Positions 1 through 45,329 of a stretch of DNA of 45,329 nucleotides are shown in pieces. Numbering within the stretch: the first letter of the stretch is position 1; the number at the start of each line of letters is the position of its first letter. A model generated the notes under the pieces. The model did no database searches and had not been told where the DNA came from. It saw nothing but the letters and a program-made list of their open reading frames with translations. The DNA comes from Verrucomicrobium sp. BvORR034 (GTDB lineage: Bacteria; Verrucomicrobiota; Verrucomicrobiia; Verrucomicrobiales; Verrucomicrobiaceae): contig NZ_BATQ01000152.1 in assembly GCF_000739635.1 (NCBI RefSeq), positions 1 through 45,329 on the forward strand. The letters are read 5' to 3'. The translations under genes were made by a program, and so were the position numbers.

Positions 1-132
1 GGGCAGCGGCTCCGTCTCCATCACCCCCGCCATGAGGCAGGCCGGGCACAGCCCGCCAGGAGCCTCGGCCGTAACGGCGCTCCCGCACCGGGGACACGGG
101 GTGGAGGGATGGGCAGAGGAGGTCGGGTTCAT
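1..132 (-). CDS. N-terminal fragment of a probable Ser/Thr protein kinase
   Basis: Only the first 44 codons are in the window; the gene runs off the left edge. It starts with ATG at 132-130. Two zinc-ribbon pairs, CPRC (Cys13, Cys16) and CPAC (Cys29, Cys32), are separated by a short Pro/Gly/Ala-rich stretch with GLCPAC. From knowledge of the phylum, a CPxCG...GLCPxC leader of this kind commonly precedes the catalytic domain of Hanks-type kinases in Verrucomicrobia and Planctomycetes. The kinase domain itself cannot be seen here, so the product name is an inference; another zinc-ribbon protein is possible. Confidence 0.5.
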   Translation of the reverse strand, partial: MNPTSSAHPSTPCPRCGSAVTAEAPGGLCPACLMAGVMETEPLP

Positions 133-175
133 GACAGCGGGCTCTACCTCTTACTGAGGCATTACACCGCCAACG

Positions 176-886
176 TTACACCGGCGCCAACTTTTTTCTG
201 CGATGCAGCATGTACGCCCCCAGCCCGGCCATCACGAGGGCGGCGATTTGATAGACGCTGATCACCCCGGCCAGCTTGGGGGTGGCCCGCATCCACTCAT
301 GCAGGAAGCGGAACACGCCGTAGCAGAGCAGGTACAGAAAAAAGAGCCGCCCCTGCCATGCAGGCCTCTTCCGCAGCACCATAAGCACGCCAAACATGAC
401 CAGTTGAAACGCCAGCTCCACCGGAGCGGAGGGCCAGCGGGGCACGCCCTCGGGATCACGCATGGCCAGCAGGCGGTTCGTGGTGGGCAGCCCCAGGCAA
501 CAGCCCTGGAGCACACACCCCACCCGCCCCAGGGCGATCCCCAGCGGCGCGATCAAGGCAAAGGCATCGCCCGTGGACTTCCGGTAGCCAATGGCCCACT
601 TCATGAACTCCACCCCGACGTAACCGCCCAAAAGACCGCCCACCACCGTCTTGCCTGTTGCCAGACGAAACCACCGGTCCGCCATGCCCCAATCCAGCCA
701 GCCCTCTGCCAACAGATACAACACCTTCGCGCCCAGAAACGCGCCGCCCAAGGCACCGATGTACACCGGCAGCATCGCCGGATTTTTCCTGGAGCGGATC
801 CACCAGTACGTCGCACTCAGCGCCAGCGCCCCGAGAAGCATCCAGCGATAGGGAGGGGAGGCACTGAGGGAGTCGGACCAATGCAC
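176..886 (-). CDS. Prolipoprotein diacylglyceryl transferase (Lgt) family membrane protein
   Basis: The product has 236 residues and about seven hydrophobic segments. Residues 79-88 (GKTVVGGLLGG) and 119-130 (LGRVGCVLQGCC) match the two conserved patches of the Lgt family; Lgt moves diacylglycerol from phosphatidylglycerol to the lipobox cysteine in the inner membrane. The classic HGRxGNF signature is replaced by ALGRVGC, and the Cys-Cys after it resembles the divergent Lgt-like branch seen in Bacteroidetes and PVC bacteria. It may therefore be a paralogue rather than the housekeeping enzyme. The start is GTG at 886-884, with no clear ribosome binding site. It lies 43 bases downstream of the start of the neighbouring kinase-like gene. 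Confidence 0.72.
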   Translation of the reverse strand: MHWSDSLSASPPYRWMLLGALALSATYWWIRSRKNPAMLPVYIGALGGAFLGAKVLYLLAEGWLDWGMADRWFRLATGKTVVGGLLGGYVGVEFMKWAIGYRKSTGDAFALIAPLGIALGRVGCVLQGCCLGLPTTNRLLAMRDPEGVPRWPSAPVELAFQLVMFGVLMVLRKRPAWQGRLFFLYLLCYGVFRFLHEWMRATPKLAGVISVYQIAALVMAGLGAYMLHRRKKLAPV

Positions 887-1206
887 GGGGCTTAAAAATT
901 AGGAATGGGGAGCGCGAGCGGGTGCGATGCAGGTGAATGATCGTGCATCCGTCGGATGTGTCTTGGGAATTTTCCGCGGGGAGCGCATGCCAGAAGAAAG
1001 GTAGAAAAGCCGTCTCGGCTCTTGGTTGCGGTGGGAGCAACCGATCAAGGACCCACGAAAGCAATTGGGTCGGCAGGCAGATCAACAGGATGGTGAGATT
1101 CAATCGGTCACTCACATGCTGGGCGCAAGAGCCGGGACGGCTCCTCTACCTTTCCTGTGGCGGGAGTTGATGGGTGGGTGGATTCGATTTCTGTGGCAAC
1201 GCGCTA

Positions 1207-1260
1207 ACTGACATTCCCGGCGGGATGCCGGAAACAGCACGCAGGATGCGTGCGCTCCCC
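1207..1260 (+). repeat. Dispersed repeat B, copy 1
   Basis: These 54 bases match 29621-29674 at 50 positions by my alignment. The element contains two small palindromes: CCCGGCGGGATGCCGG, and AGCACGCA followed after two bases by TGCGTGCGCT. It resembles REP-type intergenic palindromes. No transposase of the RAYT type is in the window. Confidence 0.75.
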
Positions 1261-1326
1261 AGCATCTTTGGATGACAACCTCCACTCACAAGAGATGCTT
1301 ATCCCTGAAGGGGATATGTAACACAG

Positions 1327-1363
1327 CCCAAGGTTGCCGAGCTTCGAGCGAGGCTACCTTGGG
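1327..1363. repeat. Hairpin-forming intergenic palindrome
   Basis: CCCAAGGTTGCC (1327-1338) pairs with GGCTACCTTGGG (1352-1363) with one mismatch and a 13-base loop. It is preceded at about 1297-1311 by the short palindrome ATCCCTGAAGGGGAT. This two-part layout looks like a mobile palindromic repeat rather than a terminator, since no T-tract follows on either strand. Confidence 0.5.
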
Positions 1364-1468
1364 TACGCACGCGATTGATCATCAGGTGTTGAAGCCGGTT
1401 TCGCCTTCTTCCTGCCAATCACCGGCAACACCTCCATGACGTCCACCCTGCTCGCTCCCGGCCCCCGC

Positions 1469-3889
1469 TCACATCTTCCGCAACCGCGCCAGCAAATCCG
1501 CCATGTCTTGAGGTGAGATGATGCTCTCCAGGCCATCTGGCATGAGTGAAATCGGCAAGGTCTTCATCGAACCAATCTCACTTCTCAGCACAGGCAGATC
1601 CACGCCGCCGGGCAGACGCAGGCTGATCGCGCCGGGGGTCTCGGCAGCAATGAGCCCCGCCAGGATGCTGCCGTCCTTCTTGGTGACCCGGGTGGTTGCA
1701 TTGCGATGCTCCACCGCCCGATTGGGATCCAGGATGGCCTCCATGAGCTGCTCCACGGGCTTGGCGGCCACGGTGGCGAGATTCGGTCCCACTTCCACAC
1801 CGGCATGGCCGAGCTGGTGGCAGGCGATGCAGGCTTTCTGATAGACCTTTTCACCACGGTCGACATTGCCCTCCAGCCCGGCAACCTTCGCCAGATACTC
1901 CTTCACCACCCTGGCACGATCAGGATTGCTGCGAGTCAGGACGGGCAGGTTCGAGGAAGCAGCACCTGGAGCAACCCTGGCCGGGAACCAGACGGCCAGT
2001 TCATCGGGATGGATGTTCTGACTGCCTGCAGCCACGCGGGCGACACCACGCACCCTGGGGTGCGAAACCTCCAGAAGGCTGATCAACGCGGCTCTTTGCG
2101 ATTCGTCGAGCAGGGCGGCCGTCCACGCAGCCTGCAAACGGGAAGGCAGAGGCAGCGTTTCGTCTTGGGCGATTTCCTTTAACCATGGCAGAGCTCCCAA
2201 ATCCCGCTTCTCCAACAGCCGCCGCTGCGCAGCATCCCGCTGCCAGCGAATGCTGGAGCGCATGGCGGCCTGCGGCTCCAGAGCCCGCGCAGGCGCGCCC
2301 GGCTTCACGGTGGGACCGCTGATGCGGTAGATGCGCCCGAGTTCCTCGCCCGCCCGCAAGTCAATGCCTCGTGTAATGCCGGCCGGGATCCACTCGGGAT
2401 GCTCCAGGACCATCCGATACATGTCCACCACATAAAGCGCGCCATCCGGCCCTTCCCGCACCTGCGTGGGGCGGAACCAGTTGTCCTTGCTGGCGAGAAA
2501 CTCTGACTCCGCATCATCAGGATGGCGGCGGCTGGCAAGCGGAAACGCCGCGTAGTCCAACACGTCCCGACGGATGAGATTGTTGGCCGGCTCACAGATG
2601 AGCAGGGCGTCATACGTACCGTCGTTCCACGGCATGGGCGAACACGCAGCGGTGAGCACATGGGTGGCACCTGCGTGGTTGAATCGCTTCACCGGCGGGC
2701 TGATGGTGAAGACCTTCACATCCGGATTGAGGACGGTGCGAATGGACGCAGGCACCTTGTCTGGATGCGCCTCCATGTAGCTCATGGGGATGTGATAGTG
2801 CCAGCCCAGCGTGCTGTTGTTGTTGCCGAACCAGTTGCCATAGTCGTCCCGCCACTTGCCATACTGGGAGCGACCCGTTTCCAGCCGGAACTCGCCAGTG
2901 TCCGGATGGAAGCGGAAGTCATAGGTGCCCAGGCTGACCTTGCGGCCCGTCTTCACACTGGTGACCTCACCGCCGCTATCGCCGTTGGCCCCATAGAGCC
3001 AGCCATCCAGCCCCCAGGCGAAGCCATTTACGAGATGCTGTGGATTGCCTGCTGTGAAACCCTTGAACCACGGTTCGAGCTGATCACACTTGCCGTCGCC
3101 GTCCTTGTCCCGGGCATACACTATCTCTGGAATGGCGGAGATGAAGACGCCGCTATTCCAGAAGGCCAGACCCGTGGGATGACGCAGTCCGTCCAGGAAG
3201 ACCGTCGCCCGGTCATACACATGGTCGCCGTCCGTGTCCTCCAGGATCTTGATGCGGCCAGATTGCAAGGGCGACACCTTGCCCCCACCCCCTCGGCCGT
3301 CGGTAGTCTTTTCCCCGGGGGCAAAGGGATAGTCGCCCATCTCCACCACCCACATACGCCCTTTTTCATCCCAGTCCACAAAGACCGGGTCCTGCACGAG
3401 AGGCTCCTTCGCCGCGAGGGACACCGTGTAGCCAGCACGTAGCTGGAGCTTCTTGAGCGATTCTTCGGCAGACAGCGGCGGCGGCCCCGGCACGCGCAGC
3501 AGTTCCTGGCGGGTCATGAGCACCTTGCCCTCCGCACTTTTCAAATCACCCGCATCAAGCACCAGCCCCGTGGCCTTCCCAGCACTATCTATCAGCAAGG
3601 GCACGCTGTACGGGTCCCCCGCCACACCTTCGCGCAGCACTTCCGTCCAGCCCCGGCTCCACTGCACATTCTTCTTCTCCACCGGGTTATAGAGGTAAAC
3701 ACCATACTGCCGGGGATTTGAGACGATGAGATCCTCATGACCATCGTCATTGAGATCGGCAAAGAGCAGGCCGCCCTGTTTCGCCGACTCAGGCAGCGGG
3801 GCGATCTTGGCCGCCTGCTCTGGAGTGAGGGCGACCGCAGGCATGGCGAAACCCAGTCCAGAGATGAAGAGAGCAACGAGGTGTTTCAC
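1469..3889 (-). CDS. Secreted PVC-type dehydrogenase with C-terminal cytochrome c domain
   Basis: I place the start at GTG 3889-3887 because it opens a good signal peptide (MKHLVALFISG...AMPAVA) of about 20 residues; the frame stays open upstream but overlaps the previous gene. The product has 806 residues. Residues 30-60 hold an FG-GAP/VCBS-like calcium loop (DLNDDGHED). The middle carries the PVC membrane-bound dehydrogenase propeller (GRMWVVEMGDYP, DTDGDHVYDRATVFLDGL, RHPTGLAFW), followed by an alpha-helical repeat region. The C-terminus has one haem site CIACH at 687-691 with GVEVGPNLA after it. The family is typical of Planctomycetes and Verrucomicrobia and is thought to oxidise carbohydrates in the periplasm; the substrate is unknown. 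It follows the dimethylformamidase-like gene after 14 bases, so the two are probably co-transcribed. Confidence 0.88.
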   Translation of the reverse strand: MKHLVALFISGLGFAMPAVALTPEQAAKIAPLPESAKQGGLLFADLNDDGHEDLIVSNPRQYGVYLYNPVEKKNVQWSRGWTEVLREGVAGDPYSVPLLIDSAGKATGLVLDAGDLKSAEGKVLMTRQELLRVPGPPPLSAEESLKKLQLRAGYTVSLAAKEPLVQDPVFVDWDEKGRMWVVEMGDYPFAPGEKTTDGRGGGGKVSPLQSGRIKILEDTDGDHVYDRATVFLDGLRHPTGLAFWNSGVFISAIPEIVYARDKDGDGKCDQLEPWFKGFTAGNPQHLVNGFAWGLDGWLYGANGDSGGEVTSVKTGRKVSLGTYDFRFHPDTGEFRLETGRSQYGKWRDDYGNWFGNNNSTLGWHYHIPMSYMEAHPDKVPASIRTVLNPDVKVFTISPPVKRFNHAGATHVLTAACSPMPWNDGTYDALLICEPANNLIRRDVLDYAAFPLASRRHPDDAESEFLASKDNWFRPTQVREGPDGALYVVDMYRMVLEHPEWIPAGITRGIDLRAGEELGRIYRISGPTVKPGAPARALEPQAAMRSSIRWQRDAAQRRLLEKRDLGALPWLKEIAQDETLPLPSRLQAAWTAALLDESQRAALISLLEVSHPRVRGVARVAAGSQNIHPDELAVWFPARVAPGAASSNLPVLTRSNPDRARVVKEYLAKVAGLEGNVDRGEKVYQKACIACHQLGHAGVEVGPNLATVAAKPVEQLMEAILDPNRAVEHRNATTRVTKKDGSILAGLIAAETPGAISLRLPGGVDLPVLRSEIGSMKTLPISLMPDGLESIISPQDMADLLARLRKM

Positions 3890-3903
3890 GGCCCACGAGA
3901 TGT

Positions 3904-5319
3904 TTAACCCACTTTCTGCGAGAGGCGGTCCAGGATGTTCCGTGTGATGCGCTGCACCGCAGCATCCCCGCCCTGCAGGCCATGCGCCCAGTCCGTGGTG
4001 CCAGCAGTGAAGACGGTGCCACCGCGCGTGTAGAGCCCCATGCAGGCAGCACCGATGCGCCCCTTCTCCCACCGCTCATACCACTCTGCATCATCAGGAT
4101 GCCAGCGCACTGGGCAGGTGGCCAGCACCTCAAATTCCTTGGGCGTGCCATCGCGGCTGGTGGGTTGGGGCAGCCCCTCCCTCCACTCCAGTTCACAGCC
4201 ATCACATTCGTAGCCCACAATGGTGTCCTTGCCGCCCAGATCGTCATCCCGACGCAGTCCGGTACCGGCAAAGATCCAGTGGTCCGGGCGGTGCACCTTG
4301 TAGGCCGCAGGCTCCTCCATGAACTGGCCATGGCTGCGCCGGTAACCGCCCCAGAGAAAGCCCACCCCGGTGAGTTGATTCTCCGGGCGCTGCACCAGAT
4401 GATGACTCCACAGCGTGCTGAGCGTCTTGTACTCGCGCGTGGCGAAGACAGGATCGAGGTGATAATTCTGCTTCCAGCAGGTGAAGGCATCGCCGCCGTC
4501 CTCATTGCGCACCTGCCAGCAGCAAGTGTTCCCGCTGAAGAAGGCCACATTGCCCCCCTTCCCGATCCATGCCTCCAGTTGATCCCGCATCGGGGTGGAC
4601 CAGTACTCGTCATGGCCCACGCTCAGCACCATGTGATAGTTGGCGAGGATCTCGGGATGAAACTCCAGGTCATTGTTGGCGGCGAACTCCAACACATAGC
4701 CGTTGGCCTCCGCCCACTGCACAAAGGGCAACTCCCAGCGGGAGTACTGCGAGGCGGCCGGTCGCTGGAAACTCACCCGATGGCCTGCGTTGTTGGAGAG
4801 GCTGTTGTAGGCATAGATGCTGAAGCCACCCCAGTTGTTGTACGCGTTGTAGGTGTTGGTGGCCAGCTGCAGCAGAATTTTGGAAGTGCTGCCGGGGCGG
4901 GCCTGCCGCACGATGAAGAACGCAGAGGCCTCTGCAGTGCGGCGGTTGCGCAGGGTCCACTTGCCCCCTGCATCCGCGATCTTCAAGCGGACCTCATAGT
5001 AGCCAGACTTCCAGTCCGCCCCCACCGGCACGCGCACCGTCTCCGCCCAGCGGCATCCTTTGGAGGGGGCATCCTCCGGCACGGTTTGCCGACTCCCCAC
5101 CACGCCGGACTTCTGCCACACCACCTCGCGCTTGGCACCGAGCCGGGCCACTTCGATCTCACAGGCGGGCTCGCTGGTGGTGATGTGCAGCGGCACCTCC
5201 TCCCCCTGGGTCACGCTCACCTTTCCCGCATAGCCTTCGATGAAGAAGTCCGCGTCCGGCTCCGCCGCCGGCAGAGCCGCTGCCCCCAAGGCCAATGACA
5301 TGAGTGTGCGCCGTTTCAT
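3904..5319 (-). CDS. Secreted N,N-dimethylformamidase large-subunit-like protein
   Basis: The product has 471 residues. It starts with MKRRTLMSLALGAAALPAAE, a short signal peptide. An N-terminal beta-sandwich region (about 25-140) is followed by a domain with TYNAYNNWGG (156-165) and SVGHDEYWS (233-241), then CWK and WxFAGTGL. These patches are characteristic of the C-terminal domain of the dimethylformamidase beta subunit, a family widespread as secreted proteins of unknown substrate. Dimethylformamidase splits dimethylformamide to formate and dimethylamine, but the signal peptide and the cytochrome partner suggest another amide or sugar-type substrate here. It is the first gene of a probable two-gene operon with the PVC-type cytochrome. 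Confidence 0.8.
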   Translation of the reverse strand: MKRRTLMSLALGAAALPAAEPDADFFIEGYAGKVSVTQGEEVPLHITTSEPACEIEVARLGAKREVVWQKSGVVGSRQTVPEDAPSKGCRWAETVRVPVGADWKSGYYEVRLKIADAGGKWTLRNRRTAEASAFFIVRQARPGSTSKILLQLATNTYNAYNNWGGFSIYAYNSLSNNAGHRVSFQRPAASQYSRWELPFVQWAEANGYVLEFAANNDLEFHPEILANYHMVLSVGHDEYWSTPMRDQLEAWIGKGGNVAFFSGNTCCWQVRNEDGGDAFTCWKQNYHLDPVFATREYKTLSTLWSHHLVQRPENQLTGVGFLWGGYRRSHGQFMEEPAAYKVHRPDHWIFAGTGLRRDDDLGGKDTIVGYECDGCELEWREGLPQPTSRDGTPKEFEVLATCPVRWHPDDAEWYERWEKGRIGAACMGLYTRGGTVFTAGTTDWAHGLQGGDAAVQRITRNILDRLSQKVG

Positions 5320-5482
5320 TTACGATCTACGGGCGTGACAGCGAGAATCTTGGGAGGAGAATGTGATGAATTAGAACCGCCAAATGATCATTTTATGAAC
5401 ATTGGCGGTGTTTAGTTATTTCCAACACCACCCGGTGACAATGATCCGACGTCACGACAACACGGGATAGTGCGGACCGTGA

Positions 5483-5623
5483 GCCGACTGAAGTCGGTAC
5501 TCCAACACTGAGGACGGTCGTGAGAGAAACGCACTGGGTCCTTGTGTCCTGACCGCCTAGAGGCGGAACTCCAACCCTGCTGGCGAAACGGGGAGGGTTG
5601 GAGTTCCGTCCCGCATGCGGGAC
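5483..5623. repeat. Dispersed palindromic repeat C, copy 1
   Basis: The element opens with CCGACTGAAGTCGG, then TACTCCAACACTGAGG. It continues with a perfect 15-base inverted repeat (5564-5578 and 5594-5608, CGGAACTCCAACCCT type) and ends in the perfect 16-base palindrome GTCCCGCATGCGGGAC (5608-5623). A diverged relative occupies 35752-35890, and the terminal palindrome recurs alone at 45296-45311. Confidence 0.75.
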
Positions 5624-5664
5624 GGTGAAGGTCCTTCATCGATTCAACTCCCACCCCTCTCCCC

Positions 5665-5707
5665 GTCTCAGGTCTTGCGTCTTGCGTCTTGAAGTCTTTT
5701 GTCTCCC
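5665..5707. repeat. Heptamer array beside the radical SAM stop codon
   Basis: Six units of the form GTCTNNN start at 5665, 5672, 5679, 5686, 5694 and 5701; the period is 7 with one extra base. Two units are identical (GTCTTGC). The array lies 13 bases beyond the stop codon of the minus-strand radical SAM gene, the same placement as the octamer arrays elsewhere in the window but with a different sequence. Confidence 0.65.
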
Positions 5708-5719
5708 GCGCAGCGGGCC

Positions 5720-7150
5720 TCACGGTGCCGGCTTGGCATCCGGGAAACCCGAGTAATACCGGCAAAACGAATCCAGCTTCCCATCCGGGCGGATGACATG
5801 GGTGCAGCAGCGGTCGATGCGGTCCTCATCCCAGGTCCAGGCATCCATGAAGGGCTTCACCATGATGCGGAAGGCCATGCTGCGGGTGCGCTCCATGAGC
5901 TTCAGGAGTTCGCCCAGCTCGGTGTTGTCGCATCCGCATTTCGCCAGGTCGTCCAGGGTGTAGTGCATCTTGTCCTGCAGGAAGCCCTGGAGTTGGGTAA
6001 AATCCAGAAACTGGCTCACGGGCCAGACGTTGACGCCCTGACGAATGAGGTAGCCGATGGTGGCGCAATTAGGGTCGCCACACGGCAGTGGCGTAAAGTC
6101 CTCGAACTTGAGTTTCCCGCCTGACTGGGCGACAACGTTAAGGAGGATGTCCGCCGTGTTGAGCCGGTCCGTCTTGGACCGTACCGTCTTCAGGAAAGGC
6201 GAGTCTGGAACGCCCGTCGTATGCCCGCGGGCCGAGGCGGCGAATCCGCGACCGCTCTCGAACACGGGCTGAAACGTGATGCCGTGGACGGAGGTCTGGC
6301 CCAGACCGTAGCTGACGGCGTCCCAAAGGTTGGGCAGGTTGTCCGGCGTCACGGCCATGGCAAGCGTCACCGGGAGATCCGCCGCGGCACAGTTGGCCAG
6401 GGCCTGCTCCCGCATGGCGCGCAGGTCCCCGCCGCGCAGGGCCTTCTGCCCGGCGCTCTGCACGCCGTCAAACTGGAGGTAGAGCTGCACGCCGGTGCCC
6501 TGAAAGGCCGCGTTGAGCTGCTTCGCAAAGTCCGGGTCCTTCGCCAGGAGCACGCCGTTGGTGTTGATCAGCGTGAAGTCGATCTTGGGGTGCGCCTTGA
6601 GCCAGGCGCAGAGTTCAAAGAGCTGCGGGTGCAACGTGGGCTCCCCGCCGCTGAGTTGGAGGATCTCGATGCCCCCCTTGCGATCCACCACGCCCTGCAC
6701 GCGGGCCTGGATCTCTTCCAGCGGCACCGCATCTACCTTCATGCCCGTACCGATCGGCGAGTCCGCATAGCAGGTGGGGCACGCGAGGTTGCAGGAGTTA
6801 ACAATCTCGATCAGGGCCAGGCAGGTGGAGAGCACCTCAAAGGGGCCTTCCTCCCGGCCGGAGGCATTGCGCCCCAGCGTGCCCGCGGGAGCCCCCTCTG
6901 CCGAGCAGCAGCCTCCGCCGGAGCAGCAGGCACCACCCCGGTTTTCATCGCTGCCCTGGGCCAGCCAGTAGAAGCGCTCATCACTGGCCAGGCAGGCGCT
7001 GAATTCACCGTGCAGCGCGCAGGTGCGCTCCATGTGCACCTGACCGCCCCGCTTCACCACACGGGCAGGGCACTTGGCCCCGCAGACCGGGCACCGGGAG
7101 GTGGTTTGTTTGAGCAGGGTGCTCGCGCCCGCAGGCGTCCGGGAAGACAT
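5720..7150 (-). CDS. Radical SAM enzyme of the MJ0619/Tes type
   Basis: I chose ATG 7150-7148, giving 476 residues; an in-frame start at 7225 would overlap the upstream gene. The N-terminal zinc or iron-sulphur region has Cys20, 23 and 27 (CPVCGAKC) and Cys44 with His47. The radical SAM motif CNLACPTC uses Cys120, 124 and 127, followed by LQLSGGEPTLHP. Additional cysteines lie in PLPCGDPNC and in RCCTHVIRPDGKLDSFC near the end, as expected for the multi-cluster MJ0619 family. Known relatives methylate pterin precursors or join archaeal lipid tails (Tes), so a carbon-carbon bond-forming or methylating role is likely but the substrate is unknown. A Cys/Gly-rich insert (GGACCSGGGCC, 72-82) is unusual. 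It follows the small membrane-protein gene by 31 bases. Confidence 0.8.
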   Translation of the reverse strand: MSSRTPAGASTLLKQTTSRCPVCGAKCPARVVKRGGQVHMERTCALHGEFSACLASDERFYWLAQGSDENRGGACCSGGGCCSAEGAPAGTLGRNASGREEGPFEVLSTCLALIEIVNSCNLACPTCYADSPIGTGMKVDAVPLEEIQARVQGVVDRKGGIEILQLSGGEPTLHPQLFELCAWLKAHPKIDFTLINTNGVLLAKDPDFAKQLNAAFQGTGVQLYLQFDGVQSAGQKALRGGDLRAMREQALANCAAADLPVTLAMAVTPDNLPNLWDAVSYGLGQTSVHGITFQPVFESGRGFAASARGHTTGVPDSPFLKTVRSKTDRLNTADILLNVVAQSGGKLKFEDFTPLPCGDPNCATIGYLIRQGVNVWPVSQFLDFTQLQGFLQDKMHYTLDDLAKCGCDNTELGELLKLMERTRSMAFRIMVKPFMDAWTWDEDRIDRCCTHVIRPDGKLDSFCRYYSGFPDAKPAP

Positions 7151-7181
7151 GGGGGGATAGGGAGAGGGTGCGACCGGCGGA

Positions 7182-7559
7182 CTAATGCCAGTTCTGCGTG
7201 GAGAGGAAGCCGATGCAGGCAACAAACCAGACGGCGGTACCGATGGCTACGCTGGCGAGCATAAAGACAATGGAGAAGCCGACCGCCGCGCCGCCGCTGC
7301 CGCCCCGGTTCCGCGCCAGGCCCACCGCCACCCAGATGGAGGCGGCCAACTGGGAGAGGAGCGCAATGGCAAGAAGCGCAAAGTGGATGGAGCCATCCTT
7401 GTCATCCTCGGCAAAGAGCCAAGGCAGCCCCGGCAGCAACACCGAGACCATCACCCAGGTGATCCAGCGCGCCTTCATCGGCACGTGCCCGGGCAGAGGC
7501 GGCGGACCGCCGGAGGGAGACTGCGGCATCGGTGGAGGGGAAACTTCGTCGTTGCTCAT
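7182..7559 (-). CDS. Small membrane protein of unknown function
   Basis: The product has 125 residues. The first 28 are Pro/Ser-rich and probably cytoplasmic; three hydrophobic segments follow (WITWVMVSVLLPGLPWLF, FALLAIALLSQLAASIWVAVGLA and GFSIVFMLASVAIGTAVWFVACIGFL). The ATG at 7559-7557 overlaps the TGA of the upstream gene as ATGA, so translation is probably coupled. I do not recognise the family. Its position between a conserved small protein and the radical SAM gene suggests one operon. Confidence 0.75.
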   Translation of the reverse strand: MSNDEVSPPPMPQSPSGGPPPLPGHVPMKARWITWVMVSVLLPGLPWLFAEDDKDGSIHFALLAIALLSQLAASIWVAVGLARNRGGSGGAAVGFSIVFMLASVAIGTAVWFVACIGFLSTQNWH

Positions 7560-7852
7560 GACCCCAGCACCTCCCGCGCAATGGTGTTCCACTCGGCATC
7601 GATTTCCGCCGGACGTTTCGTGGGCTTGCGGGCCTTGGCATACCAGTAGCCGGCATTGCCGATGTCTCCCTCAATGAGGTGCAGGAGCGCATGGATCCAT
7701 GAGCCCATGGGAGTATGGATGTCCTGCGCGATCTCGTGGGCCTCGTGCCAGTCACCTTTCTTGGTGTACCAGAGGGCCTTGGCCTCTTCAGAGAGATCAT
7801 CCGCCGGAGCTGGATCGCTCTGGGCGGAGGCGGCAAGTTCTTGGGCAGTCAT
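7556..7852 (-). CDS. Conserved small helical protein of unknown function
   Basis: The product has 98 residues and is soluble. The centre (GDWHEAHEIAQDI, GSWIHALLHLIEGD, NAGYWYAKA) matches from memory a widespread uncharacterised family of about 90 residues with a TPR-like helical look. It is the first gene of the 7852-to-5720 group and overlaps the next gene by four bases. No catalytic residues can be named. Confidence 0.72.
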   Translation of the reverse strand: MTAQELAASAQSDPAPADDLSEEAKALWYTKKGDWHEAHEIAQDIHTPMGSWIHALLHLIEGDIGNAGYWYAKARKPTKRPAEIDAEWNTIAREVLGS

Positions 7853-7919
7853 GGTGGCAGGCTAGCGTGTTCAGCCACGTTCTGCGAGTGTGATCACCCG
7901 GTGGATTGCAAAAAAAGAA

Positions 7920-7949
7920 AAGGGAGAAGGCCGTGAGACCTTCTCCCTT
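7920..7949 (-). terminator. Intrinsic terminator after the MFS gene
   Basis: A perfect 11-base stem (7920-7930 with 7939-7949, AAGGGAGAAGG type) encloses an 8-base loop. On the minus strand it is followed by a T-rich run, TTTTCTTTTTTTGC. It sits 24 bases beyond the stop codon of the transporter. Confidence 0.9.
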
Positions 7950-7973
7950 GAGATCCAGATACTGGAATAAGTA

Positions 7974-9353
7974 CTAGGCATCTTCCGGCAAAGGCTTGCC
8001 TTTGGTCTCGGGAAGGAACAGCAGCACGATCAATCCGAGGAGGAAGATGCCGCTCATGTAGGTTGCCGCGTTGCGGAAGGCATCCAACTTCGCTTCCGTC
8101 GTGGTCGCCCCGGCCTTGAGGTGCGCCTGAAGGGCACCCAGCGTGAAAGGACCACTCGCCGCCACGAAACGACCCACGTTGTAACAGAAGCTGACGCCAG
8201 TGCTACGCAGACGGGTGGGGAAGAGTTCCGGGAGATAAATGGCGAAGCCGGCAAACAGCGCGAGCTGGCACCCACCCATGATGGCACTCATCCACACGTC
8301 ACCTTTGCCGCCGAAGAACTGGAAGAAGCCCACGGTGGCCAGCAAGGCTGCCACAAAGGCGATGGCGAAGGCGGGCTTGCGTCCCATCTTCTGCGCCAGC
8401 TTCGTCATGAGGATCATGCCGATAAATGCCCCGATGTTCTGGACAATGGAGTTGATCCCAATCCAGCGAGCCTTGGCACCGGCGATCTCATTGGCCGGCA
8501 CATTGGCCTCAACCAGGGACTTCTCGATCACCCCGCCGACCAGTTCCGGGCTGAAGAACCCGATGCCCCAAAGACCGATCACACCAGCGACGCAGAGCAC
8601 CATGCCCAGGAGGGCGGACCGACGCCAGCGAGCGACGCCAAAGAGAGAACTATACGACCCGAAGGCCACCCCGGCCACGCGGCCAGCTTCACGGGCCTTA
8701 ACCCACTTTTCAGGCTCCTTCAGTTTCAGCTGAATGAACACCACCAGGAAAGCTGGCGCAGCCCCGACAAGGAACATCAACTTCCAGGAGAAATCAGGAC
8801 TGATGGCCTTAGATTCCACCAGGCCGCCCACCCACATGCTAATGAGACCTGCAGCGACGTTGCCCACGGCGGAGAGCGCCTGCAGCGTGCCGAGAGCACC
8901 CGCACGGGCGTGGTCAGGAAGGGCGTCAGCGGTGAGAGCCACAGCAAGGCCGAAGACGCCGCCTACTCCGAGACCCGTGATAAAACGGTAGATGGCAAAA
9001 TCAATCCAGCCTTTGGACAAGGCCGAGAGACCGGTAAAAACGGAGTACATGAGCACCGTGATTGTCAGCGTCTTGGCGCGGCCAATGCGATCGCCCACGG
9101 AACCGAAGATCAGGCCCCCTGTTGCCCAACCTGCCACGAAGATGGATGTCGCATAGCCACCGTAAAGGCTGGCGTCATACCCCTCAGGCAGCAGGGTTTT
9201 CATCGCCGATCCACGGGCGAGAATGAAGAGCTGCTGGTCAAGGCAGTCGAACATCCAGGCAAGGGATGCCATGGCGAAGACGAACCAGTGGTAGCTCGTA
9301 AGGCCCTTCCACCATGGGGTGTTATCTGACGTTAATGCAGGACTTTGACTCAT
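7974..9353 (-). CDS. Major facilitator superfamily transporter
   Basis: The product has 459 residues and about twelve membrane segments. Motif A is visible after TM2 (GSVGDRIGRAKTL), its counterpart in the second half reads TKLAQKMGRKPAF, and the YLPELFPTRLRSTGVSF patch before TM11 is typical of sugar- and organic-acid-type MFS carriers. Substrate cannot be told. The gene is divergent from the PfkB kinase gene, with 108 bases between the two starts, so import and phosphorylation of one sugar is a reasonable inference. It ends at a strong intrinsic terminator. Confidence 0.9.
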   Translation of the reverse strand: MSQSPALTSDNTPWWKGLTSYHWFVFAMASLAWMFDCLDQQLFILARGSAMKTLLPEGYDASLYGGYATSIFVAGWATGGLIFGSVGDRIGRAKTLTITVLMYSVFTGLSALSKGWIDFAIYRFITGLGVGGVFGLAVALTADALPDHARAGALGTLQALSAVGNVAAGLISMWVGGLVESKAISPDFSWKLMFLVGAAPAFLVVFIQLKLKEPEKWVKAREAGRVAGVAFGSYSSLFGVARWRRSALLGMVLCVAGVIGLWGIGFFSPELVGGVIEKSLVEANVPANEIAGAKARWIGINSIVQNIGAFIGMILMTKLAQKMGRKPAFAIAFVAALLATVGFFQFFGGKGDVWMSAIMGGCQLALFAGFAIYLPELFPTRLRSTGVSFCYNVGRFVAASGPFTLGALQAHLKAGATTTEAKLDAFRNAATYMSGIFLLGLIVLLFLPETKGKPLPEDA

Positions 9354-9461
9354 GGGCGCGGAGTTTGGGAGAGGTGAAGTAGGATGACAACCGAGAATTG
9401 AGGGCTACGGCTCTATTTCCGGCTGGCTATCATTTTTCACTTTTCGACTTAAGTTCCCCGC

Positions 9462-10400
9462 ATGTTTCACACTTCCCCTCATGGGACGGACCCGGCCGAA
9501 CCGCCACTTGAGGTGCTCGGGATCGGAGCCGCGACATGGGACCGTTTTGTAGTGGTTCCTGAGTTTCCTGCGGGTGACGGGGTTACCCAGGCCCTGGAAC
9601 TGCATGAACAGGGTGGCGGGCCGGTGGCCACAGCCCTGTGTGTGATGGCCGCCCTGGGCACGCCCGCACGTCTGCTGGACACGCAGGGGGACGACGCCAC
9701 CGGACGGGCGATCCTGGAAGAGCTGCGTATGTTGGGAGTGCGAACCGAGTCGATCGCCATCTATCCGGGCGCGCGCTCCGCGCTGGCGCACATCCTGGTG
9801 CGGCAGCGCGATGGGGCCCGTCACATCTTTTTCCACCCTGCGAATTGCCCCGAACCGGATGCTGAGGTGATCCTAAGCAAATCCTTTGGCAAGGTGGGCC
9901 TGGTGCACCTCAACGGTCGCCACGAGAACGCTGCGCGTCAGGCGCTGGCCTGGGCGAAGGAGGCCGGAGTACCCGTGTCCTTCGACGGCGGAGCCGGGAG
10001 ATATCGCGAGTCCATTCGGGATCTGGTACAGGGCAGCGGGCTGCGTATTTTGGCGCGGGAGTTTGCCTGCGCCTTCACCGGGGCGAGCAGCCTGGAGTCC
10101 GCCGCGGAGATACTGCGCGAGGATGACCCGGAGCTGCTGGTGATTACCGATGGCGTGAAGGGCTCTTGGGTCTGGCCACGCGGGGAGGCATCGTTTCATG
10201 AACCCGCCGTGCAGGTCGCGGACGTGGTGGACACCACGGGCTGCGGTGATGTCTATCACGGAGCCTTTTTGCATGGGTGGATGCAGCAGTGGCCCGCGCA
10301 ACGTTGCGCCCGCCTGGCCAGTGAGATGGCGGCGGAAACGGCGAGGCATGTGGGCGGACGGACGGCGATCCAGAGGATCGGTAGTTCAGTGAATCAGTAA
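9462..10400 (+). CDS. PfkB-family carbohydrate kinase
   Basis: The product has 312 residues. An N-terminal GIGAATWDRFVVVPEFP and the GGGPVATAL stretch (51-59) are the sugar-binding part of the ribokinase fold. DTTGCGDVYHGAF (257-269) is the C-terminal PfkB signature with the anion hole and catalytic Asp263. ATP-dependent phosphorylation of a sugar or sugar-like substrate is expected in the cytoplasm; the exact substrate is unknown. The divergent neighbour is an MFS transporter. The last codons (GSSVNQ) already lie inside an octamer repeat, so the C-terminus may have been changed by repeat growth. Confidence 0.92.
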   Translation: MFHTSPHGTDPAEPPLEVLGIGAATWDRFVVVPEFPAGDGVTQALELHEQGGGPVATALCVMAALGTPARLLDTQGDDATGRAILEELRMLGVRTESIAIYPGARSALAHILVRQRDGARHIFFHPANCPEPDAEVILSKSFGKVGLVHLNGRHENAARQALAWAKEAGVPVSFDGGAGRYRESIRDLVQGSGLRILAREFACAFTGASSLESAAEILREDDPELLVITDGVKGSWVWPRGEASFHEPAVQVADVVDTTGCGDVYHGAFLHGWMQQWPAQRCARLASEMAAETARHVGGRTAIQRIGSSVNQ

Positions 10401-10418
10401 TTCAGCAAACCAGTGGGC
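10379..10418 (+). repeat. Octamer array over the pfkB-type gene stop codon
   Basis: Five in-phase 8-base units run without gaps: CGGTAGTT, CAGTGAAT, CAGTAATT, CAGCAAAC, CAGTGGGC. The stop codon TAA (10398-10400) is inside the third unit. Confidence 0.8.
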
Positions 10419-10590
10419 CATTGGAGGGTTTCAGGGGCGGGGTTGGAGGCGGGGAGTGACAGCACGCCATGGGCCTACCGCTCCGCGGTAGAAGTCGTCC
10501 CTACCCCATTCCATGGGTAGTCCTCGCTCCGCTCGACCGACCCATGGCTATGCATGGCGAACCCTCCGGGTTCATGAAATAACACGCAAT

Positions 10591-10697
10591 ACTGACGCAC
10601 TGACGCACTGACGCACTGACGCACTGACGCACTGACGCACTGACGCACTGACGCACTGACGCACTGACGCACTGACGCACTGACGCACTGACGCACT
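10591..10697. repeat. Perfect 8-bp tandem array, 13.4 copies
   Basis: ACTGACGC (reverse complement GCGTCAGT) is repeated 13 times without a mismatch, followed by a partial ACT. The same octamer type occurs singly or doubly at 13350-13394 and 13715-13722. Perfect identity points to recent slippage expansion. Confidence 0.97.
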
Positions 10698-10743
10698 CCA
10701 CCGAGCCACTGAATTACCGTTTTACCGAATTACTGATTTACCG
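10696..10743 (-). repeat. Degenerate octamer array adjoining the 10747 gene
   Basis: Read on the minus strand, six 8-base units follow the stop codon after 3 bases: CGGTAAAT, CAGTAATT, CGGTAAAA, CGGTAATT, CAGTGGCT, CGGTGGAG. They lead directly into the perfect CAGTGCGT-type array, which shows that the perfect array is an expansion of the same repeat family. Confidence 0.8.
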
Positions 10744-10746
10744 GAC

Positions 10747-12264
10747 TCATCCCGCACGGGCCATGCCGATGCCGATGGCGACGGTGGGCTCTGCGGCATC
10801 AGCGAATGCGACGGGGCCGGGTTTGCCGCCCTCGTCTCGGTAATCACTACCGATGGAGTAGAGGCAGCCTTTCTCGGGGTTGTAGCGGAGAGATTCCCCA
10901 GTGTAGGGATCGATGCCCACAGAGTCGATGTAGCCGCCCTTCAGCGCGTCCAGGGTGGCGGGCAGGCGGGCCTCGGTGATGACATAGCGGCGGATGGCAA
11001 AGAGGGTCATCACCGCATCATGACGGAAGCGGGCCAGGTGCACGCGATCGGGCAGCGTTTCATAGAACCCAATGCGGGACTGGTAGTACTCCGTGCCGGA
11101 CCAGTTGGGGTCAAAGAGCGGGCGCCGGGTGGGCTGACGGTGCTCCAGGCGGGAGGACATCTTGCCACCCCGCGCATAGGCGGCCAGGACGGGCTCCTTC
11201 TGGAGTTCGCGGAAGCTGTCTGCGAACTGGCGGAGCGTGGCGTGAGGTTTGAAAAAGACCCAGCCGGTGCGTGCAGGCAGGTAGTATGGGGGCAGCGGGG
11301 GCTCATCCTGCGCCGGGCCGATGAGGAGCTTCCGCTCATACGCATAGAAGCCTTTCATGGCGGCGCGCAACCGCTCCATGGAGGGCATGAAGGGCTTGAA
11401 CTCCACCTCCTGCAGCCGCTTGAGCCGGCCCGCATCGAGCTGGGTGTTGCGCAGGAGCTCGGCTAGGGAAGCGGTTGAAGCCTCGTGGAACGCCAGGGAG
11501 CGGTCCATGAGGGAGGGCCAGGCATCGAGCTGCTCCAGCAGCCCGCCAAGCACGGCCATGTCGATAGCGGCAAGGAACGACGCCTCCTCCTGCCCGCGGC
11601 GGGAGAGGTAAGCGCTTTCCACCTGCTTCATGAGCACCACGGCAGGCCAGGCACGATCCGCACCGAAGTCGGCCTTTTTCCACTCCGTGGAGCGAGGCTG
11701 CCACTCCAGATCCTTCTCCTCCAGGAGATCGCGGAAATTATCCAACACGGCGCTATGTTGCTCCAGCAGGGCGGAAAGGGTCGGCGTGTCCCACTGCCAC
11801 ACGGGAGTCTGCGGCAGGCCCTCCCGGCGCACGGACTGCGCGGCAGAGAGCATGGCCTTCATGCGGCGCACAGCCGCCATGTCCGAGGGCGGGCTGCCTT
11901 CCGCCGGCCCGGGCATGACATCGCTGTCGAACGGCGGAGCTTCATCCCGAAGATAGGCAAAGACCCCCAGCACGGTGGCCAGCAGGCCAAAGAGCACCCA
12001 GGTCAACTTCGATGGCGGGCCCCAGCCGGTCTGGCTCTCCGGGCGCGGCTCATTGCCGGATGGCGAGGTGTCCTTCCGGGGCCGTCCCCGCTCGCGAGGC
12101 GGGTCGCCATCGCCTTCCTCATCGCGAGCGCGATTCCGCTCCCGATCCTGATCGCGGTCGGGCCCACGACGGCGTGGCGCAACGACATCCTGCTCCTCGT
12201 CCTCATCGAACCAGCGGTGTTCGGGTACAGGATTGCGTCGACGGCGGCGGGGTGGCTCCGACAT
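10747..12264 (-). CDS. Membrane-anchored protein of unknown function
   Basis: The product has 505 residues. The first 80 are extremely charged and probably disordered (many Arg, Asp, Glu, Pro). One membrane helix follows (about 85-105, LTWVLFGLLATVLGVFAYL). The rest is a long, mostly helical extracytoplasmic domain ending with a patch (TEARLPATLDALKGGYIDSVGIDPYTGESLRYNPEKGCLYSIGSD, quoted in pieces below) typical of Planctomycete and Verrucomicrobial proteins: the motif DPYTGESLRY with CLYSIGSD. I do not know the function. It stands alone, convergent with the PfkB gene and divergent from the reductase gene. Confidence 0.78.
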   Translation of the reverse strand: MSEPPRRRRRNPVPEHRWFDEDEEQDVVAPRRRGPDRDQDRERNRARDEEGDGDPPRERGRPRKDTSPSGNEPRPESQTGWGPPSKLTWVLFGLLATVLGVFAYLRDEAPPFDSDVMPGPAEGSPPSDMAAVRRMKAMLSAAQSVRREGLPQTPVWQWDTPTLSALLEQHSAVLDNFRDLLEEKDLEWQPRSTEWKKADFGADRAWPAVVLMKQVESAYLSRRGQEEASFLAAIDMAVLGGLLEQLDAWPSLMDRSLAFHEASTASLAELLRNTQLDAGRLKRLQEVEFKPFMPSMERLRAAMKGFYAYERKLLIGPAQDEPPLPPYYLPARTGWVFFKPHATLRQFADSFRELQKEPVLAAYARGGKMSSRLEHRQPTRRPLFDPNWSGTEYYQSRIGFYETLPDRVHLARFRHDAVMTLFAIRRYVITEARLPATLDALKGGYIDSVGIDPYTGESLRYNPEKGCLYSIGSDYRDEGGKPGPVAFADAAEPTVAIGIGMARAG

Positions 12265-12393
12265 TTACGCAGGATCATGCCACGCCCCAGCGCAGGTGCA
12301 ACGTGGGAACCGCTTGAGGCGTAGGCAAAATGACGGCTTCATGCCTTGATGGGTCGTCGCATACTCCCTTCTTGCTCCTTTCCTCTATCTCTC

Positions 12394-13347
12394 ATGGCTC
12401 TTCTCAATCATCACCTGCCCGACTACCGCATCGCCATTGTGGGAAGCGGGGCGGTCGGCTGCTACTACGGCGGGCGTCTGGCCCAGTACGGGCGGGACGT
12501 GCACTTCCTTATGCGCAGCGACTATGACCACGTGAAGCGCCATGGTCTGAAGATCCTGAGCAAGCAGGGCGACGCCCATCTGCAGGGAGTGAAGGTCCAC
12601 CGCACCGCCGCAGACATCGGCCCGTGTGATCTGGTCATCATCGCGCTCAAGACCACCTCCAACGAGGCCCTGCACGACATCATCCCGCCACTGCTGCATG
12701 AGAATACCATGCTGCTCACGCTGCAAAACGGCCTGGGCAATGAGGAACTGCTGGCCGAGCGCTACGGAGCGGAACGGGTGCTGGGCGGCCTGTGCCATGT
12801 GTGCATCAACCGCACAGGCCCGGGCGTGATCGAGCATCTCGCGCAGGGCCTGATCGCCCTGGGCGAACACTCCGGCTGGCCCCAGCCCCGCACGCATGAG
12901 ATCGCGTCCGAGTTCAAACGCTGCGGCATCGTCTGCAACGTGGAGGAGAGCCTGTCCACCGCCCGCTGGCGCAAGCTGGTGTGGAACATCCCCTTCAACG
13001 GCCTTTCGATCGTTGGCGGAGAAGGACGCACCGGACTGGATACCGCCCAGATCCTGGCGGATGACTCCCTCACCTACCTGGTCCGCGCGCTTATGCACGA
13101 AGTCATCGGAGCCGCACGTAAATTGGGCGGCGAGATCCCCTCCTCCCTGGCGGACGACATGATCAAATCCACCAAAGGCATGGGCGGCTACCGCACCAGC
13201 AGCCTCATCGACTTTGAAGAAGGCCGCGAAGTCGAACTCGACGCCATCTGGGGCGAACCCCTCCGCCGCGCGGCAAACGCCGGTGCCGAGGTCGGGAGGC
13301 TGGAGACACTATACTATCTGCTGAAGCGGAAGCTTGGCAGCCAGTAG
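12394..13347 (+). CDS. panE: 2-dehydropantoate 2-reductase
   Basis: I use ATG 12394, giving 317 residues; an upstream in-frame ATG at 12346 would add 16 residues unlike the family. RIAIVGSGAVGCYYGGRLA is the N-terminal NADPH-binding GxGxxG motif. TLQNGLGNEE and the helical C-terminal domain with LVWNIPFN are typical of the ApbA/PanE family. The enzyme reduces ketopantoate to pantoate in pantothenate and CoA synthesis. Family members with other 2-keto substrates exist, so the symbol is a best fit. Its stop TAG is embedded in an octamer repeat. Confidence 0.85.
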   Translation: MALLNHHLPDYRIAIVGSGAVGCYYGGRLAQYGRDVHFLMRSDYDHVKRHGLKILSKQGDAHLQGVKVHRTAADIGPCDLVIIALKTTSNEALHDIIPPLLHENTMLLTLQNGLGNEELLAERYGAERVLGGLCHVCINRTGPGVIEHLAQGLIALGEHSGWPQPRTHEIASEFKRCGIVCNVEESLSTARWRKLVWNIPFNGLSIVGGEGRTGLDTAQILADDSLTYLVRALMHEVIGAARKLGGEIPSSLADDMIKSTKGMGGYRTSSLIDFEEGREVELDAIWGEPLRRAANAGAEVGRLETLYYLLKRKLGSQ

Positions 13348-13394
13348 GTCAGTGCGTCTGGGCCAGTACGTCAGTGCGTCAGTGGGCAGTGCGT
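13342..13394 (+). repeat. Octamer array over the panE stop codon
   Basis: Units CAGTAGGT, CAGTGCGT, then after a 6-base break CAGTACGT, CAGTGCGT, CAGTGGG and CAGTGCGT. The stop TAG (13345-13347) lies in the first unit. The last part is also the left arm of a 38-base inverted repeat. Confidence 0.75.
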
Positions 13395-13719
13395 CAAGGT
13401 GTTGGGGCTGGATGGGTCGTTGTGTGTCTAACAGCTTGCGGAAGATCCTTTGGACGTCGCCTCACTCAAACGCATCATGGATCTCGCGGGCGTGACCGCG
13501 TAAACGCGGAACTCCAACCCTCTCCGTTGGTGCTGGCAGGGCGGAAAGGCTCGACTACGCGAGATAGGACGACCAGAGACCGGGACAGGAATATCCCTCG
13601 CTCCTTTTGCTGACGCTGACGACTCAGACACTACGGGGTCGATCAGCGCACTCGGAAGCTGGAATGCGCACAACGTACGACTCCAGCCCCAACACCTTGA
13701 CCCACTGCCCACTGACGCA
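13375..13719. repeat. 345-bp element with 38-bp inverted ends
   Basis: Bases 13375-13412 are the reverse complement of 13682-13719 with one mismatch. The arms combine octamer units (CAGTGGG, CAGTGCGT) with the unique part CAAGGTGTTGGGGCTGGA. Similarity appears to fade inward beyond the arms. There is no open frame of transposase type inside the 269-base interior, so it could be a MITE-like element or a repeat-mediated inversion. Confidence 0.6.
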
Positions 13720-13730
13720 CTGAATTACTG
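13700..13730 (-). repeat. Octamer array behind the anti-sigma gene
   Basis: On the minus strand, about 20 bases after the stop codon, the units CAGTAATT, CAGTGCGT, CAGTGGG and CAGTGGGT follow each other. This is the only array here that begins some distance after the stop rather than over it. Confidence 0.7.
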
Positions 13731-13750
13731 GCTGCCGGGCCTCCGGCCCG

Positions 13751-14593
13751 CTACGGGCTAATCATGATGATGCTGCCTTCCCCTTCCGGGACGCCGCCTT
13801 CCTTCTCCACACTCACGGCGAAGCGGGAGGCGTCGGTGATGGGCTGCGCTGGCTTGAAGGTGATGGTGGCGCGACCGCGGTCGTTCACCTTCACCACTCC
13901 GGCGTCCACCGGCTTGGTCTTGCCCTTGTCGATGACCCAAAGCTGGTAATCCTTGTTGGGCTGCACAGGCGGCATCTTGTCCATTTTCAACTGCCCCTGC
14001 TGGGCATTGCTGTCCCACACCACCACGGCCACGCCTTCTTCGTAGCGCTTCATGCCAGAGCGGAGCGTCGCGATCTCCATGCTGGAGACGGCATTGGCCT
14101 GCTTGAGCCGGGACACCTCAGCTGTGAGAGCGGTGGTGTCGGAAGTGGCAGCAGCAAGTTTTTGCTGAAGCTCAGTCTTGGCCTGCTCGGCCAGTTGAGT
14201 CTCCGCCTTGGCCCGTACTTCACTGGCCTGGAGAGCCGGAATCTGGGCGGCGATCTGCTGCTTCTCCTCCCACAGGCGGAAGGCGCCGAAGGCCAGTCCC
14301 GCTGCGGCAGCCCAGGCGACCCACGGACTGCGAATGAGCCCAAAGATGACACCAGTGACGATGTTGGAGCGCTTCGAGCGGCGGATCTCCGCAAGGAGGC
14401 GCGCACGCAGCTCCGGCGGAGGGGCGTCTTCAGGCAGCAGTTGGGCGATTTCGGCGGCAGTTTCCTCAAACTCGGCCACAGCCTCGCGGAGGCGGGCGTC
14501 CACCTTCATCTCGCTGCGCAGAATGCGCTTCTCATGCTCGTCCAGCACATGCAGCGAGTACATGGCGGCCTGTTCTTCCTGACGATCTGTCAT
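13751..14593 (-). CDS. RskA-type anti-sigma factor
   Basis: The product has 280 residues. The cytoplasmic N-terminal part (1-85) starts with the helical anti-sigma pattern (EEQAAMYSLHVLDEHEKRIL). One membrane helix lies at about 91-108, a long Ala/Gln/Glu-rich coiled coil at 110-180, and the C-terminal RskA domain (MPPVQPNKDYQLWVIDKGK, ASRFAVSVEKEGG) is outside. It should hold the neighbouring ECF sigma factor inactive at the membrane until a signal leads to its release. Its ATG overlaps the sigma TGA as ATGA, so the two are translationally coupled. Confidence 0.9.
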   Translation of the reverse strand: MTDRQEEQAAMYSLHVLDEHEKRILRSEMKVDARLREAVAEFEETAAEIAQLLPEDAPPPELRARLLAEIRRSKRSNIVTGVIFGLIRSPWVAWAAAAGLAFGAFRLWEEKQQIAAQIPALQASEVRAKAETQLAEQAKTELQQKLAAATSDTTALTAEVSRLKQANAVSSMEIATLRSGMKRYEEGVAVVVWDSNAQQGQLKMDKMPPVQPNKDYQLWVIDKGKTKPVDAGVVKVNDRGRATITFKPAQPITDASRFAVSVEKEGGVPEGEGSIIMISP

Positions 14594-15150
14594 GACAGAC
14601 CTCCTTTCAGCAAGTCGCGCAGCCGTACCAGGCCGCGGCGGATGTGCGTTTTCACTGTGCCCAGAGGGGCTCCGAAGAGTTCTGACAATTGATGATGGGT
14701 GTAGCCTTTAAGGAAGGCCCATTCGATGCATTTGCGCTGGTCCTCAGGCAGGGCCAGCAGTGCCTGACGCACCAGGTCGGCGCGCTCCTGCCGGTCCGCG
14801 GCATGGTCGGAACGTTCCGCGGTGTCATCCAGAGGAGGCAGCAGTTCTGCCGCCTTGTCCGCTACCCGGGTGCGACGGCGCAGCGCGCGCAGGCGGTCGA
14901 TGGCCTTGTGGCGGAAGATCACGACGGACCAAGTGAAGGCCTTGCTGCGGGTGGGGTCGTAGGACGGCGCGTGCTCCCACAGGTAGAGGAACCCCTCCTG
15001 TAGTACTTCCACCGCCTCCTGATCGTCCTCCAATATGCGCCTCACCAGCGCGTGAAGAGAGCCGGAAAACCGGTCGTACAGTGCTCCGAACGCGGCTTGA
15101 TCCCGCGCGGCAACACGTAGCATGAGGTTTTCATCCGATTCCTGATCCAT
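14590..15150 (-). CDS. ECF-type RNA polymerase sigma factor
   Basis: I start at ATG 15150-15148 (186 residues), just before region 2; the frame stays open upstream without family-like sequence. Region 2 (FGALYDRFSGSLHALVRRIL, DDQEAVEVLQEGFLYLW, SKAFTWSVVIFRHKAIDRLRALRRR) and region 4 (ALLALPEDQRKCIEWAFLKGYTHHQLSELFGAPLGTVKTHIRRGL) are clear. It resembles the SigK-type group paired with RskA anti-sigma factors. The gene is co-transcribed with the anti-sigma gene and divergent from the FMN-binding/ApbE pair, which may be a target. Confidence 0.93.
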   Translation of the reverse strand: MDQESDENLMLRVAARDQAAFGALYDRFSGSLHALVRRILEDDQEAVEVLQEGFLYLWEHAPSYDPTRSKAFTWSVVIFRHKAIDRLRALRRRTRVADKAAELLPPLDDTAERSDHAADRQERADLVRQALLALPEDQRKCIEWAFLKGYTHHQLSELFGAPLGTVKTHIRRGLVRLRDLLKGGLS

Positions 15151-15491
15151 GGGACACTTAAACAAGGGGACATCCCGGTCCCCGCTGGCAGGCCACCCGG
15201 CCCAGTCACGCCTCGTGACCACGCCGCCGTAAGTGGCGAGAGGCATCGTTAGCAGGGTTGGCGCGGTCACACAACTTTTTGCGTGGAAAGGTTGCGCTTG
15301 GATGCTGGAAATGTTGCCCGGCAGCGCCGCACGAGGGGAAATTCCAGGTACAACCGCAATCAAAAGCGGTTATTGAGACTTGTTCGCAGATAATGGTTGA
15401 CCTCTGCATCAATTTCATGCACTACTCTTGCGATCTTGTCTCAATAACTGCATTCCACCTACCTCGGGGTCCGAGGGTCCCCTTTCCCGTC
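15151..15491. other. Divergent intergenic region
   Basis: It separates the sigma factor gene from the FMN-binding gene and should carry both promoters. Its main visible structure is the inverted repeat at 15369-15448. I could not place convincing promoter boxes. Confidence 0.5.
15369..15448. promoter_or_regulatory. Widely spaced inverted repeat, possible operator
   Basis: GTTATTGAGAC (15369-15379) is exactly repeated in inverse orientation at 15438-15448 (GTCTCAATAAC), with 58 bases between. Weaker matching extends outward and inward (TCGCA on each side). It ends 43 bases before the ATG of the FMN-binding gene. It could be a paired protein-binding site with looping, or an RNA stem in the leader. 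No known regulator motif is matched with confidence. Confidence 0.35.
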
Positions 15492-16049
15492 ATGACCGTC
15501 CGCTTTATCGCCAGCGTCGCCAGCCTGCCCGTGGCCCCGTTGGTCTGCCATGCCGAGGTGTTCCTGAGCCTGGAACAGGCCCAGAGGCTGATCTTTCCCG
15601 GGGAGACGCTCACGGAGTCTTCCGTCACCCTCACCGAGCGCCAGAAGCGTCAGGTGGAGCATGCCTCCGGGGTGAAGGTGAAGGACCGCCACGTCCGCGC
15701 CTGGCGCACGGCGGGCGGAGGGGTGTTTTTCCTCGATACCGTAACGGGCAAGCATGAGGAGATCACCTATGCCTGCGGCATCGCCTCCAGCGGGCAGGTG
15801 AAGCAGATCGAGGTGATGAAGTACCGCGAGGCCTACGGCCAGCAGGTGCGCAACGCCTCCTGGCGCAAGCAGTTCGTGGGAGCCACGGTGGACTCTGATC
15901 TCACGGTGGGGGGAGATATCCGCCACCTGAGCGGTGCCACCTTCTCCTGCAGCAGCATCACCGCCGGCATGCGCCGCCTGCTGCACACCCATGCGGTTGC
16001 TTTCTCGAACCCCTCTCCTCTGCCAGCCACCGCGTTCACCGTGTGCTGA
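15492..16049 (+). CDS. Exported FMN-binding domain protein
   Basis: From ATG 15492 the product has 185 residues. The first 21 look like a signal peptide (VRFIASVASLPVAPLVCHA). EVFLSLEQAQRLIFPG is typical of the mature N-terminus of FMN-binding proteins. LSGATFS (146-152) is the flavinylation motif of the NqrC/RnfG FMN-binding domain, so FMN is expected on Thr150 through a phosphoester bond. The next gene encodes the enzyme that makes this bond. The pair probably forms a periplasmic or membrane-surface electron carrier; its redox partner is not in the window. Confidence 0.82.
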   Translation: MTVRFIASVASLPVAPLVCHAEVFLSLEQAQRLIFPGETLTESSVTLTERQKRQVEHASGVKVKDRHVRAWRTAGGGVFFLDTVTGKHEEITYACGIASSGQVKQIEVMKYREAYGQQVRNASWRKQFVGATVDSDLTVGGDIRHLSGATFSCSSITAGMRRLLHTHAVAFSNPSPLPATAFTVC

Positions 16050-16082
16050 GGCCCGTCTTCCCTGCCAACTTCTCCCACTGTC

Positions 16083-16970
16083 ATGCCGGAGTACAATCGC
16101 ATCAAACGCGCCCGCCCCCTGCTTGGGACGCTGGTGGAGATCACGCTGGAGGGCAAGCGGGATGAAAAAACGCTGCACACCCTGGCTGGCGCCGCCTTCA
16201 CAGAGATCGAGCGCGTGCACAAGCTGATGAGCTTTCACGATCCGCACAGCGACATCTCCCGCCTGAACACCGATGGTCGCGGTCGCCCCGTACCGCTGCA
16301 TCCCTGGACCATCGAGGTCCTGCGCTGTGCAGAGAATCTGAAGAGCGATACGGCAGGGCTCTTCGACGTGTGCATTGCCGGCTCCCTGCTGCATCTGGGC
16401 TATCTGCCCGGGCAGGGCACCAAGGTGCCGCCGCTGTGCCGTTTTGGCATCATCAAGCTCTATGACAATCACCAGGCCCGTCTCTATGGCGGGGCCTATG
16501 TGGACGTGGGCGGCATCGCCAAAGGCTTCGCCGTGGACAAGGCTGTGGACATCCTCCGCGGTATCGGCGGCCTAAGCGGCATAGTGAATGCAGGCGGCGA
16601 TCTGCGGGTGTTTGGTGCCAAGTCGCAACTGGTGAACCTGCGCGATCCCTCAGAGCCCGGCACCTCCCACCACGCCATCCAGCTCAAGGACGGTGCCCTG
16701 GCCACGACGGGCAGCTACTTCAGCCGCAAGAAGATGCCCGAAGGTGCCTGGGTGGCCCCGCTCATCCATCCCCACACCCGCCGCGCCAATCCCGGCAGCC
16801 GCAGCGTCACCGTCGCGGCCCCCACCGCCATGCTGGCCGATGCCCTCACCAAAGTGGCGTGGTTCGCCCGCGCAGAGGACTCCGCCCGTCTCCTGAAGAC
16901 CTATCGCGCGAGCGGCTGGGTTTTAGGAAAGCACCAAGAGGTGGTGCCTCTCACGGGGAAGGCGGCTTGA
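16083..16970 (+). CDS. apbE: FAD:protein FMN transferase
   Basis: The product has 295 residues. RPLLGTLVEI near the N-terminus, MSFHDPHSDISRLN, GAYVDVGGIAKGFAVDKAVDIL, GIVNAGGDLRVFG and the late ATTGSYF are the family landmarks of ApbE, which uses FAD and magnesium to attach FMN to SGAT-type threonines. No clear lipoprotein signal is present, unlike many ApbE proteins, so its location is open. It lies 33 bases behind the FMN-binding protein gene, its likely substrate. Confidence 0.92.
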   Translation: MPEYNRIKRARPLLGTLVEITLEGKRDEKTLHTLAGAAFTEIERVHKLMSFHDPHSDISRLNTDGRGRPVPLHPWTIEVLRCAENLKSDTAGLFDVCIAGSLLHLGYLPGQGTKVPPLCRFGIIKLYDNHQARLYGGAYVDVGGIAKGFAVDKAVDILRGIGGLSGIVNAGGDLRVFGAKSQLVNLRDPSEPGTSHHAIQLKDGALATTGSYFSRKKMPEGAWVAPLIHPHTRRANPGSRSVTVAAPTAMLADALTKVAWFARAEDSARLLKTYRASGWVLGKHQEVVPLTGKAA

Positions 16971-17000
16971 GAGTTCCTGGTTCTTGGTGCTGATTTGATT

Positions 17001-17038
17001 TTTGAAGTTTCGTATTTGAAGTTTGAAGTTTGAAGTTT
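17001..17038 (+). repeat. Heptamer array behind apbE
   Basis: Units TTTGAAG begin at 17001, 17015, 17022 and 17029, all in a 7-base phase, with a diverged unit at 17008. The array starts 30 bases after the apbE stop codon. Confidence 0.7.
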
Positions 17039-17051
17039 GCACCCCGCCTTT

Positions 17052-17147
17052 GCCCGCCGGGAACTTCGTGTCGGAGTAGTGTGTCAATCGGCTTACGGTA
17101 CCGATCCCGTTTGGTCGGCGTGTCGTAGCTTGAAGTTCCCGGCGGGC
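17052..17147. repeat. Intergenic inverted repeat with 16-bp perfect arms
   Basis: GCCCGCCGGGAACTTC (17052-17067) is exactly complementary to 17132-17147. The 64-base interior carries further short complementary blocks. The GGGAACTTC/CCCGG arms recall repeat B. No open frame is enclosed, and no T-tract makes it a terminator. Confidence 0.7.
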
Positions 17148-17178
17148 TGAAAGAGCAGCGCGATTCGCTGCATTCACG

Positions 17179-17595
17179 CTACGTCGCTTCCCCTCCCCGG
17201 CGCGACTCATGAAAGGAGTCGTGCGGCCAGCACTCGACATGACGCATCGCAAGTCCGGTCCTCCCATCCTGAGTGACAGCGATGGCAACAGTGCAATAGA
17301 ACCTCTTGAGCCCGTTGCCATAGCGACCTGCAGAGAGAAATGAGATCCTCCCTTCGATGGAGTTCAGGCCATGCTTCACCAGCCTGTCCGTTATCCTCCG
17401 CGAACCGGAGACCTCGTAGCCGCAGATCCAGAGAACTTCACCCGGCCGCACTTTGAAGCTGAAGGCAGGCTTCCTCTTCCGTTCAGCGATCTCACAAAGC
17501 CGCCCGATGCCCCACCAGCCTGTGATGTCGTGATTCCTCGAACACAGATAGTCGCACAATGAGGCGGCCAAGGCTTCCATTTCACAGCGTTTCAT
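17179..17595 (-). CDS. Hypothetical protein
   Basis: The product has 138 residues, is soluble, with scattered cysteines and a beta-rich centre (AFSFKVRPGEVLWICGYEV, RITDRLVKHGL, RFYCTVAIAVTQDG). I do not recognise it. It is the last gene (in transcription order) of the long minus-strand run of small genes at 17.2-26.6 kb. Confidence 0.55.
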   Translation of the reverse strand: MKRCEMEALAASLCDYLCSRNHDITGWWGIGRLCEIAERKRKPAFSFKVRPGEVLWICGYEVSGSRRITDRLVKHGLNSIEGRISFLSAGRYGNGLKRFYCTVAIAVTQDGRTGLAMRHVECWPHDSFHESRRGGEAT

Positions 17596-17614
17596 GATGC
17601 ATTGATGGATGCAG

Positions 17615-17848
17615 TCAGCCCTCGCCCAGCCTCACATAGCGGACGGTGAAATCCTCACCCATCTTCACGATACGAATCTTGAAGTCCTCCCCCACTTTCA
17701 CCTCCTCCCACAGGCCAGGGCTAAAAGCCCCCAGGCTGACCCTTCGCACACTGAGATCTCCACCCACCCTCACCACGCGCACCTTGTAGTCCTCGCCAAA
17801 CGCGACGAAGCGGACTTTGCCAAACACAGATCTTGGATTGGGTTTCAT
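17615..17848 (-). CDS. Small beta-repeat protein, septoil-knot-like
   Basis: I use ATG 17848-17846 (77 residues); a TTG three codons upstream is possible. The sequence is built from about six short strands with a repeating pattern: VRFVAFGEDY, KVRVVRVGGDL, SVRRVSLG, EEVKVGEDF, KIRIVKMGEDF, TVRYVRLGEG. This periodicity resembles the 7(1) septoil knot family (Septknot), small proteins made of such tandem strands; I assign it by pattern only. Function unknown. Confidence 0.6.
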   Translation of the reverse strand: MKPNPRSVFGKVRFVAFGEDYKVRVVRVGGDLSVRRVSLGAFSPGLWEEVKVGEDFKIRIVKMGEDFTVRYVRLGEG

Positions 17849-17889
17849 GGGATACAACTGCGGGAGGTATATCAGAATAGCGCTCCGAA

Positions 17890-18180
17890 CTAAAACTTGA
17901 TCGTCGGCTCACGCGAATCGCTGGGATTGTACCCACGAAAATCTGTCGCCTTCAGGATGCGTTTTGCGACTTTCATGAGGATGGCCGCGAGGGGAGGCCC
18001 CAAGACAGCGGCCGCGAGAAGAGCCCAGAAGTTCTTGTCGATGACCTGTGCCTTGGTCGGCAATTGAGACCACTGATACAGCCCACACCACCCGAGCACC
18101 GAGATCACGGCCGGGAAAAGGGCCACGAAACCGACGAGACATCCTAACGGAGTGCTATGGGTGGGAACGGGGTAGCTCAT
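17890..18180 (-). CDS. Small two-helix membrane protein
   Basis: The product has 96 residues, with membrane segments LGCLVGFVALFPAVISVLGW and FWALLAAAVLGPPLAAILM and a basic C-terminal stretch (KVAKRILKATDFRGYNPSD). The family is not recognised. It belongs to the run of small minus-strand genes. Confidence 0.6.
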   Translation of the reverse strand: MSYPVPTHSTPLGCLVGFVALFPAVISVLGWCGLYQWSQLPTKAQVIDKNFWALLAAAVLGPPLAAILMKVAKRILKATDFRGYNPSDSREPTIKF

Positions 18181-18211
18181 GTAGCGGAAAGTGATGGGAA
18201 TGCCGAGAGAA

Positions 18212-18598
18212 TCACCTCCCAGTCTGACCTCTGGGCGTCGTATTTAACGAGCGTCCCTGAAACGCGTTTCCAAGTCTTCGAACCACATTGTCGACGGGAA
18301 ACACCAGAACCAACAAAAGAAAAACGGCATCACGATAAGGTTCAGGCACCAACGGAAGAGTCACGCCAAGCATCGTGACCAGGACCGTGAAAATGCCGGC
18401 AAATCCCAGTGTCTCCCGCCACTGAGGACGAGCATCCGATGACAGCCAGTGAAACAGCACGACTGCAGGAACAAAGCAGAGGCCCAGCAACCACGATGGC
18501 ACGCCAATCGCAGATCCCATCGCGAGGCCAAAGTACGCCAGCGCCGTCACCAGCAGGGTGTTCCTCAGCAACAGGAAGATCTCACGAAGAATGCTCAT
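18212..18598 (-). CDS. Small four-helix membrane protein
   Basis: From ATG 18598-18596 it has 128 residues; the frame is open further upstream but without protein-like sequence. Hydrophobic stretches: LLVTALAYFGLAMGSAIG, WLLGLCFVPAVVLFHWL, LGFAGIFTVLVTMLGVTLPL and VFLLLVLVFPVDNVV. The function is unknown. Confidence 0.58.
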   Translation of the reverse strand: MSILREIFLLLRNTLLVTALAYFGLAMGSAIGVPSWLLGLCFVPAVVLFHWLSSDARPQWRETLGFAGIFTVLVTMLGVTLPLVPEPYRDAVFLLLVLVFPVDNVVRRLGNAFQGRSLNTTPRGQTGR

Positions 18599-18701
18599 AA
18601 GGGTATTGAGCGAAGTTAGATTAGGTTGATGAAGAGGGCGACCACTTTGGCAACTCGCGGTAGCCCTCCCCACCGGCTGTGTCCCCAAAAGGCCCGCGGG
18701 G

Positions 18702-19409
18702 TCATTTGAGCTCGTATTTGACGGTAACGGTCGCGGAATACTCCAGCTTCTCAAACTCCGCCGCGTTGTTTTGACCAAAGAAGGGCTGCACAATCCGGTT
18801 CTCGGTCAGCGTCACCCAGCCATTGTTGACAGCCCCCTCACGCAAAGACAGTAGCGTGCCAATCTGCACCCCGGCCTCTTTCGCCAGAGCGTCAGCCTTC
18901 TCTTTTGCGGCAGCCACTGCAGCCAGCAAGGCCTGCTTCCTGAGCTCCTCGTGTTTTGAGGTGCGCAGCTCCACCCTTACGATCTCAATATGATCATCTT
19001 CAAGCAGCGCCGTTTCCAGAGCCTGCCGCCTGGATAAATCGCCAATTTCCACGATCGCGGCCCGCTCAGCGTAGAACCCTTTGAAGACCCGCCCCTCGCG
19101 AGTGGTATCGTAGTCCTTTCCGGAGGCAATACCGCTAAGGCGCAGAGCATTTTCCTTAAACCCGTTCTTCGCAAGCCGGTCACGCAGTGAGGCCGTGGCA
19201 GTATCAAGCATCTTCGATGCCTCAGCCAGCGAAGCGGCTTCTCCCCTGACTTTGATCTGCCAGGAAGCCCGGTCCACATCCGCAGCAATCTTGGCGATCG
19301 CGTCCACTTCGATGTGGCGTCGCGTGTCGATTTGCTGAGCCTGAGCCGAGGAGGCATAGAGCAGTGTGCAGAAGAGGGAGAGAGAGAAGAACAGGAAGGG
19401 GTATTTCAT
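18702..19409 (-). CDS. SIMPL domain (DUF541) periplasmic protein
   Basis: From ATG 19409-19407 it has 235 residues. A signal peptide (KYPFLFFSLSLFCTLLYASSAQA) is followed by the SIMPL pattern: RHIEVDAIAKIAADVDRASW at the start of the mature part, then helical LRKQALLAAVAAAKEKADALAKEAG and a C-terminal strand KLEYSATVTVKYEL. Relatives include the oxidative-stress protein YggE and the kinase-associated SIMPL protein; the biochemical role is not settled. It is one of the few genes in the island with a recognisable fold. Confidence 0.85.
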   Translation of the reverse strand: MKYPFLFFSLSLFCTLLYASSAQAQQIDTRRHIEVDAIAKIAADVDRASWQIKVRGEAASLAEASKMLDTATASLRDRLAKNGFKENALRLSGIASGKDYDTTREGRVFKGFYAERAAIVEIGDLSRRQALETALLEDDHIEIVRVELRTSKHEELRKQALLAAVAAAKEKADALAKEAGVQIGTLLSLREGAVNNGWVTLTENRIVQPFFGQNNAAEFEKLEYSATVTVKYELK

Positions 19410-19685
19410 CGTTTTGTACGTTGCACGGTTGGGTCTCAGCAATTTGCTGACTACCCTAGCAAGACGGAACAGAGGTGACAAGCAGGCATGTTGTGGGTGC
19501 ATTTGTTCGAATGTGGAACCGCCCGAGCGACCCGGCGATTTGATTCACCTCGCGCCACCCTCTCACCCATCCTGACCGCGTTCTCACGAACGCAGCTACT
19601 AATTCAATCTCCACCGCCGGCTCGTGACGGCGCACGCTTCCATAACTGCAGAGCCAATCCTGTTCCTCCTGCAATCATTGCCGCC

Positions 19686-20309
19686 TCACACAACATCAAC
19701 ACTCACAGGCTTGTTCCTGACCTCGCCGCCAGGACCGCCCACAACGGCAGCATTCACAAAATGGATACCGCCTTTCGTCAAAACGCCGCTGCTGGCGTGC
19801 ACGTGGCCGAACGCATGAATCTGCGGACGAATGCGCTCCAGCTCCCTCCGCAAGTGCGGACAGCCAAGATGGATATCCCCTGAGCTCGCTACATCCAACA
19901 CTCCAAACGGAGGCGTGTGCGTCACCAAGAGGTCAATGCCTTCCGGGATCTGCCTCCATCTTCTCATCAGGTCCTGCTCTTCAGAGTAAAAGGCAAATCC
20001 TGCAAGATCAGGACACCAAGGCGATCCATAGACCTTCAGTCCACCCACCTCTACACCGCCATCCTCAAGGTAGATGGCCTGAGAAAAGCGAAACTCCCGG
20101 TATTGCAGCAGGGCATCGTGATTCCCACCGATACAAATGATCTGACCTGCGGGAATTTCGGCAAACCAGGCGTCGACGTCTTCGAACGTTTCTTGTTCTT
20201 GCTGGCCTATGTTGCAGAAATCTCCGCAATGAATCAGCAAGTCGCACTCCGGGATGGTCAGATCCCTGTGCTTGCCGTGGGTGTCAGCGATGATGCAAAG
20301 GCGGGGCAT
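19686..20309 (-). CDS. Calcineurin-like metallophosphoesterase
   Basis: The product has 207 residues. The metal-binding motifs occur in order: ADTHG (8-12), HCGDF, GGNHD, VTHTPP and AFGHVH. This is the compact class of phosphodiesterases related to the MPPED group and YfcE. It should hydrolyse a phosphoester with two bound metals in the cytoplasm; the substrate is unknown. It stands alone in the run of minus-strand genes. Confidence 0.92.
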   Translation of the reverse strand: MPRLCIIADTHGKHRDLTIPECDLLIHCGDFCNIGQQEQETFEDVDAWFAEIPAGQIICIGGNHDALLQYREFRFSQAIYLEDGGVEVGGLKVYGSPWCPDLAGFAFYSEEQDLMRRWRQIPEGIDLLVTHTPPFGVLDVASSGDIHLGCPHLRRELERIRPQIHAFGHVHASSGVLTKGGIHFVNAAVVGGPGGEVRNKPVSVDVV

Positions 20310-20404
20310 GCTTAGGGATGACTTGTTTTTGTTTCGACTGCGTCGACCAGGTTTTCAAACAACATGTCGGCGGAGGGCCTGGCAGCAGTGCTCGGAGACC
20401 GCAT

Positions 20405-20671
20405 TCAAACGTCGTCAGCCGGCAGGTCCGTCTCATAGAGACGATTACTGGGACTGCACCATCCCAAGATGCTATCCATGGTGTCCAGGATCGCGTCATA
20501 CAGCCTTTCATCTTTGTCGTTTTCATGAAGAGCGCGAAACGAGTCGAACAAGCGATAGAGCTCAAGCTGAGTCATCCCTTCATCACGAAAGCTGCGTGCC
20601 AGTGCGAATACCGCATGAGCAGGGTCCGGTTCGCGAAGGACGCTTTCGAGCCGTGCATGTGAAGTAGTCAT
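20405..20671 (-). CDS. Small conserved acidic protein, unknown function
   Basis: From ATG 20671-20669 it has 88 residues. The sequence is helical and acidic (VLREPDPAHAVFALARSFRDEG, MTQLELYRLFDSFR, YDAILDTMDSILGWC). I recall similar short proteins as scattered orphan genes near toxin-immunity loci, but have no function to assign. Confidence 0.6.
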   Translation of the reverse strand: MTTSHARLESVLREPDPAHAVFALARSFRDEGMTQLELYRLFDSFRALHENDKDERLYDAILDTMDSILGWCSPSNRLYETDLPADDV

Positions 20672-20720
20672 CAGAGCTAATGAAGTTTGCCTGCCCGAAA
20701 GTTTGAAACCCGTGCTGCGG

Positions 20721-21050
20721 CTAGCCCTGGCTCTTTGTTGCTCCATCCTGTTCCTCAAGCACCTCTTTGACGCGGGCCCAGTTCGTAACTTCTTCGTGGG
20801 CTGGCCACACCTTTAGCAAAACTCGATACCGCCCGATGTCGCGCAAGAAAGCTCCACCCATGATGCCAATGACCAACCAACCCGCCTCTGGATAGCCCGA
20901 TTCTACGACCAGATACCCCAGCCCTGCGACGACGGCCAATGCCAACCAAGATCGAAGGCTTGATCGCGCAAGAACCCAGAAAGTGGGTGGCTGAGTGTGC
21001 CAGCCCAAATAGACTTTCAGCGACCGCAATTGGAGTTTGGTGAGCGTCAT
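20721..21050 (-). CDS. Small membrane protein
   Basis: The product has 109 residues. Two hydrophobic stretches (WLALAVVAGLGYLVVE and AGWLVIGIMGGAFLRDIG) are flanked by basic and acidic ends. The ATG overlaps the TGA of the upstream gene as ATGA, so the two are coupled. The family is not recognised. Confidence 0.6.
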   Translation of the reverse strand: MTLTKLQLRSLKVYLGWHTQPPTFWVLARSSLRSWLALAVVAGLGYLVVESGYPEAGWLVIGIMGGAFLRDIGRYRVLLKVWPAHEEVTNWARVKEVLEEQDGATKSQG

Positions 21051-21490
21051 GAGTGCGATGGTTGGGAACTACATTCAACTATCGGGGCAAGTACAGAGGC
21101 GGCGAAGGTCGTGTAAACGCGATTGGGCGGCAGTACAAGCAACGCCCCTGAAGCGAAGTCGAACGAAACTGCCAACGGACGATGGGCAGCGCTGACGGCC
21201 TCTAGTGCTGCCGCCAAGGCTACGGATGGACCGGCCGCCTTCCGAGGAACGATGGTGATCCAAGGGATCTGATCCACATAGCGATAGCCGCTGAAGGCTG
21301 CATCGGCATCCAGACTGCTTTCGGTGAAGGTGGCATGTTTACGAAGTGTGGCAGCCAGGTGACCAAAAAGCTTGTCATACTCTTCATCAGGAATGATGCC
21401 GTTCGCTTCATCTCCGTGCTGGTCACAAAAAGCTGAGGCGAGTTTCTCAATTTCTTCTTCGGAGGCATGGTGAAACTCGATGGGTTGCAT
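21047..21490 (-). CDS. Hypothetical soluble protein
   Basis: From ATG 21490-21488 it has 147 residues. The N-terminal half is acidic and helical (HASEEEIEKLASAFCDQHGDE), the C-terminal half alternates strands (WITIVPRKAAG, PLAVSFDFASGALLVLPPNRVYT). It is translationally coupled to the small membrane protein that follows. A soluble acidic protein paired with a two-helix membrane protein is a layout seen in immunity-type gene pairs, but nothing here proves that. Confidence 0.55.
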   Translation of the reverse strand: MQPIEFHHASEEEIEKLASAFCDQHGDEANGIIPDEEYDKLFGHLAATLRKHATFTESSLDADAAFSGYRYVDQIPWITIVPRKAAGPSVALAAALEAVSAAHRPLAVSFDFASGALLVLPPNRVYTTFAASVLAPIVECSSQPSHS

Positions 21491-21707
21491 CAATACGAAA
21501 GGTTGGAGGTGGGAATCTTGAATCTGCGGGATCTCAGGGGGATTGATTGCGCGTCGTTAATGACTTCAAAGTATAAAGCGTCCATTCAATTTGCACCTTG
21601 GTAGCGCAACCAGCAATGGGAGACTGGGGCTGCTCGACTGACGAACTAAAGTTCTGCACTACTTTGCTGGAGCCGATGCTGAGCAATAGGTCCCACGGAA
21701 AGGCCCC

Positions 21708-22211
21708 TTACTTGGAGATCCGCTCAAAAGTGACCCCCTTGGCCCAGAGCTGAATGAACTCCACGTTTGCCGCAGTTCCATCTTCATTCAGGTACACCGA
21801 AACTTTCATACCCAAGTACCCATAGTTCCAAAAAAGCGACGCGCCCTGCACCCCTGGACGTGGATGGGCCTCCTCAAGGCGGGAGAGAAACACCCATAGT
21901 TCATGTTGCCGCAGTGATGGGAAGCTGGACGGACAGTCTGATCTCCCGAGGGTCACAGTTCCCCCTTGAGGGTGCCGCTCGAGTTGCGTCATGACCCACG
22001 CCCGCAGTTCATCTGGATTGACCCGCCGTTTAAATTCTTCCTCAAAGGCATCCAGCTCTTTTGAGGATTGACGGACTTGCCACCCAATATGGGCAAACGG
22101 GCTGGCCCACACCAGCAACAATACCAAAAGCCATAGGAACATCGCCCCTCGCCCCCCGGCTTTTCCTTCTGCTTCTTCCAGATTCAGTGAGGTTTCCATC
22201 TGAGGAACCAT
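21708..22211 (-). CDS. Membrane-anchored hypothetical protein
   Basis: The product has 167 residues. A cytoplasmic N-terminus of about 22 is followed by one helix (AMFLWLLVLLLVWASPFAHIGW) and an extracytoplasmic domain with SYLG/FWNYGYLGMKVSVYLNEDG. A second ATG four codons in is an alternative start. The gene is 38 bases downstream of the next minus-strand gene, too close for an integron-type attC site. Confidence 0.58.
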   Translation of the reverse strand: MVPQMETSLNLEEAEGKAGGRGAMFLWLLVLLLVWASPFAHIGWQVRQSSKELDAFEEEFKRRVNPDELRAWVMTQLERHPQGGTVTLGRSDCPSSFPSLRQHELWVFLSRLEEAHPRPGVQGASLFWNYGYLGMKVSVYLNEDGTAANVEFIQLWAKGVTFERISK

Positions 22212-22249
22212 ATCAGGATGCGATTGAAGTCATCACGATCTCATGATTT

Positions 22250-22654
22250 TCAGTCGTATCGGATAACAGCACTACCATAACCGCCCTTGGCATCAAAGCC
22301 AGCCCAAATGCTGCCCCAGGCATGTTCGCCCGTCGGGAACCCATGCTCGGCCAGCCATGCCTCCGTTCGCGCCGCTCTGAGCTGTTCCGTTTCCTCAGAG
22401 AAGTCGTCCCAGCTTGTTCCCAGATCCTCATCCCGGACGGACAGCGAAACGATTTTCAATGTGCCATTGAAGAAGCAGAGCCCCACATTCAACCGGCCTG
22501 GATTGGTTGCCTCGTCTTTCAGGTAGTACCAAACATACCCGGTCTTCATGTCATGCCGTTCCACGCCGTTCAGCAGCGCGGCTTCGAACTCACCCAACTT
22601 GCGATGAATGCGCAAGCCACGGGGGTGCTCCATCGAGAATTCGCGAGTTTTCAT
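22250..22654 (-). CDS. Hypothetical soluble protein
   Basis: The product has 134 residues. It looks like a mixed alpha/beta protein with a strand-rich middle (YVWYYLKDE, LNVGLCFFNGTLKIVSLSV) and an acidic helix (SEETEQLRAARTEAWLAEHG). I do not recognise the family. The size, acidity and position in the island fit an immunity-type protein, which is an inference only. Confidence 0.55.
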   Translation of the reverse strand: MKTREFSMEHPRGLRIHRKLGEFEAALLNGVERHDMKTGYVWYYLKDEATNPGRLNVGLCFFNGTLKIVSLSVRDEDLGTSWDDFSEETEQLRAARTEAWLAEHGFPTGEHAWGSIWAGFDAKGGYGSAVIRYD

Positions 22655-22765
22655 TCGAGAGGGGACAGCGGGATACGCAATGCGCCATTCGGGCCAACGT
22701 TACCTCTCAATCGTCAGTTCAAGTCAAAATGGTCCCAGCAAGCGCATAGAAGTCAACGAGGGCAC

Positions 22766-23269
22766 CTAGCGAGGGCCGTCAATCCCTCCCTTCGATGCGG
22801 AGATCATGGCCTCGCTGTCCGGCCCATTGAAGCCTGGACACACGCCGATAGCCACCTCTTCACCGAGCAAGCACCTCAAGTCATCTACGAGTTCAGCATG
22901 GGAATCCCCCATCCAACCCGTATCGGCATTCGCATTGGAGGATGGCCATCTCAAACGTGTAATCAAGTACTCATCGCCTTCGGGAATCTCAGCGAGGGCA
23001 CGATCTATGAGAGACTGTGAGCAGAGCCCTCTTAGGGGAAGCTGCGGGAGCTGAAAGACAACCGTGTCGGTCCCGACGGGAAGCGTCTCCACCAAGTCAC
23101 GGAATTCTGTCTCAGACCGACAGAACACATAGTCCCTCTGCCCGCCTGACCGAAGATACCTGAGAACCACAAACACTTCGCCACAGGTGCTGATCCTTTC
23201 ACAAACTCTGGCGATGAACGCGGATGAAATCTCCCGAGATGGGTCAAAGCGATTTCCAGTTGCTTTCAT
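22766..23269 (-). CDS. Hypothetical soluble protein
   Basis: The product has 167 residues. A strand pair (EVFVVLRYLRSGGQRDYVFC, TVVFQLPQLPLRG) precedes an acidic C-terminal half with DDLRCLLGEEVAIGVCPGF. Its ATG overlaps the TGA of the upstream gene as ATGA, so the two products are made together. The family is not recognised. Confidence 0.55.
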   Translation of the reverse strand: MKATGNRFDPSREISSAFIARVCERISTCGEVFVVLRYLRSGGQRDYVFCRSETEFRDLVETLPVGTDTVVFQLPQLPLRGLCSQSLIDRALAEIPEGDEYLITRLRWPSSNANADTGWMGDSHAELVDDLRCLLGEEVAIGVCPGFNGPDSEAMISASKGGIDGPR

Positions 23270-23736
23270 GATTGCCAGATGTTCAGAGTCTCATATCCTC
23301 CGGGGGACTCGAAGGCGCCTTGATAAAGGCAAAGAAAGCCCCGCGCCCAAAGCGCGCCACGAGTCCACGTTCCATACAGCAGGGATCCTCCATCCACGGC
23401 AACGGGTGCGGAGAATGCAAACACGATCTGCTGTTGGGAATCCCTCTTGAAATCGGAGTAGGTGGCAAAGTCCAACTCAATGACCTCTCTCTCGACACGA
23501 TTGGCCTTTTCATCCAGCGTGAACATTGACTTCCAATCAGCTGGATCACGAGCCTCCAAAAGCAGTTTCACCGGATAGCCTGGTCGATCTTCAAAATCGG
23601 CAAACCGCCGCAGCATCTCAGAGACCGGGATCGAACGACGACGCACCAACAGTCGTGGAGCAGAGGCCTCTGAATCTTTGACCTCATCGTAAACCAACCG
23701 CTCAAGGATGTTGAATGAACTCGTGGCCACAGCCAT
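23266..23736 (-). CDS. Hypothetical soluble protein
   Basis: The product has 156 residues, with VSEMLRRFADFEDRPGYPVKLLLEARD, then strand-rich sequence (REVIELDFATYSDF, IVFAFSAPVAVDGGSLLYG). It is the first gene of a coupled pair with the 23269 gene. No family is recognised. Confidence 0.55.
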   Translation of the reverse strand: MAVATSSFNILERLVYDEVKDSEASAPRLLVRRRSIPVSEMLRRFADFEDRPGYPVKLLLEARDPADWKSMFTLDEKANRVEREVIELDFATYSDFKRDSQQQIVFAFSAPVAVDGGSLLYGTWTRGALWARGFLCLYQGAFESPGGYETLNIWQS

Positions 23737-23823
23737 AGAAAAAGGGTGCTATCGAGGGGCGCAAACGTCAAGAGCCGCGCATCAAGAACAGAGAATGCGA
23801 GATCGCAAGCATCGGCAAACATT

Positions 23824-24354
23824 TCACTTCAACCGGACCGCCATGGACGTCGCATATTGCAGGAAGCCGAGGGCTTCGGCAATACGGATGGAACCCACGT
23901 TTGACTCGAGGGTGCGATAACTGCCTCCGTGCTCCCACTCGGTGGGATCACAAGCTTGCTGCAAGGCATCAAGGGCTGATGCGTCGTCAGGGAGGAGGTT
24001 TCGTGCGGGATGCTCCGGTGGAGTCACTGCCTCTGCATAGCCGATGTAGGCGGGACCAATGACCATCGAAGCAACGGGGGCCAGCGCTGTAGCAAAGCTT
24101 TCAGGAGAACAACCGGAGAGCACCGGCGACAGCAGCACTTTGAGTTTGTCCACACAGGTCGGAGGGACCGAGGCGATCGCCGCCTCATTCCGGAACAAGG
24201 CAAAGGCTCCCCGATAGTCGGAGAGCTCCTCCCCATGGGTGATAATGTTCAGTGGCTCGGCAAACAGCTGGTCACCAGGGCAGCCCAGATGAGAGGCCCA
24301 GTAGGCATCGGCGACGGTGACGATGGATGGACTCAACATGGCTTGTTGCGGCAA
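23824..24354 (-). CDS. GNAT-like N-acetyltransferase
   Basis: The product has 176 residues. The C-terminal NVGSIRIAEALGFLQYATSMAV resembles the end of the GNAT fold, where an Asn/Ser-rich turn leads into a helix and the last strand. The region VIGPAYIGYAEA matches, from memory, a GNAT subgroup with the same phrase. The usual Q/RxxGxG/A acetyl-CoA loop is not obvious, so the enzyme may be divergent. The acetylated substrate cannot be guessed. Confidence 0.6.
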   Translation of the reverse strand: MPQQAMLSPSIVTVADAYWASHLGCPGDQLFAEPLNIITHGEELSDYRGAFALFRNEAAIASVPPTCVDKLKVLLSPVLSGCSPESFATALAPVASMVIGPAYIGYAEAVTPPEHPARNLLPDDASALDALQQACDPTEWEHGGSYRTLESNVGSIRIAEALGFLQYATSMAVRLK

Positions 24355-24386
24355 GGCAAAAGTGGCCTGCGGTTTGCCACTTCCAA

Positions 24387-24914
24387 TCAGGAAGTGGCTT
24401 CCTCAGTGAGGCTTGCCCATATCTCCTTGGCCAGCTCGATGTCGTCTTTATCGTCGAAGTAAATCGACATCATGATGTGGCCACTCTGCCCAAACGCAAA
24501 GCTATAGAGGGCCCAGCGCTCTGGGGCATCTTCTTCTGTCTCATGGAGCAGGTACGCGTACCGGATGGGACTCGAATCCGGGGTGAGAAAAGTCTCCACT
24601 GCCGCCGCTTCCGGAGCGTCCCGCCTGATCCACTCCAAAGTCGACGCGGGCGTTTCCCCAGCCTTCATCGTGTACACTGTGGTCCAGCAAGTGATGCCCT
24701 TGCGCCAGAGAACCAGATCTGTTCCGAACTCCCCCTGCTCAAATCGCAAGGCAAACTCGCCCGGCAGCGTGACCTGCCACTCCTTCGTCAATTGATAAAC
24801 ACCCCTGACTCGTGGGAATTGCGGGGGCAACTCGAAATCATCACCACCCGCTTCCGGATTCACGGGCGATGGAGCATCACGATTAAGAAAGCGCGAAAAA
24901 AGACGACGGAACAT
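24387..24914 (-). CDS. Conserved hypothetical protein
   Basis: From ATG 24914-24912 it has 175 residues. After a basic N-terminus (FRRLFSRFLNR) comes a beta-rich domain: YQLTKEWQVTLPGEFALRFE, DLVLWRKGITCWTTVYT, RYAYLLHETEED, GHIMMSIYFDD. I recall similar orphan proteins in Proteobacteria with the phrases LPGEF and IYFDD, always of unknown function. Confidence 0.6.
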   Translation of the reverse strand: MFRRLFSRFLNRDAPSPVNPEAGGDDFELPPQFPRVRGVYQLTKEWQVTLPGEFALRFEQGEFGTDLVLWRKGITCWTTVYTMKAGETPASTLEWIRRDAPEAAAVETFLTPDSSPIRYAYLLHETEEDAPERWALYSFAFGQSGHIMMSIYFDDKDDIELAKEIWASLTEEATS

Positions 24915-25013
24915 CTGGGAAGATTGTTGGCAGATGAGAACGCTGGAGCCGGAGGCGGTATTGCGCAATGGCGTGAGAAACTCGTGGTGGCGGTGGAGAA
25001 AAATCAGATCGAT

Positions 25014-25532
25014 TCACTGGGACACCATGTCTCTCGCTACGCCCTTGATTGACAGGAATAGCGACGCAAGAAGTAACGCAAAGTTGATCCAGCTCGAGGT
25101 CGAAAGCTTGACTCGAGCGAGTAATCCGAAAACAAAAAAGACAACGTAGAAGAGCAGCAAAAAGATCTGGATCGTGATCGTCCATTGACCGACGTCGCTG
25201 AAGAGGCCCCGCGAGTAGCATACAGCGGAAAACAGGAACAGGAGGATCGATGCGTATTGAATCGATTGAAACTCTTTGGCCGAGGCGTCCAAGGATGTCG
25301 CGTGTTTCAGAAGTTGCACGGATTTAAATGCTCCTTGCAATAGCCAGCATGCCCACAGCGCAAATGGCAGCAGTGCGATTGGTACCTTAAGCTTGTCTGG
25401 CACTGGCAACCATACCGCAGCACCAGCGATGCCGAGGGCCAACAAGGAGGAGGTCAGCAAAGCCAGGATGAAGCAAACCGCACATTTTGCGAGTTTTCCA
25501 GATCTTGCGGGCTCAAGAAACAGCGATTGCAT
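25014..25532 (-). CDS. Membrane protein of unknown function
   Basis: The product has 172 residues and about five membrane helices (AVCFILALLTSSLLALGIAG, IALLPFALWACWLLQG, YASILLFLFSAVCYSRG, IFLLLFYVVFFVFGLL, INFALLLASLFLSIKG). It stands alone between two hypothetical genes. The family is not recognised. Confidence 0.6.
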   Translation of the reverse strand: MQSLFLEPARSGKLAKCAVCFILALLTSSLLALGIAGAAVWLPVPDKLKVPIALLPFALWACWLLQGAFKSVQLLKHATSLDASAKEFQSIQYASILLFLFSAVCYSRGLFSDVGQWTITIQIFLLLFYVVFFVFGLLARVKLSTSSWINFALLLASLFLSIKGVARDMVSQ

Positions 25533-25690
25533 CTTGTGGATGAATCATAGAGCCACCCTTGGGCACGGCCAGAATAAAGTGACGCGCACGCTCAAAGTGC
25601 TTCATTCTTTGCATGTCAAACGAAGGCCTCTCTCCGGGAGGAACCGCACGGCATCAGATCCTACAGGTGTACGAGCAGCGCGACCTCCAA

Positions 25691-25738
25691 GCGGCGGGAC
25701 GCCGTTGGCACGCGCAGCCGGGACGGCTGCGTCGCCAC
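25691..25738. repeat. Dispersed repeat A, copy 1
   Basis: GGCGGGACGCCGTTGGCACG is followed by CGCAGCCGGGACGGCTGCG. Two palindromic halves are joined by GCACGC. The same layout occurs at 26225-26270 and 27020-27053, and partly at 1131-1154. Confidence 0.75.
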
Positions 25739-25749
25739 GGGCACTGCCG

Positions 25750-26136
25750 TTAGAGACTAGCTGCCTCTGCCCGTGTTTCTCGGCGTTGCTCGGTCAGCAG
25801 GGTTTTCACGCTCCTCCAGGTCCCTTCAATGGCTCCCCACTGGAAGGCAGGAAGATGAACAAGGGGCCGCTGGTTGTATCGCGGAGCGATGCGCTCCCGA
25901 ATCCAATCTTCACCCCAAGCTCCCCAGGCACCCGCCACGCTGATTAAGTTCAGAGAGCAGGCCGGATAGACTTCATGCCGGAGTATTTCCTGTAGTGCTT
26001 CGACGCTGTATCTGCTTTGCGCAAGAACCGACGCCATGCGTCGGCAATCCTCTTGAGACAGTTCGTCATCCAGGAAAAGCTCTGACAACGCGTCCCAAAC
26101 GGGCATTCGCTCCAGAATCTGTTCCTCGGTGGGCAT
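25750..26136 (-). CDS. DUF7079-like small protein
   Basis: The product has 128 residues. The pattern VWDALSELFLDDELSQEDCRRMASVL, YSVEALQEILRHEVYPACSLNL and VAGAWGAWGEDWIRERI fits a family I know as DUF7079, small proteins often found beside toxin-immunity and other orphan genes. The role is unknown. It lies between two copies of repeat A. Confidence 0.65.
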   Translation of the reverse strand: MPTEEQILERMPVWDALSELFLDDELSQEDCRRMASVLAQSRYSVEALQEILRHEVYPACSLNLISVAGAWGAWGEDWIRERIAPRYNQRPLVHLPAFQWGAIEGTWRSVKTLLTEQRRETRAEAASL

Positions 26137-26224
26137 CGCTCAAGATAGGCGAATTGCCTGATCCAGGCAAGCCGAAGAGGGGGACTTGATTTCCTCGATG
26201 AAAGTGCCAGCAGAGAGATACCCG

Positions 26225-26270
26225 ACCGGCGGGACGCCGGTAGCACGCACAGCCGGGACGGCTGTGTCAC
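26225..26270. repeat. Dispersed repeat A, copy 2
   Basis: ACCGGCGGGACGCCGGTAGC is followed by ACGCACAGCCGGGACGGCTG and TGTC. It sits between two small hypothetical genes and is very similar to copies 1 and 3. Confidence 0.8.
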
Positions 26271-26303
26271 TTCAGCAGCACAAGCCGTCTCAGATGAATC
26301 GGA

Positions 26304-26591
26304 CTATTCCGTATAGGCATCGACATACATCCAGAGGATTTCGACGCTGCGACGGGCCAGTGCAGGCGACTCCATTTCCCAGGCCGGGGCCTTTGCCCGC
26401 AAGTACTCGTAGATCTCCTGGTCAGAACGGGTCAGCAGTTGCCGGGCCTCTTTCACAAGGTCCTCGTACATGCCCATCTTCACACCATTCACCATACCGC
26501 GCCAGGCATCGCTTTCGTCTTCCTCCTGAGTGATTTCACAGTCTTCGCCAAAATACGATTTCAACGCAGCTTCGAGGGAAGGATAGTCCAT
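26304..26591 (-). CDS. CdiI-like immunity protein
   Basis: From ATG 26591-26589 it has 95 residues. MDYPSLEAALKSYFGED at the start followed by an acidic stretch and two helices (LVKEARQLLTRSDQEIYEYL) resembles the CdiI_2 type of contact-dependent inhibition immunity proteins, which begin with YPxLExxLxxYFxxD. No CdiA or Rhs toxin is present in the window, so it would be an orphan. Assignment is by pattern only. It is the first gene of the small-gene run. Confidence 0.6.
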   Translation of the reverse strand: MDYPSLEAALKSYFGEDCEITQEEDESDAWRGMVNGVKMGMYEDLVKEARQLLTRSDQEIYEYLRAKAPAWEMESPALARRSVEILWMYVDAYTE

Positions 26592-26843
26592 GACGGATTT
26601 TAGACAGGCGAGTTGGTCAAGTCGAGCGGACGTGGTGGGGCAACGTATTCTGGATATCGACATGGGCCATCAAATCGTCCGCGACATTGACTCAGCGAAC
26701 TCACTCTGAAACACCCAACGCTTCCAGTCGACAGGCAACGTCAAGCAGACGCAAGCTCACGTGCAGGAAGACGCGCCATACCGGCCAGCAGGTATCGCCG
26801 CATTTCCCGCACCACCGCTCTGCTCACCACCCGACGGGGACCG

Positions 26844-26881
26844 TCGGACTACTCCTGCAGCCACGCTGCAGCGTAGTCCGA
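26844..26881. repeat. Strong hairpin
   Basis: TCGGACTAC (26844-26852) pairs with GTAGTCCGA (26873-26881), and inside it CTGCAGC (26855-26861) pairs with GCTGCAG (26865-26871), leaving a 3-base loop. No T-tract follows. It resembles the other REP-type hairpins here. Confidence 0.65.
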
Positions 26882-27019
26882 TGGTTTCCATCGGCTCAGT
26901 CGCCGCAAGGACGAATGTCCCAATTACCCACTCTCATTCTCCGCACCCAATGCCGCAGGTCAGGGTGCCGCAGCCTTTATTGGCTATGACACGCCCAACC
27001 GTGCTACTCATCGCGCTCA

Positions 27020-27053
27020 ACCGGCGAGACGCCGGTGGCACGCACAGCCGGGA
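27020..27053. repeat. Dispersed repeat A, copy 3
   Basis: ACCGGCGAGACGCCGGTGGC followed by ACGCACAGCCGGGA. The element is cut short where the octamer units behind hflC begin, so the two repeat types abut directly. Confidence 0.75.
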
Positions 27054-27068
27054 ACTACCGAATTACTG
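27053..27068 (-). repeat. Octamer pair over the hflC stop codon
   Basis: On the minus strand, CAGTAATT (containing the TAA stop, 27065-27063) is followed by CGGTAGTT. It is the shortest of the octamer arrays. Confidence 0.65.
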
Positions 27069-28175
27069 GGCCACCGGAGCTGGCGCTGGCACTGGCGGAG
27101 GGGTCGGCACCGGAACAGGTGCTGGAACCACGGCAGGTGCTGGCGTCGCTTTGGCTTGCGCTGGTTTCACCGCGGGTGTTGCAGCCGATTCTGCCTTTCC
27201 TTCCGGGTTCATGGACTTCAGGTACTTGAAGAAGTCGCTATCCGTCGTGAGGATGAGGGTGCTGTCGCGGCCGAGGGTGGTTTTGTAGGTCTCCAGGGTC
27301 TTGACGAACTGATAGAGCTGGGCGGCGGAGGTGCTGGTGTTGTAGGCCTGCGCGTAGATTTCGGTAGCTTTGGCATCGGCCTCACCCTGAATTTCCTGAA
27401 CCTTGCGGTAGGCGCTGGATTCGATCTCGCGAAGGTCCTTCTCCTTGCGGCCAATGATCTTGGCTGCCTCGCCCTCGCCTTCGGAGCGGAATCGTTCGGC
27501 GATCTGCATACGCTCGGAGGTCATGCGGTCATAGATCTTGTCGCTCACGGCTGGGTTGTAGTTGATGCGCTTGAACTGCACCTCCAGGATCTCAATGCCC
27601 CAGGCCTTGGCGCTCTCTGCGGCGGCAGCCAGGACTTCCTTCTCCAGAACAGAGCGACCGTACTGGATCGCAGGAAGCTGTGTCACCACGGCGATGCCCT
27701 GCACCGAGAGTTTCTCCACCTCCACCTTGCGCGTCTTGTCGCTGCGAACCACCTCTACGAGGTCGTGCTTGGCCACCACACCGCGGGTGGCGCTGCCGAC
27801 GATGTCGGTGATGCGGGAGAGGGCGCTGCGTTCGTCACGGAGGCTCTGGTAATAGCGGAGGGGATCGGAGATGCGCCAGCGGGCGAAGGCATTCACCACG
27901 ACGGTGAGCTTCTCACGAGTGGACATGGAGTCCGAAGGGCCATCCCACTCGAGGATGCGCTTCTCAAAACGGTGAACCTGCTGAATGAAGGGGGCCTTGA
28001 AGTGAAGGCCGGCCTCATTCTTCTCAAGCCGGTTGTTGACGGCACCGCCGACGGGCTCGCCGAACTGGGTGATGATGATCTGCTCCGTCTCGCCCACAGT
28101 GTAGGCGCTGATGGAGAAGAGAAAGAGCAGCAGCACAGCACCTGCCAGGGACAGGATGTAAATGGAAGCTTTCAT
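27063..28175 (-). CDS. hflC: HflC, FtsH-modulating SPFH/prohibitin protein
   Basis: The product has 370 residues. One N-terminal membrane helix (SIYILSLAGAVLLLFLFSISAY) precedes the SPFH domain (VGETEQIIITQFGEPV, GLHFKAPFIQQVHRFEKRILEWDG) and a long helical arm (RFRSEGEGEAAKIIGRKEKDLREIESSAYRKVQEIQGEADAKATEIYAQAY). HflK and HflC form a cage around the FtsH protease in the inner membrane. The last 40 residues are a Pro/Ala/Val-rich tail not found in the E. coli protein. It follows hflK after 51 bases. Confidence 0.92.
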   Translation of the reverse strand: MKASIYILSLAGAVLLLFLFSISAYTVGETEQIIITQFGEPVGGAVNNRLEKNEAGLHFKAPFIQQVHRFEKRILEWDGPSDSMSTREKLTVVVNAFARWRISDPLRYYQSLRDERSALSRITDIVGSATRGVVAKHDLVEVVRSDKTRKVEVEKLSVQGIAVVTQLPAIQYGRSVLEKEVLAAAAESAKAWGIEILEVQFKRINYNPAVSDKIYDRMTSERMQIAERFRSEGEGEAAKIIGRKEKDLREIESSAYRKVQEIQGEADAKATEIYAQAYNTSTSAAQLYQFVKTLETYKTTLGRDSTLILTTDSDFFKYLKSMNPEGKAESAATPAVKPAQAKATPAPAVVPAPVPVPTPPPVPAPAPVAQ

Positions 28176-28226
28176 GAGAAAAAGATAGGGAACAGAACGG
28201 ATGGAAATCTGCCGGAGGTTTCAGGA

Positions 28227-29274
28227 TCAACGCACTGGCTGGGTGACCTGACGCTGAGGAGCGGGCTGCTGGTAAGGCACCGGCACCTGGGGTTGCGGCT
28301 GCTGGAGGTGCATGAGGGGCAGGAACTGTTTGGCCGCGTCATCCAGGATGATCTTGCCACCCAGTTTTGGAATGACCTCGGCCATGGTTTCCAGGTAGAT
28401 GCGCTGGCGGGTCACTTCAGGGGCTTTTTCATACTGGGTCAGCAGGGCATTGAAGCGGGCCACGTCGCCCTCGGCTTCGTTGACGCGTTTTACGGCATAA
28501 CCTTCCGCTTCGCTGACCTTCTGCTCCGCCTCACCACGAGCCCGGGGCACCACCTTGTTGTACTCGCCGTTGGCCTGGTTGATCAGCTGTTCCCGCTCCT
28601 GCTGGGCACGGCTCACTTCGTCAAACGAGCGCTGCACCGGGCGCGGGGGGACGCACGTTGGTCAGCTGCACCTGCTCCACGCGCAAGCCCATGCCCAAGC
28701 GGTCCACCACGGTCACCAGTTGCTTGCGCACCTCGGTCTGAATGTCCTCACGGCCAAAGGTGAGCACCTCATCCACCGTGCGGTCTCCCACCACCTCACG
28801 CATCACGCTCTCCGCGACATCACGTAGCGTGGCCTCCGGGGTACGCAGATGGAAGAGATAAGCCCGCGCATCCGTCACGCCGTACTGCACCACCCACTCC
28901 ACCTCGGCGGCGTTCAGGTCGCCCGTGACCATGTTCTTCTCTGCGTCAGACTCCCGGGAGCTCTGGTACTCATTCGTGGTGTAGCCGGTGGAAAAACCGA
29001 ACTCCATCTTGAGCTGGCGCTGCACGGGCACCTCCGTGACGCGGTCCACGCCAAAGGGAATGCGGAAGCGGAGGCCGGGGCCACTCGTTTCCAGATAGCG
29101 GCCGAACCGTTGCACCACGCCCACGGACTCCGCTGGTACGGTGTAGAAACTGGTCAGCACACCAATCACGAGGAACAGCCCCACCGCCCCAAGACCGAGG
29201 GTGCGGAAGTTGACCTTTATCTGGGGAATCTGCGGGAACTGCGGCAGCTGGGGAGGTTGGTTAGATCGGGTCAT
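28227..29274 (-). pseudogene. hflK: hflK interrupted by a one-base frameshift
   Basis: The first part (29274-28621, 217 codons) has the membrane helix, the SPFH start (VPAESVGVVQRFGRYLETSGPGLRFRIP) and ends soon after VQLTNVRPP. The rest of HflK (SFDEVSRAQQEREQLINQANGEYNKVVPRARGEAEQKV) continues in another frame, 28637-28227. Removing one base from the C6 run of the coding strand (28650-28645) gives VQLTNVRPPRPVQRSFDEV, exactly the family pattern. Either the run is miscounted in the assembly, or the gene is truly frameshifted. HflC next door is intact, and HflK is normally needed as its partner, which favours a sequencing or assembly error. The C-terminal end is Gln/Pro-rich. Confidence 0.85.
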
Positions 29275-29540
29275 AGGGGGAGTTTAATGCAGGAAACGGT
29301 AAAAAGTAAGGGCAAGCGGCAGGGGGTGCCTTTTTCTCACCCCTCGGCAGGAAGCCACAAAGAATGGGAAAACGGTGGAGGAAGGCTGGAGGGGCCGATG
29401 TGCGGTACAGGAGAGAACAGAACGGCGCTACCACTGAGGGGGCACTGTGGCAGAATGTCGCGGCCAGCTCGCGGAGAATGTGAGTATATCGAAATTGGGT
29501 GCCGGCAGCTGAGTGGTCGAAGCTTGCAGACGCTTCAGCG

Positions 29541-29750
29541 AGTGCCTGCCAAGGAACCTAAGGGACTGACGTGGAGGCGTTGCACGAATGTTTGATTGCA
29601 CCTCGCGAGGCCACCCGCTGACTGACGTTCCCGGCAAGATGCCGGAAACAGCACGCAAGATGCGTGCGCTCCCCTGGCTTCTCCGGCACAAGGCCATTTT
29701 TGAGAAATCGGCAGACCGCGTTTCGCCCCCCAGGTTCCTTGGCAGGCACT
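29541..29750. repeat. 210-bp element with perfect 19-bp inverted ends
   Basis: AGTGCCTGCCAAGGAACCT (29541-29559) is the exact reverse complement of 29732-29750. The interior includes repeat B copy 2 (29621-29674). I see no obvious target-site duplication on the two flanks and no transposase frame. It could be a MITE or a composite of palindromic repeats. Confidence 0.65.
29621..29674 (+). repeat. Dispersed repeat B, copy 2
   Basis: It matches 1207-1260 at 50 of 54 positions, in the same orientation, including GATGCCGGAAACAGCACGCA. It lies in the middle of the 210-base inverted-end element; copy 1 has no such arms, so repeat B is an independent unit. Confidence 0.75.
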
Positions 29751-30046
29751 AACTTCCCGGTATGCGATGTTTGCCCGTGGAGTGTTACCAAGTGCCCAAG
29801 GGGTGCCTCACGGCCGCGGGGCGCGGTAGAACCAAACACACCCCTGACATCTGCTTTCCGATGTGGGCACAGTTCTTATACGACACCGATAGCCCAGAGC
29901 CCCACCCCTCATATGGACTCTTTGAGCCCTTCAGGACCTGCTCGCGATGGCGACCTTTCCACCCGCGGTGTTGAGGTGCTCTAGCCACGAGACTTCGAAC
30001 TCATCATCAAGCTTTTCAAACAAGCGCTCGCCCTCTGCTTCCCGCC

Positions 30047-30070
30047 CCTTTATGCCTTCGTGCCTTTGTG
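30047..30070 (-). repeat. Three octamers downstream of lpxD
   Basis: On the minus strand CACAAAGG, CACGAAGG and CATAAAGG follow each other without gaps, about 50 bases after the lpxD stop. The sequence differs from the CAGTAATT family but the 8-base period is the same. Confidence 0.55.
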
Positions 30071-30122
30071 TGAGATCAAAGGCAGCTCGCTATTTCCGCA
30101 AACTCACCCTCACTTTCAAGGA

Positions 30123-31181
30123 TCACGCCTCCTGGCCAGCACCGAGCTTGGCCTCGAGCTCTTGGACGCGTTTTTCCATGGCTTTGAGGCGGTCCAGGAT
30201 CTCGGGCACGCGGCCGGGGTACGCGAGGGCGCGGCGGCCCTCCATGAGGGGTTTGGCGGGAAATCCGGTGTAAGAGCCAGACTCCGCGAGGTCCTTGGTG
30301 ACACCGGACTTGGCCATGACCGTGATTTTGTCGCCAATGTGGAGATGACCAGCCACCCCCGTCTGCCCCGCCAGGATGACATAGTTGCCCAGGCGGGTGC
30401 TACCGGAGATGCCGACCTGGGAGACGATGAGACAATGTTTCCCCGTGGCCACGTTGTGCGCGATCTGAACGAGGTTGTCGATCTTGCTCCCCTCCCCGAT
30501 CCAGGTCCGACCGAAGCGTGCACGGTCAATGGTGGTGCAGGATCCGACTTCCACGTCATTGTCCAACTGCACAATGCCCACCTGGTCGATCTTGAGGTGA
30601 CGGCCGTTGCTGAACTCGTAACCGAAGCCGTCCGTCCCAATCATGGCCCCGCTATGGATGATGACCCGGTCGCCGAGGATGCAGTGGTCCTTGATCACGG
30701 CATGGGCATGAAGCAGGCACCCCTCCCCCAGGCGGGAACCGTGGCCGATGAAGGAACCAGCATAGATTGCCGTGCCATCACCGATCTCCACATCATCTTC
30801 AATCACGACATGGGGGCCGATGTACACACGCTCGGGGTTGAGCTTTGCCGTCTCGCTGATGACTGCCGTGGGGTGAACACCGGTCTGAATCTCCCGTTTG
30901 GGCGGGCCAAACTTCTGGATGACGATGGAGAACTGTAACGTCGGGTTCGCCACGCGAATGACGGCCATGGATTCCGGAATGTCCTGGAAATCCTCGCCCG
31001 TCAGCAACACGCTGGCACGGGATTTCTTGAGCGCCGGGGCGTACCGGGGATTGCCCAGAAAGGTGATGTGACCCGGCTCCGCTTCCTGGATGGAGCCAAA
31101 GCCCGTGATCAACAGATTGGGATCGCCCTGGGTGATGTTACCTTCGAGCAGCGTGGCCAGTTCCTTGAGCAAAATGTTCAT
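30123..31181 (-). CDS. lpxD: UDP-3-O-acylglucosamine N-acyltransferase
   Basis: I use ATG 31181-31179 (352 residues), which gives the usual LpxD beginning; an upstream in-frame start at 31229 adds 16 residues. The N-terminal uridine-binding domain is followed by hexapeptide repeats of the left-handed beta helix (GVHPTAVISETAKLNPERVY, IGPHVVIEDDVEIGDGTAIY, QIAHNVATGKHCLIVSQVGI, GNYVILAGQTGVAGHL). The family's catalytic histidine lies within the QIAHN motif. The enzyme adds the N-linked 3-hydroxyacyl chain in lipid A synthesis. It is third in the bamA-ompH-lpxD series, with a terminator hairpin between ompH and lpxD. Confidence 0.95.
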   Translation of the reverse strand: MNILLKELATLLEGNITQGDPNLLITGFGSIQEAEPGHITFLGNPRYAPALKKSRASVLLTGEDFQDIPESMAVIRVANPTLQFSIVIQKFGPPKREIQTGVHPTAVISETAKLNPERVYIGPHVVIEDDVEIGDGTAIYAGSFIGHGSRLGEGCLLHAHAVIKDHCILGDRVIIHSGAMIGTDGFGYEFSNGRHLKIDQVGIVQLDNDVEVGSCTTIDRARFGRTWIGEGSKIDNLVQIAHNVATGKHCLIVSQVGISGSTRLGNYVILAGQTGVAGHLHIGDKITVMAKSGVTKDLAESGSYTGFPAKPLMEGRRALAYPGRVPEILDRLKAMEKRVQELEAKLGAGQEA

Positions 31182-31230
31182 GGGGAGGGAGGACAAACGG
31201 TTTGGGGAAACGACGGGCTTAAAAAGCAAA

Positions 31231-31262
31231 ACCCTGCTTTGAACGCAAGTTCAAAGCAGGGT
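31231..31262 (-). terminator. Intrinsic terminator between ompH and lpxD
   Basis: A perfect 14-base stem (31231-31244 with 31249-31262, ACCCTGCTTTGAAC type) has a GCAA loop. On the minus strand it is followed by TTTGCTTTTT. It lies 51 bases behind the ompH stop and 49 bases before the lpxD start. Confidence 0.9.
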
Positions 31263-31313
31263 GGAAGTCGGTTTTACCGGAGAAGATTTCCTGCCTGCGG
31301 GAGGCGGGGAAAA

Positions 31314-31961
31314 TTACTTCTTCTTGGAGCTGGACTTGGTCGGAGCCGCGGCAGGCTTCTCTTCTGCAGCAGGAGCCGGGGCGGCACCGCCGGCAGGGGC
31401 GTCCTTGTTGAGCTCCACGATCACCTCAGCGGTGAAGTCCTGCGTGGTGCCTTCTTTGGCGTGGATCAGGAAGGGCAGGCCCATGGCGCCCATGCCGCTC
31501 TTGTCGAACACGAGGTCATACTGGTCGGCCTTGGCCTTGTCGTTCACCACCTTGAGGATCTCTTCATAGAGACCCTTGCGCTGCTGCATGCCTTCGGTCT
31601 GAAGCTGCTGCTCACGAAGCTGGCGGAACTCATTGATGTCGCGCTCCAGGGAGCGGATTTCCTGGGCCTTGCTCTCGAACTCGGAGCGCTTCTTGGCGCG
31701 GATGGACTCACTCAGAACGGGGTCCTGGGCTTCCTTTTTGATCTTCTCGATGTCGTCAGCCAGCTTCTTCAGCGTGGCGAAACGGTCAGCCAGCTGCTCT
31801 TTGGCCTTGTCGGCATTTTCCTTGAGCTGGGACTGGGCACCCTTGGTCTTGTAGTATTCAGCGAAGGCCTTGCTGAGGTCCACCACACCGATTTTGATTT
31901 CGGCGGCGGGTGCCAGGGCGGCGAGGGAACAGATGACGGCGATGATACGGAGGTATTTCAT
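31314..31961 (-). CDS. OmpH/Skp-family periplasmic chaperone
   Basis: From ATG 31961-31959 it has 215 residues. A signal peptide (KYLRIIAVICSLAALAPAAE) is followed by IKIGVVDLSKAFAEYYKTKG, the typical Skp start, then a long helical-hairpin region rich in Lys, Glu and Gln (about 50-130) and the C-terminal strand YDLVFDKSG. Skp holds unfolded outer-membrane proteins on their way to the BAM complex. The last 35 residues are Ala/Pro- and then Lys/Ser-rich, an extension beyond the usual Skp. It lies between bamA and lpxD, the classic order. Confidence 0.9.
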   Translation of the reverse strand: MKYLRIIAVICSLAALAPAAEIKIGVVDLSKAFAEYYKTKGAQSQLKENADKAKEQLADRFATLKKLADDIEKIKKEAQDPVLSESIRAKKRSEFESKAQEIRSLERDINEFRQLREQQLQTEGMQQRKGLYEEILKVVNDKAKADQYDLVFDKSGMGAMGLPFLIHAKEGTTQDFTAEVIVELNKDAPAGGAAPAPAAEEKPAAAPTKSSSKKK

Positions 31962-31995
31962 GATACTAGCTGGCAAGGGTGGAGGCGGAGAGCAA

Positions 31996-32022
31996 AAGGG
32001 GCCGCCTGCGCAGCGGCCCCTT
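31996..32022 (-). terminator. Probable terminator between bamA and ompH
   Basis: A 10-base stem (31996-32005 with 32013-32022, AAGGGGCCGC type) with a 7-base loop follows the bamA stop by 19 bases. The T-tract on the minus strand is short (CCCCTTTTGC), so read-through is likely; it may act as a partial terminator or a processing and stability hairpin. Confidence 0.7.
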
Positions 32023-32041
32023 CATCAGTGATAAGTGTTTC

Positions 32042-34360
32042 TTAGAAGCGGTAGCCGAGGTTGAAGTTGAACTTGCCGCCGGAGTCGTTCTCTTCGTCAG
32101 CCTGCATGGGCACACCGAAGTCAAGACGGATGGGGCCGGTAGGCAGGAAGAAGAGGCGGAGACCGACACCCACGTCGGAGTTCACATCGCCACCCCAGTC
32201 GTAGCTGTCGCCGCTGACGACACCCACGTCATAGAAGACCGCACCGCGGACCTTCTCGATGATGGGGAAGCTCAGTTCAAACGTGGCATAAGCGGAGGTC
32301 TTGCCGCCCAGAGGCTCACCGTTCTCGTCCTTGGGACCCACATCGCGGTAGTCGAAGCCGCGCAGGTTGTTGGCACCACCAAGGAAGAGGCGCTCGAAGA
32401 TCGGCACGCCACCGTCGCCACCACCGAGGGTGTCAACCGTGCGCACAGCACCTTCCACGCTGAAGATCATGTCCATCGGAAGGCTGACGTACTGGGCAGC
32501 TTCCAGGCTGAGGCCGTACACGCCGACATCGCCACCAAGGAAGTCACCAGAGACGAGAGCGCCGCCGGAAATCTTGTGACCTTTGCGGGTGATGTACACC
32601 GAGTCACGGGTGTCATGCACCAGGGAGAGGTCGATCTTGCTCTGGAGGAATTCACCTTCCTCATCCTTGATCGCCTGGGAAGCGTCTTCGTCGATGTTGT
32701 CGATCGTGACGTTCTGGATCGTGTAGGAAATTTCAGCGTAGGCGTGCTCACCCAGCGGTTTGCGGAGGTTGATCGCAGCACCGTAGTTCTGCTGGTCATA
32801 CTCGTCGCTGAGGTAGTACAGATCGCGGTAGAAGATTTCACCACCGAGCGAGAGACGCTGACCGAGGAACCAGGGCTCCACCACGCTCAAGCTGAAGTCA
32901 CGGCGCTTGTCACCGTAACGGACGTCCAGGTTGAAGCGCTGGCCACCACCGGTGAAATTCGGCCAGTTGGTGATGTCGAAGTTCGTCTGGGTAAGGGAGA
33001 AGAAGCCGACCAGGCTGTCGATGGAGCTGAAGCCCGCACCGATGTTGATGGAACCGGTGGACTGCTCCGTGACGCTGATGTCGATGTCCTTGTACCCGGG
33101 GGTGCCCGTCGGGTTGTTGCGGAAGTCCACCTGGCTGAAGTAGCCCATGTTGGACAGACGGCTGCGGCTCTTCTCGATGCGGACAGTGTTGAACTCTTCG
33201 CCCGGAGCGAAGGCAAGCTCACGACGGATGACGTTGTCCTTCGTCTTGGTGTTGCCTTCGATGTTGATCTTGTTGATGTAGGACTTCTCACCTTCCGCGA
33301 TGCGGTAGAGGATCTTCACCGAGGACGGGCCGGCAGGCACCACGCTGGTGTCGATGCGAGCGTCAGCGTAGCCACGGGAGCCGTAGTACTCGCCGAGCAT
33401 CTTCTCGTCGTTGGAGATGTCCGTGGCGGAGTAGGCGGCACCGGTCTCAAGGGTGAGCGCCGGGGTCAGCTCGTCATGGGTGAAGACGGTGTTTCCTTCG
33501 ATGGCCACTTCGGCCACGTTGTACTGCTTGCCTTCGTCGAGGACGAAGACGAGGTCCACGCGGTCATCCTTGACGGGCTCGCGGCGCACCTGCACCACCT
33601 TGGCATAAACGTAGCCTTCGTCCTGCACGGCACGCTCGACGGTGCGGATGTCTTCCTGTAGGCCGTCGTTGTTGAGTTTGCCGCTTTTGCCCCAGAGGTG
33701 CCAGGGACGCTTTTCCTTGAGCTGCAGCTTGGAGCGCAGGGTGCTCTCCTTCACGGCGGTCAGGCCTTCGAAACGGATGTCATTGATGATGCCACGCTGG
33801 CCTTCAGCAATGCTGTACACCACGCGCACAAAGCCTGCGGTGGGCAGAGACTCAATCTTGTACTCCACGCCCACATCGGCGAAGCCTTTTTTGGCGTAGC
33901 TCTCACGGATCTTCGTGGCACCGGCGAAGAGCTTGGCTTCGTCCACGGGCTCGTTGACCTTCACTTCCACGGACTTGCGCAGCTTCTCGCTGTCGATCAC
34001 GGAGTTGCCCACGAAGGCCACTTCACCGATCGCACCACGGCCGGTCACTTTGACGACAACCTTCACCCCACCGCCGACGTCTACCGTGGAGATATCCACG
34101 CTCTCAACCAGACCTGTCGTGTAGAGGTTCTTGATGTCGCGATCCACGGCTTCCTCTTCGAAGGTCGTGCCTTCGCGGGTGGCCATGTTGGCGATGATAC
34201 GGCTGGAATCGATTTTGGCGCCTCCCACCGAGATGATCTGCACCTCCTTGACCAGCTTCTTAGGACCAGCCCCAGGGACTTGCGCGTACGCGGGAATCGC
34301 GGAGAGAGCACCCGCCAAAACTGCGGTGTGCGTGCATCGAATCAACTTGTTGAGTGTCAT
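32042..34360 (-). CDS. bamA: Outer-membrane protein assembly factor BamA
   Basis: The product has 772 residues. A signal peptide (LNKLIRCTHTAVLAGALSAIPAYAQ) precedes POTRA domains of the kind (VKEVQIISVGGAKIDSSRI, GEVAFVGNSVIDSEKLRKSV, INDIRFEGLTAVKESTLRSK, VAEVAIEGNTVFTHDELT, INKINIEGNTKTKDNVIRRE), five in all. The Omp85 barrel follows from about 410, with FLGGANNLRGFDYRDVGP as the lid-loop RGF motif and a terminal FNFNLGYRF ending in Phe. It inserts barrel proteins into the outer membrane. It is the first gene of the bamA-ompH-lpxD series. TTGACG at 34431-34426 on the minus strand could be a -35 box. Confidence 0.97.
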   Translation of the reverse strand: MTLNKLIRCTHTAVLAGALSAIPAYAQVPGAGPKKLVKEVQIISVGGAKIDSSRIIANMATREGTTFEEEAVDRDIKNLYTTGLVESVDISTVDVGGGVKVVVKVTGRGAIGEVAFVGNSVIDSEKLRKSVEVKVNEPVDEAKLFAGATKIRESYAKKGFADVGVEYKIESLPTAGFVRVVYSIAEGQRGIINDIRFEGLTAVKESTLRSKLQLKEKRPWHLWGKSGKLNNDGLQEDIRTVERAVQDEGYVYAKVVQVRREPVKDDRVDLVFVLDEGKQYNVAEVAIEGNTVFTHDELTPALTLETGAAYSATDISNDEKMLGEYYGSRGYADARIDTSVVPAGPSSVKILYRIAEGEKSYINKINIEGNTKTKDNVIRRELAFAPGEEFNTVRIEKSRSRLSNMGYFSQVDFRNNPTGTPGYKDIDISVTEQSTGSINIGAGFSSIDSLVGFFSLTQTNFDITNWPNFTGGGQRFNLDVRYGDKRRDFSLSVVEPWFLGQRLSLGGEIFYRDLYYLSDEYDQQNYGAAINLRKPLGEHAYAEISYTIQNVTIDNIDEDASQAIKDEEGEFLQSKIDLSLVHDTRDSVYITRKGHKISGGALVSGDFLGGDVGVYGLSLEAAQYVSLPMDMIFSVEGAVRTVDTLGGGDGGVPIFERLFLGGANNLRGFDYRDVGPKDENGEPLGGKTSAYATFELSFPIIEKVRGAVFYDVGVVSGDSYDWGGDVNSDVGVGLRLFFLPTGPIRLDFGVPMQADEENDSGGKFNFNLGYRF

Positions 34361-34608
34361 ACCAGACGGGAGGTTGCCTTGAGGATGTTGAGAGAGACTC
34401 GCATATCGCTTAGAAGAGCCCGCATCGTCAAGCCGGAAATGCAGGAATCAGAAGGCTCCTTTAAACTATTGATGGTGGAAAATGCGAGGGTTGTCGGTTA
34501 AGTCTTCGTCACGCAGAACCGGCCTCGCGACTAGCCCGGTTTTGCCCTATTCCTGTACCTGACAGCACGTCCCGTGCCCGAGCCCCGTCCCATCACCTCG
34601 CCCGCCGC

Positions 34609-35643
34609 TTGAGCCAGACCTTCTACGACCAGACGACCACGGCACCGGAATCTCCGTACGATGTGGCCCTGCGCCCGCCGGACTTTTCCGAGTTCACTGG
34701 GCAGGAGCGGGTGAAAGAGCGGCTGGTGCTGATGGTGGAAGCGGCACGGCAACGCGGGGACACTCTGGACCATGTCCTGCTCTGCGGCCCGCCCGGATTG
34801 GGCAAGACGACACTGGCCCACATTGTCGCCACAGCTGTGGGCTCCAAGCTCCACTCCACGAGCGGCCCGCAGATTGAGCGCGCCGGGGATCTGGCCGGCA
34901 TCCTGACGAACCTGCAGGAGCGGGACATCCTCTTCATTGACGAGATCCACCGTCTGCACCCCAGCATCGAGGAGTACCTCTACCCGGCCATGGAGGACTT
35001 CCGGCTGGACATCATCATCGACCAGGGGCCCAAGGCCCGCACCATCCGGATCGACCTCCCGCCCTTCACTCTTGTGGGGGCCACCACCCGTGCGGGCATG
35101 CTCACCGCGCCCATGCGCGGCCGTTTCGGCATCCCCAACCGGCTGGACTACTACACGGTGGATGAGCTGCAAAAGATCCTGCTGCGCTCCGCCGGACTCA
35201 TTCAGGTGCAGATGGAACCCGACGGTGCCCGTGAGGTGGCCAAGCGCTCCCGCGGCACCCCACGCGTGGCCAACCACCTGCTGCGTTGGGTGCGGGACTA
35301 TGCCCAGGTGCGCACCAGCAACCAGGCCGTGACCGGTCAGGTGGCCGCCGCCGCCCTCTTCATGCTGGACATCGATGAGGACGGCCTGGATGAGATGGAC
35401 AAACGCATCCTCGACGCGCTCATCAACAAGTTTGCCGGTGGACCCGTCGGGTTGAACTCCATCGCCGTGGCCGTGCACGAAGACGCCAGCACCCTGGAAG
35501 ACGTGCATGAGCCCTATCTGGTCATGCAGGGCTATGTGAAGCGGACCCCGCGCGGCCGCGTGGCCATGCCCAGCGCGTACAAGAAACTGGGCCTGCCCGT
35601 GCCGCTTTCGGCCACGCGGGACACGCAGGGAGATCTGTTTTAG
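34609..35643 (+). CDS. ruvB: Holliday junction branch migration helicase RuvB
   Basis: The product has 344 residues and starts at TTG 34609, the only plausible start in this frame. [19 protein letters not shown] is the family opening. Walker A is [14 protein letters not shown], Walker B is [10 protein letters not shown], sensor 1 is [17 protein letters not shown], and the winged-helix end has [19 protein letters not shown]. RuvB hexamers drive branch migration with RuvA. Neither ruvA nor ruvC is near. The gene is divergent from bamA and ends at an octamer array that begins with its stop codon TAG. Confidence 0.97.
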
Positions 35644-35680
35644 TAAACCGGTAATTCAGTAATCCGGTAAACCAGTGGGT
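35641..35680 (+). repeat. Octamer array over the ruvB stop codon
   Basis: Five in-phase units: TAGTAAAC, CGGTAATT, CAGTAATC, CGGTAAAC, CAGTGGGT. The stop TAG is the first three bases. Confidence 0.85.
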
Positions 35681-36025
35681 GGTGGGATGTCGCGCCTCCA
35701 CTTCCAACCCAACTGGGACAGCCAGATGGCGATCTCCGCTCCGCACCGGGGCTGGAGTACCGACTTCAGTCGGCTCAGGGCGCGATTGAGGAGCTTCGGC
35801 CGACTAAAGTCGGTACTCCAACACTGAGGTCCATCGCGAGAGCGACTCGGTAGGTAGTTGCGTCCTGACCGTCCCGCATGTGGAACGGAGAGGGTTTGAA
35901 TTCCGCTTTCAAGCGGTGAAGCCGGCTTTCCATCGCACGGAGGCGGCCGATTCGAGGGACTTCCACCTCGATATCGGCCCACAGCACGCAGCCCCACTGA
36001 ATTACTGAATCACCGAATTACTGAC
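35644..36025. other. Intergenic region between convergent ruvB and hybrid kinase
   Basis: No gene is supported. Octamer arrays mark both ends, with repeat C copy 2 in the middle. The whole 380 bases therefore consists largely of repeats. Confidence 0.65.
35752..35890. repeat. Dispersed palindromic repeat C, copy 2
   Basis: An inverted part (CTGGAGTACCGACTTCAGTC, 35752-35771) faces a direct part (CCGACTAAAGTCGGTACTCC, 35800-35819, then AACACTGAGG). Further on are TGCGTCCTGACCGTCCCGCA and TTGAATTCCGC, diverged versions of the matching blocks in copy 1 (5483-5623). Confidence 0.7.
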
Positions 36026-36031
36026 TTACCG
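35992..36031 (-). repeat. Octamer array over the hybrid-kinase stop codon
   Basis: On the minus strand, five gapless units: CGGTAAGT, CAGTAATT, CGGTGATT, CAGTAATT, CAGTGGGG. The stop TAA (36028-36026) lies in the first unit. Confidence 0.85.
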
Positions 36032-38368
36032 TCCCATCCCGCCATGTCGCGTGGAGAGCACGGACTTCACAATCCGAAGCAACTCCAACGGCTCATACGG
36101 CTTGGGCAGCACGGCGGCGAAGCCAGCGGAGGCGGGCTGGGCCATGACGGGGTCATCTGAATACCCGCTGCTGACGATGGCGAGCACGCCGGGGTCCAGC
36201 GCTCTTAGCTTTTCCATCGTACGGAGGCCGCCCATGCCATTGGGGATGCTGAGGTCCAGCACCACAAGGTCGAAAGGCTTGCCGTCCGAGAGCGCCTGCT
36301 GGTATAGCCGCACGGTCTCATTGCCATCAAGTGTTTCCTCGACCTGATAGCCTTCCCTCTCCAGACCGCGCAGGATGAGGGCGCGCACAAGATGGTCGTC
36401 TTCCAGCAACAGGATGCGGGGCGTGGCGGGCGGGCCAGGCAGGAAGCAGCTGATGAGATCCACCGTTTCGGCGTCCTCCACCTCGGCCTCGGAATCCACG
36501 GGCAGGAAGAAGCGCACCATCGTGCCCGTGTTCACATGCGAGCTCACGGAGATCGCGCCGCCGTGAGCCTTGGCGATGGATTCACAAACCGTCAGCCCCA
36601 GGCCGGTGGCATTCTCGTCGGTGCGAGTGGTGAAATACGGCTCAAAGATGCGGCCCAGGTTCTTGGCGGGGATGCCCTCGCCATTGTCATGAATCTCCAG
36701 CGTGACGCCAGCCAGGGAACCGGGTTCATCAGAAAGCGTTTCCTTGGGGAACATGCGGGCTGCATCCGCCGCCTCACAGCGCACACGAATATCGCCGCCG
36801 GTGGCGCGCACGGCCTGCTCGGAGTTCCGCACCAGGTTCGAGAGCAAACGACGGAACTGGTTGGGATCCAGCGCCACCTCAGGCATGTCCTCCTGGACCT
36901 CCACGAAGTAATTCACCCGGTCCACCCGCTGGTGGTTGTAGAAGAAGGCGCGCACCAGGTCCGCCAGGGAAACCATGCGCTTGATGGGGGCGCCGCCGCG
37001 GGCAAAGGTGAGAAGCTGCTGCACCAGACTCTGGGCCTGGAAGGTGGCCTGCTTGGCCGTGGCCAGCTCCATGAGCTTCTCGCCAGAGGACCCAAAGCGC
37101 ATCTCCGCCAGGGAGAGGTTGCCCAGCAGCACGGTGAGCAGGTTGTTGAAATCATGAGCAAACCCGCGGGCCAGGAGGCCGAGAGACTCGAGGCGGTCCA
37201 TGCGATGGTTGCGCTCCAGTTCCAGCTTGCGGGAGGTGATGTCCTTGAGCAGCAACAGCGATCCACTGCCGAAGGGGTAGGTTCGAGCCTCAAACCAGGT
37301 CTGGGTCTCCTCCAGGAAGATCTCCCGCGTGGCAGTCACGCGCTGGTGGAGGGACTTGTCCAGCTCCTCTTCATGAGCGGCCTTCACGCTGGGTGGCAGC
37401 ACTTCCCAGAGGCTCTGGCCTACGAGCTGCGCCTTCTCCCGGCCAAAGAGACGGGCGGCGCTGCTGTTCACGTAGGTGAAGGTCCAGCGACCATCCAAGG
37501 CCGCGAGGGGATCAGAGATGCTCTCGACAATGTCTGCCAGCGGAGCGGGCTGCTCCCCGGCGGTGACCGGACCCGTCGGGCGGTTCTTGGCCCCTGCCTC
37601 GCCCACGCCCGCCACTGCGGAGGTGCGGGCGCTGAGCTGGCGCAAGGTGATGATCATGCCATTGATGCTGCCGTGCTCATCCCGCACCGGGGACATGCGC
37701 TCTTCACAGAGCGTGGCCCCGCCCATGCGATGACGGAGATCGACACGACGCATCAGGGGTGAGGGCACCTCTCCGCCGGTCTTCACGGTGGCTTGGTAAA
37801 CTTCATCCAGGGCGCAGCCCCACGCCTCGGCCTCTTCCCAGCCCGTGAGGCGCACCGCCTCGTCATTCATAAACCGGATGCGCCCGGTAAAATCGGTGCC
37901 GATCACGGCTTCGTTCAAACTCTCAAACGCCTGCACCACGAGGTGCTCGCGCCGCTCATTGAGCAGAGCCCGCTGATGCCGCGCCACGGCCAGTTCCAAC
38001 GCGGTGCGCAACTCGCCAGTGCGAAGCGGTTCCCACGCGATCTGGCAGAAAGGCAGATCCTGGGCCGCTACGAGCAGGCTGGCATCCACCTCGGGCGAGA
38101 CCACCAGCACCACAGCCAGTCGGCGGTTCAGCGCCAGATCACAGGTCACCTGCAGCGTGCGCTCAGCCGTCGCGGCCGAAAGCGAGACCACCACCGCATC
38201 GGGTGAGGTTTCCTCCGCCAGCTTTAAGGGCTCGGGACCCACGGCCGTATCCGCCGACGTCACTCCCACGACTTCATGCCCGAGGGCGCGAAGAGCCCCC
38301 GCCACGCCGCCACCGGACTGGGATCTTTCGTCCAAGAGAAGTACACGGATAGGGGCAGAGGGGACCAT
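36026..38368 (-). CDS. Hybrid sensor histidine kinase with PAS and receiver domains
   Basis: The product has 780 residues and no membrane segment, so it is cytoplasmic. The N-terminal part (7-125) looks like a receiver domain without its phosphorylation site (VVVSLSAAT where the Asp should be). A PAS domain follows (about 140-230), then a second (about 275-375). The HisKA region carries the H-box GFAHDFNNLL with His405. The ATPase has LLSNLVRNSEQA (N box), DNGEGIP, FEPYFTTR and GLGLT. The C-terminal receiver has LLLEDDHLVR, Asp705 in VVLDLSIPNGMGG and VLPKPYEP. It probably passes phosphate from His405 to Asp705; no output protein is near. It follows the other kinase by 87 bases. Confidence 0.93.
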   Translation of the reverse strand: MVPSAPIRVLLLDERSQSGGGVAGALRALGHEVVGVTSADTAVGPEPLKLAEETSPDAVVVSLSAATAERTLQVTCDLALNRRLAVVLVVSPEVDASLLVAAQDLPFCQIAWEPLRTGELRTALELAVARHQRALLNERREHLVVQAFESLNEAVIGTDFTGRIRFMNDEAVRLTGWEEAEAWGCALDEVYQATVKTGGEVPSPLMRRVDLRHRMGGATLCEERMSPVRDEHGSINGMIITLRQLSARTSAVAGVGEAGAKNRPTGPVTAGEQPAPLADIVESISDPLAALDGRWTFTYVNSSAARLFGREKAQLVGQSLWEVLPPSVKAAHEEELDKSLHQRVTATREIFLEETQTWFEARTYPFGSGSLLLLKDITSRKLELERNHRMDRLESLGLLARGFAHDFNNLLTVLLGNLSLAEMRFGSSGEKLMELATAKQATFQAQSLVQQLLTFARGGAPIKRMVSLADLVRAFFYNHQRVDRVNYFVEVQEDMPEVALDPNQFRRLLSNLVRNSEQAVRATGGDIRVRCEAADAARMFPKETLSDEPGSLAGVTLEIHDNGEGIPAKNLGRIFEPYFTTRTDENATGLGLTVCESIAKAHGGAISVSSHVNTGTMVRFFLPVDSEAEVEDAETVDLISCFLPGPPATPRILLLEDDHLVRALILRGLEREGYQVEETLDGNETVRLYQQALSDGKPFDLVVLDLSIPNGMGGLRTMEKLRALDPGVLAIVSSGYSDDPVMAQPASAGFAAVLPKPYEPLELLRIVKSVLSTRHGGMGR

Positions 38369-38455
38369 AGTTTCCAGCGATAGTTAATATCACTGTAATT
38401 TGTCCCCTGTTGCAACTGAAAACGCACCCCCTGGGCACTTCCGTGCCGCTTGGCA

Positions 38456-41400
38456 CTAGGAGCGGGGCGCGTCTGACACGGGAAACTCCAGATGAAAACT
38501 GACCCCCTCACCCGGTTGTCCCTGCACCTTCACCTCGCCGCCGAGCTGGCCAGCAAAGACGCGCAAGATCTTCATGCCCAGCCCATTGCCCCGGTGGTCG
38601 TCAAAGTCTGGCGACATGCCAACGCCGTCGTCTTTCACCAGGAGATGAGCCTTTTGATCATCCCAGTGGAGTTCTACCGTCATCTGGCCGCTTCGTCCGT
38701 CGCCATAGGCATGCTGGAAGGCGTTGGAGACCATTTCGTTAAGCGAGAGCGCCAGAGGCATGAGCCAGTCTTCCGGCAGGAGTTCATCCTGCACGCGCAA
38801 ATCCAGCTGCACCTGCTCCACTGCCACCTCGTAGCATTCCCGGAGGTGGGAGATGAGACCATCCGCAAAAGCATGGAAGCCGCTGGATTCCCCACTGGCC
38901 AGTGCATAGAGATGCTGGTGCAGCGCGGCGAGCGAACGCACGCGGTTCTGGCTGGAGCGCAGAGCGTCCCGTGCCTCTTCATTGCGCAGCGTGCTCAACT
39001 GGAGGTTGAGCATGGAGGTGATGATCTGCAGGTGATTCTTCACCCGCCGATAGGACTCACCCAGGATGATGCGTTCGCGCTTCAAGTCCTCGGCATCCGG
39101 CTTCGCTGGAGCAGGAGGTGCCGGAGGCTCCGGCGGAGATTCAGCCCGCGTGGTAAAGGCCGAGGCGGGGATGTGGACCTTGGTGGCTCCAGCATGTCCC
39201 GGATCTGCCGTGAAGTGCCCGGCCGCACTGGCCACTCCGGGAGCGGAGGCAGGGAGGTCCTTGAGGAGGGAGATCGAAAGGTCGCCATCCTCCGGGTGTT
39301 TCTGAATCTTGAAGACACCTTCCTGACGCCCCTTGTCGCGATGGTAGAAGGCCCAGTGGTGCCCTTCCCCATCAGGATCACTGGACAGGCTGGCGAGTTC
39401 GCCATAGAAGCCGGTGGCATCCGAGGGGCGAAAGAGGCAGTGCAGGCCGCGCCCGGTGATTTCTGTCTCCTCGAACCCGAACTGTTCGACGGCTTCCGGA
39501 CTCCAGTCCGAGATGCGACCGTGCAAGTCTGTGGTCAGCAGCACCAGCGGACGATACTCCACCGGAGCCGGCGGCGCGGGAGCGTACTCAGGCTGGACCT
39601 CGGCGGCAGTGGCGAACAGCGGGTGCGTCCAGTCCATGGCTGGGGCTGGCTCAGGCGCGGGCGGTGGCTCCACCTTGGGCTGGAAGAAATGAATGGTGAA
39701 CAGAGGCTGGCCCAGGGCATCCGGCACGATGGCGAGACGCAAGTCCACCTTCAGAGCATCCCCCTCCCGCGGCACCACGGTGACCGTGGTCCAGGCAGAG
39801 CGCTCCCCGCGCTCCAGCAAATCCCGCAGAGTGGAGGCGCGTCGGGTAACGCTTTCCGAATCCAGCCAGCGATCCAGTCGCATGCGCCGCAGTTCGGCAC
39901 GGGTGTAGCCCAGCAGAGACTCCACGGCAGGGTTGGCATCGAACACCGCACCGAGACGGTCGGCCAACAGCACCGGCAGAGGATTCTCGTGCACGAGCGT
40001 GCGGAACTTGGCCTCGGTGGAGCGCAGCATTTCCTCGCTCCTCCGGGTATCGGTCACATCTTGGAGCATGGCCAGCAATCCGCCACCGGGCAGGGAAACG
40101 GGCCGGATCTCGATGTCTTTGACCACGCCTTCAGCACTCACCAGAGCCATGGCGAGGGTAAGCTGCTTGCGCCAGATGCCCTCGCGCCATTGCAGCAGCA
40201 CCTGCTCACGATGGACCTCATCCCGGCAGGCCTCCGCCAGCCACTCCTCCATGGTGCGACCGTCCGCCAGAGGGCGGCCCAGCAGCAGGTGGAGATGGGC
40301 GTTGCAATAGAGGGGACGGGCCCGCTCATCGAGTACGAGGAGTCCACACGGGGCGAGCTCCAGCACGGCGCGCAGTCGAGCCTCACGCTGGCGGGACACA
40401 CCTTCAGAATCGGTAGCCTCTTTCAGGGCCATGCGCATGCGGGCCACTTCCTCCGCGAGACGACGCTGCACGGCTTCATCCACGGCAGCCACCACATGGC
40501 TCTGCGGCAGAGGCGCAGCCGCCGGGGCAAGGGTATGAGTCGGAGCCACGGTGGGCAGAAGGGTGGGCGCAGGCGGAGATGGGGCCAGAATGGGCACCAC
40601 CGTGGCAGGACGCGGGGGCAGCTTGGTCTCGCCAAAGATCACGGAGGCAGGAGGCGGCACGATGGAGGATTGCAACCCGCAGGGCTCCAGTCCTGCCAGT
40701 CCGGCAAGGCCAACCGCCAGCACGGCATCTCCTTCCATACCGAGCGGACCGCCCGGGGCCTGGGACACCAGCCAGCGATCCGGCGGCGCATCGTCGTTCT
40801 GCAGCGCGCCGGGAGCATCGCCATACACATTGATCACAGCGTGTGGATGGTCGCCCTCCAGCACGGATTTGATCGTGGCCAGCACATGCTGTTGCAGCGG
40901 CCCGCGCTCGATCTTCTCGCCAAAGGCCTCCCACATGGGAGTCTCCCCGACCACCACCCCCTCAGAGAGGAGCTGGCTGGAAACACCGCGGCTCATGCGC
41001 AGGATACGCCCCTCGGCGTCCAGGGCCATGAGCGGCAGGCTGGCCTGCCAGAGCGCGGCGCCCGGGTCTGAGGAGTCAACACGGGCTGACTCCTCCTGGG
41101 TGCTTCGTTCGCTTCCGCCCGGGCTGGCGTAGAGATGCTCACAGCTGATCATCACACCGCCGATGCTGGTGTCGATGTGCCGCCAGGGGCGAACCTCCCA
41201 GCGATACACCACGGGGCGGCCGTCCTGGGTTGTCGCGTCCCGGTCACTGCGCACCACCTGGCCGCCCAGCGCCCGCTCATACACGTGACGCCAGCCGGCA
41301 TGAAGTGCAGGAAACAACTCGTACTGGCTCTTCCCCACCACATCCACCTGGGTGAGCTTGAAGTCCTCCAGCCAGCGGCGGTTGGCCAGGAGATAGCGCA

Positions 41401-41647
41401 TCTGCTGGTCGAACATCGCCATGGCCACCGGCGCATTTTCAAAAAGAAGCTTCATATGCCCCGCATGCACAGCCGGAACCTTGCCCGTGGCAGGCGCTGC
41501 GCCAGAGGCGGGAGCAGATGCAGGGACGGCTGCGGGATTCGCCCCGGAGGCAGAAGCGGCAGCGCCGAGTGATTCAGGGGCATCCGACGTGAGCTGGGAG
41601 TGACCTTCGATCACCTGCCGAAGAATGGATGCTTGCGGATTCCCCAT
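38456..41647 (-). CDS. Multi-PAS sensor kinase of the HisKA_2 type without the usual histidine
   Basis: The product has 1063 residues and no clear membrane helix. An Ala/Ser-rich start (20-60) is followed by a series of about five PAS-like domains, including MKLLFENAPVAMAMFDQQMR, LRAVLELAPCGLLVLDERAR, FRTLVHENPLPVLLADRLG and LTTDLHGRISDWSPEAVEQF, with Pro-rich linkers. The kinase part has GESYRRVKNHLQIITSMLNL and an ATPase with NEMVSNAFQHAYGDG, VKDDGVGMSP and GNGLGMKIL. In the HisKA_2 family the phosphorylated His precedes RVKN; here that position is Arg867. The ATPase motifs look intact, so it may bind ATP yet not autophosphorylate in the normal way. It lies between rlmH and the hybrid kinase gene. 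Confidence 0.9.
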   Translation of the reverse strand: MGNPQASILRQVIEGHSQLTSDAPESLGAAASASGANPAAVPASAPASGAAPATGKVPAVHAGHMKLLFENAPVAMAMFDQQMRYLLANRRWLEDFKLTQVDVVGKSQYELFPALHAGWRHVYERALGGQVVRSDRDATTQDGRPVVYRWEVRPWRHIDTSIGGVMISCEHLYASPGGSERSTQEESARVDSSDPGAALWQASLPLMALDAEGRILRMSRGVSSQLLSEGVVVGETPMWEAFGEKIERGPLQQHVLATIKSVLEGDHPHAVINVYGDAPGALQNDDAPPDRWLVSQAPGGPLGMEGDAVLAVGLAGLAGLEPCGLQSSIVPPPASVIFGETKLPPRPATVVPILAPSPPAPTLLPTVAPTHTLAPAAAPLPQSHVVAAVDEAVQRRLAEEVARMRMALKEATDSEGVSRQREARLRAVLELAPCGLLVLDERARPLYCNAHLHLLLGRPLADGRTMEEWLAEACRDEVHREQVLLQWREGIWRKQLTLAMALVSAEGVVKDIEIRPVSLPGGGLLAMLQDVTDTRRSEEMLRSTEAKFRTLVHENPLPVLLADRLGAVFDANPAVESLLGYTRAELRRMRLDRWLDSESVTRRASTLRDLLERGERSAWTTVTVVPREGDALKVDLRLAIVPDALGQPLFTIHFFQPKVEPPPAPEPAPAMDWTHPLFATAAEVQPEYAPAPPAPVEYRPLVLLTTDLHGRISDWSPEAVEQFGFEETEITGRGLHCLFRPSDATGFYGELASLSSDPDGEGHHWAFYHRDKGRQEGVFKIQKHPEDGDLSISLLKDLPASAPGVASAAGHFTADPGHAGATKVHIPASAFTTRAESPPEPPAPPAPAKPDAEDLKRERIILGESYRRVKNHLQIITSMLNLQLSTLRNEEARDALRSSQNRVRSLAALHQHLYALASGESSGFHAFADGLISHLRECYEVAVEQVQLDLRVQDELLPEDWLMPLALSLNEMVSNAFQHAYGDGRSGQMTVELHWDDQKAHLLVKDDGVGMSPDFDDHRGNGLGMKILRVFAGQLGGEVKVQGQPGEGVSFHLEFPVSDAPRS

Positions 41648-41678
41648 AAATTAACGCCACCTGAATGTTCAGCCCCGG

Positions 41679-41707
41679 ATAGTAATTTTGCGAACCTTCT
41701 CAAGCAA
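41679..41707 (-). promoter_or_regulatory. Candidate promoter of the PAS kinase gene
   Basis: On the minus strand TTGCTT (41707-41702) and TACTAT (41684-41679) are 17 bases apart, about 32 bases before the ATG. A perfect AT palindrome (AATTTTAAAATT, 41733-41744) lies upstream. The -35 match is weak. Confidence 0.35.
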
Positions 41708-41754
41708 GACTTAATTAGCCAGACCCTGAAAAAATTTTAAAATTCCACCCCCCT

Positions 41755-42195
41755 TCACTCCCGGTGATACGGATCCCCCCTGAGGATGGAATAGCCGCGG
41801 TAGATTTGCTCCAGGAGCAGGACGAGCGCCACCTCGTGTTGCAGAGTCATGGCAGAGAGGCACCAGAGCTCGTTGGCAGCCGCTTTGACCTTGGGCGAAT
41901 GCCCGTCCGCCCCTCCGATGAGGAAGGACACTCGCTTCCTGCCAGTGAGTTCTTGTTTCTCGATCCACTTGGCGAGCTCCATGCTCGTGAGATGACGACC
42001 CTTTTCATCCAGCACGATGCACCAGCTGTCCTTGGCCGCTTCCAGCGCGCGATCCCCCACCTGTTCCGGTGTCCCCTCCTTGAGCGTCACCATGTCCACC
42101 TGCGCCATGCGCCGCAAGCGCTTGGAGTAATCCTCCACACCCGCCTTGGCCCAGGGAAGAGCCGGCTTGCCCACTGATATGATTTGCCATTTCAT
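41755..42195 (-). CDS. rlmH: 23S rRNA pseudouridine-1915 N3-methyltransferase
   Basis: From ATG 42195-42193 it has 146 residues, the usual RlmH length. KWQIISVGKPALPWAKAGVEDYSKRL opens the SPOUT fold, FLIGGADGHSP is the S-adenosylmethionine knot loop, and LQHEVALVLLLEQIYRGYSILRGDPYHRE is the conserved C-terminus. RlmH methylates pseudouridine 1915 of 23S rRNA in assembled ribosomes. It is followed on the same strand, after 107 bases, by the PAS kinase gene, which seems to have its own promoter. Confidence 0.96.
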   Translation of the reverse strand: MKWQIISVGKPALPWAKAGVEDYSKRLRRMAQVDMVTLKEGTPEQVGDRALEAAKDSWCIVLDEKGRHLTSMELAKWIEKQELTGRKRVSFLIGGADGHSPKVKAAANELWCLSAMTLQHEVALVLLLEQIYRGYSILRGDPYHRE

Positions 42196-42257
42196 CCACA
42201 AAAAGACCCGCTCACTGCAATTTTTAAAAAAACTTGAATTACTCTCAACTGCCGGAC

Positions 42258-42286
42258 TTGCAAATGAGGTGCCGGGTTTTTACAAT
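42258..42286 (+). promoter_or_regulatory. Candidate promoter of the CPYT lipoprotein gene
   Basis: TTGCAA (42258-42263) and TACAAT (42281-42286) are exactly 17 bases apart, 38 bases upstream of the ATG at 42325. Four of six and five of six bases match the housekeeping consensus. The AT-rich stretch around 42220-42240 could serve as an UP element. Confidence 0.55.
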
Positions 42287-42324
42287 CAGTTGCCCAGCAC
42301 CGCCATCGAGTCAATCGCGTCATC

Positions 42325-43374
42325 ATGAGCAGCGCCCATCGCCTTCGTAACTTGGCCCCAGTCGGGTGTGCCATCACCGCCCTGTTGACCCTTGCTTCCT
42401 GCGCGCTGCCGCCCAAGCAGGCGTGGCAGAAGATCCGCCACGACGGCCTGTTCGCCTACATCTCGTATGAGATGCGCACTCCACGCCGTCCGCTGGATGC
42501 ACCCGGGCCGGTGAAACCCATTGGCCCGGCGTCCAAGCCGATCCTCAACACGCCTTCCCAACCGCGCCCGCTGATGGCCCAGACGCCGGCCACGCCGACG
42601 AACTCCCAGAAGACAGGCACCGCCCGCACGGAAGGACGCGATGTGGCCAGCAGCACCCCAATGACTCCGCCCGAAGGCACCCTGACCGCTCATGCGGTGC
42701 CGGGACTACCGGGGTATGTGCGCTCACCCTACACCAATCCGCCGCGGCTCATTGATGTGAAGCGCAGCACAGCGGGCAGTACCATGGTCTGCCCGTACAC
42801 GAACAAACCCTTCATCGTACCCGCCGGAGCTGGGATTGAACCCAAGTCCAGCCCTGAGACAGAACTGGCAGATCGCCCCCGCACTGCCCCAGCGACTCCA
42901 GAAGCTCCAACCGTGCGGCCCAAGACCAGTCCCAAGTCTGGATCTGGCTCCGGATCCGGCCCCACGGGCCTCGCCAAGACGGAAGACACCAAGCCCGCTC
43001 CTCCGCAGTTGAAGGACATGGCCGGCCCTGCCAGCGGTCCTTCCTCGAACTCTGTTTCCGGCTCGAACCCGACTTCCGGGGCTGACGGCCCAAATGCCAG
43101 CACGAGCAAAGGGGCCGCCTCCAATCCCCCCGCGAATCCCACTGTCGCCACCACCCCAGCGCCAGCACCCGCTCCAGCTCCTGAGATTCCCTACGGTTCC
43201 CCCATCCAGGGTCGCCCTGGGTATGTTAACAGCCCCTACGCTGCGGCCCACCAGCTCGTGGACGTGACCGGCCTTCCCGTGGGCATGGAAGTGAAATGCC
43301 CCTACACCGGCAAGCTCTTCCGCGTGCCCCCACAAGACATGGCCTCCAGCAAGCCTGCGCCGGAGAATCGGTAA
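42325..43374 (+). CDS. Lipoprotein with two copies of a CPYT domain
   Basis: The product has 349 residues. A lipoprotein signal ends in LTLASC with Cys26 as the lipidation site. Two copies of a domain of about 45 residues occur near residues 125-170 and 290-335: both contain GYV-SPY, a DV pair, and then CPYT-K-F-VP. The linker of about 120 residues is Pro/Ser/Thr/Gly-rich and probably disordered. Each domain has one cysteine in CPYT. I recall single copies of this domain in other Verrucomicrobial proteins but no function. The last codon runs into an octamer array. Confidence 0.8.
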   Translation: MSSAHRLRNLAPVGCAITALLTLASCALPPKQAWQKIRHDGLFAYISYEMRTPRRPLDAPGPVKPIGPASKPILNTPSQPRPLMAQTPATPTNSQKTGTARTEGRDVASSTPMTPPEGTLTAHAVPGLPGYVRSPYTNPPRLIDVKRSTAGSTMVCPYTNKPFIVPAGAGIEPKSSPETELADRPRTAPATPEAPTVRPKTSPKSGSGSGSGPTGLAKTEDTKPAPPQLKDMAGPASGPSSNSVSGSNPTSGADGPNASTSKGAASNPPANPTVATTPAPAPAPAPEIPYGSPIQGRPGYVNSPYAAAHQLVDVTGLPVGMEVKCPYTGKLFRVPPQDMASSKPAPENR

Positions 43375-43408
43375 TTCAGTAATTCAGTGACCCGGTAAAC
43401 CAGTGGGC
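43369..43408 (+). repeat. Octamer array over the lipoprotein stop codon
   Basis: Five gapless units: CGGTAATT, CAGTAATT, CAGTGACC, CGGTAAAC, CAGTGGGC. The stop TAA (43372-43374) is in the first unit. Its last two units equal those behind ruvB except for one base. Confidence 0.88.
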
Positions 43409-43568
43409 CGGAGAGTTCGTTGTGAGGGGCTTGAACCCAATGGGGGGGAGCCAATCATGATGACGTCGCAACAGGCCGAACAGGTTTCGAGGTCACTCAG
43501 CTTGGAGTGGTCTGGCCCCAGAACGGACACGAATCCTCTATGCGAATTGAACCTGGAAGCGGGAAGCA

Positions 43569-44552
43569 GTGAAGGTCATCACCTACCAGAAGTATGGTTC
43601 TCCTGACGTTCTCGAGATAACCGAGCAACCAAGACCGACGCCAGGAGACAACGAACTCTTGATTCGGGTCCGTGCCACGACGGTTAGCTCCGCCGACTGG
43701 AGGATGCGCAGCCTCGAGATGCCTCGTGGATTCGGCGTGCTGGGGCGTCTCGCCATCGGCATCCGAGGACCGAGGAAGCCGGTTCTCGGATCCGAACTCG
43801 CAGGCGATGTAGAAGCAGTGGGGCGCGCTGTCACGTCCTTCAAAGTCGGTGATCAGGTCTTTGCCTTCACAGGCGCCGGCCTGGGTTGCCACGCTGAATA
43901 CAAGTGCTTGCCGGCGAATGGCGCTGTCGCATTGAAGCCATCGAATCTGAGCTTCGAGCAGGCTGCTGCGCTCTCCTTCGGCGGAGCAACCATATTGGAC
44001 TATTTCCGAAGGGGTGAGCTACGCAGCGGCGAACGCGTGCTCGTCAATGGTGCCTCTGGCACAGTAGGCAGTGCCGCAGTGCAGCTTGCCAGGCACTTTG
44101 GCGCACACGTTACAGGCGTCTGCAGTGCTGCCAATCTGGAGCTGGTGCGATCCATCGGCGCCGACGAGGTGATCGACTACACGCAACGCGACTTCGCCCA
44201 GTCCAAGGTGCCATTTGACGTCATCGTTGACACTGTGGGTAACGCGCCTTTCGCCCGGAGCGGGCCTGCATTGCGCAGAGGCGGACGACTGCTCCTCGTT
44301 CTGGCAAGTCTTCCAGAGCTCTTGAAGGCACCCTGGCACAGCCTAACGAGCGGCAAGAGAGTCATCGCCGGCCCAGCCGCCGAGCGGCCCGAGTACGTTC
44401 GCCAGCTCGGGGAACTTGCCGCGGCGGGCAGGTTCACACCGGTCATCGATCGCAGCTATCCGTTCGAGAATATGGTCGATGCGAATCGGTACGTAGATCG
44501 TGGACACAAGAGAGGTAGTGTCGTCATCACTCTCGGCCCGAGCGTCGCGTGA
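43569..44552 (+). CDS. Zinc-free MDR oxidoreductase (quinone reductase-like)
   Basis: The product has 327 residues and starts at GTG 43569. MKVITYQKYGSPDVLEITEQPRP is the usual beginning of MDR proteins of the quinone-reductase class; PVLGSELAGDVEAVG and FKVGDQVFAF follow, and VLVNGASGTVGSAAVQLARHFGAHV is the NADPH-binding Rossmann motif. The cysteines that bind zinc in alcohol dehydrogenases are missing. It probably reduces quinones or other carbonyl compounds with NADPH. It is an isolated gene downstream of the lipoprotein. Confidence 0.9.
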   Translation: MKVITYQKYGSPDVLEITEQPRPTPGDNELLIRVRATTVSSADWRMRSLEMPRGFGVLGRLAIGIRGPRKPVLGSELAGDVEAVGRAVTSFKVGDQVFAFTGAGLGCHAEYKCLPANGAVALKPSNLSFEQAAALSFGGATILDYFRRGELRSGERVLVNGASGTVGSAAVQLARHFGAHVTGVCSAANLELVRSIGADEVIDYTQRDFAQSKVPFDVIVDTVGNAPFARSGPALRRGGRLLLVLASLPELLKAPWHSLTSGKRVIAGPAAERPEYVRQLGELAAAGRFTPVIDRSYPFENMVDANRYVDRGHKRGSVVITLGPSVA

Positions 44553-44752
44553 GCCCCAGCCATGCGCGGTAGGGAAGCGCGGATGCAATCTGGCGTCCCG
44601 TGGGCCGGGTCGCTGAGCTTGAGTCGTTCAGCCACCGAACCAATTCCTCATAACTGTGAAAACTGAAAAATGGATGTCCTGAAGTCACTCGCTTGTTCGT
44701 CGTACCCTTGAACGACGCGAAATTTATCAACCCACCAACAACGAACAATACT

Positions 44753-45220
44753 ATGGCGAATTCCATCCGCACCTGCCTCTGGTTCCGCGACGGGCGAGGC
44801 CGCGAAGCTGCTGAATACTACTGCTCCCTGATCCCAGGAAGCCGGATCGAGACGGCCTTTCATGGCGACGCCGGACATGGTGCCTTCTCGGTGATCGACT
44901 TCTCGCTAGGGGGAGTGCCTTACCAAATACTCGACGCCGGACCGATGTTCACCCTGACTGAGGCGGTGTCGATTTCAGTTGCGACGGACGATCAGGCCGA
45001 GACGGATCGGCTCTGGGCAGCTCTGACCGCAAATGGCGGCGAGGAAAGCCACTGCGGATGGCTCAAGGACCGCTACGGGGTGTCATGGCAGGTTTACCCA
45101 AAGCGGCTCACGGAGTTGACGACGAGTGCCGACAAGGATGTGTCCACCAAGGCGATGGCAGCCATGATGAAGCAAATGAAAATCGACATCGCCGTGATCG
45201 AAGCAGCGGTTCGTGACTAG
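44753..45220 (+). CDS. PhnB-like VOC (glyoxalase-fold) protein
   Basis: I use ATG 44753 (155 residues); the frame is open upstream to 44693 with unlike sequence. SIRTCLWFRDGRGREAAEYYCSLIPGSRIE is the standard opening of the PhnB/3-demethylubiquinone methyltransferase-like VOC group, and CGWLKDRYGVSWQVYPKRL its end. Such proteins are beta-alpha-beta dimers, some metal-binding; the function of this group is mostly unknown. Confidence 0.88.
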   Translation: MANSIRTCLWFRDGRGREAAEYYCSLIPGSRIETAFHGDAGHGAFSVIDFSLGGVPYQILDAGPMFTLTEAVSISVATDDQAETDRLWAALTANGGEESHCGWLKDRYGVSWQVYPKRLTELTTSADKDVSTKAMAAMMKQMKIDIAVIEAAVRD

Positions 45221-45295
45221 AAGCAGCCCACGGCCTACCCGTGCGCTACCGGTGAGATACGAGGAAGCGACGCGCTGAACATTTGCCCCCAGAAC

Positions 45296-45311
45296 GTCCC
45301 GCATGCGGGAC
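45296..45311. repeat. 16-bp perfect palindrome, part of repeat C
   Basis: GTCCCGCATGCGGGAC is identical to 5608-5623, the end of repeat C copy 1. The window ends 18 bases later, so a third copy may continue beyond the edge. Confidence 0.7.
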
Positions 45312-45329
45312 CAATGCCATCAGGGGAAA

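Follow-up and report, generated by a model that had tools for sequence, protein, structure and literature searches.

A predicted histidine pseudokinase encoded beside a hybrid kinase with a degenerate receiver in Verrucomicrobium

How does a histidine kinase signal when an arginine stands where its phosphoacceptor histidine belongs? The question is raised by a gene on a 45,329-nucleotide stretch of contig NZ_BATQ01000152.1 from Verrucomicrobium sp. BvORR034 (the whole stretch analysed, hereafter the window). We call its product PHK. The gene, its domains and its upstream neighbour are as follows.

38456..41647 (-): PHK, a putative multi-PAS histidine pseudokinase of the HisKA_2 type (1063-aa ORF with family orthologues)
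41135..41443 (-): PAS domain of PHK, residues 69-171 (PAS_4, above the Pfam cut-off)
40031..40360 (-): PAS domain of PHK, residues 430-539 (PAS_7/PAS_8, above the Pfam cut-off)
39704..40012 (-): PAS domain of PHK, residues 546-648 (PAS/PAS_8, above the Pfam cut-off)
39293..39550 (-): weak PAS domain of PHK, approximately residues 700-785 (below the curated Pfam cut-off)
38828..39088 (-): DHp region of PHK, residues 854-940 (Pfam HisKA_2 at 868-939; AlphaFold2 model; best PDB match EL346, 4r39)
39047..39049 (-): Arg867 codon of PHK at the phosphoacceptor position (CGG, CGA in G002; placed by alignment to EL346)
38459..38827 (-): CA (ATPase) region of PHK, residues 941-1063 (N box and both G boxes present; dN/dS 0.02-0.07)
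41755..42201 (-): rlmH-like gene upstream of PHK (family homologues beside PHK, 49-98% identity)

The DHp region of PHK matches Pfam HisKA_2 (PF07568) over residues 868-939 (profile positions 5-76 of 76, scoring 61.5 bits where the cut-off is 22.3), and this match begins one residue past Arg867. The HATPase_c match spans residues 968-1057. AlphaFold2 models the core of the protein as DHp followed by CA (pLDDT 80.8), and the closest PDB structure to this model is EL346 (4r39/4r3a, TM approximately 0.6). In the alignment to the same structures, Arg867, within the H-box sequence ESYRRVKNHLQ, pairs with the histidine of the EL346 motif QHRVKN. PHK therefore carries the HisKA_2 profile and the ATPase boxes (N box LNEMVSNAF, G1 DDGVG, G2 GNGLGM) and lacks the phosphoacceptor histidine of HRVKN. 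The initial annotation had placed an arginine at this position (codon CGG at 39049-39047) beside an intact N box and two intact glycine boxes, and the alignment and profile matches agree with it on both points. It had also counted five PAS-like domains. We find three or four, because three Pfam matches lie above cut-off, one is weaker, and a Pfam search at E 0.1 leaves residues 181-330 unassigned. PHK is the sole HisKA_2 match in its own 8.58 Mb genome (E 0.001). The upstream rlmH-like gene is a conserved neighbour of PHK within the family.

A search of 57 related genomes gave PHK matches in 56 (E 0.001). Across 68 family genomes, PHK is present in 61 at a threshold of E 1e-50. The adjacent hybrid kinase, here called hHK, is detected at E 1e-60 in 63, of which G063 and G069 have it as pieces only (a C-terminal piece in G069). 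Residue states were tabulated for the 64 genomes with at least one readable gene (PHK in 61, and hHK with a readable N-terminal end in 63). In 60 of these 64 genomes PHK and hHK occur together, separated loci included. At these thresholds neither gene was detected in G001, G065, G076 and G077, the first of which belongs to the same genus (2.5 Mb, 76% complete), and G080, G084 and G087 have hHK and no PHK at E 1e-50.

Position 867 is histidine in 57 of the 61 family orthologues, arginine in three and glutamine in one. The arginine carriers (G000, G002 and G003) are all of the Verrucomicrobium genomes that have PHK (3/3), and the glutamine belongs to G008, of the sister genus g6. Conservation of Arg867, which had been proposed as a check, thus holds within the genus and fails outside the clade, where the other 57 of the 61 orthologues have histidine. 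Family members outside the clade have histidine, so a loss took place. A local mutation or sequencing error is ruled out: all three genus PHKs have arginine, with differing synonymous codons (CGG, CGA and CGG). Selection was estimated by the Nei-Gojobori method for the three pairs among the three genus species, in all of which PHK is full length with an open frame. The H-box (residues 860-885) shows zero non-synonymous differences at a dS of 0.34-0.42, and dN/dS is 0.02-0.05 in DHp, 0.02-0.07 in CA, 0.005-0.016 in the third PAS region (400-540) and 0.06-0.09 over the whole protein. These ratios, together with the conserved H-box, indicate that the PHK transmitter is maintained in the genus. 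Histidine in homologues, once expected to betray a local mutation, instead points to an old loss common to three species and kept under purifying selection.

The next gene on the same strand starts 87 bases downstream of PHK and encodes hHK, with these features.

36026..38368 (-): hHK, hybrid histidine kinase of 780 aa (pseudo-REC, PAS, PAS, HisKA, HATPase_c, REC)
38003..38368 (-): N-terminal pseudo-receiver of hHK, residues 1-122 (predicted receiver fold, no Response_reg match)
38183..38185 (-): Ser62 of hHK, at the receiver phosphoacceptor (Asp) position (family alignment)
38030..38032 (-): Glu113 of hHK, at the conserved receiver Lys position (family alignment)
37154..37156 (-): His405 of hHK, its own phosphoacceptor (AHDFNN; His in 94/94 homologues aligned)
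36254..36256 (-): Asp705 of the hHK C-terminal receiver (Asp in 92/92 homologues reaching it)

The degenerate receiver at the start of hHK was absent from the initial annotation. Pfam Response_reg (PF00072) finds no match in residues 1-130 of the window hHK or in the N-terminus of the G008 hHK; the corresponding receiver of the His-bearing relative G021 matches it at E 1.6e-22. The N-terminus of the hHK in the window is nevertheless modelled as a receiver fold of alternating strands and helices (pLDDT 81.5), and among the 50 PDB matches listed for this model most are receivers, with PhyR among the best. Among NCBIfam models, the one for CckA is one of the three that match hHK best (E 1e-52, although far below its cut-off).

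At the N-terminal acceptor position, Asp stands in 58 of the 63 family members, Ser in three, Glu in one and Gly in one; the Glu is that of G022, whose PHK keeps its histidine. The receiver Lys is kept in 59 of the 63 and is otherwise Glu (three) or Val (one). Both the acceptor Asp and the Lys are lost in four family genomes only, and these are exactly the four with a His-less PHK. Elsewhere in hHK the catalytic residues are fixed: its own His is invariant in 94 sequences (63 from the family and 31 from a second family of the order, f3), as are the N-box Asn and the C-terminal receiver Asp and Lys in the 92 sequences that reach them. Within the genus, dN/dS is 0.14-0.25 for the N-terminal receiver versus 0.02-0.03 for the C-terminal one.

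The two genes are often, and not always, neighbours. In 28 of the 60 family genomes with both, hHK directly follows PHK, and such adjacent pairs occur in the genera g1, g3, g6, g7, part of g8, g9, g10 and g11. The pair is probably adjacent in G006 (g4) as well, because a PHK end piece directly precedes hHK there on another contig. In G007 (g5) hHK lies 3.5 kb from PHK, and in G016 (g5), g2 and the remaining g8 genomes it is elsewhere in the genome.

By parsimony, the joint loss of donor and acceptor in the family was a single event, because G008 and the genus are sisters (support 93/92 on the RpoB tree and 99/99 on an hHK tree built without its receiver). Two independent losses, in the genus (g1) and in G008, are unsupported on the same trees. 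Within the family portion of the hHK tree, the stem branch of the four-genome clade accounts for 2.5% of the length.

Across the order, 140 of 386 genomes had an hHK match at E 1e-60, and 77 of the 140 lie outside the family. We examined 44 of these 77 loci, picked mostly by match strength. A PHK-like gene precedes hHK in 31, all in f3; 10 loci in the family f4 have no PHK-like gene adjoining hHK, and in three f3 cases the contig stops shortly before the start of hHK. The N-terminal profile score exceeds 140 bits in 26 of the 31 f3 pairs, the weakest being G201 (49 bits) and G223 (41 bits), the latter truncated by the end of its contig. Of the 31 f3 PHKs next to hHK, 29 have lost the His, an ATPase residue or the two together. 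Pairs were scored for 89 genomes (58 from the family and 31 from f3; G018 and G063, with truncated hHK, and G069 were excluded), and the residue states of the most decayed f3 sequences rest on a loose alignment. PHK keeps both His and ATPase in 56 pairs; the His is kept and the ATPase impaired in 10, the His is lost and the ATPase kept in 11, and both are lost in 12 (including G044, where the transmitter is absent). The hHK receiver Asp is lost in 12 of the 33 pairs with an impaired PHK (G044 being scored as lost on an alignment gap) and in none of the 56 with an intact one (one has Glu).

A strict order-wide co-loss of donor His and acceptor Asp is ruled out by the same pairs: 15 of the 23 His-less pairs keep the receiver Asp, and since all 15 of these Asp-bearing receivers face f3 PHKs without His, the two residues are not strictly coupled. 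Conversely, the Asp is lost in four of the 66 His-bearing pairs, all four with an impaired PHK ATPase. Parsimony on the whole tree gives five Asp losses and one regain; every loss falls on an impaired-PHK background, but the root is inferred to be impaired and 71% of the branch length is impaired too, so the tree does not discriminate. Fisher values for these pairs take no account of relatedness and were not counted as evidence. The order-wide pattern is consistent with PHK having been a phosphate donor to the hHK receiver but falls short of proof, since the pairs are related by descent and so much of the tree is impaired. In f4, the PHK homologues of G054 and G045 keep LHRARN and have eroded ATPase boxes, and the hHK receiver Asp is kept in all nine of the 10 hHKs whose receiver start is readable (9/9). 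Where its PHK is known, f4 therefore falls on the side of impaired PHK and retained Asp.

We propose that PHK is a histidine pseudokinase that controls hHK by contact, as proposed for DivL acting on CckA, and put the probability of this reading, which is built on comparative evidence, at roughly 0.6. The suggestion that PHK is a pseudokinase regulating the adjacent hybrid kinase is partly borne out: comparison suggests that PHK is a conserved pseudokinase that belongs with hHK (arginine in 3/3 genus genomes, purifying selection), and genomic linkage and the shared loss of sites would fit a role in regulating it. In the ancestral state, PHK would have autophosphorylated on the HRVKN histidine and passed the phosphate to the N-terminal receiver of hHK, which in turn would have tuned hHK autophosphorylation on His405 and the relay to Asp705 of the C-terminal receiver. 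In the clade, the donor His would then have become Arg in Verrucomicrobium and Gln in g6, and the acceptor Asp and Lys would have become Ser and Glu in Verrucomicrobium and Gly and Val in g6. With donor and acceptor residues both replaced, the phosphotransfer step, and presumably autophosphorylation with it, would be gone from the clade, with both folds kept. Present-day PHK most likely still senses and perhaps still binds ATP, and may act on hHK through contact between its DHp and the pseudo-receiver or through a mixed assembly. We infer direct contact, the direction of the signal, the loss of autophosphorylation and the ancestral transfer from residue states, conservation, linkage and predicted folds, and on these grounds PHK probably signals by touching hHK, not by handing phosphate on.

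A close precedent, DivL, has a HisKA-type DHp and is encoded away from CckA. In Caulobacter crescentus it is described as having Tyr in place of the His and no kinase activity, and an allosteric action on CckA has been proposed (PMC4211667, PMC5361649); it is also reported to sense a separate regulator, DivK~P (PMC4211667). Going by these accounts, DivL and PHK share a multi-PAS architecture, a complete DHp-CA fold, a lineage-conserved residue other than His at the acceptor position and a proposed hybrid-kinase partner. PHK also resembles a DivL-like pseudokinase in that its predicted fold is kept, its acceptor is replaced and it evolves under purifying selection. Unlike DivL, it is of the HisKA_2 type, has Arg instead of Tyr and is encoded beside hHK, and the relevant receiver lies inside hHK and is dead. 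The DivL structure 4q20 ranks seventh by E-value among the PDB matches of the PHK core (TM 0.45). The residue at the site (Arg, where DivL has Tyr) and the HisKA_2-type DHp speak against calling PHK a DivL orthologue.

EL346, an HWE/HisKA_2 kinase and the best match of the PHK core in both sequence and fold, differs in having the His of QHRVKN and a LOV sensor, whereas in PHK the residue is Arg and the sensory part contains several other PAS domains. Among EL346-like LOV kinases, one subgroup is likewise reported to be without the phosphoacceptor His (PMC10359499). In the PhyT/PhyP system of Sphingomonas melonis, PhyT is described as having an HRxxN motif and a degenerate ATPase (PMC5898713). 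As there described, it is similar to PHK in being a partly decayed transmitter reused in a multi-kinase network, and it resembles the f3 homologues that kept the His and lost the ATPase. The decay of the window PHK is the opposite, with the ATPase kept and the His lost, so phosphotransfer through the His in the manner of PhyT is impossible at the canonical site. In Corynebacterium glutamicum, a dead ChrS is reported to alter signalling via HrrS, with heterodimers detected by two-hybrid assay (PMC9491836); by that account ChrS differs from PHK in that its lesion is a frameshift that arose in the laboratory and lies in the CA domain, and in having a paralogue as partner.

Other readings of the locus have to be weighed against control of hHK by contact. 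The preserved ATP site is equally what one would expect of a kinase using another acceptor, and with intact ATPase boxes under purifying selection PHK might still phosphorylate another residue, for example His871 of KNHLQ, four residues on and approximately one helical turn away. This histidine, offered earlier as a substitute acceptor, is unchanged in the three Verrucomicrobium genomes with PHK. However, it is also found in 56 of the 57 His-bearing family orthologues and in EL346 (RVKNHL), and is thus neither a compensating change nor a replacement; moreover, G008, the fourth family genome lacking the canonical His, has Gln at this position, and the putative acceptor receiver of hHK is dead in all four. 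We consider this explanation quite unlikely. Somewhat less so, although still improbable, is a PHK homodimer acting as an ATP- or ligand-driven conformational switch on a protein other than hHK, with the linkage reflecting co-transcription of an older pair. The kept ATP site suits such a switch, as do the separation of hHK from PHK in g2, g5 and much of g8, the presence of hHK without PHK at threshold in G080, G084 and G087, and the 15 Asp-bearing f3 receivers beside a His-less PHK, which suggest that other donors may exist. Against it, both genes are usually kept even if separated, G001, G065, G076 and G077 are without both at the thresholds used, and the donor and acceptor sites were lost together in one clade.

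The joint loss also bears on the idea that the hHK pseudo-receiver has become a ligand-binding or dimer-contact domain and that its change has nothing to do with PHK. A predicted receiver fold without active-site residues would suit such a role, and the pseudo-receiver of ShkA is reported to bind c-di-GMP (PMC7010744), but the change is confined to the four genomes whose PHK lost its His, on a stem amounting to so small a share (2.5%) of the family tree length, and we regard an unrelated change as very unlikely. Least plausible to us is that PHK is a decaying relic, its sites lost as the module became unneeded and its genes persisting by chance. The faster evolution of the N-terminal than the C-terminal hHK receiver and the failure to detect the pair at the thresholds used in G001, a genome 76% complete, are what decay would produce; a full-length PHK with an open frame in three species, and with the low dN/dS given above for the whole protein and above all for the third PAS region, is not.

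Histidine pseudokinases as such are known, DivL, His-less HisKA_2-type proteins and PhyT having already been reported; what looks new is the paired loss of donor and acceptor. In the open-licence literature we found no report of the module of PHK and hHK. To our knowledge, few bacterial two-component pseudokinases have been studied. The phosphorylatable His is stated to be substituted, with Arg among the replacements, in approximately 1% of sequenced kinases (PMC5361649), and a 2025 perspective refers to how pseudo-receivers switch on and off as a "mystery" (PMC12632262).

The comparison across the order says that hHK is the part whose chemistry is not lost, and PHK would be an accessory input whose kinase chemistry was repeatedly dispensable, the PAS array and the partner being kept. 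A broader proposal, which we hold only tentatively and would not yet bet on, is that a His-Asp phosphotransfer link between two kinases became a phosphate-free allosteric link through the joint loss of its two ends, the His of the donor and the Asp and Lys of the acceptor; what remains would be a pseudokinase bound to a pseudo-receiver within an otherwise fully active hybrid kinase. Because the same module took other routes of decay in a second family of the order (a dead ATPase with the His kept, or loss of the whole transmitter), the related pairs may form a natural series from phosphorelay input to contact signalling. Here a pseudokinase and a pseudo-receiver, apparently former partners, are encoded next to each other, related genera have versions that are intact or have decayed in other ways, and these natural pairs make it testable whether a former phosphotransfer interface can persist as a contact.

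Several homologues of the multi-PAS HisKA_2-type putative histidine pseudokinase (PHK; 38456-41647, minus strand) carry altered transmitters. Six of them, all from the second family of the order (f3), have kept the H-box histidine and lost the N-box asparagine and the G-box residues (L205, genome G175; L206, G151; L207, G149; L208, G127; L209, G037; L211, G100). This decay is the opposite of that in the window PHK, which has Arg867 at the phosphoacceptor position, and is of the same type as that reported for PhyT (PMC5898713). At L070 (G044), the homologue adjoining the hybrid histidine kinase (hHK) has lost the whole DHp-CA transmitter and retains the PAS part. The PHK proteins of genus g2 (L058, L059) are larger, at 1406-1522 residues, and the hHK of this genus is encoded elsewhere in the genome, away from PHK.

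Upstream of PHK, the rlmH-like gene (41755-42201, minus strand) has a divergent neighbour, which was aligned to relatives:

42325-43374, plus strand, 349-residue protein

In several relatives the alignment is confined to the C-terminal 50-65 residues (61-84% identity), while longer matches show approximately 40% identity. The protein contains two copies of a motif of the form PGYV-SPY-LIDV-CPYT-K-F-VP.

The hHK N-terminal receiver also varies. In an f3 clade with glutamine at the PHK acceptor site (L194, L196 and L068; G140, G159 and G050, respectively), the receiver aspartate is kept and the conserved lysine is replaced by leucine or phenylalanine. At L060 (G022) glutamate replaces the aspartate, the sole such case among the His-bearing members of the family to which the window's genome belongs, and possibly represents a fixed active-like state.
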